Shown here piece by piece: positions 1 to 64,000 of a stretch of DNA of 64,000 bases; position 1 is the stretch's first letter, and each line of letters opens with the position of its first letter. This stretch comes from Roseburia hominis (lineage in GTDB: Bacteria > Bacillota > Clostridia > Lachnospirales > Lachnospiraceae), in assembly GCA_040702975.1 (NCBI GenBank), contig CP159990.1, positions 3,100,001 to 3,164,000 on the forward strand. The letters are read 5' to 3'. The position numbers and the translations under genes were made by a program. The notes beneath the pieces are model-generated. The model was not told the DNA's origin and ran no database searches. It worked only from the letters and a program-made list of their open reading frames with translations.

Positions 1-209
1 GTTACAGATAGATTGTCCTGGTCTGTCCACCCTAACGAAGTGGTCAAATCTCCCTGTGGATCAGCGTCCACAAGAAGCACCCGCTTTCCTTCATTTGCAA
101 GTCCAATCCCCAGATTGACCGTTGTTGTTATCTTTCCAGTGCCGTTCTTTTGGTTGGCAATGGCAATAACTTTGCAATTAGATGTTATGCTTTGTGTGTC
201 AGCCAGCAA
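1..209 (-). CDS. ParA/Soj-family partition ATPase, N-terminal part, cut by window edge
   Basis: Only the first ~69 codons are inside the window; the gene continues past base 1. The translation holds a deviant Walker A segment (IAIANQKNGTGKITTT) followed by the A' motif VLLVDADPQGD, both hallmarks of ParA ATPases that segregate plasmids, integrative elements or chromosomes. I place the start at a TTG at 209 because in-frame stops lie just upstream, no ATG precedes the motif, and a GGAG sits about 14 bases before it. Odd: the family's KGGVGKT is here KNGTGKI, so the threonine that normally follows the P-loop lysine is isoleucine; the copy may be inactive. It probably belongs to a mobile element extending left of the window. 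Confidence 0.75.
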   Translation of the reverse strand, partial: MLADTQSITSNCKVIAIANQKNGTGKITTTVNLGIGLANEGKRVLLVDADPQGDLTTSLGWTDQDNLSV

Positions 210-353
210 ATTAAAGTTCCTGTCTCCTGCACAAATACAGCAAATTAAAATCTCAACATTTAATTATTATCTATGTCAGCGTGCAGTAAAAAACAGCACA
301 CTTTTATCTTGACCATCCTGCTCTATTCCAGTATAGTTTTTATGGAACAAAAA

Positions 354-392
354 AGAGAAAGAACAGCCCCTCCTACAGTTCGTTCTTTCTCT
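354..392 (-). terminator. Hairpin with T-run on minus strand
   Basis: An 11-bp perfect stem (354-364 with 382-392) encloses a 17-base loop. On the minus strand it is followed by a run of six T (349-354 on the plus strand are A), fitting an intrinsic terminator for transcription entering from the right. It could equally be a structured transposon end. The stem is only moderately GC-rich. Confidence 0.45.
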
Positions 393-464
393 CATACACC
401 AGCATACCTGCCATATACGGGATCATGTCCCACTCATGAGGCTTTGGCATCACTGACATTTATT

Positions 465-1058
465 ATGATAAGAAATAATTCCCTGTTTTGCAAGTTAATT
501 CGTATAAAATCTTCATCAAAAAAGCTTTTTGACTCCTTCATGGACGGTTTCCGGCCTGAACTACAGACCTGCCCCTGTTGTGGGGCAAAGGGAGCTTGTT
601 CCGTCCATGCCTATTATGAACGTTCCCTGGCTGATTTCGTTGGTGGAAAGCCTGTCTGGCACAGCCTCTGTATCCTGCGCCTTGTCTGTTCCTGCGGCCA
701 TACCCATGCCATCCTTCCGGATTTCATCATCCCTTATTCCTCCTACGGCCTTTTCTTTATCCTCCGTGTCCTGGCGGAATATTTCCTTCGGCTTGCTTCC
801 GTAGAAAAAATCTGCGCACGCTTCTGTATTAACCAAAACCAGCTCTACCATTGGCTTTCCCTGTTCAAAAAGCAGAAGGAAGAGTGGCTGGGCCTTCTCT
901 CTTCCAGGGAGTCCTCCGGCCTCTCTTTCCTGAAAGGCCTTTTTCGGATGCCCGCTTATTCCGGCTTTGCATCCGGTTTTGTCCGCCGCTTCTCTGTCTC
1001 CTTCCTCCAGTCCCACAGAAATCCGGCGGCTTACTGCCAACAGCAGTTCGGCCCCTGA
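465..1058 (+). CDS. Transposon-associated zinc-cysteine protein (DUF6431-like)
   Basis: 197 residues. Near residue 40 the motif TCPCCGAKGAC, with a later CSCGHTH, suggests a zinc ribbon; the middle (LPDFIIPYSSYGLFFILRVL) is followed by a segment resembling a helix-turn-helix (SVEKICARFCINQNQLYHWL). From memory this matches the DUF6431 family often encoded just upstream of DDE transposases in Lachnospiraceae. The likely role is DNA binding or regulation within the transposon; this is inference from position. The start is uncertain: ATG 465 aligns with where the conserved part begins, but no good ribosome-binding site precedes it, and ATG 342 in the same frame is possible. Confidence 0.6.
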   Translation: MIRNNSLFCKLIRIKSSSKKLFDSFMDGFRPELQTCPCCGAKGACSVHAYYERSLADFVGGKPVWHSLCILRLVCSCGHTHAILPDFIIPYSSYGLFFILRVLAEYFLRLASVEKICARFCINQNQLYHWLSLFKKQKEEWLGLLSSRESSGLSFLKGLFRMPAYSGFASGFVRRFSVSFLQSHRNPAAYCQQQFGP

Positions 1059-1147
1059 ACCGTTTCCCAGACACCACATAACACAGGGATGGTCTCCAGG
1101 CTGTTCTTCCTATATGCTGATAGAAAACAGTAAAGGAGGATTTTTTT

Positions 1148-2416
1148 ATGCATTACAACACCAAAAACTTTTCAGACGCATCTGCTATGGCACAGTTCCG
1201 GCTCGCACTCATTGCACCGGTCATCCATGGCCTTTATCCGGATGCGTCCAGAAACGCCTATTACCAGCGGGTAACGGAAAAACCCCTCACCCTGCCTGAC
1301 GGCTCTGTATTCCAGTACAGCCCCAAGACCCTCAGCAAGTGGGCCTCTCTTTACCAGAATGGCGGCATTGACGCGCTCATGCCCCGGGAACGTTCCGACA
1401 AAGGCTCCACACGCGCCTTGCCGGACACGGCCATTGAAGAGATCTACCGGCTGAAAGAGGCTTTCCCACGCTTAAACGCAACCCAGATCCACCGCCATCT
1501 TGTGGAGGAAGCTTTTATCCCCGCCTCTGTCAGCGTCTGCGCCGTCCAGCGCTTCGTGAAAAAGCATGACCTGAAGTCGGCGCGCAATCCATCTATGAGG
1601 GACAGGAAAGCTTTTGAGGAAGATGCCTTTGGGAAAATGTGGCAGGCGGATACCTGTTACCTCCCTTATATCACGGAAGGCGGGCAGCGCAGGAGGGTTT
1701 ACTGCATTATGATCATTGATGACCACTCGCGTTTCCTGGTGGGCGGCGGCCTTTTTTATAACGATAACGCCTATAACTTCCAGAAAGTTTTAAAAAACGC
1801 AGTTGCCTCCCACGGCATTCCGGCGAAACTCTATGTCGACAATGGCTGCAGCTACTCAAATGAACAGCTCTCCCTGATCTGCGGCTCCATCGGCACGGTC
1901 CTCCTTCATACAAAAGTGCGGGACGGCGCCAGCAAGGCCAAGATCGAACGCCAGTTCAGGACATTCAAGGAGACCTGGCTTTATACGCTGGACATGGATT
2001 CCATCACGTCCCTGGCACAGTTCAATTCCCTCCTGCGGGACTATATCCGCACCTACAATACTTCCATGCATTCCGGCATCGGCTGTACCCCCATGGAACG
2101 TTACCAGAAGACGCGCTGTGCCATACAGATGCCAAAGTCCAGGGAATGGCTGGAGGAATGTTTCTTAAACCGCATCAACAGGAAGGTGAATAAGGATTCC
2201 ACTGTCTCCATCGACAAGGTCTCCTATGACGTCCCCATGCAGTTCATCTCATCCAAAGTTGAGATCCGCTTCCTTCCCGACGATATGTCCTCTGCCTACA
2301 TCCTTTATGAGGGGGAGCATTATCCCATCCGGCCGACAGATAAAAATGAAAACTGCAGGACAAAACGTAACAACACCCCTTCTATTGATTATTCAAAGAT
2401 AGGAGGTGCCTGCTGA
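1148..2416 (+). CDS. DDE (rve integrase core) transposase
   Basis: 422 residues, preceded by GGAGG eight bases upstream of the ATG. The N-terminal ~150 residues look like helix-turn-helix DNA-binding domains (SPKTLSKWASLYQNGG; NATQIHRHLVEEA). The catalytic core follows: D168 in WQADTCY, D231 in YVDNGCSY and E267 in AKIERQF, giving a D,D35E spacing typical of the retroviral-integrase-like transposases. A C-terminal ~100-residue Mu/TniA-like domain completes it. The stop overlaps the next gene's start (TGATG), implying coupled translation with the ATPase. All three catalytic acids are present and the frame is open, so the enzyme may be active. Confidence 0.88.
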   Translation: MHYNTKNFSDASAMAQFRLALIAPVIHGLYPDASRNAYYQRVTEKPLTLPDGSVFQYSPKTLSKWASLYQNGGIDALMPRERSDKGSTRALPDTAIEEIYRLKEAFPRLNATQIHRHLVEEAFIPASVSVCAVQRFVKKHDLKSARNPSMRDRKAFEEDAFGKMWQADTCYLPYITEGGQRRRVYCIMIIDDHSRFLVGGGLFYNDNAYNFQKVLKNAVASHGIPAKLYVDNGCSYSNEQLSLICGSIGTVLLHTKVRDGASKAKIERQFRTFKETWLYTLDMDSITSLAQFNSLLRDYIRTYNTSMHSGIGCTPMERYQKTRCAIQMPKSREWLEECFLNRINRKVNKDSTVSIDKVSYDVPMQFISSKVEIRFLPDDMSSAYILYEGEHYPIRPTDKNENCRTKRNNTPSIDYSKIGGAC

Positions 2417-3222
2417 TGTTCCGCACTTACTATGGGCTGGCCTTCAACCCTTTTGACAAACAGATGGCCTCTGAGAAGGACCGTTTCCTCTCGAAAGACA
2501 TCTCGGAGATGCTCTCACGGCTGGACTACCTCAAGGATACCAGGGGCATCGGGCTGTTCACCGCACGCCCCGGCATGGGCAAGTCCTTCGCACTGCGCTG
2601 TTTTGCCAAAAGCCTGAACCCGAATCTTTACCACATGGAGTATCTCTGCCTCTCTACCGTCAGTGTCATGGAGTTCTACCGCCAGTTCTGTTCTACGCTT
2701 GGTATAGAACCCAAAGGCGGCAAACCCGGCATGTTCCGGGCGATCCAGGAGCAGGTCCTCTATCTCTACCGTGAAAAGAAGCAGCCCCTCCTCCTTGCCA
2801 TCGATGAGGCACAGTATCTCTCTACCGGCATTCTGGAGGATATCAAGATGCTCATGAATTACGGCTATGATTCCCTCAACTGCTTTACTCTCATACTCTG
2901 TGGGGAGCCCCATCTGAACAATACGCTCAAAAAGCCCGTCCATGAGGCACTGCGGCAGCGTGTTACCGTCCACTATAACTTCTCCGGGCTCTCCGATTCG
3001 GAAGTCGGGCAGTATGTCCTCCACAAGATCGCCTGTGCTGGCGGAGCTTCCTCCATTATTGACCATGCAGCCCTGTGTGCTGTCCACAGCCACTCCCAGG
3101 GCAGTCCCAGGCTTGTTGATAACCTGATGACCAACGCGCTGACACTTGGGGCACAGATGGAAAAGAAGGTCATTGATACAGAGGTCATCCTGGCTTCCGT
3201 CAGCAGCCAGAACCTCGGCTAA
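2416..3222 (+). CDS. AAA ATPase, transposition helper (TniB/ExeA-like)
   Basis: 268 residues. Walker A is RPGMGKS at 51-57 and Walker B is LLLAIDEAQ with D130/E131; an NFSGLSDSEVGQYV segment followed by a GSPRLVDNL motif resembles the sensor-2/lid region of ExeA-type ATPases. Such proteins choose targets or activate a partner DDE transposase using ATP. It starts inside the transposase stop codon, so the two are made together. Full length and no missing motifs. Confidence 0.85.
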   Translation: MFRTYYGLAFNPFDKQMASEKDRFLSKDISEMLSRLDYLKDTRGIGLFTARPGMGKSFALRCFAKSLNPNLYHMEYLCLSTVSVMEFYRQFCSTLGIEPKGGKPGMFRAIQEQVLYLYREKKQPLLLAIDEAQYLSTGILEDIKMLMNYGYDSLNCFTLILCGEPHLNNTLKKPVHEALRQRVTVHYNFSGLSDSEVGQYVLHKIACAGGASSIIDHAALCAVHSHSQGSPRLVDNLMTNALTLGAQMEKKVIDTEVILASVSSQNLG

Positions 3223-3241
3223 GGAAGGAGGGGTACTGTTT

Positions 3242-3556
3242 ATGGAATACACCTGTATTCTCAGGCACGGTTCACGGAAAGAATGCTGGACTGGAAAACT
3301 TACGCTGCTGCGGAAACTTCCCGGCCAGTACGAAGCAGAAATCAGCGGGAGAGGGACTTACTTCCACATCCTTGCCGGGCGGCATAAATATGGGAATTAC
3401 CTGTGCATCCCCAACCATGATATCGGGTGCGAATTATCTGATTTCTCCGATATCTTCTGGAACGAAGAAAGGCTCCGCAGTCTGATGCGGAAGGTAGACG
3501 CAGTAACCGTGGCCACCGCCCTGGTGTATCTGCCTGCCCTGGCTGATAATATTTGA
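3242..3556 (+). CDS. Small uncharacterised transposon accessory protein
   Basis: 104 residues, starting at ATG 3242 behind GGAGG, 19 bases after the ATPase gene. No domain that I can name with confidence; it begins MEYTCILRHGSRKECW, is mixed alpha/beta in character and has no membrane segment. Its position as fourth gene of the transposon, before a hairpin at 3578-3606, suggests a role in transposition or target choice, but function is unknown. Confidence 0.6.
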   Translation: MEYTCILRHGSRKECWTGKLTLLRKLPGQYEAEISGRGTYFHILAGRHKYGNYLCIPNHDIGCELSDFSDIFWNEERLRSLMRKVDAVTVATALVYLPALADNI

Positions 3557-3577
3557 AAGATTACGAATTTTACATGG

Positions 3578-3606
3578 GCTGTGGATCCCACAATGGATTC
3601 CACAGC
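3578..3606 (+). terminator. Hairpin after transposon operon
   Basis: An 11-bp stem with one bulged base (GCTGTGGATCC pairing with GGATTCCACAGC) and a 6-base loop lies 22 bases past the last transposon gene, followed by a T-rich stretch. Probably the intrinsic terminator of the transposon operon. Confidence 0.55.
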
Positions 3607-3845
3607 TCTTTGTATTTCAGAGCAGTCTCCCTGTTGCCAACAGCGTGCCGCGTTTTTGATAGAAGAATGCATTTGCAGGTTGCACTGCGCAGTCAACGGG
3701 ATAAAAATCAGAAAAATAATTCGCCGTTTATGTCTCCTTCAATTTGCCGTCCAACACTTTGTGGGTACATTTCGGTTCGCCTCCTTTCTCGAAAAAATTA
3801 TAGCCACTCCTTTGTGGGGAATGGCTATGTATAAAAATGGGCATG
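3607..3845. other. Intergenic, no gene seen
   Basis: No coding signal on either strand. A second hairpin (about 3799-3828, stem ATAGCCA...TGGCTAT) is present. The junction between transposon and the AT-rich AbiTii cassette must fall here, but I see no clear inverted repeat marking it. Confidence 0.4.
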
Positions 3846-3885
3846 AAAAAAGCCGACTGATTCTCATTTTGAAAACCAATCGGCT
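3846..3885 (-). terminator. Terminator of the AbiTii cassette
   Basis: On the minus strand AGCCGATTGGTTTTC pairs imperfectly with GAGAATCAGTCGGCT and is followed by six T, ten bases after the AbiTii stop codon. Confidence 0.7.
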
Positions 3886-3895
3886 ATGTAAGTAT

Positions 3896-4507
3896 TTATT
3901 CCCCTTGTTGTATGTCTATATCAGACACTTCTGCATAGAAATTATTTGTATAGTTGTTAATCACTTGCGTATTATGAGCGGTTTCCTTCTCTACATCAGT
4001 AAATGTCATCCCCTCTCCCACTATCCCATTCTCCTCAAGGAGTAATGCCCAGTCCAATATTTTATTTCTTACCGTACTCATGATTCTATATAGTTCACTT
4101 CTTGAAGAAAAAAATTGATATTTCGTGGGTATAAAATCCATATGTTCATTGAACCATTCTGTTAATCTTCCATTTACAGACAAACATATCGTGCTTTCGC
4201 TTGAATTATATACATCTTGTAATTCTGAAATTGAAGTAGGAATAGGCATTTTGGATGCAATATCCGCTATCTCTGCCGATAAAACCATTGGTATCCAACC
4301 ATGATAAGGATTCCATGCTTTTATTTCTCCCACTATATTACGATACTCAGGTATGCAATCTTTATAACCATTTTGTTCCTGAGTTATCCATTCTTCAAAT
4401 TCTTTCAAATTAAGTTTTCTTGCAACTAGGTACGCCTTTCTCATTAAAGATTCAATAGAAATATTTTCATCTAATGCTTCTCTTTGAAGTTCTATTACAA
4501 TTCCCAC
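3896..4507 (-). CDS. AbiTii-domain protein with C-terminal amyloid-like motif
   Basis: 203 residues. Residues 1-~190 match the AbiTii domain (IELQREALDENISIESLMRKA; LNLKEFEEWITQEQNGY), a family linked to abortive-infection-type phage defence by its name and context in other genomes. The C-terminus ends INNYTNNFYAEVSDIDIQQGE-like: an NNFY...V...I.IQQG segment resembling the short amyloid signalling motifs (BASS/RHIM-like) found at ends of bacterial innate-immunity proteins. The neighbour upstream (4521-5162) carries the same segment internally, and the two genes are 13 bases apart, so they are one operon. Very AT-rich compared with the transposon, indicating separate acquisition. Confidence 0.75.
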   Translation of the reverse strand: MGIVIELQREALDENISIESLMRKAYLVARKLNLKEFEEWITQEQNGYKDCIPEYRNIVGEIKAWNPYHGWIPMVLSAEIADIASKMPIPTSISELQDVYNSSESTICLSVNGRLTEWFNEHMDFIPTKYQFFSSRSELYRIMSTVRNKILDWALLLEENGIVGEGMTFTDVEKETAHNTQVINNYTNNFYAEVSDIDIQQGE

Positions 4508-4520
4508 TTTTGCTCACCAC

Positions 4521-5162
4521 CTATATCACTGTTCCAATAAGCCCAACAATGCCAGATGCAATCAAACTACCTGCTATTCCAATAGATAAATTTTTAATAT
4601 CTGTTAACAATATCTTTATTCTACTTGGATTTTCTCTTTTTTGTATTAATGCTTCTACTTCATCAATCTTATTTCTTATTTCCGGTGCCTTCTCTCCATA
4701 TTCATCATCAAATGCACTATCGTATTTTTTTATCTGTTCTAAAACTTTTTCTACTTTATTATAATCAAATTCTTGAGTTATTGTTTGCTCTTGTGAAGAA
4801 TTATTCGTACCTTGTTGTATTTGCACTCCTGTCACCTTATCATAAAAATTGTTTGTATTATTTATAATTTTTTGTTGCTTATCCGTAACCTCCTTACCAT
4901 TATTTTTTGTTAAATCGGTAGTTTTTTTAATATCCATATTAATCACATTACTGGATTGATTTATTTTTAAAATTACATATTTTTCTATGATTCCACTTCT
5001 TAATTTTCGTTCGATAAAATCTCCCTCTTCAAAAGGTATATTAAATTCCTGCGTCAATAATTTATTTACCGCACTCTGCAAATTTACCTTTACGTCCTCA
5101 TAAATCTCTCCATCTGCCTTTATTAATTTTACTGGTTTTAAATCTCTTACAAGCAATCTCAT
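4521..5162 (-). CDS. Membrane-anchored partner of AbiTii with shared amyloid-like motif
   Basis: 213 residues, start supported by AGGAGG seven bases upstream. Order: an unrecognised N-terminal domain (1-~80, predicted mostly beta), a motif near 98-118 (IINNTNNFYDKVTGVQIQQG) matching the C-terminus of the downstream AbiTii protein, a charged coiled coil (~130-180), and a glycine-rich hydrophobic C-terminus (GIAGSLIASGIVGLIGTVI) able to insert in a membrane. The architecture, a motif between a sensor-like domain and a membrane-active tail, resembles signalling-to-effector proteins in prokaryotic immunity. Function is inferred, not known; the family is not one I can name. Confidence 0.65.
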   Translation of the reverse strand: MRLLVRDLKPVKLIKADGEIYEDVKVNLQSAVNKLLTQEFNIPFEEGDFIERKLRSGIIEKYVILKINQSSNVINMDIKKTTDLTKNNGKEVTDKQQKIINNTNNFYDKVTGVQIQQGTNNSSQEQTITQEFDYNKVEKVLEQIKKYDSAFDDEYGEKAPEIRNKIDEVEALIQKRENPSRIKILLTDIKNLSIGIAGSLIASGIVGLIGTVI

Positions 5163-5385
5163 CTTTTACCTCCTAATGATTCCGTTTTTACATTTCTAAC
5201 TCAATACATTTAATTTTCCATATAATGCTTTTCTATATCACGTCATCCATTACACGAATACAGGTCACAAACACCACCCATCCACCCAGTGTTATCCAGT
5301 CCATTTTACCACTTTTCATCCACAAAATATAGAAAAAACAACACCAGACAACACTAAATAATGTGCCGATTACTCCATCAGTAGA

Positions 5386-5658
5386 TTAACTGACAAAATA
5401 CTCCACTGCATTGTTAGGAAAAAATTCCTTGAATTCGCCATAGAGCTGTGCTGCTAATGTCTTGTTATGGGCGATTATAAGAGTAGGCTTATTTAATTGT
5501 TGAATGACATTTGCCATCGTGAAGGTCTTTCCGGAGCCGGTGACACCAAGAAGTGTCTGGCACTGGTTGCCTTCCTTGAAACCTTTCACTAATTGTTCGA
5601 TCGCCTGCGGCTGGTCGCCGGTGGGGGCGTATTCTGATACTAATTTAAAATGATCCAT
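5386..5658 (-). pseudogene. uvrB: uvrB fragment (first 90 codons)
   Basis: The translation starts as authentic UvrB ([17 protein letters not shown], Walker [26 protein letters not shown]) but stops at AVEYFVS, where the family continues YYDYYQPEAYVP. UvrB is normally ~660 residues, so ~86% is missing and the helicase and UvrC-binding parts are lost. The ribosome-binding site (AGGAGG) and start are intact. This is a displaced 5' end left by recombination; a complete uvrB presumably lies elsewhere. Confidence 0.88.
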
Positions 5659-5670
5659 GAATAGGTCCTC

Positions 5671-6459
5671 CTATAAATACATTTGAACTAGTGTCTCATC
5701 ACTGTCTTTACATAATAAAATCCCAACTGTTGGATTTTCATCATCTGTTTTCACATATCTATCATAATAATTAACATACATCTGCATTTGCCCCAAATCC
5801 TGATGTGTTAATCCATCAACTTTTAAATCAATCAACACATAGCATCTAAGCAAACGATTATGAAATACCAAATCGATAAAAGTTTTTTTCATGAAATGTA
5901 AAACGCTTCTGTCTTGCTTCAAATAGAAATCCTTTCCCTAACTCTAAGAGAAAATTTTGTAATTTTCCAATTATAGCACTTTCTAAATCACTTTCTTGAT
6001 ACGCTGCTTTAGCATTCATTCCTAAAAATTCTAAAACAAAAGGTGATTTCAGCACATCCTGAGGTTTGTAAAGTGTAATCCCATTATTAGCCAATTCTAT
6101 TACCCACTCTTTTTCTCTACTCATTGCCAATCGTTCTTAAAGACTAGAATTATATTGACGTTTTAAAGTTCTCACATCCCAATTATATGAGATTGCTTCC
6201 TTTTCATAAAAATTTCTTTTATCTCTATTTTCAATCCTCATAAGAACTTGATAATGTGACCAGGAAAGTCGAAACGGAATTTTCTCATTTTTGTTCTTCT
6301 TTTACAAGATAACGTCCTATTTCAAAATTTGAAATTACTGTTATGAAATTCGCTACTGTCCCTGTCATTTCACGTGCTACTTGGACAATTTCTTTTGACT
6401 TTTTAAATAATTCTTGATATATTAATTCATCCGCCTTCGCTTCTGTCAATATTACTTTT
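5671..6459 (-). pseudogene. Degraded YhcG/DUF1016 PDDEXK nuclease gene
   Basis: Pieces of one family lie in order but in different frames: an N-terminal piece (6459 to ~6271, SNFEIGRYLVKEEQK then a stop), a middle piece (IPFRLSWSHYQVLMRIENRD, then an in-frame stop before ERLAMSREKEW), and a C-terminal nuclease piece (TFIDLVFHNRLLRCYVLIDLK; LTHQDLGQMQMYVNYYDRY). The first and middle parts are separated by an internal deletion, the middle and last by a frameshift near 5890-5920, and the end is truncated. YhcG proteins are restriction-like nucleases common in defence islands. This copy cannot be functional. Confidence 0.85.
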
Positions 6460-6675
6460 TCACAAAATAGCCCCTCTAATATTTTGGGAACTCTTAATAA
6501 TGGCGTTTCTAAAATAGATAATTCCAGAATTATTAAGACCTATTATTACATTTATTTTTTTGGAACAATCTCTAAACTCCCATTTATTGTATTTACCCGT
6601 TACTCGAATTTCAACGTCACAAAACTCGTTTTGCGTCGTTATCGTGGCAGTCTCCAAATGTCTGCAATCAATCAC
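6460..6675 (-). pseudogene. Unrecognised fragment upstream of the YhcG remnant
   Basis: A 71-codon open frame (begins MIDCRHLETATITTQNEF) that I do not recognise. Another frame downstream (LSILETPLLRVPKILEGLF) reads on smoothly toward the YhcG N-terminal piece, suggesting one frameshifted gene rather than a real short protein. No convincing ribosome-binding site. Confidence 0.3.
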
Positions 6676-6743
6676 TGGGCTCGTTGCATTGCGTAAATTA
6701 TATCATATACATCAATAAAAGTACAGAGCAAATCGAACTTTTG

Positions 6744-6808
6744 TTCTGTTTTTTAATGGATTTTACTTTTTCTTTTTCCTTTGTTTCCAGTCACAAATTT
6801 TATCCTGC
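6744..6808. repeat. Imperfect direct repeat, copy A (partner at 11054-11120)
   Basis: About 65 bp, roughly 85% identical by eye to 11054-11120; both contain TTTTTAATGGATTTTACTT and a downstream ATTTTATCC/ATGTTATCC end. The two copies flank the sensor-kinase gene at a distance of 4.3 kb in the same orientation. Confidence 0.65.
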
Positions 6809-6816
6809 TTTTTCAT

Positions 6817-6990
6817 TTACGTACTTTCTCGTAACGCTGCATCCACCTTCAGCATAACCTGTCTGCTCAAAGTCCCGGCAAAATCATCCAACCTCTTTTT
6901 ATCTATTATCCTTACCTGTTCTAGAAGCACAACTGAACCTTTCCTCAGCCCTTTAATCCCTTTCAGTGGCGCATGTGTAGGCAGACTCAT
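6817..6990 (-). pseudogene. MazF/PemK-type toxin, C-terminal fragment
   Basis: Encodes ~57 residues ending a MazF-family endoribonuclease: LPTHAPLKGIKGLRKGSVVL, LEQVRIIDKKRLDDFAGTLS. MazF toxins are ~110-130 residues; the N-terminal catalytic half is absent here, and sequence above 6990 does not code for it. A decayed toxin-antitoxin remnant in the fragment graveyard. Confidence 0.75.
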
Positions 6991-7132
6991 TTTGGGCCTG
7001 CGAGACTAACTTTATACGAGCATCCTTAGTTCGGAACTGCCAATTCACGGTAGTCACTGCGGTGAGGTCTAGAATTCTGTTTCAGACTGTCGGCTGTCGC
7101 ACTGGCAGGAAAAAATTTGAAATTTATCAAAG
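6991..7132. other. Non-coding stretch before the kinase terminator
   Basis: No open frame of interest and no RNA gene recognised; probably leftover DNA from deletion of the MazF N-terminal half. Confidence 0.35.
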
Positions 7133-7168
7133 AACGGCAGCTATCCATACCCTCGGATAGCTGCCGTT
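7133..7168 (-). terminator. Terminator of the hybrid sensor kinase gene
   Basis: A perfect 14-bp stem (7133-7146 with 7155-7168) and 8-base loop, 28 bases past the kinase stop codon on the minus strand, then CTTTGATAAATTT. Confidence 0.8.
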
Positions 7169-7195
7169 TCTCACACCCTATGCCCTTTCTGTTTT

Positions 7196-10100
7196 CTATA
7201 ATTCTGCTTTGCTGATATATTTGTGCAGGATACCCAGAAACTCACTCACTTCAAACGGTTTCGCAATATGCTCATTCATTCCGCTGGCAAGCGCCTGTTC
7301 CCGGTCCTCCTCCAGAGCATTTGCTGACATCGCAAAAATAGGGATCCGCCCGACATCTGCACGATTCATTGCCCTGATAACTCTTGTTGCCTCATAACCG
7401 TCCATAATGGGCATCTGAATATCCATGAGAATAATATCGTAATAGAATTCTTCCACCTGCTCCATCTTCCTGACCGCGTCCGTGCCGTCAGGAACAGATT
7501 CCACAAGAAAGCCTGATTCCTCCAGAATTTCCGTCGCGATTTCACGGTTCAGTTCGTTGTCCTCTACCAGAAGCACACGTTTTCCGATGAAATCAGCTTC
7601 AGACCATTCCTCCTTTTCTTCTTCAGGAACAGAGCTATGCGCCCTGCATAAAACAGCCTTCAGATCCGATTTGAACAAAGGCTTGGAACAGAACTCGGTC
7701 ACGCCTGCCTCTCTGGCCTCCTCTTCAATATCGTTCCAGTCATAGGCCGTCAGGATAATGATCGGTGCCTCCGCTCCGACTGCCTTATGAATCTGCCTTG
7801 CAGTTTCAATTCCATTCTGCTCCGGCATCAGCCAGTCTATGAGATATGTATGGAAGGGAGCATGATCATGACATGCTTTCTGTGCCCTACAGACAGCTTC
7901 CCTGCCGGATATGGTCCATTCACACTGCATTCCCATCTCTTCCAGCATACCTGAAAGACTTTCACAGGTATGGAAGTCATCATCGACAACCAAAACCCGA
8001 CGGCCTGCCAGTTCTTCCATGTGCTCCGGCTTTTTCTCTCCTGGCTGGATCTTAAAGCTTAGAACTACCCGGAATTCACTGCCCTTGCCCTTTTCACTTT
8101 CTGCAGTGATCGTTCCGCCCATCATGTCAACAATATTCCTGGTAATAGCCATTCCAAGCCCTGTGCCCTCAATACCTGTACGGGTGGTGGACGCTTCTCT
8201 TTCAAACGGTTCAAAAATATGCTTTAAGAATTCCTCTGACATCCCCATTCCGTTATCTTTTACGATGAACTCATATTTTGCATAATCCAGCACATCACAA
8301 GGATGCTGAATGATCCGTAGGGAAACTCTGCCTGTGGATGGGGTATATTTAATGGCGTTGCTCATCAGATTAATCAACACCTGATTTAGCTTCAGTGGAT
8401 CCGCATAAATATCCTCATCCTTCACCATAAAGGTATCAACATAAAAATCCAATTGCTTTGCCCTGATCTGGGACTGGTTCATATTCACCAGATTATGGAT
8501 AATCTCGGAAAGATTGCATTCCTGCTCATGCAACTGCAGCCGACCGCTTTCAATCCTGCTCATATCCAGAATATCATTGATCAAATGCAGCAGATGGTTT
8601 CCTGCTGCCAGCACTTTTTCCAGAGAATCCTTTACCTGTTCCTTATTGTCAAGTCGGCGCAGGGCTACTGTTGCAAATCCAATGATCGCATTCATCGGCG
8701 TCCGGATGTCATGGGACATATTTGACAAAAATGTGGTCTTTGCAGCACTTGCATGCCGGGCTTCTGCCAGCGCGTCGCGAAGCAGCCTTTGCTGTTCCCT
8801 CTCATGTGCTACCACATCATCCACATTTCGATATCCCACCACCATCCGGCTGATACCATCCTCAGATGGAACTCTCGCACAATTCATCTGGAAACAACTT
8901 ACCACACCATTGCGGATACGCTGATAATTCAACTGAAGAATCCCTTTTTCGGGAAGTTCTTTCTTTAATGTCTCCAGTTCTGTTTTTTTCAAAAACTGCT
9001 CTCTCTGTTCAGGAACCACAACCTTTTCGATATATTCTCTGATTACTTCCGTATAACACGCACTTTTTGCTACTTCCTCTGCCACCTTTCCTTTAACCTC
9101 TGCCCGCAGCAGCCGAATGGTATCTTTATCCAGATTTACCAGACACAGGGGATTATATTCACTGCCAAGCGCATTGATGATGTTCATCTGCTCCTGTAAT
9201 TTTTTTATGCTTCTCTGTTCTTCTTCAAAAAGCCTCTGACTGGCACGTTCTCTCGATATGACGACAAAAACCACCAAAGCCAGAACAATAATAAACATAA
9301 CTGCTGTCAGACCAAGCCATGGATTTATTTTCAGATAATCTTCCACGGATACGCGATAGGCAGAAAAACTGGTATGTTTTGCAACGATATCATCAATCTC
9401 TGACTTTGGAAGGGCATAGATACACTTGGTGATGATGCCCAGGATCTCATGAGGCATATTTTTTGAAACAGATATGGAATAATCATAATAAGGCGTTTCC
9501 AGAACCGTATACACCAGTTGTCCGGTGATATCCTCATTGACATATTTTGCCGCAGTGTAGCTGTATACGTAAGTGGCGTCTACCTCTCCGTCCGCAACTG
9601 CCTGTATCGCAGACCTACGGTCAGCATATTCGATTTCCGTGGCATCATCCAGATTTATTTCCTCAATCGGTATCTGTCCCTGATTAGCAGTTACTGCAAT
9701 AGTCTTAATATCACCGTCAAAATTTTTTCTCGTCACTCTTGCTACATTTAGTGTGATATAGACCGGAGAAATATAGCCTCCATAATCTTCCGTCAGGGAA
9801 GCTCCCATGCGTGCATCCAAAAAAACCGGTATTGCCCCGGAGGTAGAGAGTTTCTGGTATTCTTCCCGGCTTTCGGGAGCATAGAATTCATACTCCATTC
9901 CGCACATTTCCATATATTTTGCAAAAATATCCGGAAGGATTCCCTTCAGTTCGCCATCCTCGACATAGGAATAAGGTTCTTTGTCACAGTTAGAAGTAAC
10001 TTTCAATACTTTGCCGCCTGTGGAATACTCCTCGATAATCTTCTTTTCGCGTTCTGTAAATTCCACTGAATTTTTTTTAGTACTGCGGTAGTACGTGTAA

Positions 10101-10885
10101 TACAGTCTATTTTTCCAGTCCCCTTCTACATTGTCCATCTGGGAGATAGCATAATTTATGTCCGACAGCAGTTCTTTGTTGCCTTTTCTTACCGCCACAT
10201 AAAAGTCCTCTGTCGCAAACTTATCCAGCGTTTTTTCCCTGGCACCCTCACGTAGAGAACTGGTTCCGATCGCATCCACCCGTCCATCCGCAAGGGCCTT
10301 AGAAAGTTCCTCTGCAGTATCATAATACTCTTCCGTGTAAGAGAAGCCCTTTTCTTCTGCAAACTCTGCGACATCAGCATTCCGGCTGTTCCCCCGGAGC
10401 AGTCCAATATGCATTCCATTATAGGAATCATAATCCCCCGGCGTATACCGCTCATCATCGATAGAAACATTCAGAAGTACACTGTTGCTTCCTATAGGAA
10501 GAGAAAAATCAAAAAACTTTTCCCGCTCTTCGGTCTTGCGCATCGACGAGACCATATCGATTTCGCCCTTTTTCAGCATCTCCTGCATTTCCTGCCAGGT
10601 TTTGTCATAGCCGATATACTCATACTCAAAACTAACATACCTGGTGACCATCTGCAGAAAATCATATCCGTAACCGCTTCTGACCCCATTTTCGTCTATC
10701 ATATGATAACCATCCATCGCAAAGAAACCTACCTTCACGGTTTTCGCTTCTGTATCTGCCCCATAGACCACAGTCCCACTCCTCCAAAAGAGGAGCAGCG
10801 CAATAATCTGCACCATCATCATAACACAGACCATGATGCCAGCCCTTCTTTGCCTGTTCACAATGCTCTTTGCCAATATCTGCAT
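7196..10885 (-). CDS. Hybrid sensor histidine kinase with two periplasmic-binding sensor domains (BvgS/EvgS-like)
   Basis: 1229 residues from the ATG at 10885, chosen over an upstream in-frame start because AGAAAGGG lies nine bases before it and the membrane-spanning signal segment follows (MVCVMMMVQIIALLLF). Order: two SBP_bac_3 domains outside the cell (~50-270 and ~290-505), one membrane helix (~525-543), a PAS-like linker, HisKA with H726 in NMSHDIRTPMN, HATPase (N-box LINLMSNAIKYTP, GTGLGMAI), and two receiver domains with acceptors D1017 (LIDWLMPEQNG) and D1155 (LMDIQMPIMDGYE). It likely senses a small solute such as an amino acid and runs a phosphorelay. No histidine phosphotransfer domain and no output regulator is adjacent, so its partner is elsewhere. 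Confidence 0.92.
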   Translation of the reverse strand: MQILAKSIVNRQRRAGIMVCVMMMVQIIALLLFWRSGTVVYGADTEAKTVKVGFFAMDGYHMIDENGVRSGYGYDFLQMVTRYVSFEYEYIGYDKTWQEMQEMLKKGEIDMVSSMRKTEEREKFFDFSLPIGSNSVLLNVSIDDERYTPGDYDSYNGMHIGLLRGNSRNADVAEFAEEKGFSYTEEYYDTAEELSKALADGRVDAIGTSSLREGAREKTLDKFATEDFYVAVRKGNKELLSDINYAISQMDNVEGDWKNRLYYTYYRSTKKNSVEFTEREKKIIEEYSTGGKVLKVTSNCDKEPYSYVEDGELKGILPDIFAKYMEMCGMEYEFYAPESREEYQKLSTSGAIPVFLDARMGASLTEDYGGYISPVYITLNVARVTRKNFDGDIKTIAVTANQGQIPIEEINLDDATEIEYADRRSAIQAVADGEVDATYVYSYTAAKYVNEDITGQLVYTVLETPYYDYSISVSKNMPHEILGIITKCIYALPKSEIDDIVAKHTSFSAYRVSVEDYLKINPWLGLTAVMFIIVLALVVFVVISRERASQRLFEEEQRSIKKLQEQMNIINALGSEYNPLCLVNLDKDTIRLLRAEVKGKVAEEVAKSACYTEVIREYIEKVVVPEQREQFLKKTELETLKKELPEKGILQLNYQRIRNGVVSCFQMNCARVPSEDGISRMVVGYRNVDDVVAHEREQQRLLRDALAEARHASAAKTTFLSNMSHDIRTPMNAIIGFATVALRRLDNKEQVKDSLEKVLAAGNHLLHLINDILDMSRIESGRLQLHEQECNLSEIIHNLVNMNQSQIRAKQLDFYVDTFMVKDEDIYADPLKLNQVLINLMSNAIKYTPSTGRVSLRIIQHPCDVLDYAKYEFIVKDNGMGMSEEFLKHIFEPFEREASTTRTGIEGTGLGMAITRNIVDMMGGTITAESEKGKGSEFRVVLSFKIQPGEKKPEHMEELAGRRVLVVDDDFHTCESLSGMLEEMGMQCEWTISGREAVCRAQKACHDHAPFHTYLIDWLMPEQNGIETARQIHKAVGAEAPIIILTAYDWNDIEEEAREAGVTEFCSKPLFKSDLKAVLCRAHSSVPEEEKEEWSEADFIGKRVLLVEDNELNREIATEILEESGFLVESVPDGTDAVRKMEQVEEFYYDIILMDIQMPIMDGYEATRVIRAMNRADVGRIPIFAMSANALEEDREQALASGMNEHIAKPFEVSEFLGILHKYISKAEL

Positions 10886-11053
10886 GAAAAATACCCTTTC
10901 TCTTCCATTTATTTTCAATAAATATCATTCTTTTTTTTATCATATCAAATAAAAACAGGATTATCAACCTGATAATATATCACTACATACTTCACCTTAT
11001 ATTCTATTCCATCTCAATCCGTATTTCTAATTTTCTGCATTTTCCAATATTGG

Positions 11054-11120
11054 TTCTGTACTTTTTAATGGATTTTACTTCTTCTTTTTCCTTGATTTCC
11101 GGCCACAAATGTTATCCGGC
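11054..11120. repeat. Imperfect direct repeat, copy B (partner at 6744-6808)
   Basis: See 6744-6808. This copy overlaps the last codons of the DUF1847 remnant and runs toward the kinase gene. Confidence 0.65.
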
Positions 11121-11519
11121 AAAAAACGCTTTCATTTCATCCAAATATCCATCCGGATTATGGCCGCTCACCCGGTCTTTCATAATCAGTGTTGTTACCG
11201 GTGCCTTTGAGTATTTGTAAAACAGAGAATTGTGCCCCACGCAAAGTCCTATGACGACATTAAAATCTGTCCCCGCCTCTTCCAGCGCCTGGAGAATCGG
11301 GTTGCACATGTTATTTCCAATGGAACAGCCGGCGATTCCAATTTTATGATACCCCATCCCCCTGGCAAATTCTATAGTCTCCTCTACTCGGCACCAGTGG
11401 CAATACCCTTCGTACTCTACACTGGCAGCCGTCTGCATTATCCTCCGATTTTCTTCTTCCTCATAACATTCTATGGCTTTCTTCTTTATTTCCGGATTCA
11501 TCGGCGATACCGCAGACAA
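11112..11519 (-). pseudogene. DUF1847 metal-binding-type protein, internally deleted
   Basis: 135 codons resembling DUF1847 proteins: PEIKKKAIECYEEEENRRIM, YEGYCHWCRVEETIEFARGM, NNMCNPILQALEEAGTDFNV, GLCVGHNSLFYKYSKAPVTT. Family members are ~200 residues or more; here the text jumps from KIGIAGCSIG straight to NNMCNPI, dropping the middle ~40 residues, and the N-terminal cysteine cluster is absent, with a stop (TGA) just upstream in frame. The only start is a TTG. Most likely a decayed gene, although a shortened functional form cannot be excluded. Confidence 0.7.
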
Positions 11520-11575
11520 CCAGAATCAGAACGGCAGTTCAGAAAAACTTCAGGGGCGCACACCAACTTCATCAA

Positions 11576-11634
11576 AATAACGGAGCTGTTGCTTAGGTAG
11601 ATTATTCATCTACTTTTGCAACAGCTCCGTTATT
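11576..11634 (-). terminator. metA operon terminator
   Basis: A perfect 17-bp stem (11576-11592 with 11618-11634) whose 25-base loop contains a further small stem. It lies ~33 bases past the metA stop codon; on the minus strand TTATTTTG follows. Effective on both strands. Confidence 0.8.
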
Positions 11635-11666
11635 ACCTAAAGTCTTTTTATATATAAGAATGCTGC

Positions 11667-12590
11667 CTAAAATTGCGGCGTCCCGATCATGTCATACGGG
11701 GTCGCCTGATACACGTAATAATTCAGCCAATTCCCATAGAGCGTATTCCCATGTGCTCTCCAGGTAAGAAGCGGCTTCTGGCTTGCGTCATCGTTCGGAT
11801 AATAATTTTCCGGCATCTCGATTGGAAGTCCTTTGCCGAGATCGCGCTTATACTCTCCGTCCAGCGTGATCCTGTCATATTCCGGGTGTCCCATAACAAA
11901 AATCTGTCTTCCGTCCTCAGCCATCACCAAAAATGCCCCGGCTTTCTCAGACTCCGCCAAAATCATCAGACGTTCATCAGCTCTGATTTTCTTGATCGGC
12001 ACGTCCGTATGACGGGAATGCGGCGCTAAGAACACATCATCAAACCCACGGACAAGCGGTATTTTCCGGTTCAATACCCTGTGACGGAAAACGCCGAACA
12101 ATTTGGACTCAAGCGGTACTTTATTGATCCCATAGTGGTAATACAAAGCTGCCTGCGCTCCCCAGCATAAGTGAATCGTGGAGGTGACATGGGTCTTGGT
12201 CCACTCCATGATCTCCTTGAGTTCCTCCCAATAGTCCACTTCCTCAAAAGGCATCTGTTCCACCGGCGCCCCTGTGATAATGAATCCGTCAAATTTCTGA
12301 TCCCTGACCTGATCAAAGGTCTCATAAAACCGGTTCAAATGATTGGCAGATGTGTTCTTTGACTCATGGCTCTTCACCGTCACGAACACGATATCCACCT
12401 GCAGCGGCGTATTGGACAGCGACCGCAAAAGCTGAAGTTCCGTGTCCTCCTTGAGCGGCATCAGATTCAAAAGTCCGATCTTGATCGGACGGATATCCTG
12501 GTGGGTCGCACGGAATTCGTCCATTACAAATATATTCTCTTTCTCCAGTATTTCCTTGACCGGAAGGTCATTCTGTACACGAATCGGCAT
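11667..12590 (-). CDS. metAA: Homoserine O-acetyltransferase (MetA family)
   Basis: 307 residues, the family's usual length. Activates homoserine for methionine synthesis in the cytoplasm. Catalytic residues are visible at the standard positions: C142 in HLCWGAQA, H235 and E237 in MGHPEYDR. Residue 111 is glutamate (GAPVEQM), which in this family favours acetyl-CoA over succinyl-CoA (glycine is found at this position in E. coli), so I call it an acetyltransferase despite the usual succinyltransferase label. Its start is 3 bases after the AI-2E transporter stop codon, with GGGAGG inside that gene's end, so the two are cotranscribed. No SAM riboswitch is seen upstream. Confidence 0.93.
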
Positions 12591-12593
12591 AGT

Positions 12594-14000
12594 TTATTTT
12601 CCTCCCTTTTCTTCATACTCTATTTCTGCTGCTTCCTGTTCTTCAGAAAGCATCTTCTCTTCCAACTCTTTTTCCATCAAAATAATGTCATCGCTCACAA
12701 ACTTGCCCTCGTCGTCCACATAACTCTTCTCCCCGTAATGGACCGAAAGAAGCGGCAGATTCTTCTTCTCCAGCTTATGATTGATCAGCATATTTGCCAC
12801 ATAATAGAAGACCGCAAATGTAGGCACGCCCATAATCATTCCGACAAATCCAAAAAGTCCTCCGCCCAGCAAGATCGAGAAAACGACCCAGAAAGCAGAA
12901 AGTCCTGTAGAATTTCCCAGAATCTTCGGTCCGATCACATTTCCGTCAAGCTGCTGCAAAAACAGAATAAACAGGATAAAATACACGCCTTTGCGCGGAT
13001 CGTCCAGCAGGATCAGGACTGCACTCGGAATGGCTCCTATATACGGTCCAAAGAACGGAATCACGTTCGTCACACCCACGATCACGCTGACCAGAACAAT
13101 ATATGGCATATCAAGAATCGTGAGCCCAAGAAAACATAATACTCCAATGATCGCTGAATCAATCACTTTTCCGATAATAAACCCGCCAAAGATCTCATTA
13201 CTCTTTTTCGTAAGATGCAGCGCCATATTGGCGTGATCCGTCCGGAAAAATGCATAAACAGCCTTTTTACACTGAGCCGCGAACTGCTCCTTGCTGAACA
13301 GAACATAGACGGAAACAATAAGTCCGATCAAGATGTCAACCACCTCGCTCAGAACATTGATCACTCCTGCCGTCAGATTCGTCATCAGGGAATTGGCCTG
13401 ACGCATCAGATCCGTCCTAAGCCAGGTCTGCAAAGCGGAGGCTGCCTGCTCCATCACATTCTTGATCAGTATATTGGTCGTTGTCTCCACAGACAGCAAC
13501 TCATTTACCTTATCCAGCAGATCGTTGAGCTGACCTGGGAGGGTATAGATCATATTGCTGATACTCTTATACAGCTCCGGAATCAGCATATTACAAAGAG
13601 CCACCACCAAAGCCACCAGGAAAATGAGCGCTGCTACCACGCCCACTGCCCTTGATATCTTCATTGCTCTCTTTTTGCCGAGCTTCTTCTCCAAAAGCGG
13701 AACCAAAAATCTGTCCACCTGCTTCACGATCGGGTTCAGCAGATATGCGATTGCCAGACCATATAAAATCGGCTTCAACACGTCCACTACCATGCCGATA
13801 ATTCTGGAAATATCATTTAGCCTGAGAAGGGCGAAATAGAATAACACACATGTCGCGATTACCAGGAATATGGTCAGTCCCTGGCTGAAATGCTGTCTGA
13901 TCTTTGATGGTCCTTTATTTCCAAACTTTGGTCTTTTGCTGTAGTAGGGCGCAGAGCGCTCCTTTGGCTGCCCTGTATTTATTTTTTCTTCCTCTTGCAT
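12594..14000 (-). CDS. AI-2E family membrane transporter
   Basis: 468 residues from ATG 14000 (a GTG directly before is the alternative). Charged N-terminal ~45 residues, then about eight membrane helices with the paired arrangement of the AI-2E/UPF0118 family (IFLVIATCVLFYFALLRL; LKPILYGLAIAYLLNPIV; VIPFFGPYIGAIPSAVLILL). The C-terminus is long and acidic. Family members export or exchange small molecules, some Na+/H+; the AI-2 link is weak for most. First gene of an operon with metA. A repeated 26-bp element lies 50-125 bases upstream. Confidence 0.85.
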   Translation of the reverse strand: MQEEEKINTGQPKERSAPYYSKRPKFGNKGPSKIRQHFSQGLTIFLVIATCVLFYFALLRLNDISRIIGMVVDVLKPILYGLAIAYLLNPIVKQVDRFLVPLLEKKLGKKRAMKISRAVGVVAALIFLVALVVALCNMLIPELYKSISNMIYTLPGQLNDLLDKVNELLSVETTTNILIKNVMEQAASALQTWLRTDLMRQANSLMTNLTAGVINVLSEVVDILIGLIVSVYVLFSKEQFAAQCKKAVYAFFRTDHANMALHLTKKSNEIFGGFIIGKVIDSAIIGVLCFLGLTILDMPYIVLVSVIVGVTNVIPFFGPYIGAIPSAVLILLDDPRKGVYFILFILFLQQLDGNVIGPKILGNSTGLSAFWVVFSILLGGGLFGFVGMIMGVPTFAVFYYVANMLINHKLEKKNLPLLSVHYGEKSYVDDEGKFVSDDIILMEKELEEKMLSEEQEAAEIEYEEKGGK

Positions 14001-14050
14001 CACGTCTCACCTTTTATCTATCTGAATCTTTTTTATAAGAAACTCCACCA

Positions 14051-14126
14051 TAACGAAGAGTACTCTTACACATAACCTTTTTTCGCAAGAGCCTTCATCT
14101 TAATGAGGAGTGCTCTTACACCTAAC
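14051..14126. promoter_or_regulatory. Pair of 26-bp repeats upstream of AI-2E transporter-metA
   Basis: Two copies, 14051-14076 and 14101-14126, match at 22 of 26 bases with a period of 50 bp. The first contains the perfect palindrome AAGAGTACTCTT; the second has the decayed form AGGAGTGCTCTT. Both end TTACACMTAAC. Their place in the transporter-metA promoter region suggests a repeated operator for an unknown regulator. Confidence 0.5.
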
Positions 14127-14248
14127 AGCTTCTATTGTCGCATTTTTCCGCATAACAGTCAACCTTAATGCCGGAAAATTTATATTTATATTTTCGTGAG
14201 AGGGGCTGCATAGCAGCAATTTCCTTTCCATAAGCTGTGCATGATTGC
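14127..14248. other. Intergenic, no gene seen
   Basis: No coding signal; only a small GCTGC...GCAGC stem near 14198-14210. Between DUF1540 (ends 14576) and the AI-2E start the gap is ~575 bp, holding the repeat pair, an interspersed repeat and a hairpin. Confidence 0.4.
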
Positions 14249-14297
14249 ACCGAGATGAACGTCCACCGGACGTTCATTCAGGTATGCCTGATAACAA
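14249..14297 (+). repeat. Interspersed ~48-bp repeat, copy 1 of 6
   Basis: Opens ACCGAGATGAACGTCC, contains the dyad GAACGTCC...GGACGTTC, and ends near AGGTATGCCTGATAAC. Same orientation as copies at 24186, 30402, 32203, 43061 and 43840. A hairpin follows 7 bases to the right. Confidence 0.85.
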
Positions 14298-14303
14298 AGT
14301 GCG

Positions 14304-14348
14304 TTTTATTTCACAGGAAAATGCCACACACTTTCCTGTGAAATAAAA
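14304..14348 (-). terminator. Terminator after DUF1540 gene, beside repeat copy 1
   Basis: Perfect 17-bp stem (TTTTATTTCACAGGAAA with its complement) and 11-base loop. Lies between the DUF1540 gene and repeat copy 1; most likely ends minus-strand transcription. Confidence 0.7.
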
Positions 14349-14575
14349 AAGACGCGCAGGAATTTTGTCCCACACGCCTTTTTCGCCAAATATTGTTCTA
14401 TTTTTTTCTGTGACCTAACTTCTTTCGCTTACAGAAGATTCTTTTGTCCACAACCAGACAACTTTTGCCTGCTATAGCAAGTACATTTCCCGTAAATCTT
14501 ACTTTGGCTGGCAGGTATTATTTCTACAAACCAGCCATCAGACCAGATAGATACGCTTTCTATACCCTCATTGTC

Positions 14576-14890
14576 TTACTGGCAGGTAAATGTCGCACAC
14601 TCCGTCTCTTCACACTGGCATGCCTGGCTTCCTTCCACGCTGATCTTACCGGCGTGACAGACGCAGTTCTCATTATACTGACATTCTGTAGCCTTACAGT
14701 CGATCTTGCTGGTCGGAGTCGCCTCCCCCGTCACATTGCTGTAAGTTCCGCTTCTTCTCTCCTCAAAGCTGTCGCAGCAGGTCTCTTCCGGGCGCTTTGC
14801 CGAGTTTCCTCCTACCTGAATCGCATTTAAGTCGCAATAAAAATCCTTGTTATGCATACAGGTCTGTACTGTACATTTTAATTCTGGCAT
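14576..14890 (-). CDS. Tandem DUF1540 cysteine-rich protein
   Basis: 104 residues with two copies of the DUF1540 domain: first CTVQTCMHNKDFYCDLNAI...CCDSFEE, second CKATECQYNENCVCHAGKI...CATFTCQ. Each has four or five spaced cysteines that suggest metal binding. The domain is widespread in Clostridia and its function is unknown. Stands alone on the minus strand, with AAGGAGG before the ATG and a strong hairpin downstream; it lies just after thrS but with ~100 bases between. Confidence 0.85.
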   Translation of the reverse strand: MPELKCTVQTCMHNKDFYCDLNAIQVGGNSAKRPEETCCDSFEERRSGTYSNVTGEATPTSKIDCKATECQYNENCVCHAGKISVEGSQACQCEETECATFTCQ

Positions 14891-14997
14891 AATGCTACCT
14901 CCTTTTCTACACGCTTTTGCCTGATGGTAAATAGTCGTGTCCCCGATTCCATATCCGGGGTTATTTTCAATAACATTATGCCCTGACTCTTCCGGTT

Positions 14998-16923
14998 CTA
15001 TTCCTTCGTTTTTACTTCGCGAACCGTTTTTGCCTTGATTTCCATATGAAGTGCAGCAATGAAATCTGCCAGAGATTTCTGTCCTTCATCGCCTTCAAAA
15101 CGACTTCTCACGGAAACCAGTCCTTCTTCTTCCTCTTTTCCTCCGACTACCAGCATATACGGGATCTTCTGCATCTGCGCCTCGCGGATCTTATAACCGA
15201 TCTTTTCCGCACGTGTGTCGATTTCCGCACGGATTCCGGCGTTTTTCAGCTCTCCATATACATTCTTAGCATAGTCCATATATTTATCGGAAATCGGGAG
15301 CACCTTCACCTGTACCGGTGCCAGCCAGGTCGGGAATGCGCCTGCAAAATGCTCGATCAAAATGCCGATGAAACGTTCAATCGAACCGAATGCCACACGG
15401 TGGATCATGATCGGGCGGTGTTTCTCGCCGTCCGCTCCCGTATACTCGCATTCAAACCGAAGCGGAAGCTGGAAGTCAAGCTGAATCGTTCCGCACTGCC
15501 AGGTTCTTCCGATGGAATCCTCCAGATGGAAGTCGATCTTCGGCCCATAGAATGCGCCGTCTCCTTCATTTACCACATAATCAAGTCCCAGGTCATCAAG
15601 CGCGCCACGAAGTGCCTCTGTTGCCATCTCCCAGTCCTCGTCGCTTCCCATGCTGTCCTCCGGACGAGTAGAGAGCTCTACATGATATTTGAAACCGAAC
15701 AGGCTGTATACCTCATCGATCAGTTTTGCAACGCCTTTGATTTCGTCACGAATCTGCTCCGGCATCATAAAGATGTGGGCATCGTCCTGCGTAAAGCATC
15801 TTACACGCATAAGTCCATGGAGCTGGCCGGATTTCTCATGACGGTGAACCAGACCCAACTCTCCCATTCTGAGCGGCAAATCACGGTAAGAACGCGGCTC
15901 AGACTGATATACCAGGATTCCTCCCGGGCAGTTCATCGGCTTGATCGCGAAATCTTCTTCGTCGATCACCGTCGTATACATATTGTCTTTGTAGTGATCC
16001 CAGTGTCCGGACGTCTCCCAGAGATGGCGGCTCAGCATGATCGGTGTGGAAATCTCCACATATCCTGCTTTGTCATGAATCTCTCTCCAATAATCCAGAA
16101 GCTGATTCTTAAGCACCATTCCTTTCGGCAGGAAGAACGGGAAGCCCGGTCCCTCTTCGCGCATCATGAAAAGTCCCAGTTCTTTTCCAAGTCTTCTGTG
16201 ATCACGTTTCTTTGCCTCCTCCAGCATGGTAAGGTAGGCGTCAAGGTCTGCTTTCTTCGGATAAGCCGTACCGTACACTCTCTGGAGCATCTTGTTTTTC
16301 TCGCTTCCGCGCCAGTAAGCACCTGCAAGACTTGTGAGCTTCACCGCCTTAATCGGGCCTGTTGTCATCAGATGCGGGCCTGCGCAAAGGTCTGTGAATT
16401 CTCCCTGGGAATAAAAGCTGATCTCAGCATCTTCCGGAAGGTCTTCGATCAATTCTACCTTATAGGGTTCCTCTTTTTCTTTAAAATACTCGATTGCCTC
16501 ATCTCTCGGCTTGGTAAAACGTGTAAGCGGCAGTTTTTCTTTAACGATTTTCTTCATCTCCGCCTCAATTTTCTCCAGATCCTCAGCCGTCAGCGGAGTC
16601 TCTCTGTCAATGTCATAGTAGAAACCGTCCGCAACTGACGGTCCGATCGCCAGCTTCGTATCCGGGTACAGTCTCTTGATCGCCTGTGCCAGAACGTGAG
16701 ACGCAGTGTGGCGGAACGCCCCTTTTCCCTTATCATCGTTAAATGTAAGAATGTTCAGCTCGCAGTCTTTGTCAATGACGGTACGAAGATCTACGATCTC
16801 TCCGTCTACCTCGCCTGCCGTCGCATTTCTTGCCAGACCTTCGCTGATATCTGCTGCGATCTCAATCACAGATTTGCTCGCTGCGTACTCTTTTACTGAG
16901 CCGTCTTTTAATGTGATTTTCAT
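14998..16923 (-). CDS. thrS: Threonyl-tRNA synthetase
   Basis: 641 residues, complete. Charges tRNA-Thr with threonine. Order: TGS domain (1-~60), editing domain with HTASHVLAQAIK, class II catalytic core with motif 2 RVRCFTQDDAHIF, zinc ligand motif MNCPGGI and motif 3 MIHRVAFGSIERFI, then the anticodon-binding domain (~535-630). Third gene after the T-box leader at 18578-18828: aldo/keto reductase, thioesterase, thrS, with only 18 bases from the thioesterase stop. The ATG is preceded by AAAGGAA. Regulation by uncharged tRNA-Thr is therefore likely, possibly with a further internal promoter. Confidence 0.96.
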   Translation of the reverse strand: MKITLKDGSVKEYAASKSVIEIAADISEGLARNATAGEVDGEIVDLRTVIDKDCELNILTFNDDKGKGAFRHTASHVLAQAIKRLYPDTKLAIGPSVADGFYYDIDRETPLTAEDLEKIEAEMKKIVKEKLPLTRFTKPRDEAIEYFKEKEEPYKVELIEDLPEDAEISFYSQGEFTDLCAGPHLMTTGPIKAVKLTSLAGAYWRGSEKNKMLQRVYGTAYPKKADLDAYLTMLEEAKKRDHRRLGKELGLFMMREEGPGFPFFLPKGMVLKNQLLDYWREIHDKAGYVEISTPIMLSRHLWETSGHWDHYKDNMYTTVIDEEDFAIKPMNCPGGILVYQSEPRSYRDLPLRMGELGLVHRHEKSGQLHGLMRVRCFTQDDAHIFMMPEQIRDEIKGVAKLIDEVYSLFGFKYHVELSTRPEDSMGSDEDWEMATEALRGALDDLGLDYVVNEGDGAFYGPKIDFHLEDSIGRTWQCGTIQLDFQLPLRFECEYTGADGEKHRPIMIHRVAFGSIERFIGILIEHFAGAFPTWLAPVQVKVLPISDKYMDYAKNVYGELKNAGIRAEIDTRAEKIGYKIREAQMQKIPYMLVVGGKEEEEGLVSVRSRFEGDEGQKSLADFIAALHMEIKAKTVREVKTKE

Positions 16924-16941
16924 AATGTTATTCCTTTCTTT

Positions 16942-17367
16942 TTATATTCTGTCATGCGTGAGTGCGTTCATTAATTTCTCGTGATAATCGGGAAATGCGC
17001 GTTTCAATGAGATCGGACGCCCTTTTTCATTGAGGAAACAATGTTTTGTCACTCCCATGCAATGCACCATTCCGGTTTTTTCATCTGTTACTTCGTAACT
17101 GATTGCCAGCTTAATTCCGTTATATTCTTTTATTTTCGTCTGTATGGATACGGTATCTCCGAAATGTACCATTCGCATATACTCTGCTTCCACCGCAAGA
17201 ACCGGGCTTATGATCTTCCGCTCCTCCATCTCGGCATATGGCATTCCAAGCTGCTCCATATAGTCAATTCTGGCCTCCTCGAACCAACGGATGTAATTGG
17301 AATGATGAACGATCTTCATCTGGTCTGTCTCATAATACTGCACTTTATGTCTGTATGCTTCCGTCAT
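16942..17367 (-). CDS. YbgC/FadM-type acyl-CoA thioesterase
   Basis: 141 residues with a single hot-dog fold. The signature VQYYETDQMKIVHHSNYIRW carries the catalytic aspartate region of the 4-hydroxybenzoyl-CoA thioesterase family. It would hydrolyse short or medium acyl-CoA thioesters in the cytoplasm; the substrate is unknown. Its ATG overlaps the upstream aldo/keto reductase stop (ATGA), and thrS follows 18 bases later, placing it in the T-box operon. Confidence 0.85.
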   Translation of the reverse strand: MTEAYRHKVQYYETDQMKIVHHSNYIRWFEEARIDYMEQLGMPYAEMEERKIISPVLAVEAEYMRMVHFGDTVSIQTKIKEYNGIKLAISYEVTDEKTGMVHCMGVTKHCFLNEKGRPISLKRAFPDYHEKLMNALTHDRI

Positions 17368-18239
17368 TTCCTCGTACTCCTCTGAATCTTCGTTGCAAGG
17401 ATCGGGTCCGGATGCTCACCCGACCAGCCTGCCTGGGGCATGGACGAAATCAAATGCATATCCTCCTCTTCCAAAGAGAATCCAAACACTGACATATTCT
17501 CCTTCATTCGCTCCATAGAAGAGGACTTTGGCACCGGAATGATCTGATTCTGTACCAGATAACGCAGACAGATTTGAGCCGGAGATACCTGATACTTTTC
17601 TGATAGCTCCACCAGAAGCTTTTCTTCCAATACTCTCTGTCTTCCGATCGGACTCCATGCCTGTGGGTAAATATCATGTTCTTTCAAATACTGCAGTGCA
17701 TGGTGCTGCATATATCCCGGGTGTAGTTCCAGCTGATCCACTACCGGCTTTATCCGGCAGTTTTGAAGAATATTTTCCAGGTGCTGCGGAAGGAAATTGC
17801 TAAGGCCGAGGCCCCGGACCTTTCCCTCTGCGTAAAGTTCTTCCATCGCCCGCCAGGTCTCCAGATCTATCTCTTTCCAGTTCTCGCACTCGACTGTCGG
17901 GCGCGGCCAGTGGATCATGTAAATGTCCAGATAATCTGTCTGAAGCCGTTTCAGGGTATCCTCAAGGGCTTTTTTTGTCTTCTCATATCCCATCTCATCT
18001 TTCCACAGCTTGGAGGCGAGGAAGAATTTTTCTCTGGGAATGCCGCTTGCTTTCACTGCCTGCCCGATATATTCCTCTGTTCCGTAGAAAGATGCTGTGT
18101 CAAAATACCGGTAGCCTGCCTGAATCGCAGTCTCCAGGATTTCCACATTATTCCCTTGTACCGTCTTGTAGGTTCCGAAGCCCATACAGGGAATTTTCAT
18201 TCCATTATTCAGCGTGTAGGTGTCATAAATACTATCCAT
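17364..18239 (-). CDS. Aldo/keto reductase
   Basis: 291 residues, one TIM barrel. The catalytic tetrad is visible: D in YFDTASFYGTE, the Y of the same motif, K in ASKLWKDE and H in YMIHWPRP; the NADPH-binding end IPVPKSSSMERMKEN is present. It reduces aldehydes or ketones with NADPH; the substrate cannot be told. First gene behind the threonine T-box, about 340 bases downstream of the leader terminator, the gap being filled by a 127-bp tandem duplication. Confidence 0.9.
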   Translation of the reverse strand: MDSIYDTYTLNNGMKIPCMGFGTYKTVQGNNVEILETAIQAGYRYFDTASFYGTEEYIGQAVKASGIPREKFFLASKLWKDEMGYEKTKKALEDTLKRLQTDYLDIYMIHWPRPTVECENWKEIDLETWRAMEELYAEGKVRGLGLSNFLPQHLENILQNCRIKPVVDQLELHPGYMQHHALQYLKEHDIYPQAWSPIGRQRVLEEKLLVELSEKYQVSPAQICLRYLVQNQIIPVPKSSSMERMKENMSVFGFSLEEEDMHLISSMPQAGWSGEHPDPILATKIQRSTRK

Positions 18240-18303
18240 TCAGCCACTCTCCCTTCCTGACCTGTCTATTCTTTGCTTGAGGCAGCCTGCTGTTATTTCC
18301 GTA

Positions 18304-18544
18304 TTTCTACACCGTGCGTGCCGCCACTTCGATTCCGCTTCGCTTCATCTCAGTCGCGGGCAGCCTGCCTATGCTGAACGAACTGCATAACTCATTGTGC
18401 AAGCACATTCGCTCTGCTGTCTTTTCCACGTTTCTACACCGTGCGTGCCGCCACTTCGATTCCGCTTCGCTTCATCTCAGTCGCGGGCAGCCTGCCTATG
18501 CTGAACGAACTGCACAGCTCATTGTGCAAGCACATTCGCTCTGC
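18304..18544. repeat. 127-bp tandem duplication between T-box and aldo/keto reductase
   Basis: Copy 1 18304-18430 and copy 2 18431-18544 (truncated at its right end) are nearly identical with period 127; the only difference I see is CATAACTC versus CACAGCTC. Neither copy has a credible gene. It lengthens the leader of the operon and looks recent. Confidence 0.9.
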
Positions 18545-18577
18545 CCTTCGTCCAGCGCACGCACTCCTTGCCTCGCG

Positions 18578-18828
18578 CAAAAAAATCCCTCACAGTATTT
18601 TTGATTTAATACTGCAAGGGACGAGTCATCATTTTACTCGCGGTTCCACCCCGCTTGCCTTGGCTTTGGGCCAGGGCCACTTCGTTTGGACGGTAACGGT
18701 GTCCGGCCGTGCTGCTCGTCGCAGCCGCTCAGAGGTGGTCTTCAAATATACCGTGACAGGAGACTTCCAGCCGATGATCTCCCTCTCTTAGATCCGTGTA
18801 TATTCTACTCTTCTCGTCAACACGTTTG
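18578..18828 (-). ncRNA. T-box leader, probably threonine-specific
   Basis: The minus strand contains the invariant T-box sequence GGGTGGAACCGCG (18639-18654) followed by a factor-independent terminator (GTCCCTTGCAGTATT pairing with AATACTGTGAGGGAT, then seven T at 18585-18579). Upstream, GAATATAC and GTATATTT close the upper part of stem I, and the 3' side reads GAAGACCACCTCTGAG, in which ACC fits as the specifier codon for threonine. Uncharged tRNA-Thr would stabilise the antiterminator and allow transcription of aldo/keto reductase, thioesterase and thrS. The specifier assignment is by eye. Confidence 0.88.
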
Positions 18829-18834
18829 TTTATC

Positions 18835-18863
18835 ATTATAAACATGGGACTTTCATTTGTCAA
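18835..18863 (-). promoter_or_regulatory. Sigma-A promoter of the T-box operon
   Basis: Perfect -35 TTGACA (18858-18863) and -10 TATAAT (18835-18840) on the minus strand with 17 bases between, immediately upstream of the T-box leader. Confidence 0.9.
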
Positions 18864-18906
18864 TCAGTAAAATCCGAAAATCTTCACCCTTTGGAATCCT
18901 ACTGCT

Positions 18907-19707
18907 CTACACCCTTCTCCCCGACACCCACATTTTCAAAACCCCAAAAAACTCCCTGGTCATATAATTCACCAGCATAATCTTCGTCGTAGGCGCGGGA
19001 AGTACCGCCACATTCCCATATCCCACCTGTCCTGCAATCTTCACTGCGCGATACATATGGAAACTGTTCGTAACAACACCGACCCGGACTTGCTGCAAAC
19101 TCTCTTCGTCTTCGGCGAAATGCCTCTCCTTCCGCTCGCCTTTTCTGGCACTTTCCGTCGTTTCCCGCCGCAGATCCTCCAGCAGAATCTTCCCCGAATA
19201 TGCCAGATTCTCCCTGGTGGTAGTTGATTTCTCCTCTGTCAGAATCCTTCCCGGAGCGATCCCGCATTTTCTGAGGTAGGCAGCCATCGCACGCCCTTCC
19301 GGCAAGGATTCCCCGTGTCCCTGCCCGCCGGATACGATCACCTTCGTATCCGGGTTCTCTCTCAGATACCGGATTGCCGCATCCATACGCTGCCTTAGCG
19401 CATCGGTAAGGTGGTACCCGTCCACCTTCGCCCCCAGGACGATCAAATACCTGCAGCCTTCATTCGGAACATTTCTTCGCATCCCGCTAATGACCAGAAG
19501 CTCCACAATTCCGAACAGCACCAGGATCACTGTTTCCATAAAACGGACTCCCCGTAGAACCTCTACGGGGAGCAGCTTTTTCTTCCACTCAAACAGAAGG
19601 ATCGCAAGCCCCAGAATCAGCCAGAACCTGGGGAACCTGGAATTCCACCTGCGCAGATATTTACAGATTGCTATATAATATAAAATACATAAGATTCCGA
19701 TGATCAC
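18907..19707 (-). CDS. YdcF/SanA-like DUF218 membrane protein
   Basis: 266 residues. N-terminal ~85 residues hold three hydrophobic segments, then the DUF218 domain: YLIVLGAKVDGYHLTDALRQ, VIVSGGQGHGESLPEGRAMA, TTTRENLAYSGKILLED and TNSFHMYRAVKIA. The family is associated with cell-envelope functions (SanA, ElyC) but its reaction is unproven. The start is GTG at 19707, three bases after the stop codon of the SEC-C gene, so the pair is an operon. A low-complexity basic insert (RRETTESARKGERKERHF) interrupts the domain. Confidence 0.85.
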   Translation of the reverse strand: MIIGILCILYYIAICKYLRRWNSRFPRFWLILGLAILLFEWKKKLLPVEVLRGVRFMETVILVLFGIVELLVISGMRRNVPNEGCRYLIVLGAKVDGYHLTDALRQRMDAAIRYLRENPDTKVIVSGGQGHGESLPEGRAMAAYLRKCGIAPGRILTEEKSTTTRENLAYSGKILLEDLRRETTESARKGERKERHFAEDEESLQQVRVGVVTNSFHMYRAVKIAGQVGYGNVAVLPAPTTKIMLVNYMTREFFGVLKMWVSGRRV

Positions 19708-19710
19708 GGC

Positions 19711-20220
19711 CTATTTATTCTTTCCACAGCACTTTTTATATTTCTTTCCACTTCCGCACGGACAAGGATCATTCGGGTATACTTTCTTCTCCACATGAAC
19801 TGTACGGGAATTCTTCTGCTCCTTGTAAAGCGCTTTCCTCGTCTCCTCGTCAAAGATCGCCTCCCACTGGGGAAGCTCATAAAGCCAGTCTGCCTTGGCA
19901 TCTACCATGTTCTTATAGAGCAGTTCTTTATCAAATCCAAGACTTACCTCGGTATCCTCATCCATGGTCTCGATCGGATTCGGAGTCTTAAGACTATCGT
20001 TTATTCCATCTAAGAACCCCGTCATAGTAAATACTTCCACGCCATACTTCTCGGCCAGCTCTTTCACCGTACCCTTTACTTCCTCGTCCGGGTTTTCCAG
20101 CAATTTCGCATAAATCTCTTTTTCAATCTGGAAATAGGTGCCCCAGAACTTCTGGAGTTCATTCTGGTCCATTTCCTTAGAATATGCAGTATCTCTCCAC
20201 TGTTCTAATAATGTACTCAT
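19711..20220 (-). CDS. SEC-C motif protein
   Basis: 169 residues from ATG 20220, chosen because AAAGGAGA lies nine bases upstream. The C-terminus is a SEC-C zinc motif, [16 protein letters not shown], like the tail of SecA. The first ~140 residues are helical and acidic and are not a domain I recognise. SEC-C proteins may bind SecB-like partners or ribosomes; no specific role can be stated. Followed directly by the YdcF-like gene. Confidence 0.8.
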
Positions 20221-20396
20221 CGTGCAAATTCTCCTTTTATTCTTACTCCCGCAGACTATCCGGCTCATTCTCTTCTTTCTGGCGCGCCTCACATGGCCAT
20301 TTTCCATATCCGCATCGGCATTCTGTAAGTTCCGTCAAGTCTGACATTTACTTCATATATCATACAGCATTTCTACTGTCTTTGCAAAACATTTTC

Positions 20397-20425
20397 TTGT
20401 AGAAATGCATTTTTCTATATATAAT
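20397..20425 (+). promoter_or_regulatory. Promoter of small membrane protein gene
   Basis: -35-like TTGTAG (20397-20402), 17-base spacer, -10 TATAAT (20420-20425), 43 bases before the ATG. Confidence 0.65.
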
Positions 20426-20467
20426 GAGATAAAGTCTTATATAAAAACACTGAAAAGAGGGTTCCTT

Positions 20468-20716
20468 ATGAAAAAAACGAAACGAATTCTGGCGCTTGTA
20501 GGAGTCTTTCTCCTCATTGGTATGTATGCGTGTACCCTGATTTTTGCCCTGCTTGATGACAGCAGAACCATGTGGCTGTTCAAAGCCTCCGTCGCCTGCA
20601 CGATTCTGGTCCCGGTGCTTCTCTATGCGTATACCCTGTTCTATCGGCTGTCCAGGCGGAACGACTCCCGGAAGATGGACATTACCGAATCCACACCGGA
20701 GGATAAGTTAAAATAA
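20468..20716 (+). CDS. Small two-helix membrane protein
   Basis: 82 residues. Start at ATG 20468 is supported by AGAGGG six bases upstream and a promoter further up. Two hydrophobic helices (ILALVGVFLLIGMYACTLIF and ACTILVPVLLYAYTLFY) are joined by a short loop, with a charged C-terminal tail. No family or function recognised. Its last 35 bases overlap a possible small gene on the opposite strand (20682-20822). Confidence 0.7.
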   Translation: MKKTKRILALVGVFLLIGMYACTLIFALLDDSRTMWLFKASVACTILVPVLLYAYTLFYRLSRRNDSRKMDITESTPEDKLK

Positions 20717-20822
20717 TCCTCCGGGGGATTACCTGTTCCTGTTCTTTTAATTTTTTTCTTCTGCTTAAATATTCTTCCATCGAAAGACTTTCCCGCGTAT
20801 TTACTTGTTTTTCCTTTTGCAT
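20682..20822 (-). CDS. Possible 46-residue basic protein, convergent overlap
   Basis: A short minus-strand frame with an excellent ribosome-binding site (AAAGGAG eight bases before ATG 20822). It encodes a charged helical peptide (MQKEKQVNTRESLSMEEYLS start; IPRRIILTYPPVWIR end). It runs tail-to-tail with the small membrane protein gene, overlapping by 35 bases. No homologue that I can name; supported only by the translation signal. Confidence 0.45.
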   Translation of the reverse strand: MQKEKQVNTRESLSMEEYLSRRKKLKEQEQVIPRRIILTYPPVWIR

Positions 20823-21001
20823 ATACGAATCTCCTTTCCCCTTATTTCTGTCTAATCCCCGACATTTTCATTATATGATGGCATTCCCGTGTCTATGACA
20901 TAATCTTTGCAACTCTTACTTTATTTATCATACTTCGCAAATGTGACTACCCTGTGGACAGTTTCTAAAATTTCTCTGCTGCATTTCTTAAGAAATTCTG
21001 A
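20823..21001. other. Intergenic, divergent region before asnA
   Basis: AT-rich, no open frame of note. Carries the upstream region of the small minus-strand frame and the asnA promoter at its right end. Confidence 0.4.
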
Positions 21002-21030
21002 TTGACATTTTCCCGAGTTTTACATAAACT
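21002..21030 (+). promoter_or_regulatory. asnA promoter
   Basis: -35 TTGACA (21002-21007), 17-base spacer, -10 TAAACT (21025-21030); the gene's GAAAGGAAG site and ATG follow at 21051-21066. Confidence 0.75.
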
Positions 21031-21065
21031 AGGAAGAGTATAGTGCAACAGAAAGGAAGATACGC

Positions 21066-22076
21066 ATGGAAAATCTAATCATACCGGAAAACTACCACGC
21101 GCCGCTTACGATCCGCGAGACCGAAGTCGCGATCAAGGAAGTCAAAGACCATTTTGAGCGTGCGCTGGCAAAGGCACTGCATCTGACCCGTGTATCCGCG
21201 CCCCTCTTCGTGCGCCCGGAGACCGGCCTTAACGATAACTTGAACGGCGTGGAACGCCCTGTATCCTTCGGAGTCAAGGAACAGAACGACAAGGAGGTAG
21301 AGATCGTCCATTCTCTTGCCAAATGGAAACGTTACGCCCTCAAGCGCTACGGCTTTCATTCAGGAGAGGGGCTTTACACGGACATGAGCGCGATCCGCAG
21401 AGATGAGGAGACGGACAATATTCACTCTATTTATGTGGATCAGTGGGATTGGGAGAAAGTGATCTCCAAAGAAGAGCGCAACATGGAGACCCTGGAATAC
21501 ACCGTAAACAAAGTGTACAGCGCATTAAAAGAGACCGAGCAGTTCATGGCACGCCGTTACAACTACATAGATGCCTTCCTGCCGGACGATATCACCTTCG
21601 TTACCTCCCAGGAACTGGAAACCCTGTATCCGGATCTGACGCCGAAGGAAAGAGAACACCGCTATGCCAAGGCCAAGGGCGCCATTTTCGTAAAACAGAT
21701 CGGCAAGACTCTGGCCTCAGGCAAACCGCATGATGGACGGGCGCCGGACTATGACGACTGGGAACTGAACGGTGATATCATCGTTTACTATCCGCTCCTT
21801 GATATCGCTCTGGAGCTCTCTTCCATGGGAATCCGCGTGGACGAGGCAGCTCTGAAGCGCCAGCTTCGGATCTCAGGCTGTGAGGAGAGGGCCCAGCTCG
21901 ACTTCCAGAAGGCGCTTTTAAATGGGGAGCTTCCCTACACGGTAGGCGGAGGAATCGGTCAGTCCCGTATCTGTATGTTCTATCTGCGCAAGGCCCACAT
22001 CGGGGAGGTGCAGTCCTCTATCTGGCCGGAAGATGTGATGACATACGCTGCGGAGCATGATCTGCATCTGCTGTAA
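21066..22076 (+). CDS. asnA: Aspartate-ammonia ligase (asparagine synthetase A)
   Basis: 336 residues, full length. Makes asparagine from aspartate, ammonia and ATP. The class II synthetase-like fold is recognisable from SAPLFVRPETGLNDNLNG, the motif SIYVDQWDWEKVI, DYDDWELNGDIIVYYP and the C-terminal VGGGIGQSRICMFYL. Transcribed alone from its own promoter and closed by a strong terminator at 22082-22138. Confidence 0.96.
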   Translation: MENLIIPENYHAPLTIRETEVAIKEVKDHFERALAKALHLTRVSAPLFVRPETGLNDNLNGVERPVSFGVKEQNDKEVEIVHSLAKWKRYALKRYGFHSGEGLYTDMSAIRRDEETDNIHSIYVDQWDWEKVISKEERNMETLEYTVNKVYSALKETEQFMARRYNYIDAFLPDDITFVTSQELETLYPDLTPKEREHRYAKAKGAIFVKQIGKTLASGKPHDGRAPDYDDWELNGDIIVYYPLLDIALELSSMGIRVDEAALKRQLRISGCEERAQLDFQKALLNGELPYTVGGGIGQSRICMFYLRKAHIGEVQSSIWPEDVMTYAAEHDLHLL

Positions 22077-22081
22077 AAATC

Positions 22082-22138
22082 AGCCGGGACAAATGCTTTT
22101 GGGGAACTCTTTTTCCCTGGCATTTGCCCCGGCTTTTT
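22082..22138 (+). terminator. asnA terminator
   Basis: Stem AGCCGGG-ACAAATGC pairs with GCATTTGC-CCCGGCT (one mismatch), followed by TTTTT, six bases after the stop codon. Confidence 0.9.
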
Positions 22139-22209
22139 CCATTTCATAAGAAAATGCGTCCTATGACATATAAACGGTTCGCAGGATTTTTCCCGATATA
22201 GGCTGCCCT

Positions 22210-22866
22210 CTAAAACTCTTTTCTCTCCATGATCCTGACCGAACACAGGTAAGAAAGGAGCATGACTCCGACCATCACCACGCCGGCTGCCAACAACATC
22301 TGCACACGGTAATCTGTAAATAACTTTCCAATCAGATCATACATATTGACCCCGATTTTATCACAAATAAATGTGAATAACAATCCCAGCACCACCAGAA
22401 GCCCCCATACAAGCATAGAACAGAACCTTATTTTATCCGGCTTAAATTTCAAGTCAATCGGTATTGTCAACGCATTTGAAATATTTGCTATCACAAATGC
22501 CGCAATCATACATGTTAGTATATATCCACCGGGAATCCCTCTCTGCCGGATATGCAGTACGATTCCGGACAACACACCGGTAAAAAGAATGGCACTCCCC
22601 GTCATGATAAAATTATAAATGTATTTTTCCCGCACATATTCTCTTCTGTTAACCGGCAGAGAAAAAAGGTATGCTGCTCCGTCATTATAATTGTCATAAG
22701 CAATAGTACTCTGCACAAAGGACGAAAGTGCGATGGTCATATAAAAGATTGAAAATGTGGGATCATCAAATACCAGTATAAATACGATTCCCAAAAGTCC
22801 AAATGTCGCAAAAAATGTTTTTTGATTCTTAAGCAGCTTAAAATCCTTGATCAATAATGCTTTCAT
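22210..22866 (-). CDS. ABC-2 type transporter permease
   Basis: 218 residues with about six hydrophobic helices (FFATFGLLGIVFILVF; YILTCMIAAFVIANISNAL; MLLAAGVVMVGVMLLSYL). It opens MKALLIKDFKLLKNQKT, typical of small ABC-2 permeases in GntR-ABC operons. Its start overlaps the ATPase stop codon by one base (TAATG). Likely partner of the ATPase at 22866-23711; substrate unknown, possibly peptide antibiotic or envelope stress related, as for YtrA-regulated systems. Confidence 0.85.
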   Translation of the reverse strand: MKALLIKDFKLLKNQKTFFATFGLLGIVFILVFDDPTFSIFYMTIALSSFVQSTIAYDNYNDGAAYLFSLPVNRREYVREKYIYNFIMTGSAILFTGVLSGIVLHIRQRGIPGGYILTCMIAAFVIANISNALTIPIDLKFKPDKIRFCSMLVWGLLVVLGLLFTFICDKIGVNMYDLIGKLFTDYRVQMLLAAGVVMVGVMLLSYLCSVRIMERKEF

Positions 22867-23711
22867 TATGCTTCACCTCTCGACATCATCAAAATCACTT
22901 CGTCAATATTGCTCTTTTCCACCACAACCTCCGGGTAGTTATCCAGATAAAACTGTTTCTGGTCTGTCAGGCAGCTATACCCAAATCTTTCTTTTTTGTA
23001 GCGCAAAATATAGCGTCTGTCCGTTTTCTCAAACTGTTCACTGCTCATCTTAAGAAGTCCATACGCATCTAAAAGTGCATCCGTGTCCTCATGCAGAATG
23101 ATTTCCCCGTCATTTATCATATAGATATCATCACACAGCCCTTCCAAATCGGCGGAAATGTGGGAACTGATCAGGATAGACCTGTCTCCCGATTCCATAT
23201 AATCGCGCAGGATATCCAAAAGTTCATCCCTTGCGATCACGTCCATTCCCGCTGTCGGTTCGTCCAGGATAAGTAACCTTGCCTGGTGGGAAATCGCAAT
23301 CAAGACATGCAGCTTCTGCCTCATTCCGGTAGAAAATTGATTGATCAATTTATCGGCAGGCAGTTCCAACTCCTTACATCTCTTTAAAAACTCTTCTTTT
23401 TGAAATCCATGATAAAGATTCTGAAGCACCGGAAGCAGATCCTTTATGCTGAGTGTTCCGCAAAAACCGGAAGACGCGAGCACGACTCCGATATCCTCCC
23501 GATCTGTCTTCGTAATTTTCTGAATGGGCTTTCCGAATAACTCTATCTCACCGCTATCTGGCCTTATCAATCCCAGGGCTGCCTTAAAGGTGGTACTTTT
23601 TCCCGCCCCATTTTTACCAATCAATCCGGTGATGCGCCCGGGCTGTACCTCCATCGTACAATTCAGCTCAAATCCGTCATACTTTTTCTTCACATTCTTT
23701 AATCTAAGCAT
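22866..23711 (-). CDS. ABC transporter ATP-binding protein
   Basis: 281 residues from ATG 23711, which is preceded by GGAGG lying in the stop region of the GntR gene. Walker A is GLIGKNGAGKSTTFK, signature FSTGMRQKLH (LSGGQ-like), Walker B RLLILDEPTAGMD and the H-loop ILISSHISADLEG. The last ~70 residues are a family-specific tail. Energises the permease encoded next. Part of a regulator-ATPase-permease operon. Confidence 0.92.
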   Translation of the reverse strand: MLRLKNVKKKYDGFELNCTMEVQPGRITGLIGKNGAGKSTTFKAALGLIRPDSGEIELFGKPIQKITKTDREDIGVVLASSGFCGTLSIKDLLPVLQNLYHGFQKEEFLKRCKELELPADKLINQFSTGMRQKLHVLIAISHQARLLILDEPTAGMDVIARDELLDILRDYMESGDRSILISSHISADLEGLCDDIYMINDGEIILHEDTDALLDAYGLLKMSSEQFEKTDRRYILRYKKERFGYSCLTDQKQFYLDNYPEVVVEKSNIDEVILMMSRGEA

Positions 23712-23715
23712 CTCG

Positions 23716-24087
23716 TTAGTCCTCCAAAACAAGCTCAAATAATTCTTTCATTTCCTGATCGCTCATCCCGCAGCTTCTACCTTTTCGGATGGCCATCTCC
23801 AAATCGGTCTCCACTTCCTTGCGTTTCTGCTCCAGCATCAGTTCCTGATTGGCGCATGCCACAAAGCTCCCTTTGCCATGCACCGTAATGACGAACCCTT
23901 CTTCTTCCAGGGTATCGTATGCTTTCTTGGCGGTCAGTGCACTGACCTTAAGTTCTTTAGCTAAAGTACGAACAGACGGCAGCATCGTCTCTTCCTGTAA
24001 TTCCCCCTGCATGATCTTGCCCTTAATCTGATCTACGATCTGCTCATAGATCGGCTGCATGGAGGAATGGTTAATAATCAACTTCAT
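23716..24087 (-). CDS. GntR-family regulator, YtrA type
   Basis: 123 residues. A winged helix-turn-helix (IYEQIVDQIKGKIMQGEL; LPSVRTLAKELKVSALTAKK; GFVITVHGKGSFVA) followed only by a short helical dimerisation tail, the size typical of YtrA-type repressors. It is first in the operon with the ABC genes and probably represses itself through the symmetrical operator overlapping its promoter at 24107-24155. Confidence 0.92.
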   Translation of the reverse strand: MKLIINHSSMQPIYEQIVDQIKGKIMQGELQEETMLPSVRTLAKELKVSALTAKKAYDTLEEEGFVITVHGKGSFVACANQELMLEQKRKEVETDLEMAIRKGRSCGMSDQEMKELFELVLED

Positions 24088-24106
24088 GTTACCCCTCCTT
24101 CGTTGT

Positions 24107-24155
24107 AAACAGTATATAACAGTCAGTAACTGTTGTCAACTGTTTTATACTGTTT
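24107..24155 (-). promoter_or_regulatory. Promoter and palindromic operator of the GntR-ABC operon
   Basis: Minus-strand -35 TTGACA (24134-24139), 17-base spacer, -10 TATACT (24111-24116). Outer arms AAACAGTATA (24107-24116) and TATACTGTTT (24146-24155) and an inner AACAGT...AACTGTT dyad (24118-24134) cover both promoter boxes, so a bound GntR protein would block RNA polymerase. Confidence 0.85.
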
Positions 24156-24185
24156 ATCTTGAATTTTTTAATAACTCTATTGAAA

Positions 24186-24234
24186 TACCGGGATAAATTT
24201 CCACCGCCCCTTCACTTAGGTATGTTTGGCAGCA
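24186..24234 (+). repeat. Interspersed repeat, copy 2 of 6
   Basis: Degenerate copy: TACCGGGATAAATTTCCACC at the left, then TTCACTTAGGTATGTTTGGC. The internal dyad is eroded. The purA terminator adjoins on the right. Confidence 0.75.
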
Positions 24235-24268
24235 AAAAAGAGAGCGCACCTGAATCAAATACGCTCTC
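24234..24268 (-). terminator. purA terminator
   Basis: GAGAGCG...CGCTCTC stem (24240-24246 with 24262-24268) with six T following on the minus strand; 36 bases past the purA stop. Confidence 0.85.
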
Positions 24269-24303
24269 CATCTTATCAAATTTAACAGCAAAAGCTACAC
24301 GAT

Positions 24304-25578
24304 CTATCTGAAAATAATATCATGTCTTCCCGGTCCATTGGAAACCATCGTGATCGGATAACCTATCTCTTTCTCAATGAACTCGATATAGTTCCGGCAG
24401 TTCTCCGGCAGGTCCTCATACCTCTTAATACCGCGGATATCGCACTTCCAGCCCGGAAGTTTCACCAATACCGGCTTTGCCTTCTCCAGAAGATGTGTGG
24501 TCGGAAATTCCTTCGTCACCTCACCGTTCACCTCATATCCCACGCATACCGGAATCTCGTCCAGGTATCCGAGAACATCTACCACGGTAAATGCCACGTC
24601 CGTCGTTCCCTGCAGACGGCAGCCATACTTGGATGCCACACAGTCAAACCAGCCCATACGTCTCGGGCGTCCGGTCGTTGCTCCGAACTCTCCGCCGTCA
24701 CCACCGCGGCGTCTCAGTTCATCTGCCTCCTCACCGAAAATCTCACTTACAAATGCTCCCGCACCGACAGCGCTGGAATATGCCTTACATACCGTGATCA
24801 CCTGCTTGATCTCATAGGGTGGAATACCGGCACCAATTGCGCCGTAAGCCGCAAGCGTAGAAGAAGAAGTAACCATCGGATAGATTCCGTGATCCGGGTC
24901 CTTAAGTGTGCCGAGCTGGCCCTCAAGAAGAATCTCCTTGCCTTCCTTGATTGCCTGATCCAGGAACAGGGAAACATTGCACACATACGGCTCGACCATC
25001 TTCTTATATTCCATCAGTTCTGCAAAAAGCTCGTCCGGATTGATCAGCGGCTTGTGGTACAGATGCTCAAGAAGGACATTCTTCTGCTCTGCCACACGCT
25101 TTACCTTCTCCCTTAACAACTCTTCATCGAAGAGCTCACTGATCTGGAAACCAATCTTTGCATATTTATCAGAATAGAACGGTGCAATTCCTGATTTCGT
25201 AGAGCCGAAGGATTTGCCTCCCAGACGTTCCTCCTCATACGCATCAAAATTCTTGTGATAAGACATCACCATCTGCGCACGCTCGGAAACCAGAATCTTC
25301 GGAGACGGAACGCCTCTGTCGATAATGGACTGGATCTCATGGAACAATACCGGAATATCCACCGCCACTCCATTTCCTATAATACTGGTCGTGTGCTCGT
25401 AGAACACGCCTGACGGTAGTGTATGGAGTGCAAATTTGCCATAGTCGTTGATGATTGTATGACCGGCATTCGCACCGCCCTGAAAACGAATGATGATATC
25501 CGCTTTCTCAGCAAGCATATCTGTGATCTTGCCCTTTCCTTCGTCGCCCCAGTTCGCACCTACTACTGCTTTTACCAT
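24304..25578 (-). CDS. purA: Adenylosuccinate synthetase
   Basis: 424 residues, complete. Joins IMP and aspartate with GTP in AMP synthesis. The glycine-rich loop GANWGDEGKGK at the N-terminus, the GGANAGHTI motif with catalytic histidine, EGQLGTLKDPDHGIYP and the GTP-binding end are all present. Start ATG follows AGGAGG. Monocistronic, with a terminator and repeat copy 2 downstream. Confidence 0.96.
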   Translation of the reverse strand: MVKAVVGANWGDEGKGKITDMLAEKADIIIRFQGGANAGHTIINDYGKFALHTLPSGVFYEHTTSIIGNGVAVDIPVLFHEIQSIIDRGVPSPKILVSERAQMVMSYHKNFDAYEEERLGGKSFGSTKSGIAPFYSDKYAKIGFQISELFDEELLREKVKRVAEQKNVLLEHLYHKPLINPDELFAELMEYKKMVEPYVCNVSLFLDQAIKEGKEILLEGQLGTLKDPDHGIYPMVTSSSTLAAYGAIGAGIPPYEIKQVITVCKAYSSAVGAGAFVSEIFGEEADELRRRGGDGGEFGATTGRPRRMGWFDCVASKYGCRLQGTTDVAFTVVDVLGYLDEIPVCVGYEVNGEVTKEFPTTHLLEKAKPVLVKLPGWKCDIRGIKRYEDLPENCRNYIEFIEKEIGYPITMVSNGPGRHDIIFR

Positions 25579-25825
25579 GATAATTCCTCCTGAATTCTAA
25601 AAGCGCGGCTTTCACACGCTTCGCTTGTATATGGATATCCGTACCCTCAGATACCCAAAATCAACGATAAGATTATACTACATTTTTCCTCAAATGTATA
25701 CTCCTATTTTCCGCAAAAGCCCCAAAATCCGCCAAAATAAAGTCCACCGTACCTCATTTCAGAAATGTCCTGCAACCAAAACAGGGCCTACCGTACCTTA
25801 TATCAGGTATATGCAGCACCTCAAA

Positions 25826-27415
25826 TTACATGAGCGGCGCGACCAGACGCAGAAGCTGTCCGTATATTTTCGTGTACTGGCTCCGGTTCCGCACCTCCAT
25901 AAGCGTCACTTTATGGCATTTTGCAAGCGTCTGCTGGAAATCCTTCTCGATATCGTAAACCACCGGATTATGGTAAATGAACACACCGCATTCAAAATGC
26001 AGGTAGAGGCTCCGGTAATCCAGGTTAACGCTCCCGACTGTCGCAGTGTCGTCATCGGAAACAAAAATCTTCGCGTGCACAAATCCCGGCATATACTCGT
26101 AAATCTGCACCCCATTCTCGATCAGCTCTTCATAATACGTCTTGGCGAGATAGAACGCGTAAGGCTTATCCGGAATATGAGGCATAATGATCTTCACCTC
26201 GATCCCGCTTTTTGCCGCCCGGGTGAGCGTTGTGATCATCTCATTATCCAGAATCAGATAAGGCGTCATAATATGCACGTATTTCTTGGCGTGATTCAAG
26301 ATGTGGAAATACACCTCTTCTCCCACATTTTCATTGTCATAGGGACTGTCCCCATAAGGGATCATGTACCCGTACTCCCGCCGAAAGCCGCGGCGCTTTT
26401 TCGTCAAATACTTTCGGTACTCTTCCGGAACCTTCTCGGTCACATTCCACATTTGCAGGAACATGATGGTGAAGCTCTGCACGGCATCTCCTTCGATCAT
26501 GATTGCCGTATCCTTCCAATGCCCAAAACGCTCCTTCTGGTTGATATACTCGTCCGCCAGATTGACGCCGCCTGTAAAGGCCACTTTTCCGTCGATCACG
26601 CAGATCTTTCGGTGATCCCGATTGTTCTGGCTGGTAGATAAGATCGGTTTGATCGGTGCGAACTGTTTGCACTTAATTCCCATTTCCCTGAGTTTTTCCG
26701 GATACTCATAAGGGAGCATGAATACGCTGCACATTCCGTCGTACATGAACCGGACCTCCACGCCCTGCTGCACCTTCCTTTGCAGGATCTCAAGAACCGT
26801 ATTCCACATGATTCCTTCTTCTACGATGAAATACTCCATGAAAATGAAATGCTCCGCCTTCTTAAGCTCCTCCACCAGAACCGGGAATTTGTCGTCCCCC
26901 AACGGGAAGAACTGCGCCTTTGTATTTCCATACGTCGGAAATCCCACCTTATGATAGAGGAAATGTGACAGATTGGCGTTTGCCATACGGCTGCTCCTCA
27001 TGGTGGACACGATCTCCTCATTCTGACGCATATAGGGCTCCGTCTCCATGCGCAGTGCCTCCAATCTTCCCCCGAGATACCGCGTACCAAGCTCCGTTTT
27101 CCGAAAAATATAAAACCCCACTCCAACGATAGGAACCAGCAGGACGAAAAGAAGCCACGTCTGCTTCGCCTCCGGATTGCCTTTATCATTCATAATATAA
27201 ATTACGGCGATCATCGTCAAAATAATGAAAATACCGTACATATAATTCGTGTACCCTTCCAGGTAGGTCAGCGAAAACAGCATCAGGCCGATTTGCAAAA
27301 GCAAAAGCCCGATCACCACCGCTGTACGGCTGTAAATGACTCCGAATACTTTATTTTTCGCTTTTTTACTCATACTCTGACTTTTATCGCGATGTCTGAC
27401 TTCCTTTTCCGCCAT
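25826..27415 (-). CDS. cls: Cardiolipin synthase (phospholipase D family)
   Basis: 529 residues from ATG 27415; an upstream in-frame TTG at 27439 is less likely. Two N-terminal membrane helices (~27-75), a third near 85-105, then two phospholipase D domains with HKD motifs: HRKICVIDG near residue 268 and HAKIFVSDD near 450. It condenses two phosphatidylglycerols to cardiolipin at the membrane. Stands alone; the gene on its left, purA, is separated by 250 bp with no clear terminator. Confidence 0.92.
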   Translation of the reverse strand: MAEKEVRHRDKSQSMSKKAKNKVFGVIYSRTAVVIGLLLLQIGLMLFSLTYLEGYTNYMYGIFIILTMIAVIYIMNDKGNPEAKQTWLLFVLLVPIVGVGFYIFRKTELGTRYLGGRLEALRMETEPYMRQNEEIVSTMRSSRMANANLSHFLYHKVGFPTYGNTKAQFFPLGDDKFPVLVEELKKAEHFIFMEYFIVEEGIMWNTVLEILQRKVQQGVEVRFMYDGMCSVFMLPYEYPEKLREMGIKCKQFAPIKPILSTSQNNRDHRKICVIDGKVAFTGGVNLADEYINQKERFGHWKDTAIMIEGDAVQSFTIMFLQMWNVTEKVPEEYRKYLTKKRRGFRREYGYMIPYGDSPYDNENVGEEVYFHILNHAKKYVHIMTPYLILDNEMITTLTRAAKSGIEVKIIMPHIPDKPYAFYLAKTYYEELIENGVQIYEYMPGFVHAKIFVSDDDTATVGSVNLDYRSLYLHFECGVFIYHNPVVYDIEKDFQQTLAKCHKVTLMEVRNRSQYTKIYGQLLRLVAPLM

Positions 27416-27750
27416 GTAAATCTTCCAGTCCTTTCCCAATTCCTTTGCCGTGCCATTCTTATTACAAATCTGCCGGAGCCATGGGTATGTTCCTTTTAAA
27501 ATAACGCCCTTTTAAATTCCCCGGCAATAATTCTCCAGCAATATTGTACATAGTAACACAAAACTCTCATTTCCTCAACTTTTTATGAAATCTGTCTTAT
27601 TTTCCGATTTTGCCTGCAGATTTTTAAAAAATTTGGTAATTTTATCCTATTTATAAAATTTTAACTTCCCCTTTTCCCAAAAAAGTATTACAATATAAAT
27701 GTTTATACATGCAAAAAAATGAGCATAGTATATAAGAAAGGAGTTACATT
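27416..27750. other. Divergent intergenic region, no gene seen
   Basis: AT-rich. It should carry the promoters for cls (left) and the YtxH-like gene (right), but I could not fix a convincing -35/-10 pair; AATATAAAT and TATAAG stretches lie near 27690-27735. Confidence 0.35.
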
Positions 27751-28485
27751 ATGTCAAAAAAATTTGGTAAGATTCTGTTAGGTTTAACTGCAGCCACCGC
27801 TGCAGGAGCAGGCGCATATTATTGGTTTAAGAAAAAATTCCAGTCCGAGCAGGAAGATGAATTCGATGAAGATTTCGACACCACGGATTTTGAATTAGAC
27901 GACGACCTCGGAGAAGTATCTCAGCGCGGATACACCCCGCTCAATCCTTCTCCCGCCGCAAAAGAAAAATTGGAAGACGCAAAGGACGCTGCCGAGGAGG
28001 CCGCTGAGAGTGCGAAGGAAGCTCTTGACGACGTTTCCGACGCCGCAAAAGATATTGCGGAGGACACGGTAAAGACCGTTAAGGAAAAAGCTGTCGATAC
28101 TGCAAAGATCGTCAAAGAAAAAGCAGTTGACACCGCAAAAGCGGTAAAGGAAAAAGTCTCTGCCTCTGCAAAAGCAGTAAAGGAAAGAACCGCAAGAGCT
28201 GTGGAGGAAGCTGACGCCGCTGTGGAAGAGAAATTTGCCGCCGCTGAAGAGAAAGCGGAAGAGGTAAAGGAAGAAGTAAAAGAAACGGCAGAGGAAGTAA
28301 AGGATACTGCCGAAACGGTTGTGGAAGCTACTGCCGAGGAAGCTGACGAAACCGCGGAAAAAGCCACTGAGACCGCTGCCGAAGCTGTCGGCACCGCCCA
28401 GGAAGTTGACGAAACCGCCGAAGAAGCTGTTCCGGATACAGCCGAGGAAGCCAGGGAGTCAAAGGAGGCTGTCGACGCAGAATAA
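27751..28485 (+). CDS. YtxH-like protein with Ala/Lys/Glu/Val helical repeats
   Basis: 244 residues, behind AGAAAGGAG. N-terminus is a short hydrophobic helix (LLGLTAATAAGAGAYYWF) followed by an acidic stretch and then ~170 residues of repeats of the type VKEKAVDTAK / AAEEKAEEVKE with an 11-residue rhythm, resembling LEA or apolipoprotein-like amphipathic helices. It is probably a membrane-anchored extended protein acting in stress or envelope protection, by analogy only. Strong composition bias means homology calls will be unreliable. A terminator lies at 28563-28596. Confidence 0.8.
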   Translation: MSKKFGKILLGLTAATAAGAGAYYWFKKKFQSEQEDEFDEDFDTTDFELDDDLGEVSQRGYTPLNPSPAAKEKLEDAKDAAEEAAESAKEALDDVSDAAKDIAEDTVKTVKEKAVDTAKIVKEKAVDTAKAVKEKVSASAKAVKERTARAVEEADAAVEEKFAAAEEKAEEVKEEVKETAEEVKDTAETVVEATAEEADETAEKATETAAEAVGTAQEVDETAEEAVPDTAEEARESKEAVDAE

Positions 28486-28562
28486 TTCAAAGCGTCTGCC
28501 AGCAAAGAAATTGGCCACAAAAATATAAACAATTGAAAAAACTGGCCACAAAAAAGAATAAC

Positions 28563-28596
28563 ATGCCGGGCACTTCCAACAGAGAATGCCCGGCAT
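28563..28596. terminator. Bidirectional terminator between YtxH-like gene and glnS
   Basis: Perfect 10-bp stem ATGCCGGGCA/TGCCCGGCAT with a 14-base loop, then TTTAAAA; sits between convergent genes. Two copies of TGGCCACAAAAA (28512, 28542) precede it. Confidence 0.8.
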
Positions 28597-28698
28597 TTAA
28601 AAACGCCTCTGCTTCAGAGACCCGGTCAAACCGGATTCCTGACGCAAAGGCGTCTTGCATTTTTCTTCTTTTACATTCTCTTTTGACTCTCTCGCATT

Positions 28699-30363
28699 CT
28701 ATTTCGGCAGTTTAAAGGAACTCTTCAAGGATACGATCCGGTTAAATACCAGCGCATCCGGGCGGGAATCGTGCGCATCTACGCAGAAATATCCCTGCCG
28801 CACGAACTGGAAGCTGTCGTATGCCTTTGCTCCCTCAAAGTTCGGCTCCACATAGATTTCCTTTACCGTAAGGGAGTTCGGGTTCAGATTCAGTGAACCG
28901 TCTTCTTTGTTATAAACGCCCTTCTCCTCATCCACCAGATTCTCGTACAAACGCACCGTCGCCTTCACCGCCTGAGCTGCGGATACCCAATGGATCGTTC
29001 CCTTTACTTTTCTTCCGGTAAATCCGCTTCCGCTCTTGGTCTCCGGATCGTAAGTACAATGTACGACCGTTACATTTCCATTCTCATCCTTCTCATAATC
29101 AACACATTTTACAAAATAGGCGTTCATGAGGCGGACTTCATTGCCCGGGAACAGACGGAAATATTTTTTCGGAGGTTCTTCCATGAAATCCTCTCTCTCG
29201 ATATAAAGCTCTCTTCCGAACGGAATCTGTCTTACGCCAAGCTCCTCGTTCTCCAGGTTATTCGGGGCATCCAGATATTCAATCTCCCCTTCCGGATAGT
29301 TGTCGATCACCAGCTTTATCGGGTCGATCACCGCCATCATACGCGGTTTTTTCAGCTTCAAATCCTCGCGGATACAGTATTCCAGCATCGCATAATCCAC
29401 GGAGCCCTGCGCTTTGGATACTCCGCAGAGGTCCACAAAGTTCTTGATCGACTCCGGCGTAAATCCGCGGCGGCGAAGCGCTGCGATGGATACCAGACGC
29501 GGGTCGTCCCAGCCGTCCACGATATGATCTTCCACCAGTTTCTTAATATATCTCTTTCCTGTAACGACGTTGGTCAGATACATCTTCGCGAATTCGATCT
29601 GGCGGGGCGGATTTACAAATTCACATTCCCGTACCACCCAGTCGTAAAGCGGCCTGTGATCCTCGAATTCCAGCGTACAGATGGAGTGCGTGATCCCTTC
29701 CACCGCATCCTCGATCGGATGAGCGAAATCGTACATTGGGTAAATGCACCATTTGTCTCCCGTATTGTGGTGGCTCATATGTGCCACACGGTAAATGATC
29801 GGGTCACGCATATTGATGTTGGGCGACGCCATATCAATCTTCGCGCGCAGCACCTTCTCGCCGTCCTTATATACGCCGGCACGCATATTTTCAAATAATT
29901 CCAGGTTCTCTTCCACGCTTCTGTTCCGGTAGGGGCTGTCCTTTCCCGGTTCCTTAAGCGTTCCTCTGTATTCCCGGATCTCCTCCGGAGTCAGATCGCA
30001 AACATAAGCCTTTCCCTTTTTGATCAGCTTTACCGCGCACTCATACATCGTATCAAAATAATCGGAAGCAAAATACAGATGTTCCTTCCAGTCCGCTCCC
30101 AGCCACTTGATATCTTCCTTGATCGAATCTACGAACTCCGTCTTCTCCTTCGTCGGATTCGTGTCATCAAAACGCATGTGGAAGGTTCCGTTATACTTCT
30201 TAGCCAAACCGTAATTCAGAAGAATCGACTTGGCATGTCCGATATGCAGATACCCGTTCGGTTCCGGCGGAAAACGGGTGCAGACGTGATCATACACGCC
30301 TTCCTTCAGATCTTTCTCAATCTCCTGCTCAATAAAATTCTTAGACACCACTTCTTCTGGCAT
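28699..30363 (-). CDS. glnS: Glutaminyl-tRNA synthetase
   Basis: 554 residues, complete. Class I synthetase with the HIGH motif in [16 protein letters not shown] near residue 40, [12 protein letters not shown], and EGWDDPR-like [21 protein letters not shown]-terminal two-barrel anticodon domain present. Odd: where the E. coli enzyme has VMSKRK as its KMSKS loop, this protein reads [16 protein letters not shown] is preceded by AAGGAGG. Interspersed repeat copy 3 lies 39 bases upstream of its start. Confidence 0.95.
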
Positions 30364-30401
30364 GGTAAATCCTCCTTGAATTCTCTAAATCTATTAAATC
30401 C

Positions 30402-30448
30402 ACCGAGCTGAACGTCCGGTGGACGTTCACTCAGGTATGCATGGCAAC
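30402..30448 (+). repeat. Interspersed repeat, copy 3 of 6
   Basis: ACCGAGCTGAACGTCC, GGTGGACGTTC dyad, then AGGTATGCATGGCAAC. Unlike the other copies it is in a divergent gap, upstream of glnS, and has no clear terminator beside it. Confidence 0.85.
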
Positions 30449-30667
30449 TGCGCCATGCCACATACCTCTGGTACAATAGCATACTTCGCAGCTTATTTCA
30501 GTCCTGTTCTTAAGTTTACCATAATTTTTCCATAAGGACAACAATTTTTCCTTCTATGCTTCTTCACTGTGCTTTTTTGCTAAAGCGGACCACCACACCT
30601 TATTTTAGGTATATCTGCCGGCTAAACAGAGTTCCAAATCTTTTACCAATAGTTTTTCTCAATATGG
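30449..30667. other. Divergent intergenic region, no gene seen
   Basis: No coding frame. Near 30597 the text ACCTTATTTTAGGTATAT resembles 25794-25812 (ACCTTATATCAGGTATAT) and may be a decayed piece of the interspersed repeat. Confidence 0.35.
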
Positions 30668-30696
30668 TTGACTTTTCTAAATAGTGTTTCTATAAT
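30668..30696 (+). promoter_or_regulatory. Promoter of MATE transporter gene
   Basis: -35 TTGACT (30668-30673), 17-base spacer, -10 TATAAT (30691-30696). Confidence 0.8.
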
Positions 30697-30697
30697 T

Positions 30698-30745
30698 AAA
30701 GTATATACTTTATTCTATTATAGTGTTTTTAGAGTAAACTATAAT
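30698..30745 (+). promoter_or_regulatory. Putative operators downstream of MATE promoter
   Basis: A perfect 14-bp palindrome AAAGTATATACTTT (30698-30711) lies just after the -10 box, followed by an 8-bp inverted repeat ATTATAGT...ACTATAAT (30717-30724 and 30738-30745). Both are well placed for repressor binding; the regulator is unknown. Confidence 0.55.
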
Positions 30746-30782
30746 TTTGTTGAATTTTAAAAGAATGGGGGTCAAACAAACT

Positions 30783-32153
30783 ATGGCAAAATCTTCTGCA
30801 ACTCTTATGACAGAAGGTCCCATCTGGAAGCGCATCATCATGTTTGCGATTCCGCTTTTTTGGGGTAATGTATTTCAGCAGCTTTATAACACGGCGGACA
30901 CCTTGATCGTGGGGAATTTTCTTGGTAGTAACGCCCTTGCTGCTGTCAGTTCTTCCGGTTCTCTCATTTTCCTGATGGTCGGATTTTTTAATGGTCTTTC
31001 CATCGGTGCCGGAGTTGTGATCGGTAAATATTTCGGTGCACAGGATTACCGCAACCTGAAAAAGGCTCTGCACACTACCGTGGGATTCGGACTCTGCTGC
31101 GGTCTTCTCCTTACCATCATCGGTCAGATCGCCGCGCCGCAGATTCTGGTGCTTATGGGCACTCCCAAAGAGGTTCTTCCGAACTCTCTTATATATTTCC
31201 GCACCTATTTTTGCGGGGCCCTGGGATTCGTTATGTATAACTGCTTTATGGGTATCCTGCAGGCCTTAGGCGACAGCCGGCATCCTCTGATCTACCTGAT
31301 CATCTCTTCTGTGACCAACGTAGTTCTGGATCTGGTACTGATCGCCGGCTTTGGTTTCGGCGTGGGGGCTGCTGCCCTTGCCACCGCTATTTCCCAGTTT
31401 TTGAGCGCCGGCCTGTGTTTTCGCCAGCTGCTTAAAAATCCGGAGGAAATCCGCCTTTACCCGCGCGAGATTCGGTTATATCCGGGTATGCTCAGGCAGA
31501 ATATCTCGAACGGTATCCCGGCCGGTATTCAGAACTCGATTATCGCGCTTGCAAATGTATTCGTGCAGTCCAACATTAACAAATTCGGATCTTTGGCAGT
31601 TGCGGGCTGTGGCTCCTACTCCAAGGTGGAGGGGTTCGGTTTCCTGCCGGTGACTTGTTTCTCTATGGCGCTGACAACTTATATCAGCCAGAATCTGGGA
31701 GCGAAAGAATATGAACGGGCTAAGAAGGGCTCCATCTTCGGAATTCTCTGCTCTATTACCATGGCTGAGCTTATCGGAGTCTGCGTTTACCTTTTTGCTC
31801 CTTACCTGATCACGGCTTTTGGCGGGAACGCTGAGGCTGTCGCGTTTGGAGTGGCCGAGGCACGAACGATTTCCCTCTTCTACTGTCTGCTTGCTTATTC
31901 GCACTGTATGGCAGGTATCATGAGAGGGGCCGGACGTTCCACCGTTCCGATGTTTGTTATGATGATATGCTGGTGTGTGATTCGTGTATCTTACATATCC
32001 ATCGCCATTCATTTTATCCCGGTCATCAATGTTGTGTTCTGGGCTTACCCGATCACCTGGACCCTGAGCAGCACCGTATTTACGATCTATTATCTCAAAT
32101 CCGACTGGATACATGGCCTGGAAAAGCATAATAAGCTTACTCGGACAAATTAG
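30783..32153 (+). CDS. MATE family efflux transporter
   Basis: 456 residues from ATG 30783, preceded by GGGGGT; two in-frame ATGs upstream (30747, 30765) are possible. About twelve membrane helices in two homologous halves, with the family's MTEGPIWKRIIMFAIPLFWGNVFQQLYN-type opening (seen as LFWGNVFQQLYNTADTLIVG) and a matching second-half start (SNGIPAGIQNSIIALANVFV). Such pumps exchange Na+ or H+ for drugs or metabolites. Tightly regulated promoter region upstream. Confidence 0.9.
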   Translation: MAKSSATLMTEGPIWKRIIMFAIPLFWGNVFQQLYNTADTLIVGNFLGSNALAAVSSSGSLIFLMVGFFNGLSIGAGVVIGKYFGAQDYRNLKKALHTTVGFGLCCGLLLTIIGQIAAPQILVLMGTPKEVLPNSLIYFRTYFCGALGFVMYNCFMGILQALGDSRHPLIYLIISSVTNVVLDLVLIAGFGFGVGAAALATAISQFLSAGLCFRQLLKNPEEIRLYPREIRLYPGMLRQNISNGIPAGIQNSIIALANVFVQSNINKFGSLAVAGCGSYSKVEGFGFLPVTCFSMALTTYISQNLGAKEYERAKKGSIFGILCSITMAELIGVCVYLFAPYLITAFGGNAEAVAFGVAEARTISLFYCLLAYSHCMAGIMRGAGRSTVPMFVMMICWCVIRVSYISIAIHFIPVINVVFWAYPITWTLSSTVFTIYYLKSDWIHGLEKHNKLTRTN

Positions 32154-32202
32154 TTGCCTATATTCCTATAAAGAAAATTCAGTGAACCTTCTTTTTTAGG
32201 CG

Positions 32203-32252
32203 TACCGATTGAAATAAGGTCCACTGGATCTTCACTCAAGTATGCATGTCAA
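32203..32252 (+). repeat. Interspersed repeat, copy 4 of 6
   Basis: Degenerate: TACCGATTGAAATAAGGTCC, dyad reduced to GGTCCACTGGATC, then TTCACTCAAGTATGCATG. Between convergent MATE and tldE, with a terminator touching its right end. Confidence 0.7.
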
Positions 32253-32254
32253 AG

Positions 32255-32287
32255 AAAATGCCGCAGGATTCTTTCCCGCGGCATTTT
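32255..32287. terminator. Terminator between MATE gene and tldE
   Basis: Perfect 10-bp stem AAAATGCCGC/GCGGCATTTT, 13-base loop; serves the minus-strand tldE side and probably both strands. Confidence 0.85.
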
Positions 32288-32328
32288 CTCTGGCAAACTA
32301 TTCTGTATATTTGTCAGTCCTCCAAATA

Positions 32329-33657
32329 TTACAATCCGGAAACTACCAATTCTTTCACATAGATGGACGGTGCAATAATCATACCTCCATCTCCGTTGTT
32401 CATCAGGTAATCCTCTCCAATACCCTCGATCACCTGTAACATGTCATAGAAATTGCCTGCCACCGTAATCTGGTTGACGCTTCCGTCAATCTCGCCGTTC
32501 TCAATCTGATAGCCCTTGGAAATCAGTGAGAACTTGCCGCTCACCGGATCTGCTCCGGCGAACATACCATCGCAATTCGTGATGTAAAGTCCGTCTCCCA
32601 TATCACGCATCAGTTCTTCAAGCGGCTTAGTCTCGCCCTCCAGCTTCAGATTCGTAACGAACACTCCCGGTTTACTGCGGCAGCTTTCTTTAAATCCGTT
32701 TCCAGTAGACGCCACGCCATCCTTCTTCGCCTCTTCCTGATTATACAGGAACATCTGAAGCACGCCATCTTTCACGATCTCCTTACGGCTCGTCGGCGTT
32801 CCCTCGTCATCGAAGGCTCTCTGATTTGCTCCACCCGGCAGCTTCGGATCTTCCACAAGATTCACGATAGAGGAGGCAATCCTCTCGCCCTTCTTACCCG
32901 CCAGCTTGCTTAAATCCTTGTGAACCGTATCTGCCGCGAAATTCTTGACGAACATGCCCAGCATCTCGCAGATCACGCTGTTCTTAAGGATGACCGGATA
33001 GGTTCCCGTCTTAATCTGCTGTGCAGCCAGCATTCCTACGGCCTCGCTTGCCGCTTCCGTAGCTGCCGCCGACATATCCAGTTCTTCTGCAGAAAGCGCT
33101 AGAATCTCTCCACCTGCAATCTGCACGACTCCGTCCTTTTCCGCCTCTGCATTTACGCCGAAAAAGGCATATTTGTTCTCATCTTCCATACAACCGCCCT
33201 GATCATTCCGAATGGAAATCCTGCGAATAATCTCGCCGCACTGAAAATGATTGAACTTCTTCACGCCCGGATGTGCCGCGAGCGCTTCCTTCTCCGCCTG
33301 GATCAAACGCTCTGCAAGAATATCCACAGCCGTAAGCTGCTCCTGCTTCTCACACTTCACTTCTGTGAGCGCATTCACGCTGCCCTCTGCATCTGAAAGC
33401 ATCGCTACTTCTTTCAAATCCGCAATCTCGCCCTCGAACAGCTCCTTTGAGAAATCTTCTATATAGACATATCCTGTCTTACCCTGATATTCGCCCTGCA
33501 CGTAGCAGCCTGCCACTTCGCTCTGAAAATTACTCTCCGGAGCGCCCTGGTACACATTCACCGACACCTTGCGGACCTCCTCGGTATAGAACTGTAAGTT
33601 GCAGATCTCATGACTGTGGGCTGCTTCTGTAAATTCCTGAATAAACGTATTTATCAT
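32329..33657 (-). CDS. tldE: TldE/PmbA-type metalloprotease-like subunit
   Basis: 442 residues. PmbA/TldE family: it pairs with TldD to form a heteromeric protease that trims unfolded or modified peptides; TldE lacks the metal ligands. Recognised by the family C-terminus (GFKESCRSKPGVFVTNLKL; NGEIDGSVNQITVAGNFYDM) and by position: its ATG overlaps the tldD stop (ATGA). Last gene of a run that begins with the opp genes. Confidence 0.9.
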   Translation of the reverse strand: MINTFIQEFTEAAHSHEICNLQFYTEEVRKVSVNVYQGAPESNFQSEVAGCYVQGEYQGKTGYVYIEDFSKELFEGEIADLKEVAMLSDAEGSVNALTEVKCEKQEQLTAVDILAERLIQAEKEALAAHPGVKKFNHFQCGEIIRRISIRNDQGGCMEDENKYAFFGVNAEAEKDGVVQIAGGEILALSAEELDMSAAATEAASEAVGMLAAQQIKTGTYPVILKNSVICEMLGMFVKNFAADTVHKDLSKLAGKKGERIASSIVNLVEDPKLPGGANQRAFDDEGTPTSRKEIVKDGVLQMFLYNQEEAKKDGVASTGNGFKESCRSKPGVFVTNLKLEGETKPLEELMRDMGDGLYITNCDGMFAGADPVSGKFSLISKGYQIENGEIDGSVNQITVAGNFYDMLQVIEGIGEDYLMNNGDGGMIIAPSIYVKELVVSGL

Positions 33658-35036
33658 GACTTAATCCCTCCCACTGTCATATTGCTGATGCGGAGCGTCG
33701 GCTGCCCGGCTCCGATATATAATGCGCCGCTTGACGCATAACAGAATCCCTGACGCAGATCATAATCGTCTGCGACCATATCCACGTTCTTAAGGACAGT
33801 ACCTCCGTTTCCGATCAAGGTTGCTCCTCTTACCGGGGTGGTGATCTTACCATTCTCGATCAGATAGCATTCACCGGTACTAAAATTGAAATCACCTGTG
33901 GCCGGTTCTACCGAACCACCGTTGATCGCTTTTACGAATAATCCACGCTCCGTTGCCCGGATGATCTCCTCCGGCTTACTCTTACCCGGAGCAATATAGG
34001 TATTCGTCATACGTGCGACCGGAGCAAATTTGTAATTCTGCCTTCTGGAAGAACCTGTCGGTGCGAGGTTTGCACGCATACCATTCAGGCGGTCTACCAT
34101 ATAACTCTTTAAGATACCATTCTCGATCAGAATATTCTTCTGCGTCGGTGTTCCCTCATCATCTATGTGAAGGGAACCCCACTCATTTGCAAGAGAACCA
34201 TCGTCCACCAGCGTCACGATATCCGAAGCAATCTTCTGCCCCAGTTTCCCACAGAATTCCGATGCGTTCTTTGCGATCACGGTCGCCTCGAGGCTGTGTC
34301 CGCAGGCTTCATGGAACACCAGTCCGCCGAATCCGTTATCCACGACCACACTCATCTGTCCGCCGGGACAAGGCTCGGAATGAAGCACTACCTTGGCCTG
34401 TCTTGCCGCTTCCCGGGCACAGGCCTCCACATCGATCAAATCATAATACTCATGGCCTCTCATAGCACCCGGGCCGTAATATCCACTTTGAATATCATCG
34501 CCATTTTGCGCATAAGCCCCAATATAAAGACGAGTCTTTACACGGGTGTCCTGCACAAAAAGCCCTTCCGTATTCGCGATCTGGACTTCCTGCTCCATAT
34601 CCGTGAGCTTCACGCGCATCTGCACGATCTCCTCATCGTATTCCATACCTGCGCGAATCGCACGGCGAAGCGGCTCCATCCTCTTCTCTGACGGCAGTTT
34701 TGTCGCCAGAATCACGTCTGGACCCATAGAATAGATCTTCTTTTCACCAAGGGCAATTCGTGAAGTCTGCCCTTTCTTCATTGCTTTTGTCAAATCCTTT
34801 ACCAGACCGGACAGAGCTGCCTCTGTCCGCTGGTTCGTATATCCGTAGTAACAGTTTCCATCTTTGAACATTCGGATTCCGACTCCGCTCTCTCTTCCCA
34901 TCTGACACTGTTCTACCGTCTTCTGGGTCGCGAGGGTTTCCTGCAGGGTCTTACTCTCGTCATACACCTCAGCGAAATCCGCTCCTCTAAGCGCTGCCTC
35001 ATCCAAAATGTTCTCAATCATACCCTGTGACAACAT
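33654..35036 (-). CDS. tldD: TldD metalloprotease
   Basis: 460 residues. Catalytic subunit with the HExxxH motif in GLVFHEACGHSLEATVIA; the later RGLFVKAINGGSVEPATGDF and the glycine-rich end TPVRGATLIGNGGTVL match TldD. It acts in the cytoplasm on small or unfolded peptides. Starts 17 bases after oppF ends, on the same strand, so it is probably cotranscribed with the oligopeptide importer, which would deliver its substrates. Confidence 0.93.
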   Translation of the reverse strand: MLSQGMIENILDEAALRGADFAEVYDESKTLQETLATQKTVEQCQMGRESGVGIRMFKDGNCYYGYTNQRTEAALSGLVKDLTKAMKKGQTSRIALGEKKIYSMGPDVILATKLPSEKRMEPLRRAIRAGMEYDEEIVQMRVKLTDMEQEVQIANTEGLFVQDTRVKTRLYIGAYAQNGDDIQSGYYGPGAMRGHEYYDLIDVEACAREAARQAKVVLHSEPCPGGQMSVVVDNGFGGLVFHEACGHSLEATVIAKNASEFCGKLGQKIASDIVTLVDDGSLANEWGSLHIDDEGTPTQKNILIENGILKSYMVDRLNGMRANLAPTGSSRRQNYKFAPVARMTNTYIAPGKSKPEEIIRATERGLFVKAINGGSVEPATGDFNFSTGECYLIENGKITTPVRGATLIGNGGTVLKNVDMVADDYDLRQGFCYASSGALYIGAGQPTLRISNMTVGGIKS

Positions 35037-35053
35037 CGCTATCTTTCTCCTAA

Positions 35054-36022
35054 CTATTTATTAATCTCCTTGCAGTGATGGCACGCAACATAATGGTCCG
35101 GTGCGATCTCTGTAAGTGCAGGTGCCTCCTGTGCGCAGATATCTGTAGCATAAGGACATCTGGTACGGAATTTACATCCGCTCGGTGCGTTAATCGGACT
35201 TGGAACCTCACCCTGGATCTCAATCCGGTTCTTTGCACTCTCCGCATCCGGATCTGCCAGCGGAATTGCCGACATCAGGATCTTGGTATACGGGTGCTGC
35301 GGATTCGAGAAGATCTCATGACTGGCCGTCATCTCCACCAGACTTCCCAGGTACATAACGCCTACGCGGTCAGAGATATGTCTTACCATGGAAAGGTCAT
35401 GAGAGATAAACAGATAAGTCAGCCCTCTCTCCTTCTGCAGCTTGATAAGAAGGTTTACTACCTGCGCCTGAATGGACACATCCAAAGCAGAGATCGGCTC
35501 ATCACAGACGATGAAATCCGGGTCGATCGCAAGAGCACGCGCGATACCGATACGCTGGCGCTGTCCACCAGAAAGCTCGTGTGCAAAGCGGTTCGCGAAA
35601 TCCGGGTTCATACCAACACTTCTTAAGAGCTCGGCAACCTTCTCATCCTTCTCTTTTGCCGTATAGTTACAATGTACATCCATTCCTTCCGCAATGATCT
35701 CACCGATCGTCATACGCGGGTCCAGAGAGGAGTACGGATCCTGGAAAATGATCTGGGCACGTTTCTTAAAATCAAGAAGTTCCTTGCCCTTTAACTGGCT
35801 TACATCTTTTCCGTCAAATGTTACCTGGCCGGATGTCGGATCGTACAGTCTTAAGATGGTACGTCCACAGGTCGTCTTACCACAGCCTGACTCTCCAACC
35901 AGTCCCAGTGTCTCACCTTTATTGATGTAGAGGCTGACATTGTCGACAGCTTTCAGTGTCCCTTTCTTTCCAACGGAGAAATATTTACACAGATTTTTTG
36001 CTTCTACTAATCTTTCACTCAT
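35054..36022 (-). CDS. oppF: Oligopeptide ABC transporter ATPase OppF
   Basis: 322 residues. Walker A GLVGESGCGKTTCGR, signature LSGGQRQRIGIARAL, Walker B FIVCDEPISALD, and the C-terminal oligopeptide-type extension with cysteines (CKFRTRCPYATDICAQE). Second ATPase of the peptide importer; fifth of five opp genes, six bases after oppD. Confidence 0.95.
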   Translation of the reverse strand: MSERLVEAKNLCKYFSVGKKGTLKAVDNVSLYINKGETLGLVGESGCGKTTCGRTILRLYDPTSGQVTFDGKDVSQLKGKELLDFKKRAQIIFQDPYSSLDPRMTIGEIIAEGMDVHCNYTAKEKDEKVAELLRSVGMNPDFANRFAHELSGGQRQRIGIARALAIDPDFIVCDEPISALDVSIQAQVVNLLIKLQKERGLTYLFISHDLSMVRHISDRVGVMYLGSLVEMTASHEIFSNPQHPYTKILMSAIPLADPDAESAKNRIEIQGEVPSPINAPSGCKFRTRCPYATDICAQEAPALTEIAPDHYVACHHCKEINK

Positions 36023-36028
36023 CGCCCT

Positions 36029-37042
36029 CTACACCTCCTTATCGTAATATGATTTTACCTTCGGCGCGTCCGGATGCTGCAGCCAGCAGGATACCTTATG
36101 CGTTCCATCGACAAGTGTCTCTTCCGGCATAGCCTCTTTACAAATACCCATGCAGTATTCGCATCTTGCAGCAAACGGGCAGTGATTCATCTCGAGGATC
36201 AGGTCCGGAGGGGTACCCTGGAGAGCATACAGATCCTGCTTGTTCTCCGTATCCAGTCTCGGTACGGAAGAAAGAAGCGCCCAGGTGTACGGGTGTTTTG
36301 CATTATAGAAAATCTCACGAGCAGTTCCGCGCTCGATAACCTGGCCTGCATACATAACCTGAATGCGGTCTGCGAAGTTCGCTACAACTCCCAGGTCGTG
36401 TGTTACCAGAATGATCGCCGTGTTCAATTCCTTTTTCAGCTCGCCTAAAAGGTCCATGATCTGCGCCTGAATCGTAACGTCAAGGGCTGTCGTCGGCTCG
36501 TCGGCGATAAGCAGAGACGGATTACAGGAAAGTGCGATCGCAATCATAACTCTCTGACGCATACCACCGGAAAGCTGATGCGGATATGCATCCACACGTT
36601 TTTCTGCGTCCGGGATCTTAACCATCTTCAGCATCTTGATTGCTTCTTCTCTTGCTGTCTTTTTATCCAGATTGCGATGAAGGATCAGACCCTCCATAAT
36701 CTGTTTTCCGATCGTCATAGTCGGATTCAGAGAAGTCATCGGGTCCTGGAAGATCATACTGACTTCATCCCCACGATAAGCCTGCAGCTCCTTCTTCGTC
36801 ATCTTCATGACATCTTTATCGCGATACTGAATATGTGATTCTTCTTTAATCTCAGCAAACGGCGGCATCAAAAGTCGCATGATCGCCTTTGCCGTAACGG
36901 TCTTTCCACAACCAGATTCGCCTACGAAAGCAAGGGTCTCGCCCTCATTCAATTCAAAACTTACGCCACGGACAGCCTTTACTTCTCCCGCATAGGTATG
37001 GAAAGAAACTTGTAAATTATTAACATCTAATATTTTTTCCAT
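36029..37042 (-). CDS. oppD: Oligopeptide ABC transporter ATPase OppD
   Basis: 337 residues. Walker A AFVGESGCGKTVTAK, signature LSGGMRQRVMIAIAL, Walker B LLIADEPTTALD and a C-terminal cysteine cluster (CPFAARCEYCMGICKE) typical of the OppD/DppD branch. Works as a heterodimer with OppF to power import through OppB/OppC. Confidence 0.95.
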   Translation of the reverse strand: MEKILDVNNLQVSFHTYAGEVKAVRGVSFELNEGETLAFVGESGCGKTVTAKAIMRLLMPPFAEIKEESHIQYRDKDVMKMTKKELQAYRGDEVSMIFQDPMTSLNPTMTIGKQIMEGLILHRNLDKKTAREEAIKMLKMVKIPDAEKRVDAYPHQLSGGMRQRVMIAIALSCNPSLLIADEPTTALDVTIQAQIMDLLGELKKELNTAIILVTHDLGVVANFADRIQVMYAGQVIERGTAREIFYNAKHPYTWALLSSVPRLDTENKQDLYALQGTPPDLILEMNHCPFAARCEYCMGICKEAMPEETLVDGTHKVSCWLQHPDAPKVKSYYDKEV

Positions 37043-37055
37043 AATTCTCGCCCCT

Positions 37056-37979
37056 CTACTTTCTCAATTTCGGATCCAGTGCATCTCGAAGTCCATCACC
37101 AAGCAAGGTAAAGCAAAGCATGGTAAGTGCGATCATAAACGCCGGGAAGAACAACTGGTACGGATAGAATGTAAACTGTGCCTGCGCTGCCGATGCCATG
37201 GCACCCCAGCTGGTGTTCGGCGGCTGAATACCAAGTCCGATATAACTAAGGAACGCCTCTGAGAAAATGTAACCCGGAATATCAAAGGTGATGGAAACGA
37301 TTACGGTACTAAGGGTATTCGGAATCATGTGGCGCACAATGATCTTCCACGGTTTTACGCCAAGCGCCTGTGCCGCAAGAATGAACTCCTCATTCTTAAT
37401 AGACAGCATCTGCGCACGGACCATACGCGCCATACCACACCAGCCGGTGATCGTCATCGCAAGGATCAGGGTAAACATACCTTTACTGTCAAATACCAGG
37501 GATAACACAATAACAATGATCAGGTACGGCACACTGATCAGAACCTCTACGATACGCATCATGATGTTATCTACCATGCCGCCAAAGTAAGCAGCAAGTC
37601 CACCATAGATACAGCCGGCTACCGCCGAAATAAATGCGCCAAGAATACCGATCGTAAGAGACACACGTCCGCTGATCCATACACGGGCGAAGATGTCACG
37701 TCCCAGTTTATCTGTACCGAACCAGTGCTTTGCATTCGGCCCCTGATTGATTACGGTCTTATCTACCTCTTCAAAAGCATAGCCGCTAAGCTTTGGTCCG
37801 ATGATGACCATGACTACAATGGCTAAAAGGAGAAACAAAGCAAGTGTAGCCACTTTATTCTGACGGAGTCTTCTCCAGGCATCCTGAAAATATCCGACCC
37901 GCGGCCTCGAGGTCGCCTCCACTCCGTTATCTTCTATTCCTATAATCTGTAATTTTTCTTTTGGGATACTTTGCATCAT
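37056..37979 (-). CDS. oppC: Oligopeptide ABC transporter permease OppC
   Basis: 307 residues. Long cytoplasmic N-terminus with RPRVGYFQDAWRRLRQNK, the OppC leader signature, then about six membrane helices and the EAA loop region (AAQALGVKPWKIIVRHMIPN). Translocation pore half, paired with OppB nine bases upstream. Confidence 0.94.
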   Translation of the reverse strand: MMQSIPKEKLQIIGIEDNGVEATSRPRVGYFQDAWRRLRQNKVATLALFLLLAIVVMVIIGPKLSGYAFEEVDKTVINQGPNAKHWFGTDKLGRDIFARVWISGRVSLTIGILGAFISAVAGCIYGGLAAYFGGMVDNIMMRIVEVLISVPYLIIVIVLSLVFDSKGMFTLILAMTITGWCGMARMVRAQMLSIKNEEFILAAQALGVKPWKIIVRHMIPNTLSTVIVSITFDIPGYIFSEAFLSYIGLGIQPPNTSWGAMASAAQAQFTFYPYQLFFPAFMIALTMLCFTLLGDGLRDALDPKLRK

Positions 37980-37987
37980 AACACCTC

Positions 37988-38923
37988 CTACTTATCTGAC
38001 GCCACTCTGATACGCGGGTCAATGACCATGTATACGAAATCCACTACAAACTGCATCACGATAAACAGTACCGCGTAGAAGACTGTAGTACCCATAACCA
38101 TCGTATAATCATGGTTGTTAATAGAGGTTATATAATAGAATCCGATACCGGGAATGGAGAACATTCTCTCGGTAACGAACGCTCCCGTAAATACACCGAC
38201 AACGCTGCTTGAGAAAATGGTAACTGCCGGAAGCAAAGAGTTTCTAAGCACATGGCGGAAGATTACTTTCTTCTCGCTAAGACCCTTTGCCCTTGCCGTC
38301 AATACATAATCCTGATTCAGGGTATCCAGCATACTGGATTTAATATAACGGGCATAGGTCGCAACCGAACTAAAGCTCATTACAATTACCGGTAAGATCA
38401 TGTGTTCCGGTTTTCCCCAGCCGGAAGCCGGCGTCACTCCTAATTTTACTGCAAAGATATACTGCATCAGGGAGGCTAGCACGAAGACTGGTATCGTCGC
38501 CCCCAAAATCGCAATGAACATGACTATGTAGTCCGGCCACCTGTTCTTATTGAGTGCCGCGACAATACCGAGGCACACGCCAATCAAGGTACCAATAACC
38601 AGAGCAGTCCCTCCTACTGCACCTGAGATAGGTGAGGTTCTTGCAATCTCACCGCTGACAGAACGTCCCGCATACAGGATACTCTCTCCAAGGTCCAGTG
38701 TAACCAGTCCCTTCATATACTTCAGATACTGGTTGAACAGCGGCTGATCAAGACCGTATTTTGCATAGAAATTTGCTTTTGTCTGTTCCGGCAGTGTTCT
38801 CGCCATACTTGCAAGCGGGTCACCCGGAATACTTCTCATCAAAAAGAACGTGATAGTCGCAACTGCGAAAAGCGTTACTATCATGTATCCGATACGCTTC
38901 AATACATACTTTACCACAGACAT
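37988..38923 (-). CDS. oppB: Oligopeptide ABC transporter permease OppB
   Basis: 311 residues, six membrane helices. Family N-terminus (VLKRIGYMIVTLFAVATITF), MRSIPGDPL and the EAA loop (TARAKGLSEKKVIFRHVLRN) are clear. Separated from oppA by a terminator at 38945-38988, so it is expressed at a lower level than the binding protein by readthrough. Confidence 0.94.
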   Translation of the reverse strand: MSVVKYVLKRIGYMIVTLFAVATITFFLMRSIPGDPLASMARTLPEQTKANFYAKYGLDQPLFNQYLKYMKGLVTLDLGESILYAGRSVSGEIARTSPISGAVGGTALVIGTLIGVCLGIVAALNKNRWPDYIVMFIAILGATIPVFVLASLMQYIFAVKLGVTPASGWGKPEHMILPVIVMSFSSVATYARYIKSSMLDTLNQDYVLTARAKGLSEKKVIFRHVLRNSLLPAVTIFSSSVVGVFTGAFVTERMFSIPGIGFYYITSINNHDYTMVMGTTVFYAVLFIVMQFVVDFVYMVIDPRIRVASDK

Positions 38924-38944
38924 TTCCCTCCTTTAGCGATGAAA

Positions 38945-38988
38945 AAAACGGGCTATTACAGTATCCTAGCCCCATAATAACCCGTTTT
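38945..38988 (-). terminator. Intra-operon terminator between oppA and oppB
   Basis: Stem AAAACGGGTTATTA pairs with TAATAGCCCGTTTT (one G-U) and is followed by a T-run on the minus strand. It lies between the binding-protein gene and the permease genes, the usual way to give excess binding protein. Confidence 0.85.
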
Positions 38989-39028
38989 GTCTCATCAATT
39001 ATACTGTCATCTTCCGATATGGACTTTC

Positions 39029-40726
39029 CTATCTTCCCTCTACGTATACGTTCTTCCAACCCGGATGGATGAAGTACAGATTATCCTGGCCGTACTCTGC
39101 ATATTTGTCATGTACGTATGACTTAGAGAACTGATGCGAAACACTTGTCGCAAACGGGCAAGCCACATAATCCTCCATCAGGATTCTTTCTGCATCAACA
39201 TAATTCTGCATACGTTTCTCCGGATCCATCTCTGTCATACCAGCTCTACACAGAGCATCGTATTCCTCATTCTTCCAGTTAGAAGAAATCTGGTTGAAGT
39301 CTGACAGATGGATACTAAGCATATCGTACGGATCATTGTAGTAAGCTCCCCAGGCCATGAAACCAATCTGATAATTTCCGTTGGTCAGGTTATCTGAGAA
39401 GATATCCCACTCACTGAAATCGATCTTCAGGTTGATGCCAAGAGATTCTTTGTATACCTGCTGCAGATACTCACCAAAGGTATGATACCAGTCGTCTGTT
39501 CCTGCCAGAGAGTAAGTAACATCAAGTTTGGACGGATCATCGCCAAGTCCAAGTTCCTTCATACCTTCGATCAGAACGTCTTTTGCAGTCTTTCCGGAAG
39601 CCTCAAGCTCTTCTTTCAGCTCTTTGTTCGTATCTCCTGCTACTTCACGCATGCTCTTTCCGTCTACAGAAAGCGCCGGTGCAATCCAGCCATAAAGTGG
39701 CTCACGAAGTCCGCTGAATCCGATCTCATTCATATCCTCAATATCAACGCCCAGAGAAAATGCCTTACGGATATTCACGTTAGACATGATCGGGTCTGTT
39801 GTGTTGTAGAACTGGAAGCTGATGGTTCCGCCTGAGATATTGGTCAGAACATTGCTGTCATCTGCCTCATATTTCTGAAGCTGTTCCTGTGAGCTGACTG
39901 TGATGAAATCAATCTGTCCACTGTCATATGCGTTTGCAATAGATGTGGTATCTTTCAGAATCTGATAATCAACATAGTCCAAATCAACATTGTCCTTATC
40001 CCAGTACTGATCATTCTTTTCAATTCTCAGAGAACTGTTATGGTTCCATTCAGTCAGTACGAACGGTCCGTTATATACCAGATTCGCTGCCTCAGCACCA
40101 TACTGGTCGCCGTACTTCTCAACGATATCTTTTCTCTGCGGATAGAAAATACTTGCATCGGTACTCTCCAGGAAACTTGCCATCGGGCTTGTCAGTGTAA
40201 TCTCGAGTGTGTGCTCGTCCAAAGCCTTAACACCCAGTTCTTCTACCGGTTTTTCCCCTGTGCTGACTGCGTCGTAGTTCAGAATCGGAGATACAAAATA
40301 AGAGTTCGGACAGCCTGTTGCAGGATCAGCACTTCTCTGCAGAGAGTATACATACTGTTCAGCGGTAACCGGCTCACCGTCGTTCCACTTTCTGTCTTCG
40401 CCAAGGTGGAAAGTCCATACATTACCCTCGTCGTTTACTTCCCAACTCTCAGCATCTCCCGGCATAACCTCATACTTGCCGTCTCTCTGCTCAATACGGA
40501 TCAGACCTTCCATTACGTTCATCATGATCTCGCTGGAATAGGTGTCAGAACGAAGGCTGACATCCATTGTGGTCGGTTCGGCAGCAAGATATGTATTGAT
40601 ATACTGTCCGCCTCCCTCATCGCCGCCTTTGCCTTCTCCTTCTGACTTTTTGTCTCCGCCACCGCAGGCTGTCAGGGATAATGCCATAACGCCTGTCAGT
40701 AAAAGAGCAAGCCATCTCTTCTTCAT
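39029..40726 (-). CDS. oppA: Oligopeptide-binding lipoprotein OppA
   Basis: 565 residues from ATG 40726, chosen because GGAGG lies nine bases upstream and the lipoprotein signal begins there: MKKRWLALLLTGVMALSLTA followed by the acylated cysteine CGGG. A charged glycine-rich linker leads into the SBP_bac_5 domain (EPTTMDVSLRSDTYSSEIMM; WNDGEPVTAEQYVYSLQR). It captures peptides outside the membrane for OppBCDF. First gene of the operon; promoter at 40792-40820. Confidence 0.95.
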   Translation of the reverse strand: MKKRWLALLLTGVMALSLTACGGGDKKSEGEGKGGDEGGGQYINTYLAAEPTTMDVSLRSDTYSSEIMMNVMEGLIRIEQRDGKYEVMPGDAESWEVNDEGNVWTFHLGEDRKWNDGEPVTAEQYVYSLQRSADPATGCPNSYFVSPILNYDAVSTGEKPVEELGVKALDEHTLEITLTSPMASFLESTDASIFYPQRKDIVEKYGDQYGAEAANLVYNGPFVLTEWNHNSSLRIEKNDQYWDKDNVDLDYVDYQILKDTTSIANAYDSGQIDFITVSSQEQLQKYEADDSNVLTNISGGTISFQFYNTTDPIMSNVNIRKAFSLGVDIEDMNEIGFSGLREPLYGWIAPALSVDGKSMREVAGDTNKELKEELEASGKTAKDVLIEGMKELGLGDDPSKLDVTYSLAGTDDWYHTFGEYLQQVYKESLGINLKIDFSEWDIFSDNLTNGNYQIGFMAWGAYYNDPYDMLSIHLSDFNQISSNWKNEEYDALCRAGMTEMDPEKRMQNYVDAERILMEDYVACPFATSVSHQFSKSYVHDKYAEYGQDNLYFIHPGWKNVYVEGR

Positions 40727-40791
40727 AAAACAAAACCTCCTTCTCCTGTGCATCCTTATGCACATTTTCTATTGTTTTATAATACTTATCT

Positions 40792-40820
40792 ATTATAGCA
40801 TTTACTTTAAAACATGTCTA
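40792..40820 (-). promoter_or_regulatory. opp promoter with putative RpiR site
   Basis: -10 TATAAT (40792-40797), 17-base spacer, -35 TAGACA (40815-40820) on the minus strand. The stretch AAAGTAAATGCTATAAT (40792-40808) overlaps the -10 and nearly repeats 42006-42022 in front of the M42 peptidase gene. Confidence 0.7.
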
Positions 40821-40870
40821 TAAAAACTATTGGCAAATCCTACTTTTTGTGAACTTTGTATATTTTCTTT

Positions 40871-40887
40871 AAAGTTTTTACTATAAT
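40871..40887 (+). promoter_or_regulatory. Third copy of the AAAGTNNNTACTATAAT motif
   Basis: AAAGTTTTTACTATAAT, differing from the M42 promoter copy only in three central bases; between the opp promoter and the end of rpiR. Possible auxiliary operator. Confidence 0.4.
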
Positions 40888-40981
40888 ATGCCCATAGAGA
40901 AGAAGCGTTCCGTTGTTCTCCGTTAACGCATCGCCAGATTAAAGTTCTAACCCCTTAATATTTTCCGATAAATTCCTTCTA

Positions 40982-41833
40982 TCAGAACATCTCGCTGAAC
41001 TCTTTTCCGATACACTCCGCGCGCTCCATTCCGCCTTGCAGTTTCACAGCTGATACCAGAAGATTGATGAAAGCTGCCGGTGCAGAGATTGTATTTAATG
41101 CCAGGCGGGTGGTACTTCGCACCAGGAATATCTCATCGGCCACCTCCGTGATTTCCGAATCTGCCACATCCGTGATCGCCACGATCTTCGCACCTTTCTC
41201 TTTCGCATATTCAGCAAGATTTTTCGTCATAAAATAGTAGTCAGGAAATGATACCGCTACCATAAGCACCTCTTCATCAATACAAGGAAGCAGCGAATAG
41301 ACATTGTCATTAAGCTCCGTATTTACCAGGAGCGTCGAAATTGCCACCGACGCAAGTCCGCATGCCAGATACTCACATAATTGATAAGAAATTCCTCTTC
41401 CGCAGAGAACGATTCTCTTATAGGATAAAAACATTTTTGCCACCTCTAATATATGATGGCTGTTAAAATTCTGCTCCAGTTCCGCCATGAGCTGCGTCTC
41501 TTCATGGCAGATATCCATCATCAGCTTCTCTTTATTCTCCAGCTCATAGTCCGGAACTGCCGTATTGAAATATTCATTCTGACGATAAAAGCCCCCTCGG
41601 ATATTCTGATTGATCAGCTTGCGGAACTCGTATTTCACTTCATTAAAACTGTTATAGCCCAGCGTCTTACACATGTTAAGGACCGTCATCTCCGTCACTC
41701 CGACCTCTGCGCTTAAATCCTTCAATGTGATGAACGCCATCTTCTCTGCGTTATCCCTCATATAGTCTGCAATCTGCTTCTGCTTTTTCGTCATATTTAA
41801 GTAAACTCTATCGATTCTTGCCGTGATATCCAT
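40982..41833 (-). CDS. MurR/RpiR-family transcriptional regulator
   Basis: 283 residues from ATG 41833, which has AGAGGAGAAAG directly upstream. N-terminal HTH_6 domain (MTKKQKQIADYMRDNAEKMA; LKDLSAEVGVTEMTVLNMCK) and a C-terminal SIS domain (KRIVLCGRGISYQLCEYLA; AVSFPDYYFMTKNLAEYAKE) that normally binds a phosphosugar or related ligand. It lies between oppABCDF and the divergent M42 peptidase, so it is the likely regulator of both; here the ligand may be something other than a sugar. Confidence 0.9.
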   Translation of the reverse strand: MDITARIDRVYLNMTKKQKQIADYMRDNAEKMAFITLKDLSAEVGVTEMTVLNMCKTLGYNSFNEVKYEFRKLINQNIRGGFYRQNEYFNTAVPDYELENKEKLMMDICHEETQLMAELEQNFNSHHILEVAKMFLSYKRIVLCGRGISYQLCEYLACGLASVAISTLLVNTELNDNVYSLLPCIDEEVLMVAVSFPDYYFMTKNLAEYAKEKGAKIVAITDVADSEITEVADEIFLVRSTTRLALNTISAPAAFINLLVSAVKLQGGMERAECIGKEFSEMF

Positions 41834-41876
41834 AACTTTCTCCTCTATATTCAAACATTTCACACTGACTTACAAA

Positions 41877-41905
41877 ATTATAGTATTCTTATATTCTTAC
41901 TACTC
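41877..41905 (-). promoter_or_regulatory. Possible rpiR promoter
   Basis: -10 TATAAT (41877-41882) within AATACTATAATTTTG; the -35 (GAGTAG) is poor. The AATACTATAAT core is shared with the other putative RpiR sites, suggesting self-control. Confidence 0.45.
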
Positions 41906-42005
41906 AATGCGCCTACACTTTTCTGTGCTAACATGTAAAATTATACTATTAAATCATTTTCTCTGCAATAAATATTGTATTTTTTTATCAAAACGTTTAA
42001 AATAT

Positions 42006-42022
42006 AAAGTAAATACTATAAT
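42006..42022 (+). promoter_or_regulatory. Putative RpiR site and -10 box of the M42 peptidase gene
   Basis: AAAGTAAATACTATAAT; the TATAAT part serves as -10. One mismatch to the site in the opp promoter. No strong -35 box is visible, which would suit an activated promoter. Confidence 0.5.
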
Positions 42023-42040
42023 CTAGGGGGAAATGTTATT

Positions 42041-43057
42041 ATGGCAATTTATACCTACATTGCAGAGCAGTTGAAAGCTCTTACTTCCATTCCAAGCCCC
42101 TCCGGTTTTACCCACGAGGTGGCTGAATATGTTATGGCGACACTTAAAGATCTGGGCTATGACCCCTATCTTTCCAACAAAGGCAACATTCACGTTACCT
42201 TAGGCGGTGAGGGAAATCCGCTTCTTCTTGCGGCACATGTGGACACGCTTGGCGCTATGGTCCGCGCGATCAAGGACAACGGCCGTCTTCGCCCGACGAC
42301 CATCGGCGGACATCAGTGGGGAACCGCTGACGGCGAGAACTGTACCGTACATACCCGCGACGGCAAGGTCTACACCGGCGTGATCCTGAATACTGAGCCA
42401 TCCGCTCATGTGGCTGACGAGAAGCCGGACCGTGCAGAGAAGAACATGGAGATTCTTCTGGACGAGAACGTAGGCTCCAGGGAAGAAACCAAAGCTCTGG
42501 GCGTTCAGGTCGGTGATTACATCGCACTGGACCCGCGCACAACGGTTACCGAAAGCGGATACATCAAGAGCCGTTTCCTTGACGACAAACTGTCCGCTGC
42601 TATTCTTCTTGGACTGGCAAAATGCATCAAAGACGAGGGGCTTTCTCTGAACCGTAAAGTTTCTCTTGTATTTACCGTTTACGAGGAAGTAGGACACGGC
42701 GGAAGCTATGTTCCGGAAGATACAACGGAGATGCTTTCCGTTGATATGGGCTGTGTCGGTGGAGATCTGGAATGTACAGAGCGCATGGTTTCCATCTGCG
42801 CAAAGGATGCCGGCGGTCCTTACAACTACGATGTGACCAGCGCACTTGTTGCCACAGCGAAGGCTCATAATCTTGCCTATGCGATTGATGTATATCCGTA
42901 CTACTGCTCCGACGTGGAATCTACCCTGAAGAGCGGCTACGATATCCGTCACGGGCTGATCGGGCCTGGCGTATATGCCTCTCACAACTATGAGCGCTCC
43001 CATATGGACGGCGTAAAGAATACCTTCCAGCTTCTGAAGGCTTATGTAACAGAATAA
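42041..43057 (+). CDS. M42 family aminopeptidase
   Basis: 338 residues, behind GGGGGAAATG. A dinuclear metal peptidase of the M42 (glutamyl/deblocking aminopeptidase) family. Metal ligands and catalytic residues fit: H in LLAAHVDTLGA, D in SRFLDDKLSAA, EE in TVYEEVGHGGS, D in LSVDMGCVGGD and H near the end in VYASHNYERSH. It forms large shells in the cytoplasm and trims imported peptides. Divergent from rpiR and the opp operon; probably one regulon. Ends just before repeat copy 5. Confidence 0.92.
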   Translation: MAIYTYIAEQLKALTSIPSPSGFTHEVAEYVMATLKDLGYDPYLSNKGNIHVTLGGEGNPLLLAAHVDTLGAMVRAIKDNGRLRPTTIGGHQWGTADGENCTVHTRDGKVYTGVILNTEPSAHVADEKPDRAEKNMEILLDENVGSREETKALGVQVGDYIALDPRTTVTESGYIKSRFLDDKLSAAILLGLAKCIKDEGLSLNRKVSLVFTVYEEVGHGGSYVPEDTTEMLSVDMGCVGGDLECTERMVSICAKDAGGPYNYDVTSALVATAKAHNLAYAIDVYPYYCSDVESTLKSGYDIRHGLIGPGVYASHNYERSHMDGVKNTFQLLKAYVTE

Positions 43058-43060
43058 TAA

Positions 43061-43108
43061 TACCGAGATGAAGGTCAACTAAGCCTTCACTTAGGTATGC
43101 TTGGCAAT
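43061..43108 (+). repeat. Interspersed repeat, copy 5 of 6
   Basis: TACCGAGATGAAGGTC, loop AACTA, AGCCTTCACTTAGG, TATGCTTGGCAAT. The dyad here is GAAGGTC...GCCTTC. Begins four bases after the M42 stop. Confidence 0.85.
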
Positions 43109-43109
43109 T

Positions 43110-43148
43110 AAAAATGCTTTCCGCTACAATGAGGGAAAGCATTTTTTT
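43110..43148. terminator. Bidirectional terminator between M42 gene and YczE-like gene
   Basis: AAAATGCTTTCC pairs with GGGAAAGCATTTT; T-runs on the plus side (TTTTTTT) and A-run on the left. Overlaps the last codons of the minus-strand gene. Confidence 0.85.
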
Positions 43149-43798
43149 ATTAACATTCTACTCTTCGGCAAAAAGAACTGTGCCACCGGTCCGACCAAAA
43201 ATGCGGCAGCGATCGTACCTATACCAAATCTGCCTCCCAGCAGGAAACCGGCTATCACAAAGAAGAGATCGCAGCATACCCGTACTGTCCTGAACTGCAC
43301 ATTTCTCTTTTGATTCAGCTTATCCGTCAGGATAATGGCGACCAGATCATTTGGTCCCGTGCCGCTATTGCTCTCAATCACAATGGACATTCCAAAACTC
43401 AGGATCACACAGCCGGCAAGCATCACCGCAATGCGAAGCAGCATCGGGGATGCGGCCGAAATCCTGTCCCCGATCAACCAGAGGAACAGATCAATGATCC
43501 AGCCCCCGCAGAACGCACATACCACCGTTCCCGGCTTTACGTACCCTTTTGTGGTAAGCGCCATGACCACCATGAGAAAGATCAGCGCGATCACATGCAC
43601 GGTGCCGATGGAAAGCCCGACCGTCAATGCAATTCCCTGAATCATCACCGTAAAAGCATCGGATCCCAGCTCTGAGATAAGGAACAGGCTCACCCCAAGA
43701 TGTGCGATCGTAAGGCCGACAAACAGGGTAACAAGCCCCTGCACCCATTGGGTCAATGTTCTGTTTTTGGTATCTACCGCGAAAATCTCTTTATTCAT
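43124..43798 (-). CDS. YczE/YyaS/YitT-family membrane protein
   Basis: 224 residues with five or six hydrophobic helices (VQGLVTLFVGLTIAHLGVSL; GTVVCAFCGGWIIDLFLWLI; RIAVMLAGCVILSFGMSIVI). The SGTGPNDLVAIILTDKL motif is typical of this family, whose transported substrate is unknown. Monocistronic on the minus strand; flanked by repeat copies 5 and 6. Confidence 0.85.
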   Translation of the reverse strand: MNKEIFAVDTKNRTLTQWVQGLVTLFVGLTIAHLGVSLFLISELGSDAFTVMIQGIALTVGLSIGTVHVIALIFLMVVMALTTKGYVKPGTVVCAFCGGWIIDLFLWLIGDRISAASPMLLRIAVMLAGCVILSFGMSIVIESNSGTGPNDLVAIILTDKLNQKRNVQFRTVRVCCDLFFVIAGFLLGGRFGIGTIAAAFLVGPVAQFFLPKSRMLIKKCFPSL

Positions 43799-43839
43799 CT
43801 TCTCTTACTCCTTATACTATGGAACAAAATTTCCCGGGA

Positions 43840-43887
43840 TACCGAGATGAACGTCCACTGGACGTTCACTTAGGTATACTTGGTAAC
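43840..43887 (+). repeat. Interspersed repeat, copy 6 of 6
   Basis: The best-preserved copy: TACCGAGATGAACGTCC, CTGGACGTTC dyad, TTAGGTATACTTGGTAAC. The tRNA-Thr terminator adjoins it. Confidence 0.88.
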
Positions 43888-43926
43888 AAAAAATGACCTT
43901 GAATATCTCTACATCTTCAAGGTCAT
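43888..43926 (-). terminator. tRNA-Thr terminator
   Basis: ATGACCTTGAA/TTCAAGGTCAT stem with T-run on the minus strand, five bases after the tRNA 3' end. Confidence 0.85.
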
Positions 43927-43930
43927 CATA

Positions 43931-44003
<73 letters not shown>

Positions 44004-44026
44004 GTGCGCATTTCAGCGACTCATTT

Positions 44027-44056
44027 AATATAGCACATCCAGCGCCAAATTGTCAA
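44027..44056 (-). promoter_or_regulatory. tRNA-Thr promoter
   Basis: -35 TTGACA (44051-44056), 18-base spacer, -10 TATATT (44027-44032) on the minus strand. The IS30 fragment begins ~30 bases further out. Confidence 0.8.
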
Positions 44057-44086
44057 TATATTTTTTTATAAATTTTGTCTTTTATG

Positions 44087-45196
44087 CTGGACAGAGGAAA
44101 AACGTTATAGTGCCGAATTGGCGCAAAGACGCTGTGATGAAAATAAAAAGACACATGGCAAAGAACTAAAAATCGGGAATGATTTGCAGTTTGTACAGTA
44201 TGTAGAAAAGAAAATTTTAGAGGAAAAAAAATCACCAGAAGCAATATTGTATGATATCGAGAGGGAAGGAAATATATTTGCTACAAAAATTTGTAAAGGA
44301 ACATTATATAATTATTTAAGAAATGGAATTTTTCTCAATGTAGGAATGGAAGATCTTCCGATGCCAAGAATGAAAAAGAAAAAAGAGAAGGCGATGAAAG
44401 TTCAAAAAAGAGCGAGCAGAGGAACGAGTATAGAAAAGCGTCCAAAAGAAATACAAGAGCGAAAAGAACTAGGGCACTGGGAGATGGATACTGTGGTGGG
44501 ACCGCGTGGAAAATCTAAGTATGCATTTTTGGTTTTAACAGAACGGAAAACTTTAAAAGAAATTGTAGAACCATTGAAAGATCATACAGCCAAAGAAGTA
44601 ATTGCTGCAATGAATCGCTTAGAACGTGAAATGGGAGAAAAGAAGTTTCGAGAAGTATTTAAAAGTATTACAGTTGATAATGGTGTAGAATTCAGTGATT
44701 TTGAGGGAATGGAACGTTCGCGAAGGAATAAAAAGCCACGCACAAAGTTATATTATTGTCATGCTTATTGTAGCTGTGAACGAGCCAGAAATGAGAATCA
44801 AAATCGAATGATCAGACGGTTTTATCCAAAAGGTAAGAATTTTGATGGTATTACGAGAAAAGAAGTAAAAGAGTTGGAAGCATGGATGAATACTTATCCA
44901 CGTCCGGCATTTGATGGAAAAACAGCATCAGAAATGTATGAAATGTTTCAAGATTTAGAAAGGGAGGGAACAGCTGCTTAAATAATCAAAATAGAATAAT
45001 TAAGAAATCCTCTTGATTGTTTTATAATTAAGGGGTTATTTTTGTACTCTTTTATTATATAATGAATCTGTAGAAAGGCTAAAGAACAGGAAAAAGAGCT
45101 GCTGTTTGTTCTGAAAAGGATTTAGAAAGTGAATGTATAAAAATTTTTGAAAAAGTTATTCACTAAGTATTGACAAGTGCGTTTTCCTCTGTCCAG
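44087..45196. mobile_element. IS30 segment apparently inverted, bounded by inverted repeat
   Basis: CTGGACAGAGGAAAA at 44087-44101 recurs as its exact reverse complement at 45182-45196. Both copies encode W-T-E-E in the same frame of an IS30 transposase: the left one opens the C-terminal part (plus strand), the right one closes the N-terminal part (minus strand). Flipping 44087-45196 would join the parts into one ~355-codon gene on the minus strand. Confidence 0.65.
44088..44981 (+). pseudogene. IS30 family transposase, C-terminal part
   Basis: 298 codons open from the TGG at 44088 (the frame also runs a short way further left, into non-IS30 sequence). It has the IS30 catalytic core: D in GHWEMDTVVGPRGKS, D in ITVDNGVEFSDFEG and E in RARNENQNRMIRRFYPKG. 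The N-terminal helix-turn-helix is missing here and found at 45163-45363 on the other strand. No proper start or ribosome-binding site, so unlikely to be active as arranged. Confidence 0.85.
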
Positions 45197-45363
45197 TCAC
45201 TATTCCGATGAATATACACCCCTCTTACATTGATTTCTCGCCAGATGGTAGGATAACTAAACTCTGTTAAAACTGCAATCTCTCTGATGCTGTGTCCTGC
45301 GCGATATAGTACTTCTATCCGTAAACGATCATGATATGTAACATGTTCATAATTCTTTCCCAT
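45163..45363 (-). pseudogene. IS30 family transposase, N-terminal part
   Basis: 66 codons starting MGKNYEHVTYHDRLRIEVLY with a good GAAAGGA site: the HTH_38 domain of IS30 (AGHSIREIAVLTEFSYPTIW). It follows the family up to SDWTEEN and then runs into unrelated sequence and a stop. Complements the C-terminal part at 44088-44981. Confidence 0.85.
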
Positions 45364-45896
45364 TTTAAATATCCTTTCAGTATTATAAATAAGTCATGTT
45401 TTATCTTTTTCATCAAGATAACATGTAATGCACTGATATGCAAGCATATAAAACATATTTGGTTGTAATGAATTTAAAATTCATTACAATATCGCTCATA
45501 ATATTAGTTTTTATACCTTATTGATTTTAATAATAAGCAATGAAGGAGATTCAAATTAAAACATAAAATTTTATTAAACCAAACTTCAAAGAAATGCACG
45601 CATATCGACCGTTTCCCCGAAATACGTTTGAATACAATAATAGGAGCAAGATTCACAAAATCTTACCCCTACTATTTCGACCTAGAATCAACTAAAAATA
45701 CTAAGTCATAATAAGAAACCATGGTTTAGTACTACTCTTTTGTATTAACTCCCCAAATTAAATATTATTTGGATTGACACGATATCTTATTCGCTATGAA
45801 TATTACTAAATTATATTCGTAGATTAAACACCTTTTAGCCTCTGATACATCTATAAACTACATATTATATTCTCTAGTGTTCTTTAATTTACCTTT
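45364..45896. other. AT-rich gap with a long palindrome, no gene seen
   Basis: About 530 bases without a credible frame. Holds a near-perfect palindrome at 45463-45489 (arms TTGTAATGAATTT). This is the left edge of the RiPP island and may contain its downstream boundary. Confidence 0.4.
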
Positions 45897-47633
45897 CTAT
45901 TGCATGGCACTATTATCCTTATACTCATACCAGCTAAGCTGTGCTTTCCACAATTTCTGATAGAGGGAATCAGGAACTTCCAACAATTCTTCATGGGTAC
46001 CCTGCTCAACAATCGTTCCATGATCAAGTACGAACACACGGTCGGCAGCTTTTGCGATGCTGAGTCGGTGTGAAATAACAACAAGCGTATTCTCTTTACC
46101 TGCCTGACGGAATATAAAATCATTCAATTCCTTCTCATATAGCGGGTCGATGGCAGAGGTCGGCTCATCCAACACAAAGAAGTTTCCTCCGTGATAAAAT
46201 GTCCTAGCCATCGCAAGCTTTTGCCACTGACCGCCGGACAGGTCTGTCGTTCCAAATTCCCGACCGAGGATCTCATTTTGTGGAATCTGATCAAGATCCA
46301 TTTCCCTGAGAAGTTCCTCTGCAAGTTTCCTATCCTCCAACTCTAATTCCTGTGGCGCTATATTTTCCAGAAGCGTTAGTTCATAGCGCTGATGTTCCTG
46401 GAACATGACAGAAAATGCATCGGAAATTTTCCCTTCTACTCTTCCCTCTGTGACAGACAGCAAGCCTGTCAGCAGCTTGGAAAGCGTCGTTTTTCCAGCA
46501 CCATTTACCCCAACCACTGCGACCTTCTCCCCGGCATGTATTGTAAAGTCCAGATTGTGAAGCACTGCTTCTTTCCCTGTCGGGTAAGTAAATCCTGCAT
46601 GGTCAAATGCAATCTTTCCGGTCAGTTCCGAACAGCGTATTTCATCTTCGCTGTCCATAAATAAGAAAAATGGCTTTACCATCATACGGAACTGCGAGAA
46701 ATATCCAAGATCTGCAAACAACTGTGCATACTGGTTCTGCAACTGCAGTGTCGTGGATATCGCGACCATAAATTCAGCATAGTCAATCGAACCATGGAAG
46801 AAAAGCCACCCCGCCAGCACATAGACTCCTGCTGTTGCCAAAGCGCGCACAAGCGTCAAAAGTGTGCGGATCTTCAGTACCTGTTTCTCCACTTCATATT
46901 CTTTTTCTCGCAATGCATTTGAGGAATCCTTCCATTTATTAATCAAAAACTCACTGCTCTCATACACAAGCCGTTCCTTTGCATAACGGATATCAAGTAC
47001 ACAAAGCCTGCGCTCTTTCTCTTCTTTTGCAAGAGATGCAAGTAGTGTACGCCTACGATTTTTCAAAATGCCCTCACTGACATTTTCCAGAAGTGCCGGC
47101 ACTGCCGTCAACACAATAAGAAGAAAAAATACCGGATGGATTGTTGCCACATAGCCAGACAAAAACATGATAGACAGCGCTGCGCCAGACAGCGTGATCA
47201 CACATTCCACAACCCGATAAACATTAATACTGGCGACTTTTGCCTCCCACAATCTATTATAAAATGACGGTGTCTCATAGTAACTCATCGCTATTTTCCC
47301 GCATTTTTCGTGAAGCAAAAGCTTCGTCTTCTTCTCAAATTCCAAAAGTCCCCCAAACTGAACTGCTACCCGCTCATAATAAATCGTATATCCCTTCAGG
47401 AGAAACAGATAGACACCGTACAATACAACTGGCAAAAGAAGTTCTGCAACCGGCTGAGTCCCAAATACTGTGTGCTCAGCAAACTGGTAGATGCGACGGC
47501 TGATCTGGATGCCGATAACCGGAAGGATTGCCAGAAACAGATGTACAAACACCATCCCGGTAAAATGCCGAGGCATCAGTTTTGCTCCCAGACCGATGCA
47601 TCTTATTACGGTCTGCTTACTATTTTGTTTCAT
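45897..47633 (-). CDS. ABC exporter half-transporter, subunit B of RiPP cluster
   Basis: 578 residues: six-helix membrane domain (~20-320), then the nucleotide-binding domain with Walker A VVGVNGAGKTTLSKLL, canonical signature LSGGQWQKLAMART and Walker B FFVLDEPTSAID, H-loop VVISHRLSIAK. No N-terminal C39 peptidase, so it does not cut leaders itself. Its start overlaps the end of the other half-transporter by 14 bases. Together they likely export the modified peptide. Confidence 0.88.
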   Translation of the reverse strand: MKQNSKQTVIRCIGLGAKLMPRHFTGMVFVHLFLAILPVIGIQISRRIYQFAEHTVFGTQPVAELLLPVVLYGVYLFLLKGYTIYYERVAVQFGGLLEFEKKTKLLLHEKCGKIAMSYYETPSFYNRLWEAKVASINVYRVVECVITLSGAALSIMFLSGYVATIHPVFFLLIVLTAVPALLENVSEGILKNRRRTLLASLAKEEKERRLCVLDIRYAKERLVYESSEFLINKWKDSSNALREKEYEVEKQVLKIRTLLTLVRALATAGVYVLAGWLFFHGSIDYAEFMVAISTTLQLQNQYAQLFADLGYFSQFRMMVKPFFLFMDSEDEIRCSELTGKIAFDHAGFTYPTGKEAVLHNLDFTIHAGEKVAVVGVNGAGKTTLSKLLTGLLSVTEGRVEGKISDAFSVMFQEHQRYELTLLENIAPQELELEDRKLAEELLREMDLDQIPQNEILGREFGTTDLSGGQWQKLAMARTFYHGGNFFVLDEPTSAIDPLYEKELNDFIFRQAGKENTLVVISHRLSIAKAADRVFVLDHGTIVEQGTHEELLEVPDSLYQKLWKAQLSWYEYKDNSAMQ

Positions 47634-49290
47634 TCACATACATCTCCTTCTGTGTCTGATAAAGCTTCCGGTAAATACCATCCGCACGCATCAATTCTTC
47701 GTGACTTCCGTGTTCTGCAAGATGTCCCTGATCCAACACAAGGATCTCATCCATCTGACTGATTGCACCGAGCCGGTGTGTGATAAACAGCGTTGTCTTC
47801 TCGCGAAGAACTTTCTGACTCTTCACATAGACATCTCGCTCAGAAATCGGATCGAGGCTTGCAGTCGGTTCATCTAAAATGATAAAGTCCGCATCTGACA
47901 GAAATGCTCTTGCAACTGCAAGCCGCTGTAACTGTCCTTTTGAGAGCAACGTTCCTTCTTCTGTCAGAAGCGTAAGCGGCGTATCAAGGCCTTGCTTCAG
48001 GCCACCGCACTCCAACATATCAAGCACTTCCAAAAGTTTTTCATCCGCCAGTGACAAATCATTTCCCATCAGAAGGTATTCTCTTACTGTTACTGGATAA
48101 ATTTGAAAGTCCTGAAACAACGCTGTCTTCTTCCATGTGCTGCCACAGAATATTCCACCAGTCGGCTCATAGAGATCCAAAAGCAATTTTGCAAGCGTTG
48201 TCTTCCCAGCTCCATTCACTCCAACAAGTCCATAATGTTTTCCTCGCTCAAAAGTAAAAGAAACATCTTTTAGCGTATCCTCCTTATTTCCATCGTAGCG
48301 AAAATGAAGATGGGAAAGAGATAACGAACTACATTCCTCTTTTTCCTTCTGTTTCTCTCGCGGCACATATGCTAAAAATGCTGCTAATTCCTTCTGGAGC
48401 CCGCGAAATTCCCGGATTGGAAACACACTCTCGGCACACCTGGAAAGCTCATCAAGCACCCGTGCGATCATCTCCGTGATTGCCGTATAAGTGCCAAGAG
48501 TCATTGCCGCTATTGTCTGCGGCAAAGCAAAATAAAACAAGGTAAAGACAGTAATCCCAATTAAAATACTTTCAAGCAAAACCTGACCACGGAATCTAGC
48601 AAGTCCACTCTTTTTATTCACTCTAGCCGCCCGGTCAAATTCTTCTGAAAATCGTGCATCCATCGCCTCTGACGTACCGTAAATACGGCGCTCATAAGCA
48701 TATTCCCGTTTGATCTGCAGATCAGAGATATAATTAAACCGACGCGCAGCCTTCATATAGCGCTGCCAGAAACCAAATGTATTTTTTGTAGCACGCACAT
48801 TAACATAAAATGCGGCGCAAATCAGAGCCGTTAACACGAAAATGACCAGAAATGACGTATTTCTCATAAACCATAACAGTACTGCCACAGACAGTCCAAG
48901 CTTCATCCAGCATACCAGTGCATCTGTATATTCCAACGATTTTTTAAAATATTCTTCTGATCTTCGGATCTTTTCCTGTGTATCCTGCTGTTCCAAAACA
49001 CAAAGCGGAAGTTTCTCACAGACATGCATAACTGCCTCCGGCATTTTCGCCTGACAACTTCTCGTCACGCGAAGCCGTACTGCTATCTCAAATATATGTA
49101 ACAGATTCTCGATAAAAAATAAGGACACAATCCATATAAAATCTTTCATGATCATTTTGGCAGAAGCGGCATACACAATGTGATCAATTAAAAAGAACCT
49201 GCAAAACACTTCTGCCAGAATCACGATGTAAATGCATACATTCATAATAATTAAGCTTAAATGCGACTGTTTAAAAAAATTTCTATTCAT
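47620..49290 (-). CDS. ABC exporter half-transporter, subunit A of RiPP cluster
   Basis: 556 residues from ATG 49290, behind AAGGTG (an upstream GTG at 49299 is the alternative). Membrane domain with six helices, then Walker A LVGVNGAGKTTLAKLL, Walker B FIILDEPTASLD, H-loop LFITHRLG. The signature is LSKGQLQRLAVARAF, with K for the first G of LSGGQ, as in the degenerate site of heterodimeric exporters; the partner has the canonical form. Ten bases after the protease gene. Confidence 0.88.
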   Translation of the reverse strand: MNRNFFKQSHLSLIIMNVCIYIVILAEVFCRFFLIDHIVYAASAKMIMKDFIWIVSLFFIENLLHIFEIAVRLRVTRSCQAKMPEAVMHVCEKLPLCVLEQQDTQEKIRRSEEYFKKSLEYTDALVCWMKLGLSVAVLLWFMRNTSFLVIFVLTALICAAFYVNVRATKNTFGFWQRYMKAARRFNYISDLQIKREYAYERRIYGTSEAMDARFSEEFDRAARVNKKSGLARFRGQVLLESILIGITVFTLFYFALPQTIAAMTLGTYTAITEMIARVLDELSRCAESVFPIREFRGLQKELAAFLAYVPREKQKEKEECSSLSLSHLHFRYDGNKEDTLKDVSFTFERGKHYGLVGVNGAGKTTLAKLLLDLYEPTGGIFCGSTWKKTALFQDFQIYPVTVREYLLMGNDLSLADEKLLEVLDMLECGGLKQGLDTPLTLLTEEGTLLSKGQLQRLAVARAFLSDADFIILDEPTASLDPISERDVYVKSQKVLREKTTLFITHRLGAISQMDEILVLDQGHLAEHGSHEELMRADGIYRKLYQTQKEMYVNETK

Positions 49291-49300
49291 ACTATACACC

Positions 49301-50262
49301 TTAACAATTGATTCCTAGCAACACTTCATTCTCAACATCATTTTTTACATCATATAAAAGCTTTCCATATATTTTATATGCATTTGAAATGCTTTGTTCG
49401 CAAATTAATTCAATAAATTTTTGTTTGCCTCCTACCTTTAATAATTTTAAGCAAAACTTTTTTGCAATAAAATTTGCATAATTTCTATCATAGTTATCAT
49501 AGTTATTCCAAATATCAAAAATATCAATTATGTGAGAATTAAATTGATAATTATTATTATATTCAATAATGTTAAAACATTCCGCAACTCCTTCATTGAT
49601 AAATTTAGCTTTGAAATTTATTCTTTTTTTTAAATAATAACAAATTACATGTGTAAGCTCATGACCACATTCTTCCCATATATACACATGGATAGAACCC
49701 AGTGGAGGATTTGCATAACTTAAATTACCACATATTTCATCTTTATGGGAAGAATAAATAAATATGTCAATTTTTTTTGGTAAATGTACGTCAAAAAAAC
49801 TTTGTATTATATTATATCTAATTGTATATGCATCAATAAATTTATCACAGTTTATCTTACTAAAATTATCTACAAAATAAAAACGTAGAAAATCATTTTC
49901 AAAAAAATAATTGACTTTATCAGCTAAATGCAGTATCGTGATCCAGTTTTGACTTTCATTTGAAAAATCACCTCCCATTGCAGATGACTTAAGTAGATAT
50001 TTTTTAGCCAGTTCATAATTCCCAACCGAAAACGAACCTAATCCAAGATATGCAATCCCCTTTGACACATCAAATACATATTCTGAATTATTCTTTTTAA
50101 GTACATTCTGAATTATCTGCATTCCTTCATTGATATATCCCAATTCAAATAGCGTCAAACCAAGAATATACATTTCTTGAATACTATTATTTGCAAAAAT
50201 ATACTCACATGAATCTAATATCATTGAATATTTTTTTTTTTGTATAATTCCAAAATCTCCAT
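49301..50262 (-). CDS. TPR-containing gluzincin protease, frameshift at an A11 tract
   Basis: N-terminal ~100 residues look like tetratricopeptide repeats (ILGLTLFELGYINEGMQII; LGLGSFSVGNYELAKKYLLK). The C-terminal part has HELTH (residues 188-192 counted from ATG 50224) and NEGVAE (210-215), the zinc and glutamate signature of MA-clan gluzincins. It may remove the precursor leader. Odd: the ATG with a proper ribosome-binding site (AAGGAGC) is at 50262, but that frame enters 11 A and stops after 13 codons; one more A would join it to the main frame with sensible sequence. The next ATG, 50224, has no ribosome-binding site. Expression may depend on slippage, or the gene may be switched off. Confidence 0.75.
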
Positions 50263-50372
50263 GTAATGCTCCTTATTTAATTTTTGTTATATTGTAGTAG
50301 TTAAATTTATTTTTTTATTACGACATAAGCATTTATATAGAATCTTCAAAAAATATTTCTTTTCGGATTAAT

Positions 50373-50408
50373 ATATCCTACAAGTATGATACCATATTTG
50401 TAGGATAT
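50373..50408 (-). terminator. Hairpin between maturase and protease genes
   Basis: 11-bp perfect stem ATATCCTACAA/TTGTAGGATAT with 14-base loop, ~40 bases after the radical SAM stop. No long T-run follows, so it may attenuate or protect mRNA ends rather than terminate fully. Confidence 0.55.
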
Positions 50409-50449
50409 TCTTTATTTAGCTAATATATCGAACTTATCTTATATTTATT

Positions 50450-51715
50450 TTATTCATAAAAATATGAAAGAGACGTCATATCAAATGGAGTACAATTTCT
50501 TTTATCATAAACATTTTTATATAAGATGCAGCCTCCAAAACAATCTGGAAGATGTCTGCATTTTATACATTGTTTATCTGCAAAGCAATCTGCTGAAGAG
50601 TACCAGTTAAGTAAACTATTAGGATCTATTGAAAGATTCCCCTCTTCATCTATACTACCAATTTTTCCATTAGGAAGTGACATTGTATTGATGCATTTCC
50701 ATAAACTTAAATCAGGAGTTAGATAAAAAACTTTTTCATCACAACATGCCTCACAAGATCGATTGTAGTATCGGTTATTGGAAAGTTTATATCCAATAGA
50801 TGCAGCCATGTCATAAAATTCTTTTAAATTGTTGACATTATTAAAATTTTTTTCTGAATAAGACTCTGTTGTATAAATAACTCTAATAGATACAATAATA
50901 TGTTTTCGTAATTCCTTTCGTATCTGCAGTAACGCATCTTTAATCTCTTCAACAGAGTTATTGTTTAAATTTATTCGAAGATAGAACTCTGATCCTGGGG
51001 CAATTAAATACCTTTCCATTTTTTCATTAATTATTTTAATAAGACAATCAAATGATGGTTTATTATTTTTAAATTTTCGTGTTTTATCATGACTTTCTTT
51101 TCCACCATCTAGCGTAATTTGAAACGTTTTACAATTATGTTCCATTAACGTGTCAATTATTTCATCTGTAATTAATGAGCCATTAGTTACAATAGAAGTA
51201 GAGTAATCAAAGCAATATTGTTGCGATAGCTCCTTTGTATATTCTAACATATCTTTAAATTGTTTGTATAAAAGAAGCGGTTCGCCTCCAAATAAACTTA
51301 GTTCGACATGGCGATAATGTTTAAAATTTTTTTTGGCATACAGTTTTAATGCCTTAAAATAGGCAGATGATGTTTTTATTTCACGTTGAGGCGCCTCAAA
51401 ACAGTAAGGACATGCAAAATTGCATTCAAAAGTAGGCGTCAAGATGAGTGTCAACTCTGATGTGTCAAAATAATTCTTTTTATAAATGTATTCAAGCGCT
51501 TTGAACTCATCCATATTTTCTTCAATTATAAATCCATTATCTTGAAGATATAATTTTTCTTCTTCAGAAAACAAACATTCAACATTAGTTAGTTGATTAT
51601 CTTCAAAATCAACAGTACAATCTTCTTGTATTTGTAATACTGCCTTTGATATTGAATTGTAGATATAGAACTTTCCATCAATATTGCATAATATATTGTA
51701 ACTACTAAATTTCAT
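50450..51715 (-). CDS. Radical SAM/SPASM peptide maturase
   Basis: 421 residues from ATG 51715 (GGAG six bases upstream; ATG 51727 is possible). N-terminal ~85 residues resemble a precursor-binding (RRE-like) region by position only. Radical SAM core: CNFACPYC, the CxxxCxxC cluster at C98/C102/C105, and FGGEPLLLYKQF. The C-terminal SPASM region has CIKCRHLPDCFGGC, matching CX2CX5CX3C, plus further cysteines (CEACC, KCINT, NCTPF) for two auxiliary iron-sulfur clusters. Such enzymes install thioether or carbon-carbon crosslinks in peptides; the precursor at 52119-52277 is the evident substrate. Confidence 0.9.
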   Translation of the reverse strand: MKFSSYNILCNIDGKFYIYNSISKAVLQIQEDCTVDFEDNQLTNVECLFSEEEKLYLQDNGFIIEENMDEFKALEYIYKKNYFDTSELTLILTPTFECNFACPYCFEAPQREIKTSSAYFKALKLYAKKNFKHYRHVELSLFGGEPLLLYKQFKDMLEYTKELSQQYCFDYSTSIVTNGSLITDEIIDTLMEHNCKTFQITLDGGKESHDKTRKFKNNKPSFDCLIKIINEKMERYLIAPGSEFYLRINLNNNSVEEIKDALLQIRKELRKHIIVSIRVIYTTESYSEKNFNNVNNLKEFYDMAASIGYKLSNNRYYNRSCEACCDEKVFYLTPDLSLWKCINTMSLPNGKIGSIDEEGNLSIDPNSLLNWYSSADCFADKQCIKCRHLPDCFGGCILYKNVYDKRNCTPFDMTSLSYFYE

Positions 51716-52118
51716 ATAACTCTCCATTCCTCCATCTTCCTGCTGGTGGCGCAAATAGTAATGAAAGAAATTAACACTTTCAAGTTTTCATGTTACAAAA
51801 GAATCGTTTATAAAGATATTTTACCATTAAGCATCAAATCGAACGCTTATTTATGGATGTGTAGGATTCTTACCACTAATAAGTAAAAAATCTTTAATTA
51901 AAATGTGTTCACGATATATCAACCGGAAAATCTAACAAATTTTTTGTAGTGTAAAGCCTTATATGTTTGTAATGTAAAACATATACCTATTTTCACAATT
52001 ATTACACAATTTGTTATTCTTCACATAATCAAAAAGTTCAAAATACATACGAACTTAGAATTTATATTTCATTTCAATATAGGTGTCGCATCGTATTAAC
52101 TATTTATTTGCAAATATT
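51716..52118. other. Gap between precursor and maturase, no gene seen
   Basis: 400 AT-rich bases. A weak hairpin ATATGTTT...AAACATAT-like sits near 51961-51984. Might hold a promoter for the maturase or a partial terminator that raises precursor levels; I see no convincing box pair. Confidence 0.4.
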
Positions 52119-52277
52119 TTATAGCGCCCCACAATTTCCTGTGCATTTACATGCATCAAGAGGCGAAATATGCTCTGTTCTATGTAACTCACTGGCCATT
52201 GTTTCAATTTGTTGAATTGGATTTGTGCGTGCAGATTTAATTACTTTAAAAATATCAGATTTCAAATCTTTTTTCAT
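52119..52277 (-). CDS. RiPP precursor peptide, three cysteines at the C-terminus
   Basis: 52 residues from ATG 52277, behind AGAGGTG eight bases upstream. A charged, helical leader-like part (MKKDLKSDIFKVIKSARTNP then IQQIETMASELHR) is followed by the tail CKCTGNCGAL holding all cysteines (C43, C45, C49). Small size, cysteine-rich end and position before a SPASM maturase mark it as the modified peptide. The tail does not match sactipeptide, SCIFF or ruminococcin C patterns that I know. Frame could also start nine codons earlier, without a ribosome-binding site. Confidence 0.78.
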   Translation of the reverse strand: MKKDLKSDIFKVIKSARTNPIQQIETMASELHRTEHISPLDACKCTGNCGAL

Positions 52278-52690
52278 AATTATACACCTCTTTATCGCGA
52301 ACACCTATATTGTTTGTTACTAATATACCATATATTTTCAAAAAATTCCAGCATCAAAACATTATTTTACACATAATTCTTTTCAACTTAATTCTTTTTA
52401 CAGAATATATTTATTCATTTTTACTTGTGATTTTAAAAGTATTTTCCCTTTTAGTAGCATCCATTATCTTATCGTCATCAATTTTTCTTATATCTTACAG
52501 CATATTATATACCAATACTTATGCTCAAGAATTCCACTCCATACAAATCATTGCCTTCCTGTTATACTATAAACATCAAGTATTCTTATGAAATTCTAAA
52601 TCCTCAATTTTTACCCATCATTGTAGTTGATAAGCACTTAGACTTTTACTAATTATTGCTAGATACACAGATAATTATCATATTCCTCCA
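52278..52690. other. Upstream region of RiPP precursor, no gene seen
   Basis: Very AT-rich. Contains the presumed precursor promoter (a TATATT box near 52318-52325 on the minus strand, weak -35). A hydrophobic plus-strand frame at 52310-52591 has a TTG start and no ribosome-binding site, and is probably chance. Confidence 0.35.
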
Positions 52691-52954
52691 TTGTCCCCCC
52701 GCAAAAACTCTCAAATTATCACTGGATGTATTCCTGCACTTGATTTCATAAAAAGTCTAATTGCACGCATCACAGAAAAATATTTTAAGATGGTTCGTTA
52801 TTATGGAATATATACAAAACATCATAAACAAAAATCAAAGCTTCACAAATCTATCTTTTCTGAAAAAGGAATATACATTTGTAAGTTTTACAACTGGCAG
52901 AACATGGCTCTTCCAGATTTTAGAAATAACTCTCTTAAATATCCTACATGTTGA
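52691..52954 (+). pseudogene. IS91-type (Y2) transposase remnant
   Basis: A plus-strand fragment resembling the C-terminus of IS91-family rolling-circle transposases: KYFKMVRYYGIYTKHHKQKS, and the decayed zinc-ribbon-like ending NSLKYPTC. The catalytic tyrosines and most of the protein are missing. Marks a boundary between the RiPP island and the mobilisation module. Confidence 0.65.
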
Positions 52955-53007
52955 AAGTCTATATTTGCATTCGAAGTTTATTACAATATATTGTTTAACT
53001 ACTTTAT

Positions 53008-55203
53008 TCACTTCTTTGAAAACTCATATGCTCGGCGGTACTGTCTCATTTTTTCAACCGGTAAAGTAAAATATTTTTTGACCTGTTTTTCTGACAATCC
53101 ATGCTCCATTCCAAGCAAAATTTCATTCAACTGTTCTTCTGTCAACTGCTTTGCATAACGCAAAATACATTCATATATGCTTCCGGATAGATTCCACTGC
53201 TCTTCCACTGACTGCGTTATTTCTTCAGATTCTGTACCGAAATTCGGTACGGACGCTTCCTTTTCTGTTTCCTGACGAACTTTCTGTGCCAATTCCATAA
53301 TTTCCTCTTCTGTCAGTTGTGGTGGCTGATTCCAGTTTAAGTACAATATTTCATCTTCATCCATTTCAATAATCTTTATGTGCGGATTGGTTTTTGCCGC
53401 TTCGCGATAAAATTCCAATTCCGAACGATTTAAAAATTGGATATTTGATTTTGATTCAATTGTTTTATATGTCATCGTTTTTTTGTTATATACAACTTTT
53501 ACTGGATGCCGATAACCATTCTTTCCAGCCAGACGTTCTGACTCTTTCCAACGTGATGTTCGAAACGGCACAGCCTTTTTATCATAAATTGGATATTGAC
53601 CTTCCAAAAAGATAATACAATCTGTCCGTTTCATTCTTTTTACTTCGCCGGGAGTCATAAGTCCTCGTCCTGCCCGCGCATGATTCCGACTGGAATTTCC
53701 ATGATTTCCTGTTGTAACACTATCATTTCGCGTATCTATAGTCATATCCCCCAATAGCTTTGAAATGTATTCATGAGTGGAAAAGGATGCCGGACCAGCT
53801 CCCAAATAGATCATTGTCGCACAGTTATCCAAAAAAATCTCCCACTTCTCATTTGGAAATATGGCTTTGATTTGTGCAAAAGACTGCAGTACTGGAACAA
53901 TCGACAAATTACGACTTCGTATTGTTCCCATTAAAACTTCTGTCCGATTTGGTTTTGGTCCCGCATAAAATTCATCCGCCCAAAGTCTTACATGTATTGG
54001 CAAACTGCCTCCGCATTGATGGTCGGCAATCCGGATCAACACATCAAACAGCTGTGTATAAAACATGGAAATCAAGAAATTAAATGACTCATCATTATCT
54101 GGCAATACTAAAAATAATGCTGTTTTTTTGTTCGGATCACCATTAACACCCAGTCCCAAACTCGGAATATCAATATCATCTTCTTCAAATAAGCGTTTCA
54201 ATGCTGCTGTTTCACATAAACGCAGCATTGCATTTACCATGATAATAATAGATCTAACCGTATCTGGAGCACCTTCTTTTAATTTACGATAGTCACGTAC
54301 CGGTGGATAATCATCCCCATGTATCCTTGCAAGACGGTTCATCTCCAATTGTAATTCTGTCGTTTCATTCTCCCCATCTTCTACATGTTTTGATTCCATA
54401 TTGACATATGTCATAATATGATTAAAATCCGCCTTGCGCTTTTCTTCCATAGCTCCTAACCATTCACAGAAGAAGATAGCCTGCAGATATAACGCTACAC
54501 CGTCATCCCAAAACGGATCTCCTTTCATTGCATCCGGAGGCTTTACCGATGCCTGTATATTTGTAATCAGTCGGATTACATCCGTTTCTTTTTCTAAATA
54601 TGCCATGGGATTGTAACGGTCTGATTCCTCCGGATTAATCAGATTAAAAGATTTTACAGTGATTCCATGCGCTTTCAAATAATTTCCATGTTTCCTAAGC
54701 AAATCTCCCTTGATATCTAAAATCACATTAGTTCCAGATGCAAGTAAAATATTAGGAGTTACGACCGATGTTGTTTTATAGGAACCAGAACCACCGATAA
54801 TTAACATATTTCGGTTTGATAACAGTTTATCAGATACGGCTATATTCTTGCTTAAATAAGTATTATTTTTTTCTTCCGGATCGCGCAGCATTTTACTTAA
54901 TTTTTTCACATCTCCCCATTGCTCTGTACCATTTTCCTTCCCAAACTGATAATTCCGGTATTGATCAACATAATATGCAACAAACATAATCCATCCAAGA
55001 AAAGCAACGCCCATCCAACTGATCGTACGGTCTGTCCACCAATTCTGAAACGGATGCATAAAAATGTAGAGTAGTTTTTGCTGCATATTATTTAGTGCAA
55101 CTCCTGGAAGAAGATACAGACCACAACAAAAATAGACCATAATCAGGATAAAAATTAGCAATAGTACTAACATGCCCCAGGGGGTTTTTCTTCGCTCGAT
55201 CAT
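53008..55203 (-). CDS. VirD4/TraG-type conjugative coupling protein
   Basis: 731 residues. Two N-terminal membrane helices (MLVLLLIFILIMVYFCCGLY; GVAFLGWIMFVAYYV), Walker A GGSGSYKT at 137-144, Walker B HVRLWADEF, and TraG signature regions (NTYLSKNIAVSDK; RNLSIVPVLQSFAQIKAIFP). It brings the relaxase-DNA complex to a type IV secretion channel. Near residue ~665 the sequence ASVPNFGTESE is encoded by a 17-bp palindrome that recurs in two other genes here. Six bases after the PcfB-like gene. Confidence 0.93.
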   Translation of the reverse strand: MIERRKTPWGMLVLLLIFILIMVYFCCGLYLLPGVALNNMQQKLLYIFMHPFQNWWTDRTISWMGVAFLGWIMFVAYYVDQYRNYQFGKENGTEQWGDVKKLSKMLRDPEEKNNTYLSKNIAVSDKLLSNRNMLIIGGSGSYKTTSVVTPNILLASGTNVILDIKGDLLRKHGNYLKAHGITVKSFNLINPEESDRYNPMAYLEKETDVIRLITNIQASVKPPDAMKGDPFWDDGVALYLQAIFFCEWLGAMEEKRKADFNHIMTYVNMESKHVEDGENETTELQLEMNRLARIHGDDYPPVRDYRKLKEGAPDTVRSIIIMVNAMLRLCETAALKRLFEEDDIDIPSLGLGVNGDPNKKTALFLVLPDNDESFNFLISMFYTQLFDVLIRIADHQCGGSLPIHVRLWADEFYAGPKPNRTEVLMGTIRSRNLSIVPVLQSFAQIKAIFPNEKWEIFLDNCATMIYLGAGPASFSTHEYISKLLGDMTIDTRNDSVTTGNHGNSSRNHARAGRGLMTPGEVKRMKRTDCIIFLEGQYPIYDKKAVPFRTSRWKESERLAGKNGYRHPVKVVYNKKTMTYKTIESKSNIQFLNRSELEFYREAAKTNPHIKIIEMDEDEILYLNWNQPPQLTEEEIMELAQKVRQETEKEASVPNFGTESEEITQSVEEQWNLSGSIYECILRYAKQLTEEQLNEILLGMEHGLSEKQVKKYFTLPVEKMRQYRRAYEFSKK
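53234..53250. repeat. 17-bp palindrome GTACCGAANTTCGGTAC, copy 1
   Basis: GTACCGAA-A-TTCGGTAC, 8-bp arms and one central base, within the virD4-like gene; encodes VPNFGT in frame. Confidence 0.85.
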
Positions 55204-55208
55204 ATCTT

Positions 55209-56507
55209 TTACCTGACTTTCACTGGTACAGATGGAGCCTTCATTGATTTTTTTATCTGTTCCGGAACATGTCCCCGAATTGATTGCGTCAACTCTTTTT
55301 CTCTTTGTGAAAGATCATAAGATGTGCGGAATAATTCTTCCGTGGATTTCCGTTCTGCATAATGAACAATTTGAAATTTACCATCAAACAAAATAGGTTT
55401 CTGATCTTTTTTCAAAAAAGCAGTATATGTTTTCTGATCTTTTGAGCAAAAAACCTGTGAATTTGGTACAAGCAGATAATTCACATTTTTTCCATATGTT
55501 CCCGGAACACGGCTTAAAAAATACCCATTATCCATCATTGCTTTTTGCTCACGCTTACCAAGAACTGTTTCGCATACCGGAGTTACCAATGTCTCCGCAT
55601 TGATAGTAAATTTCTGATAGCGCAAATCGTTTTCAAAAGCTTCATATATTGTACTTTCGTCACTCTTAATCAAGGATTCCTTTGCAAAATAAGAAGTTTC
55701 CAATGTTCCTGCAGCCTGTTCATATTTTTGATTTAACGCCTTTAGCTCAGAATTTTCTGTTGCAATATAATCGTCTGATGACATTTCCCCAGTTTTCTGA
55801 TAAGTTGTCATATCAATCTGATTCAAATCCGGAAGTTCGACACCTTCTTTTAATACATCTTCCTGATGTAATTTATACCAATGCTCTACTTTCTGCAGAT
55901 CATGATCCGCTACCATCATCTGAAGCTGGCCATCGCCCACCTTCAAGTCCGGTAAAATTGCATAATTGACACCCAAAGCCTGAAAATCTTCTCGAAAAAT
56001 CTGTTCATTCCCCTCTAATGGTAAGCTGATAATACTGATATGATTCTGTGTTAAGCTTTTCAGATTTTCCAGAGTATGTTCTCCCCCACTTAGCTTTTTT
56101 GTAAGATATGCTTCATACCAAACACTAAATTTTTCCTTATCTTCATCCATGATTGCAATCTGCAGATATGTATCTGATGGATCTAAATCTGGTAATAAAG
56201 AATACCTTATTCCTAATCTCTGCAATTCCTTAAATTCTTTTTGTAAGCTATGCTGCCCAATCCATTTTGTTCCTTCATTTGCTACCGGTAGATTCATAAT
56301 CGTAAATTTACCTTCTGTCAATTTTGCAAAATCTTGAAAATCTTTAAACTCATGTCGTGATAGTTTTCCTTCTTTGACCATCCGTGCAAACCGTGTCAAC
56401 AGCATAATTGTACCAATACCCATAAGTTTTACTGCCGGGTCCATAAACATTCCTACTTTTTTCGCAACAAGCAGGATCTGTTCCATATCCCTTTCCTGTT
56501 CCTGCAT
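55209..56507 (-). CDS. Conjugation accessory protein with duplicated domain (PcfB/DUF3801-like)
   Basis: 432 residues, start behind GGGAGGCG. Two related ~90-residue units follow each other: GKFTIMNLP...GIRYSLLPDLDPSDTYLQIA (to ~140) and ISIISLPLE...GVNYAILPDLKVGDGQLQMM (to ~215), each alternating beta and helix. This resembles the DUF3801/PcfB proteins encoded beside VirD4 in Gram-positive elements, but the match is from memory and partial. The remaining ~200 residues are not recognised. Likely helps couple relaxosome and VirD4. Confidence 0.55.
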   Translation of the reverse strand: MQEQERDMEQILLVAKKVGMFMDPAVKLMGIGTIMLLTRFARMVKEGKLSRHEFKDFQDFAKLTEGKFTIMNLPVANEGTKWIGQHSLQKEFKELQRLGIRYSLLPDLDPSDTYLQIAIMDEDKEKFSVWYEAYLTKKLSGGEHTLENLKSLTQNHISIISLPLEGNEQIFREDFQALGVNYAILPDLKVGDGQLQMMVADHDLQKVEHWYKLHQEDVLKEGVELPDLNQIDMTTYQKTGEMSSDDYIATENSELKALNQKYEQAAGTLETSYFAKESLIKSDESTIYEAFENDLRYQKFTINAETLVTPVCETVLGKREQKAMMDNGYFLSRVPGTYGKNVNYLLVPNSQVFCSKDQKTYTAFLKKDQKPILFDGKFQIVHYAERKSTEELFRTSYDLSQREKELTQSIRGHVPEQIKKSMKAPSVPVKVR

Positions 56508-56526
56508 CTTAATCGCCTCCCATCAC

Positions 56527-57660
56527 TTATCTTTGCCTTCCTTTCTCTGTACCGAATTTCGGTACAGATTCCTTTTCAAAATTTTTCTGAAGTAACGGAA
56601 TATGATTATCTTCCATAAATTTTTTCATATATACTGTATTTTCCTGAATTTGATGCTGCATATTCTGTATTTCCTGAATATCTTTTCGGATTCCCATATA
56701 AGACTTTCCCTCCATTTCTTCTACCTCTACTGTTGTTGTTTCACATCGCAAATACTCTTTTTGATCAACCAATCCCGCATGATATTCCAGATAGGTTGCT
56801 GCCTTTTCCGCCTGTTGAATTGCCTTAACTAATCTTTCCGGCTTTTCTCTGATGGCTCGTATCCAACTTTGTACATATGCCTTATGATTCTCTATCTGCA
56901 TTTGACCTGGCTCCACTGCTAAGTGCACCGCAAAAAAGCTTGCTGTAATTTCTGCCACCAGCTCTTCATAAGCATAACTTTCTGATCCAAAATACCCTGC
57001 CAGTTCTCGTTTCAATCGGTGTGGTGCACCAGTTGCATGCGCCAATTCATGCAAAGCTGTCGTATTATACGCATAGTCGGATTCAAAACATTCCGGCACA
57101 GGTAAATGAATCTGATCCTGTTGTTGGTTATAAAAAGCCTGATTGCCACCATCATGCAGCATTTCAACTTGCATATTTCTGGAAATCACACCAATCAGCT
57201 CATCCGGCATAATATCATTCTGGACTATCTGCAGTTCTGGCAGTCCTTGAATCAAATCACCGTTAAACACATAGGAATATACTGCCCGCAATTGATAACG
57301 CTCTCCAAACTCTTCTGAACGATTACGGAATTCTGACCAGCTAAGTCCTTGTTTTTCTTCTGTGTCATAAGGAAACCAGTATTCAACTTGAACTCCCTGT
57401 CCTTTTGCATGTTCAAGCTTCCAACCATGCTCCTGAATCTGATGAAACGTTGCCCAACGTGATTCCTGATATCCTCGGTCTTTTGCAATCATTGCCAGAT
57501 AAAAACGATTCAGCCCACGATAAGCTTTCTCGGTAACTGCATTTTGGGGAAGAAATGCTTTCCCATTCCATCCTTTCTGCCAGTTCAGCTCTTGTTCCTC
57601 TAACGCATGAACAAATAATTCCGCGAGCTGTTTTCTATATTCCTGTGTCTTCTTCGTCAT
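56527..57660 (-). CDS. ArdC-like protein with zincin metallopeptidase domain
   Basis: 377 residues. N-terminal ssDNA-binding-like domain of the DUF1738/ArdC family (QEYRKQLAELFVHALEEQEL; WQKGWNGKAFLPQNAVTEKA YRGLN region) and a zincin domain with HELAH at 204-208 followed by TGAPHRLKRE. ArdC proteins protect incoming DNA from restriction during transfer. The last residues, SVPKFGTEKGRQR, come from palindrome copy 2. Start is inside a possible 29-codon upstream frame (57635-57724). Confidence 0.82.
   Translation of the reverse strand: MTKKTQEYRKQLAELFVHALEEQELNWQKGWNGKAFLPQNAVTEKAYRGLNRFYLAMIAKDRGYQESRWATFHQIQEHGWKLEHAKGQGVQVEYWFPYDTEEKQGLSWSEFRNRSEEFGERYQLRAVYSYVFNGDLIQGLPELQIVQNDIMPDELIGVISRNMQVEMLHDGGNQAFYNQQQDQIHLPVPECFESDYAYNTTALHELAHATGAPHRLKRELAGYFGSESYAYEELVAEITASFFAVHLAVEPGQMQIENHKAYVQSWIRAIREKPERLVKAIQQAEKAATYLEYHAGLVDQKEYLRCETTTVEVEEMEGKSYMGIRKDIQEIQNMQHQIQENTVYMKKFMEDNHIPLLQKNFEKESVPKFGTEKGRQR
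56549..56565. repeat. 17-bp palindrome GTACCGAANTTCGGTAC, copy 2
   Basis: GTACCGAA-T-TTCGGTAC near the end of the ArdC-like gene; encodes VPKFGT-type residues in the same frame as the other copies. Confidence 0.85.
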
Positions 57661-57724
57661 TCTCCCGTTCCTCTAACTCCAATTCCTCTATCGTAATGGT
57701 ATCTTCGTCAATAAAAATAATCAT
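57635..57724 (-). CDS. Possible 29-residue acidic peptide overlapping ArdC-like start
   Basis: Starts at ATG 57724 with AGGCGG seven bases upstream; sequence begins MIIFIDEDTITIEELELEE and is very acidic. It ends 26 bases inside the ArdC-like gene in another frame, an arrangement that would couple translation. Unknown function; supported only by signal and placement. Confidence 0.4.
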   Translation of the reverse strand: MIIFIDEDTITIEELELEERENDEEDTGI

Positions 57725-57740
57725 ATCAGCCGCCTGTTAC

Positions 57741-58808
57741 CTATAAACTCGGTCCCTTCTCTTTTTTTTGTCGGAATTCCAACAGTTTTTCTCCTTCTGG
57801 TGCTTTTTGTCGTGCCAAATACAAGCGTTCCTCTCGTGTGACTGCATTTTCTATCTGCTTCTTCTCCCGGTCATAATATGCCACCTGATCGGATAAACGG
57901 TCTTCTGGCGAGAGGGTTTCGTTAATCTCTATCACGTTATTTTGTAATTCTCTGGCCGTGATGCTTCCATCTGCCGGAAGCAACAATGTTTCATGAACCG
58001 ATGAAGGCAGTACATAAAAATCAGTTCCTAAATAATCTGCCACCTGTTCTAGCACTTCTTGACGCATAATCATGGCTGCCCCAAACATTTTTGATTCATT
58101 TGTAAGCCCATAAAGCGCTATGCCCTGATGATTCGCCTCCTTTTCAAATGGTACAATTGCAGCATTAAATTCCAGATAATTTCTAGGGGGTTGATCCGTC
58201 ACACCAAGACTGTGTTCAATATATTCATCCAGTTTAAATAATACTGGCCTGTTTTTTGGATTTTGATTTTGAGCCGCATCCATTCTTAACTGTTCTGGTG
58301 TCACATCCCAGATTTTAAGCATGGCCGGTGTCACAGAAAATCCTTTGCTGAAATCTTCATCCCCTGAAATTTCCACCATATAAGTCAATGCATAATCTGC
58401 CGCACATTCATGCACATATGCTTCCAAATACTCTTTTCGACTTCTATCGCATAAACGAGTATATAGATGTTCTTTTACCCACTCATAGCTCTTCCATTGA
58501 TTTTCTTCCAAAGGCATTTTTCTCGCCTCTTCATTCACATATTGAATCTGCTCCGCAATTGTTTCCATAATCATAAATAATTCTTCCGGAAATTCCTGAT
58601 AAGATCGATAAAATGGATTCAAATCAATCAGTGCCGCCAACATCATTTCCTGTGTTTTTTCTCCCTGGCTCACGCTAATGGAATGTTTTATTTCTCCGTA
58701 AGGTGCCGGAATTTCACTGATTGTTACCTTTGCATCAAAATATTCATATGGCAAATGAGATTTAATTTCTCGTTTCACAAGTTCAAAAAATTCTTCCTGA
58801 TTTAACAT
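57741..58808 (-). CDS. DUF5688-like mobile-element protein
   Basis: 355 residues from ATG 58808, which has AAAGGAGG upstream and overlaps the stop of the tandem-SpoVG gene. It begins MLNQEEFFELVKREIKSHLP and carries a segment FYVLPSSVHETLLLPADGS typical, from memory, of DUF5688 proteins found in many Lachnospiraceae integrative elements. Mostly alpha/beta, cytoplasmic, no membrane part. Function unknown; constant company of relaxase and ArdC genes. Confidence 0.65.
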   Translation of the reverse strand: MLNQEEFFELVKREIKSHLPYEYFDAKVTISEIPAPYGEIKHSISVSQGEKTQEMMLAALIDLNPFYRSYQEFPEELFMIMETIAEQIQYVNEEARKMPLEENQWKSYEWVKEHLYTRLCDRSRKEYLEAYVHECAADYALTYMVEISGDEDFSKGFSVTPAMLKIWDVTPEQLRMDAAQNQNPKNRPVLFKLDEYIEHSLGVTDQPPRNYLEFNAAIVPFEKEANHQGIALYGLTNESKMFGAAMIMRQEVLEQVADYLGTDFYVLPSSVHETLLLPADGSITARELQNNVIEINETLSPEDRLSDQVAYYDREKKQIENAVTREERLYLARQKAPEGEKLLEFRQKKEKGPSL

Positions 58809-59377
58809 TCCGCTTCCTCCTTTGCAGTTTTCTCCATGCAAAAATGTTCTTGATAGTTCCATAAAACTTCTCTTTGAATTTTTTCGTGCATCTCTTTCGT
58901 AATCCCATAAATCACATCGTGATATCCCCTGTGATCTTTATATTGCGGCATATTTATAAACAAACCGTTTGTGCTGCGCTTAATTGTAATTCCATGAATA
59001 TGGATTCCACAGCATTTGATAGATGCAATCCCACAAATATATGCTTTCATTCCCGGAAGAATCTTAGGATGTACTGCATGGATATCCAGTACGATTACTT
59101 CCGGTACAGTCACTTCGGCAAGAAGTTTCTTTTTTGCGGCTTCCACCACAGCAGTTTCTATTTCTTTTTTTATCTCTTCCTCTAAGGTAATTACATTACT
59201 CCATTGTCCATCCCGGAATCGGCGTGGAAGTCCTAAAAAAGATGATTCCACGCCAGTTTCCGGATGTTTGTATTTTCGTAGCTGTACTGGGAAACGTAAA
59301 CTATTTTCTACTGTCACAATCCCATGTGCCCATACATCCCCCTGATCCGATAACTGCATTTCTGCATAAATTTCCAT
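58802..59377 (-). CDS. Tandem SpoVG-domain protein
   Basis: 191 residues made of two SpoVG-like units. The second is clear: ICGIASIKCCGIHIHGITIK, STNGLFINMPQYKDHRGYHD and ITKEMHEKIQREVL. The first (1-~85) has the same plan: AHGIVTVENSLRFPVQLRKY, SFLGLPRRFRDGQWSNVIT and EEEIKKEIETAVVEA. SpoVG is a small DNA/RNA-binding regulator that is normally ~95 residues and single-domain. A fused pair in a transfer operon may bind nucleic acid at the relaxosome or regulate the element. Confidence 0.75.
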   Translation of the reverse strand: MEIYAEMQLSDQGDVWAHGIVTVENSLRFPVQLRKYKHPETGVESSFLGLPRRFRDGQWSNVITLEEEIKKEIETAVVEAAKKKLLAEVTVPEVIVLDIHAVHPKILPGMKAYICGIASIKCCGIHIHGITIKRSTNGLFINMPQYKDHRGYHDVIYGITKEMHEKIQREVLWNYQEHFCMEKTAKEEAEC

Positions 59378-59389
59378 ATCCTGTTTCTC

Positions 59390-60184
59390 CTATGTTTCCT
59401 GTAGTTTCTGTAGACGTTTCATCATATCCGTAGACAAATTTGCTGAAGCAAAGCGTTCAATTTCTTTCAATTCCATTCCCTGCTCCAAACATTGCAATAA
59501 ATATTCCTTCTGACCGTCTGTATAGTCCTTGTTTTTCAAATAACGATCAATAAATATCTTCGTATTTGCACTCCGTCTCCAGTATCTGAACAATCTTTGA
59601 AAAGGGTTTCCGAAAAGCTTCGGCTGGATCTCTACCCCTACATCTTCCTGCTGTTCTTTTTGCGAAGTCTGTTCCAACCTGTTTACAATTTCCTGAAGTT
59701 CCTGTTGCCGCTTTTCATTTTCCTGTTCTTTCTTAATTCCAACACGCTCTGCTTCCACTAATTGTTTCCGCAGCAATGCAATCATTTCATCTTTTGATGC
59801 AACCAACTCTTTTTGTGCTTCTGTCTGTTCTTTTAAAGCCTGTTCCAAACCTACTTCAATAGACTCTCTTACTGCTTTACTTTCTTTCAAATCGTCTGCA
59901 ACTTGCTTTTTCAACAGTTTCACAGTATTTTTCAGTTCATCAGATGCTTCATACTTTTCCTTCAAGTATATTTCGCGACAAGATTGTAGTTTAGAAATAT
60001 TCAGATCCTGCAGCTTCATAATCTGTTCTTCTGTCATTCCATCCACAATACAGATCAACAACCACATCCGTTTTAAATCATCTCCTGTTTTCTCTAATAC
60101 TTCTACTACACCTTTTTCCACGCGTAATGAATTTGCAAACAATAACTGCCAGTTTTTTGCATTCTGCCTTATTTCTTCACCCAT
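59390..60184 (-). CDS. Coiled-coil protein next to relaxase
   Basis: 264 residues; its start overlaps the relaxase end by 16 bases. A long charged coiled coil (~85-175: KNTVKLLKKQVADDLKES; KDEMIALLRKQLVEAE) lies between two short helical ends; the C-terminus (YLKNKDYTDGQKEYLLQCLE) resembles a small helical bundle. No known family that I can name; a structural partner of relaxase is the natural guess. Confidence 0.6.
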   Translation of the reverse strand: MGEEIRQNAKNWQLLFANSLRVEKGVVEVLEKTGDDLKRMWLLICIVDGMTEEQIMKLQDLNISKLQSCREIYLKEKYEASDELKNTVKLLKKQVADDLKESKAVRESIEVGLEQALKEQTEAQKELVASKDEMIALLRKQLVEAERVGIKKEQENEKRQQELQEIVNRLEQTSQKEQQEDVGVEIQPKLFGNPFQRLFRYWRRSANTKIFIDRYLKNKDYTDGQKEYLLQCLEQGMELKEIERFASANLSTDMMKRLQKLQET

Positions 60185-61587
60185 ACTCTTTCTGCTCCTT
60201 TCATTTTTGTACCGAAATTCGGTACAAAGGATTTTGGTTTTTTTATTTGTAAATAGAGAAATGCATCTTCTTTCTCACGTTTCTGAATTCGATACAATAA
60301 TCTTTTTTCTTCTCGGATTTTTTGTATCCGTTCCTCCAGATGTGTTTCAACAGTGTCTGGAAAATGTTCTTGCATCTGTTCCAAACGATCCTGTAAACTT
60401 TCAAAAGAACCATCCTGCTTTGAAATCATCGCAAGCTTTTCCAACAGCATCTTATACTCTTGATAAGCAGTATCCCTCCTTAACAAAGCCTCTGTATCTT
60501 TTTGCTGATACAAAATTTTTTCTTCTTGTTTTACTTCTCTTAACCGCTCCTTAACATCTTCCATTGTTTGGACATTCCTTCGCAGCAAATAGTTCGTTTC
60601 CTCCCGGTATTGTTCAATACGCAGTAAGATTGTCCGGATTTTTTTTTGATCCATCACATACGGATTTTGACAAAAACGATATCTCCGGCGAATTAGAATC
60701 TGTGTCTGAAGATATTTTTTCTGTAGTCCTTTTACAAGCACCGGCTGCTTCGTATGCCAGCGACAGGCATATAACTTTTTTATTCCCTCTCGTTCATAGT
60801 AGAATTGTTTTTTATCTGAGATTCGTAACAGCAGTTTTTCATAAGAATATCGTTCTCCTAAACGATAATTTCTCCAGGCGCGTTTTTGTCCAGGTGCCAA
60901 AAAAGAATAATATGTTCCATACTTTTTAGATACGCCATGAGAGATTTGATATCCCATTTGTCTCATCTGTTTTTCAAATTCCTGTATCGAATTCGAACTG
61001 CGGACTGCAGCATCAATATCTGCCCGGATAATGGTTTTCCAATCCATTGTCCCTTGTGTTTTTGCATTCCACTCTGCATAAGAAATTCCTTTACGCTCTT
61101 CATCAAACACAAGCTGTTTTAATCCATATTCCTTACAGATTTGATCTGTAACCGGCTGAATAAATTTTTCCCAATCTCCTTTCTCATATCTGTATTTATA
61201 TCCACTCATACGATTCACGGAATTGAAAATAATATGTCCATGTAAATGTGCATGATCATTATGTAAAGCGAAAACATAGTCATAAAAATCTCCCAAATAT
61301 TGTTCACAAAATTTCCGGATTACCTGATATGCCGTCTGCTCATTTGTTTCTCCCGGTTGGAAACTAATGACAAAATGATATCCTTGTCTTCCTTCTGTCT
61401 TTTCCCAATCCTGCTTGGTATCTAACATTCCCTGATAGACTTCTTCTGCTGTAGTTCCAACATTTCCTCCAATCCAAAGTCCTTCTTCTGTTTTATCCGG
61501 ATTCAATACATATGTGAGGGAATTATATAAATGCTGACTTTTTCCTTTCTTTCCCTGTTTAATATTCATCAGTTTCGTAATCGCCAT
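60169..61587 (-). CDS. Relaxase (MobP/Relaxase_mob family)
   Basis: 472 residues. N-terminal relaxase domain with conserved tyrosine region (HLYNSLTYVLNPDKTEEG) and the metal-binding motif HNDHAHLHGHIIFNSVN (H109, H112, H114...) characteristic of Relaxase_mob. Nicks and covalently binds DNA at oriT to start transfer. The C-terminal half is basic and helical. Its last residues FVPNFGTKMK come from palindrome copy 3. MobC lies nine bases upstream. Confidence 0.92.
   Translation of the reverse strand: MAITKLMNIKQGKKGKSQHLYNSLTYVLNPDKTEEGLWIGGNVGTTAEEVYQGMLDTKQDWEKTEGRQGYHFVISFQPGETNEQTAYQVIRKFCEQYLGDFYDYVFALHNDHAHLHGHIIFNSVNRMSGYKYRYEKGDWEKFIQPVTDQICKEYGLKQLVFDEERKGISYAEWNAKTQGTMDWKTIIRADIDAAVRSSNSIQEFEKQMRQMGYQISHGVSKKYGTYYSFLAPGQKRAWRNYRLGERYSYEKLLLRISDKKQFYYEREGIKKLYACRWHTKQPVLVKGLQKKYLQTQILIRRRYRFCQNPYVMDQKKIRTILLRIEQYREETNYLLRRNVQTMEDVKERLREVKQEEKILYQQKDTEALLRRDTAYQEYKMLLEKLAMISKQDGSFESLQDRLEQMQEHFPDTVETHLEERIQKIREEKRLLYRIQKREKEDAFLYLQIKKPKSFVPNFGTKMKGAERVWVKK
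60209..60225. repeat. 17-bp palindrome GTACCGAANTTCGGTAC, copy 3
   Basis: GTACCGAA-A-TTCGGTAC in the 3' end of the relaxase gene; encodes VPNFGT in frame. Confidence 0.85.
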
Positions 61588-61596
61588 ATTCTGTTC

Positions 61597-61944
61597 CTAG
61601 TTTTTTTGAAATTCCTCCATATAGCTTTCAATCTTTCTTTGATGCTTTTCCAATTCCCAGATTGCATCCATTCCCTGATAGCCTCGATTGATTTTTGCAG
61701 TAACCTGATTGATATTGACTCCAATTTTTCGAATCTGGTATGCCAGCTCCTTAAGATCTTTTTCATACGTTGGCCTCTGATTGCTTTGTATCAATAATAG
61801 GTTTCGTAAATATCCTGACAGATTGACTTTCCCATTTTTGAAACAACTTTCGGAATGTTTCTTTGCCAGTTCTGTCAAATATTCAAACTCCTTCTCACTG
61901 CAGCGAATTCGCAATACTTTTGTTTTCTGTCTCATTGTATTCAT
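61597..61944 (-). CDS. mobC: Relaxosome protein MobC
   Basis: 115 residues. N-terminal ribbon-helix-helix-like segment (KTKVLRIRCSEKEFEYLTEL) and the MobC signature ELAYQIRKIGVNINQVTAKI. MobC opens DNA at oriT for the relaxase. Directly upstream of the relaxase gene; an internal ATG three codons in is an equally good start. Confidence 0.85.
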   Translation of the reverse strand: MNTMRQKTKVLRIRCSEKEFEYLTELAKKHSESCFKNGKVNLSGYLRNLLLIQSNQRPTYEKDLKELAYQIRKIGVNINQVTAKINRGYQGMDAIWELEKHQRKIESYMEEFQKN

Positions 61945-61947
61945 TAA

Positions 61948-62265
61948 TTATTGAAAAGGATCAATCTGATTCTGCACATGATTCCATCCGTTTTCTAATG
62001 AACAATTCTCTTGATTTACTTTCCTGTTTTTTTCTAAGAATTCCAAAAATTCCTCCAAATTTGTTTCGTCCAAAATTCCAAAACTTTTTTCAATCGCACT
62101 CAAGATTTTTTCATTTTTTTCTTTTGTAATCTGATCCAAAACAGCCTGTTTCTTTCCCAAAAGTTTTTTACGCCGGGTTTCATATTCCTCTAAAAAATTT
62201 TTCTTTTTTTCTTCCATTTTTTTTAGATCATTCTCAATTTTCTTCAGTTGCTCATGAAGTTCCAT
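61948..62265 (-). CDS. Small coiled-coil protein upstream of MobC
   Basis: 105 residues, start behind GGAGG. N-terminal ~55 residues are a highly charged coiled coil (EQLKKIENDLKKMEEKKKNF); the rest is short helices. Three bases before mobC. Comparable small coiled-coil genes often accompany mob genes; function unknown. Confidence 0.65.
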   Translation of the reverse strand: MELHEQLKKIENDLKKMEEKKKNFLEEYETRRKKLLGKKQAVLDQITKEKNEKILSAIEKSFGILDETNLEEFLEFLEKNRKVNQENCSLENGWNHVQNQIDPFQ

Positions 62266-62400
62266 GCTTCTACTACCTCCTTTTTGAAAACAAAAAAAGG
62301 AACACCATTTCTGATCTTCCTTCTTAAATCTATTTCTGCTTTTCCAATTTTATTGTATCAAATTCCTCTTGCTACTTCCAGGTTACTTTACGTCCGCTTT

Positions 62401-62634
62401 TTATAGCAAAAAGGTTTTTTCTTCCATCCTTTCCTGTTGTTCCAAAATCTTCTGCACTTCTGTCAGTTCCATTAGAATTTTACTTAATAATTCCTGAGCC
62501 GGATCAGTAGAGCATAAAATTTTGGCTTCCAAAAAATCTGTTGCGCTTGGGTATCTTTCCAAATTTCTTTGTTCAATTCTCTCCAATGCCTGCTGGCTTA
62601 AACGAAATGTTTTTGAAATTTTTGTATTGTTCAT
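62401..62634 (-). CDS. Small ribbon-helix-helix-like DNA-binding protein
   Basis: 77 residues. ISKTFRLSQQALERIEQRNL and YPSATDFLEAKIL fit the strand-helix-helix plan of Arc-type repressors; the C-terminal third is a coiled coil (LSKILMELTEVQKILEQQER). It is the first gene after the phased TGTAT array and oriT-like region, so it probably binds there, as a copy-control, partition or relaxosome protein. The family call is by pattern only. Confidence 0.6.
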   Translation of the reverse strand: MNNTKISKTFRLSQQALERIEQRNLERYPSATDFLEAKILCSTDPAQELLSKILMELTEVQKILEQQERMEEKTFLL

Positions 62635-62728
62635 AATTCTTTTTCCCTTCTATTTTTTCTCTGCAACCAGTCCTCATGATCTGGATTTTTTTCTGCATGG
62701 ATCTGGATTTCTATTCCGTATTTATATT

Positions 62729-62931
62729 TGTATGACACTTGTATGCTCAAATATCTACTACTGTATATACATCTGTACTACAAGATAAAAGCGTATTCCA
62801 TTCTGTATTACTTGTGTATTGCTTTTTGTATGACTGTATTGCAAAATGTATTTCTTTCCTTTATATTTGTATGTCTATTTGTATGACAAATGTATTTCAA
62901 AATGTATTTTATCTGTATTTCTGACTGTATT
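62729..62931. repeat. Phased array of TGTAT hexamers (iteron-like)
   Basis: Fifteen TGTAT-type words (one TGTACT) start at 62729, 62740, 62762, 62774, 62804, 62815, 62827, 62835, 62847, 62868, 62880, 62891, 62903, 62914 and 62926. Most spacings are 11-12 bp or about twice that, so the words fall on nearly the same face of the helix. Typical of iterons or partition sites. Confidence 0.75.
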
Positions 62932-62941
62932 ACTTTCTTTC

Positions 62942-63030
62942 TGAAATCGCCTTTAGCGATTTGCAAGATACGCAAAATGTAGGACATTTTACATCTTGTT
63001 AGGGGAAACTCCCCTAATACCCCTTTTGAT
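62942..63030. other. Candidate origin of transfer (oriT)
   Basis: Three hairpins in a row: AAATCGC/GCGATTT (62944-62962), a nested one CAAGAT-AAAATGT/ACATTTT-ATCTTG (62964-62998), and TTAGGGG/CCCCTAA with loop AAACT (62999-63017), followed by TACCCCTTTT. Such an array with a G/C-run hairpin next to mob genes is what an oriT and nic site look like. No exact nic consensus was verified. Confidence 0.5.
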
Positions 63031-63089
63031 AAGATATCTCTATGATATTTTTCTATCTTTTTACACTCTCACCTCTCCTTTTTTCAAAA

Positions 63090-63138
63090 AAACCGTATGG
63101 AAATTTCACAATTTCATCTGCAAATTTCCATACGGTTT
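63090..63138 (-). terminator. Terminator of the DUF4143-type ATPase gene
   Basis: Perfect 17-bp stem AAACCGTATGGAAATTT and its complement (63090-63106 with 63122-63138) with T-run on the minus strand, 19 bases after the stop. Confidence 0.88.
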
Positions 63139-63157
63139 CTCACAATTTTTGTTTTCT

Positions 63158-64000
63158 TTAAAGCTTTGGCGCCCGATCTGACATTTTCCTTTCTGTAGTT
63201 TTTTTCTTTGCAGACAAATTTTGTTTTCTTTCTGTTCCAGCAAAAAGCAATTCCGCAAAATCAACTTTCTTTTCCACATGCATCTTGTGAACTCGTTCCA
63301 GAAATTTCTCTGCATTCCAATATGAAATCTCTCCTGAAGGATTTTCCACTTTTTGATCCACTCCAAGATAAATGACGGATCTGCTTTTAACTTCTCCAAA
63401 GTTTTCCCGGATATAATTTAAAAATAGTTCATTTCTCAAATGTCTTGTCTGTTCTTCTACAATTTTATCAGAATGTTTGATTTCAAATAAATGAACTTCT
63501 TGATGTTTCTGATCCAAAATCAGCATATCTGCCTCAGCAGTTTTCTTAATTTCCGGCAATAATACACTCAATTGAGACACATAATATTCTTTTGCGTCTA
63601 CTTCCTGTAGCCATAGATATGTTTCTGATAACAAAATATTTTCCAACAGGATTCCTTTTACAAAATGATCTGCCCTCTTTTTAAATTCATTCTGATTTTC
63701 AATCTGACAAGACGCATTCCAATATTCATCTTTGGACAAAATTTCTGTCAGCGCAGTTGCCTGTGCGTATACCATCCCCGGCTGCAGAATGATTTCCAAC
63801 GGATTCTCTTTCCCTCCATGTTTCCAGGAACGATAACACGGAATTTCCAAAAAAAGATCCAATTCTTTTAAATAAAATTTCAACTCTTCCAAATCATTTT
63901 CCCGAAGCACTGTTGTCATTTCCTCACGGTCTTTTACATGCAAGGCTTTTCGTACCGCCCGGTTTACATCTTCCACTGCCAATCCATCAATGATATCCGA
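63158..64000 (-). CDS. C-terminal part of an AAA ATPase with DUF4143-like domain, cut by window edge
   Basis: The frame is open to the right edge and the in-window ATG at 63982 lies within coding sequence, so the N-terminus is beyond the window. The visible ~280 residues resemble the C-terminal half of ATPases of the DUF4143 group: a winged-helix region (DLEELKFYLKELDLFLEIPC), then a nuclease-like fold with ADMLILDQKHQEVHLFEIKH, in which D...E-K resembles a PD-(D/E)XK core. Their cellular role is poorly known. The C-terminal ~30 residues are basic. Confidence 0.55.
   Translation of the reverse strand, partial: SDIIDGLAVEDVNRAVRKALHVKDREEMTTVLRENDLEELKFYLKELDLFLEIPCYRSWKHGGKENPLEIILQPGMVYAQATALTEILSKDEYWNASCQIENQNEFKKRADHFVKGILLENILLSETYLWLQEVDAKEYYVSQLSVLLPEIKKTAEADMLILDQKHQEVHLFEIKHSDKIVEEQTRHLRNELFLNYIRENFGEVKSRSVIYLGVDQKVENPSGEISYWNAEKFLERVHKMHVEKKVDFAELLFAGTERKQNLSAKKKTTERKMSDRAPKL

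Follow-up and report, generated by a model that had tools for sequence, protein, structure and literature searches.

A five-gene cluster among mobile elements

In the window, by which we mean the whole 64,000-nucleotide stretch of Roseburia hominis DNA analysed here, five genes on the minus strand (52277-45897) encode a precursor, a radical SAM/SPASM enzyme (the maturase), an HExxH protease, and two ABC half-transporters (Table 1), and every member of the same-direction cluster described in the first-pass annotation is thus present. The precursor and maturase genes are ~390-400 bases apart, the maturase and protease genes ~225 bases, and a single base separates the protease stop from the start of the first transporter gene (ABC1). 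Scans for promoters and terminators found no more than in shuffled sequence. The ORF of the maturase begins with a TTG codon, and its homologues begin at an MKFS motif, which makes the ATG at 51715 the likelier start. GC content is 34.0% in the precursor gene, 29.5% in the maturase gene, and 25.6% in the protease gene, so that the view of the cluster as AT-rich holds for these three, whereas the two ABC genes (42.4 and 45.0%) lie near the window mean of 43.0%.

Table 1. Positions of the cluster genes and neighbouring features in the window
Feature	Position	Strand	Remarks
Precursor gene	52119..52277	-	52 aa; leader, DACKCTGNC core and GAL tail; ORF, ribosome-binding site, homologues
Core DACKCTGNC	52131..52157	-	Conserved; whole-genome pattern match
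Radical SAM/SPASM maturase	50450..51715	-	Start ATG 51715 or 51727; ORF opens 51754; N-terminal leader-binding-like domain
Metallopeptidase	49301..50224	-	HExxH...E; TPR-like N-terminal region; candidate for leader removal; Pfam support weak, in relatives only
ABC half-transporter 1	47620..49299	-	Pfam; without C39 domain
ABC half-transporter 2	45897..47633	-	Pfam; without C39 domain; 14-base overlap with ABC half-transporter 1
IS30-type HTH_38 fragment	45163..45363	-	Left flank of the cluster
Y2_Tnp transposase fragment	52691..52954	+	Right flank; 22.0 bits, cutoff 20.9
VirD4-type coupling protein	53008..55203	-	Neighbouring conjugative element
MobA/VirD2-like relaxase	60169..61587	-	Same conjugative element as the VirD4-type protein

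Insertion sequence remnants bracket the cluster as first proposed, with the HTH_38 fragment on its left and the Y2_Tnp fragment on its right, and genes for VirD4, a relaxase, and a TraG/VirB4-type ATPase follow to the right. A related cluster, L106, lies between 746-bp direct repeats that are 94% identical and correspond to the end of an addA-like gene (named by eye). These repeats and the flanking elements in the window fit mobile-DNA cargo. By eye, ParA/ParB-like and pilin/sortase-like ORFs extend up to ~3186.6 kb and are followed by apparent core genes; no integrase stood out among the ORFs read in this way. A tRNA-Thr gene lies at 43931-44003, and a regulatory RNA in the region was considered and discarded, as Rfam gave only a tRNA between 40000 and 56000.

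The maturase is rare in the sampled genomes, occurring in two of 397 from the same family, two of 391 from the class, and one of 398 from the phylum, as well as in two of 130 and two of 249 genomes around the hosts of two related clusters (G685 and G1251, respectively); the samples overlap one another, and the hits come down to four distinct genomes. Scanning genome contigs with the single maturase sequence gave 25 stretches with no confirmed relative. In viral contigs, the core DNA pattern was unmatched, and the maturase alignment hit 13 loci, all weak or partial and none with the motif. Comparison with plasmids and phages produced no match at the DNA level, and at the protein level only Clo7bot-type matches of 26% identity on two Paraclostridium plasmids and matches of 25-27% in three phage-collection records.

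The precursor and its core

The 52-codon gene with three cysteines had been picked out for its translation signal and its place ahead of the radical SAM gene, and both its ORF and its ribosome-binding site were confirmed, the ATG start being preceded by AAAGAGGTG. A degenerate core pattern has a single exact match in the whole 4.26-Mb genome, at the position given in Table 1. Although a search of 5.8 billion proteins with this precursor alone found only nine matches, itself included, with homologues of up to 85% identity, a profile built from ten precursors (the window, four database proteins, L085, L081, L003, L084, and L004) retrieved 85 proteins at E<=1. A C-x-C-x-x-N...C tail is present in 78 of these, and 68 carry the exact DACxCTGNC, as LDACTCTGNC (42), LDACKCTGNC (19), or RDACTCTGNC (7). 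The seven without the motif comprise five truncated, frameshifted, or chimeric sequences (P0006, P0008, P0009, P0187, and P0205) and two variants (P0184 and P0199), and one protein of the family, P0192, contains the unit twice in tandem. The core is not peculiar to this cluster but a widespread and almost invariant motif.

This invariance is best seen in an alignment of 70 of the 85 precursors, from which 15 truncated, chimeric, frameshifted, or longer-start/near-duplicate sequences were dropped. Core columns are identical in 68-70 of the 70 sequences, except for the variable x (T in 46) and the A-C pair (68, 69), and the best leader column before L40 is identical in 53 of 70; part of this contrast reflects selection, because the search profile included the core. 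Between the window and four other loci, differences in core codons are synonymous save at the variable position and in a two-residue insertion in L003. Together with the homologues, these synonymous changes rule out a chance ORF. In Pfam and NCBIfam, any given family fits at most one of the 70 precursors, with all E values above 0.007, and the motif strings were found in the literature, subscription papers and outside preprints excluded, only in one paper with CTGNC as a DNA motif and in an unrelated one on fish Hox genes. The suggestion that the precursor is unlike known classes is to that extent borne out, as an absence of matches in Pfam, NCBIfam, and the literature.

Maturase affiliation and linkage to the precursor

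Both diagnostic motifs reported for the maturase were recovered, CNFACPYC (CX3CX2C) for the radical SAM domain and CIKCRHLPDCFGGC (CX2CX5CX3C) for the SPASM domain, and the general SPASM model TIGR04085 matches 22 of 23 relatives. Among the specific NCBIfam families listed (the best 25 of 54 for the window maturase), neither the maturase nor its relatives reach a cutoff. The highest-scoring model, which covers nearly the whole protein, is CefB, the Cys-every-fifth maturase (NF038107), at 197.2 bits against a cutoff of 600, and the window core lacks a Cys-every-fifth repeat. Next come TIGR04463 (160.2 bits, cutoff 525), Clo7bot (TIGR04334; 148.7 bits, cutoff 600), and geopeptide (TIGR04280; 124.2 bits, cutoff 400), from which the system also differs in that no CTGN-type small ORF was found at the 77 other genome loci among the matches listed (23-29% identity). 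PapB (NF047865) scores 91.0 bits against a cutoff of 340, and the window precursor lacks the freyrasin-type repeat. PapB is reported to make Cys-Asp and Cys-Glu thioethers (PMC9413430). SCIFF (TIGR03974), with its CteB-CteA pair, shares with our system a radical SAM/SPASM enzyme with an N-terminal leader-binding domain and a small Cys-containing peptide, but the window maturase scores only 80.3 bits (cutoff 425), the SCIFF core has six cysteines rather than three in nine residues, and a protease and an exporter lie inside the window cluster. A separate true SCIFF maturase in the same genome scores 799.1 bits and served as a control.

The predicted maturase model aligns with thioether-forming CteB over its whole length, and CteB is the best match by PDB sequence and Foldseek and joint-best by VIA. 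The model thus combines a CteB-like fold with the radical SAM, SPASM, and leader-binding domains expected of a ranthipeptide maturase. A protein-modifying enzyme such as anSME was considered as nearest kin and rejected, as it is outscored by CteB both in sequence and in Foldseek, and the maturase does not group with enzymes acting on proteins: the models and folds closest to it belong to peptide maturases, with CteB at their head.

Linkage between the two genes recurs elsewhere. Searching genome contigs with the maturase alignment gave at least 80 loci encoding relatives, and whole-genome searches added G047 (L085), G1251 (L106), and G685 (L086). The motif, exact or varied, lies beside maturase relatives in six loci other than the window (L003, L004, L081, L085, L086, and L106). 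The small Cys-containing gene is therefore conserved at this position, and the window and all six loci show the arrangement typical of a RiPP, a short precursor with leader and conserved core next to a maturase. An exact or longer CTGN motif accompanies maturases of 43% (L081) and 39% (L003) identity, and variants occur in L004 (35%) and, as CIDCTGNC, in L086, where the maturase has internal stops. The motif scan covered ORFs of 25-110 aa with a fixed pattern; it missed the L004 variant and left out L001, L002, L083, L084, L087-L089, and L103-L105. For 11 precursors, the longest contig is exactly as long as for listed maturases, an indirect sign that they share a contig. L003 is on a Nanoarchaeota contig whose archaeal placement is supported by gene content, archaeal-type NMD3 and TFIIS-ribbon genes lying alongside. 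In a tree of 65 rows (41 of the 80 genome loci, 20 of 120 among the maturases listed, the window, L085, L106, and the SCIFF control), a quick build without bootstrap, a single clade of 26 rows (SH-aLRT 99) takes in every one of the 17 maturases known to lie beside a CTGN-type gene; the neighbours of the remaining nine rows are unknown, which is why the CTGN label shows eight changes on the tree rather than one.

Proposed trimming and export, and the nature of the product

Gene content beyond the precursor-maturase pair varies. The order precursor, maturase, protease, ABC, ABC is identical in the window and L085, and is kept in L081 with a second radical SAM gene in between, for which PapB is the best model (181.1 bits against 340). 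It is ABC, ABC, precursor, maturase, protease in L106, and precursor, broken maturase, ABC, ABC in L086, which has no protease. In L004 the pair is followed by a single 687-aa ABC protein, and in L003 no protease or ABC gene was seen in the stretch downstream. A protease is thus found in four of the seven clusters (the window and three others) and a transporter in six. All four clusters with a protease have the junction S-[P/L]-L-D-A-C, and none of the three without it does, a correlation that, among seven clusters with shared ancestry, we regard as a lead rather than a test.

The protease is gluzincin-like, as first described, with HELTH followed by a glutamate in NEGVAE. Its counterparts in L081, L085, and L106 are 28-37% identical, adjacent or nearly so, and each accompanied by an ABC pair; the HExxH, the downstream glutamate in [ND]EG[IV]A, and several of the residues around them do not vary among the four loci with a protease. 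Peptidase_MA_2 (PF13485) weakly matches two of the three relatives (best E 3.7e-4), the exceptions being the L106 protein, without a match at E 0.01, and the window protein itself, and a weak TPR match by Pfam was likewise confined to relatives. A structure model from two sequences had a pLDDT of 45.6. Removal of RiPP leaders by metalloproteases of several families (M1, M61, M16, M50, and M103) is covered in a review (PMC10885120) in which ranthipeptides are not mentioned. Like these enzymes, the window protease is a zinc-type HExxH metallopeptidase encoded within a RiPP cluster, but it has a TPR-like N-terminal part. TldD/PmbA, another metallopeptidase type that the same review ties to RiPP maturation, is encoded as a pair in the same genome at 32329-35036, and the local protease is therefore a candidate leader peptidase but not the only one. 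As to the transporters, Pfam gives ABC_tran plus overlapping or weak P-loop and other models for the window proteins, and ABC2 has a recognisable ribosome-binding site. Pfam found no C39 peptidase domain in the two window proteins, which agrees with the first-pass annotation, or in the ABC proteins of five relatives, unlike in exporters of the PCAT type with their N-terminal C39.

Taken together, these data make it likely that the locus is a RiPP cluster of a family absent from the libraries searched, whose product is probably thioether-crosslinked, trimmed by a protease, and exported. The crosslink chemistry, cleavage site, export, and function of the peptide are what we infer. The leader of a ribosomally made precursor would dock on the N-terminal domain of the maturase, as its fold and family suggest, and the body of the enzyme would crosslink the core, most likely by thioethers that join its cysteines to the side chains of Asp, Thr, or Asn. 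This ranthipeptide-like proposal is made because of the maturase fold and family. From gene co-occurrence, the TPR/Peptidase-MA-like protease may then cut close to the conserved S-[P/L]-L-D junction, and export of the product, of ~10-12 residues, may fall to the ABC heterodimer.

Several other readings were weighed. It is unlikely, though worth bearing in mind, that the maturase makes no crosslinks and instead alters Cys, Thr, Asn, or Asp—by formylglycine-like oxidation, epimerisation, or carbon-carbon bonds—leaving the three cysteines to bind metal. A sactipeptide-like product, from the same cluster architecture but with cysteines linked to alpha carbons, seems rather improbable, since the top matches by sequence, Foldseek, and VIA speak for CteB, which is a non-alpha maturase, and the relatives by NCBIfam score include PapB, Clo7bot, geopeptide, and CefB instead of sactipeptide models; RumMC reaches only 42.4 bits. 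We also give little credence to a maturation unit of precursor and maturase alone, with the protease and transporters as unrelated neighbours. L003 has just that pair, L086 and L004 have no protease, and the ABC genes differ in GC; against this, the protease and ABC pair recur together in L081, L085, and L106, and ABC1 had no other match at E<=1e-120 in 149 further same-family genomes, and at that level of similarity is therefore no widespread housekeeping exporter. That the cluster is decaying cargo of a mobile element, without a product in this strain, is improbable: IS fragments flank it, it adjoins a conjugative element, and there are relatives that do decay (the G685 maturase, and P0205, a precursor fused to a protease end), but all five window genes are open, their catalytic motifs are intact, and the precursor and ABC2 genes have ribosome-binding sites.

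As for the proposed peptide, its function is the least secure part of our reading. It may be an exported signal or a metal-binding peptide rather than a classical bacteriocin. A nearly invariant core with a drifting leader is less what one would expect of a bacteriocin in an arms race than of a conserved signal or of a metal-binding or cofactor-like product. RiPPs with SPASM maturases are already known, and this precursor-maturase pair is unnamed in NCBIfam release 20 and Pfam and did not turn up in motif searches of the literature covered here. The surprising part is a near-fixed core across a family with maturases down to 35% identity. We would entertain, as a tentative possibility only, a cross-domain RiPP with DACxCTGNC as its core and a product under near-absolute conservation, in the manner of PQQ or mycofactocin and unlike bacteriocins. 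This nonapeptide with its three cysteines would be crosslinked and exported, would act as a metallophore, a redox peptide, or a shared signal, and would be carried by bacteria on mobile elements and also by a nanosized archaeon.

If our reading is correct, the cluster would add to the RiPPs a family that has no name yet, along with a separate clade of maturases and a candidate leader peptidase of a type seldom used, and its nine-residue core would be small enough for direct synthesis and NMR. A fixed core found in bacteria and on an archaeal contig would then make one question testable: which RiPPs are weapons, and which are molecules kept for their conserved structure?

Precursor variants and related maturases

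Among the 85 proteins found with the precursor profile, one (P0192) carries the DACTCTGNC core twice in tandem. Another (P0205; 26 contigs) is an in-frame fusion of a precursor N-terminus with the C-terminal portion of the cluster protease. It looks as though the maturase had dropped out, and is either a natural deletion or an assembly chimera. In the related locus L086 (G685), stop codons interrupt the maturase, while the precursor and both ABC genes are still open. The L081 cluster contains a second radical SAM/SPASM gene, for which the top model is PapB (181.1 bits vs. a cutoff of 340), and a true SCIFF maturase (799.1 bits) is encoded elsewhere in the genome of the window.

Features within and around the clusters
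Feature	Location
Second radical SAM/SPASM gene	L081:9118-10533
SCIFF maturase	G000:C1:2953741-2955147 (= L088:5741-7147)
Direct repeats	L106, ~6-11 kb of the reversed locus
Long inverted repeat	L085:2565-2665
TldD/PmbA pair	window 32329-35036
Palindrome	window 50373-50408
Window cluster	window 45897-52277 (-)

Repeats flanking related clusters

On either side of the L106 cluster lies a 746-bp stretch from the end of an addA-like gene; the two are direct repeats sharing 94% identity. In L085, the long inverted repeat and a neighbouring transposase-like ORF lie a short distance upstream of the precursor.

Composition of the window cluster

The window also encodes a pair of metallopeptidases, TldD/PmbA, whose family trims certain RiPPs. 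Within the cluster, a near-perfect 36-base palindrome separates maturase from protease. GC content is 25.6-34.0% in the precursor, maturase and protease genes, then steps to 42.4-45.0% in the ABC genes, which suggests a mosaic origin for this cluster.
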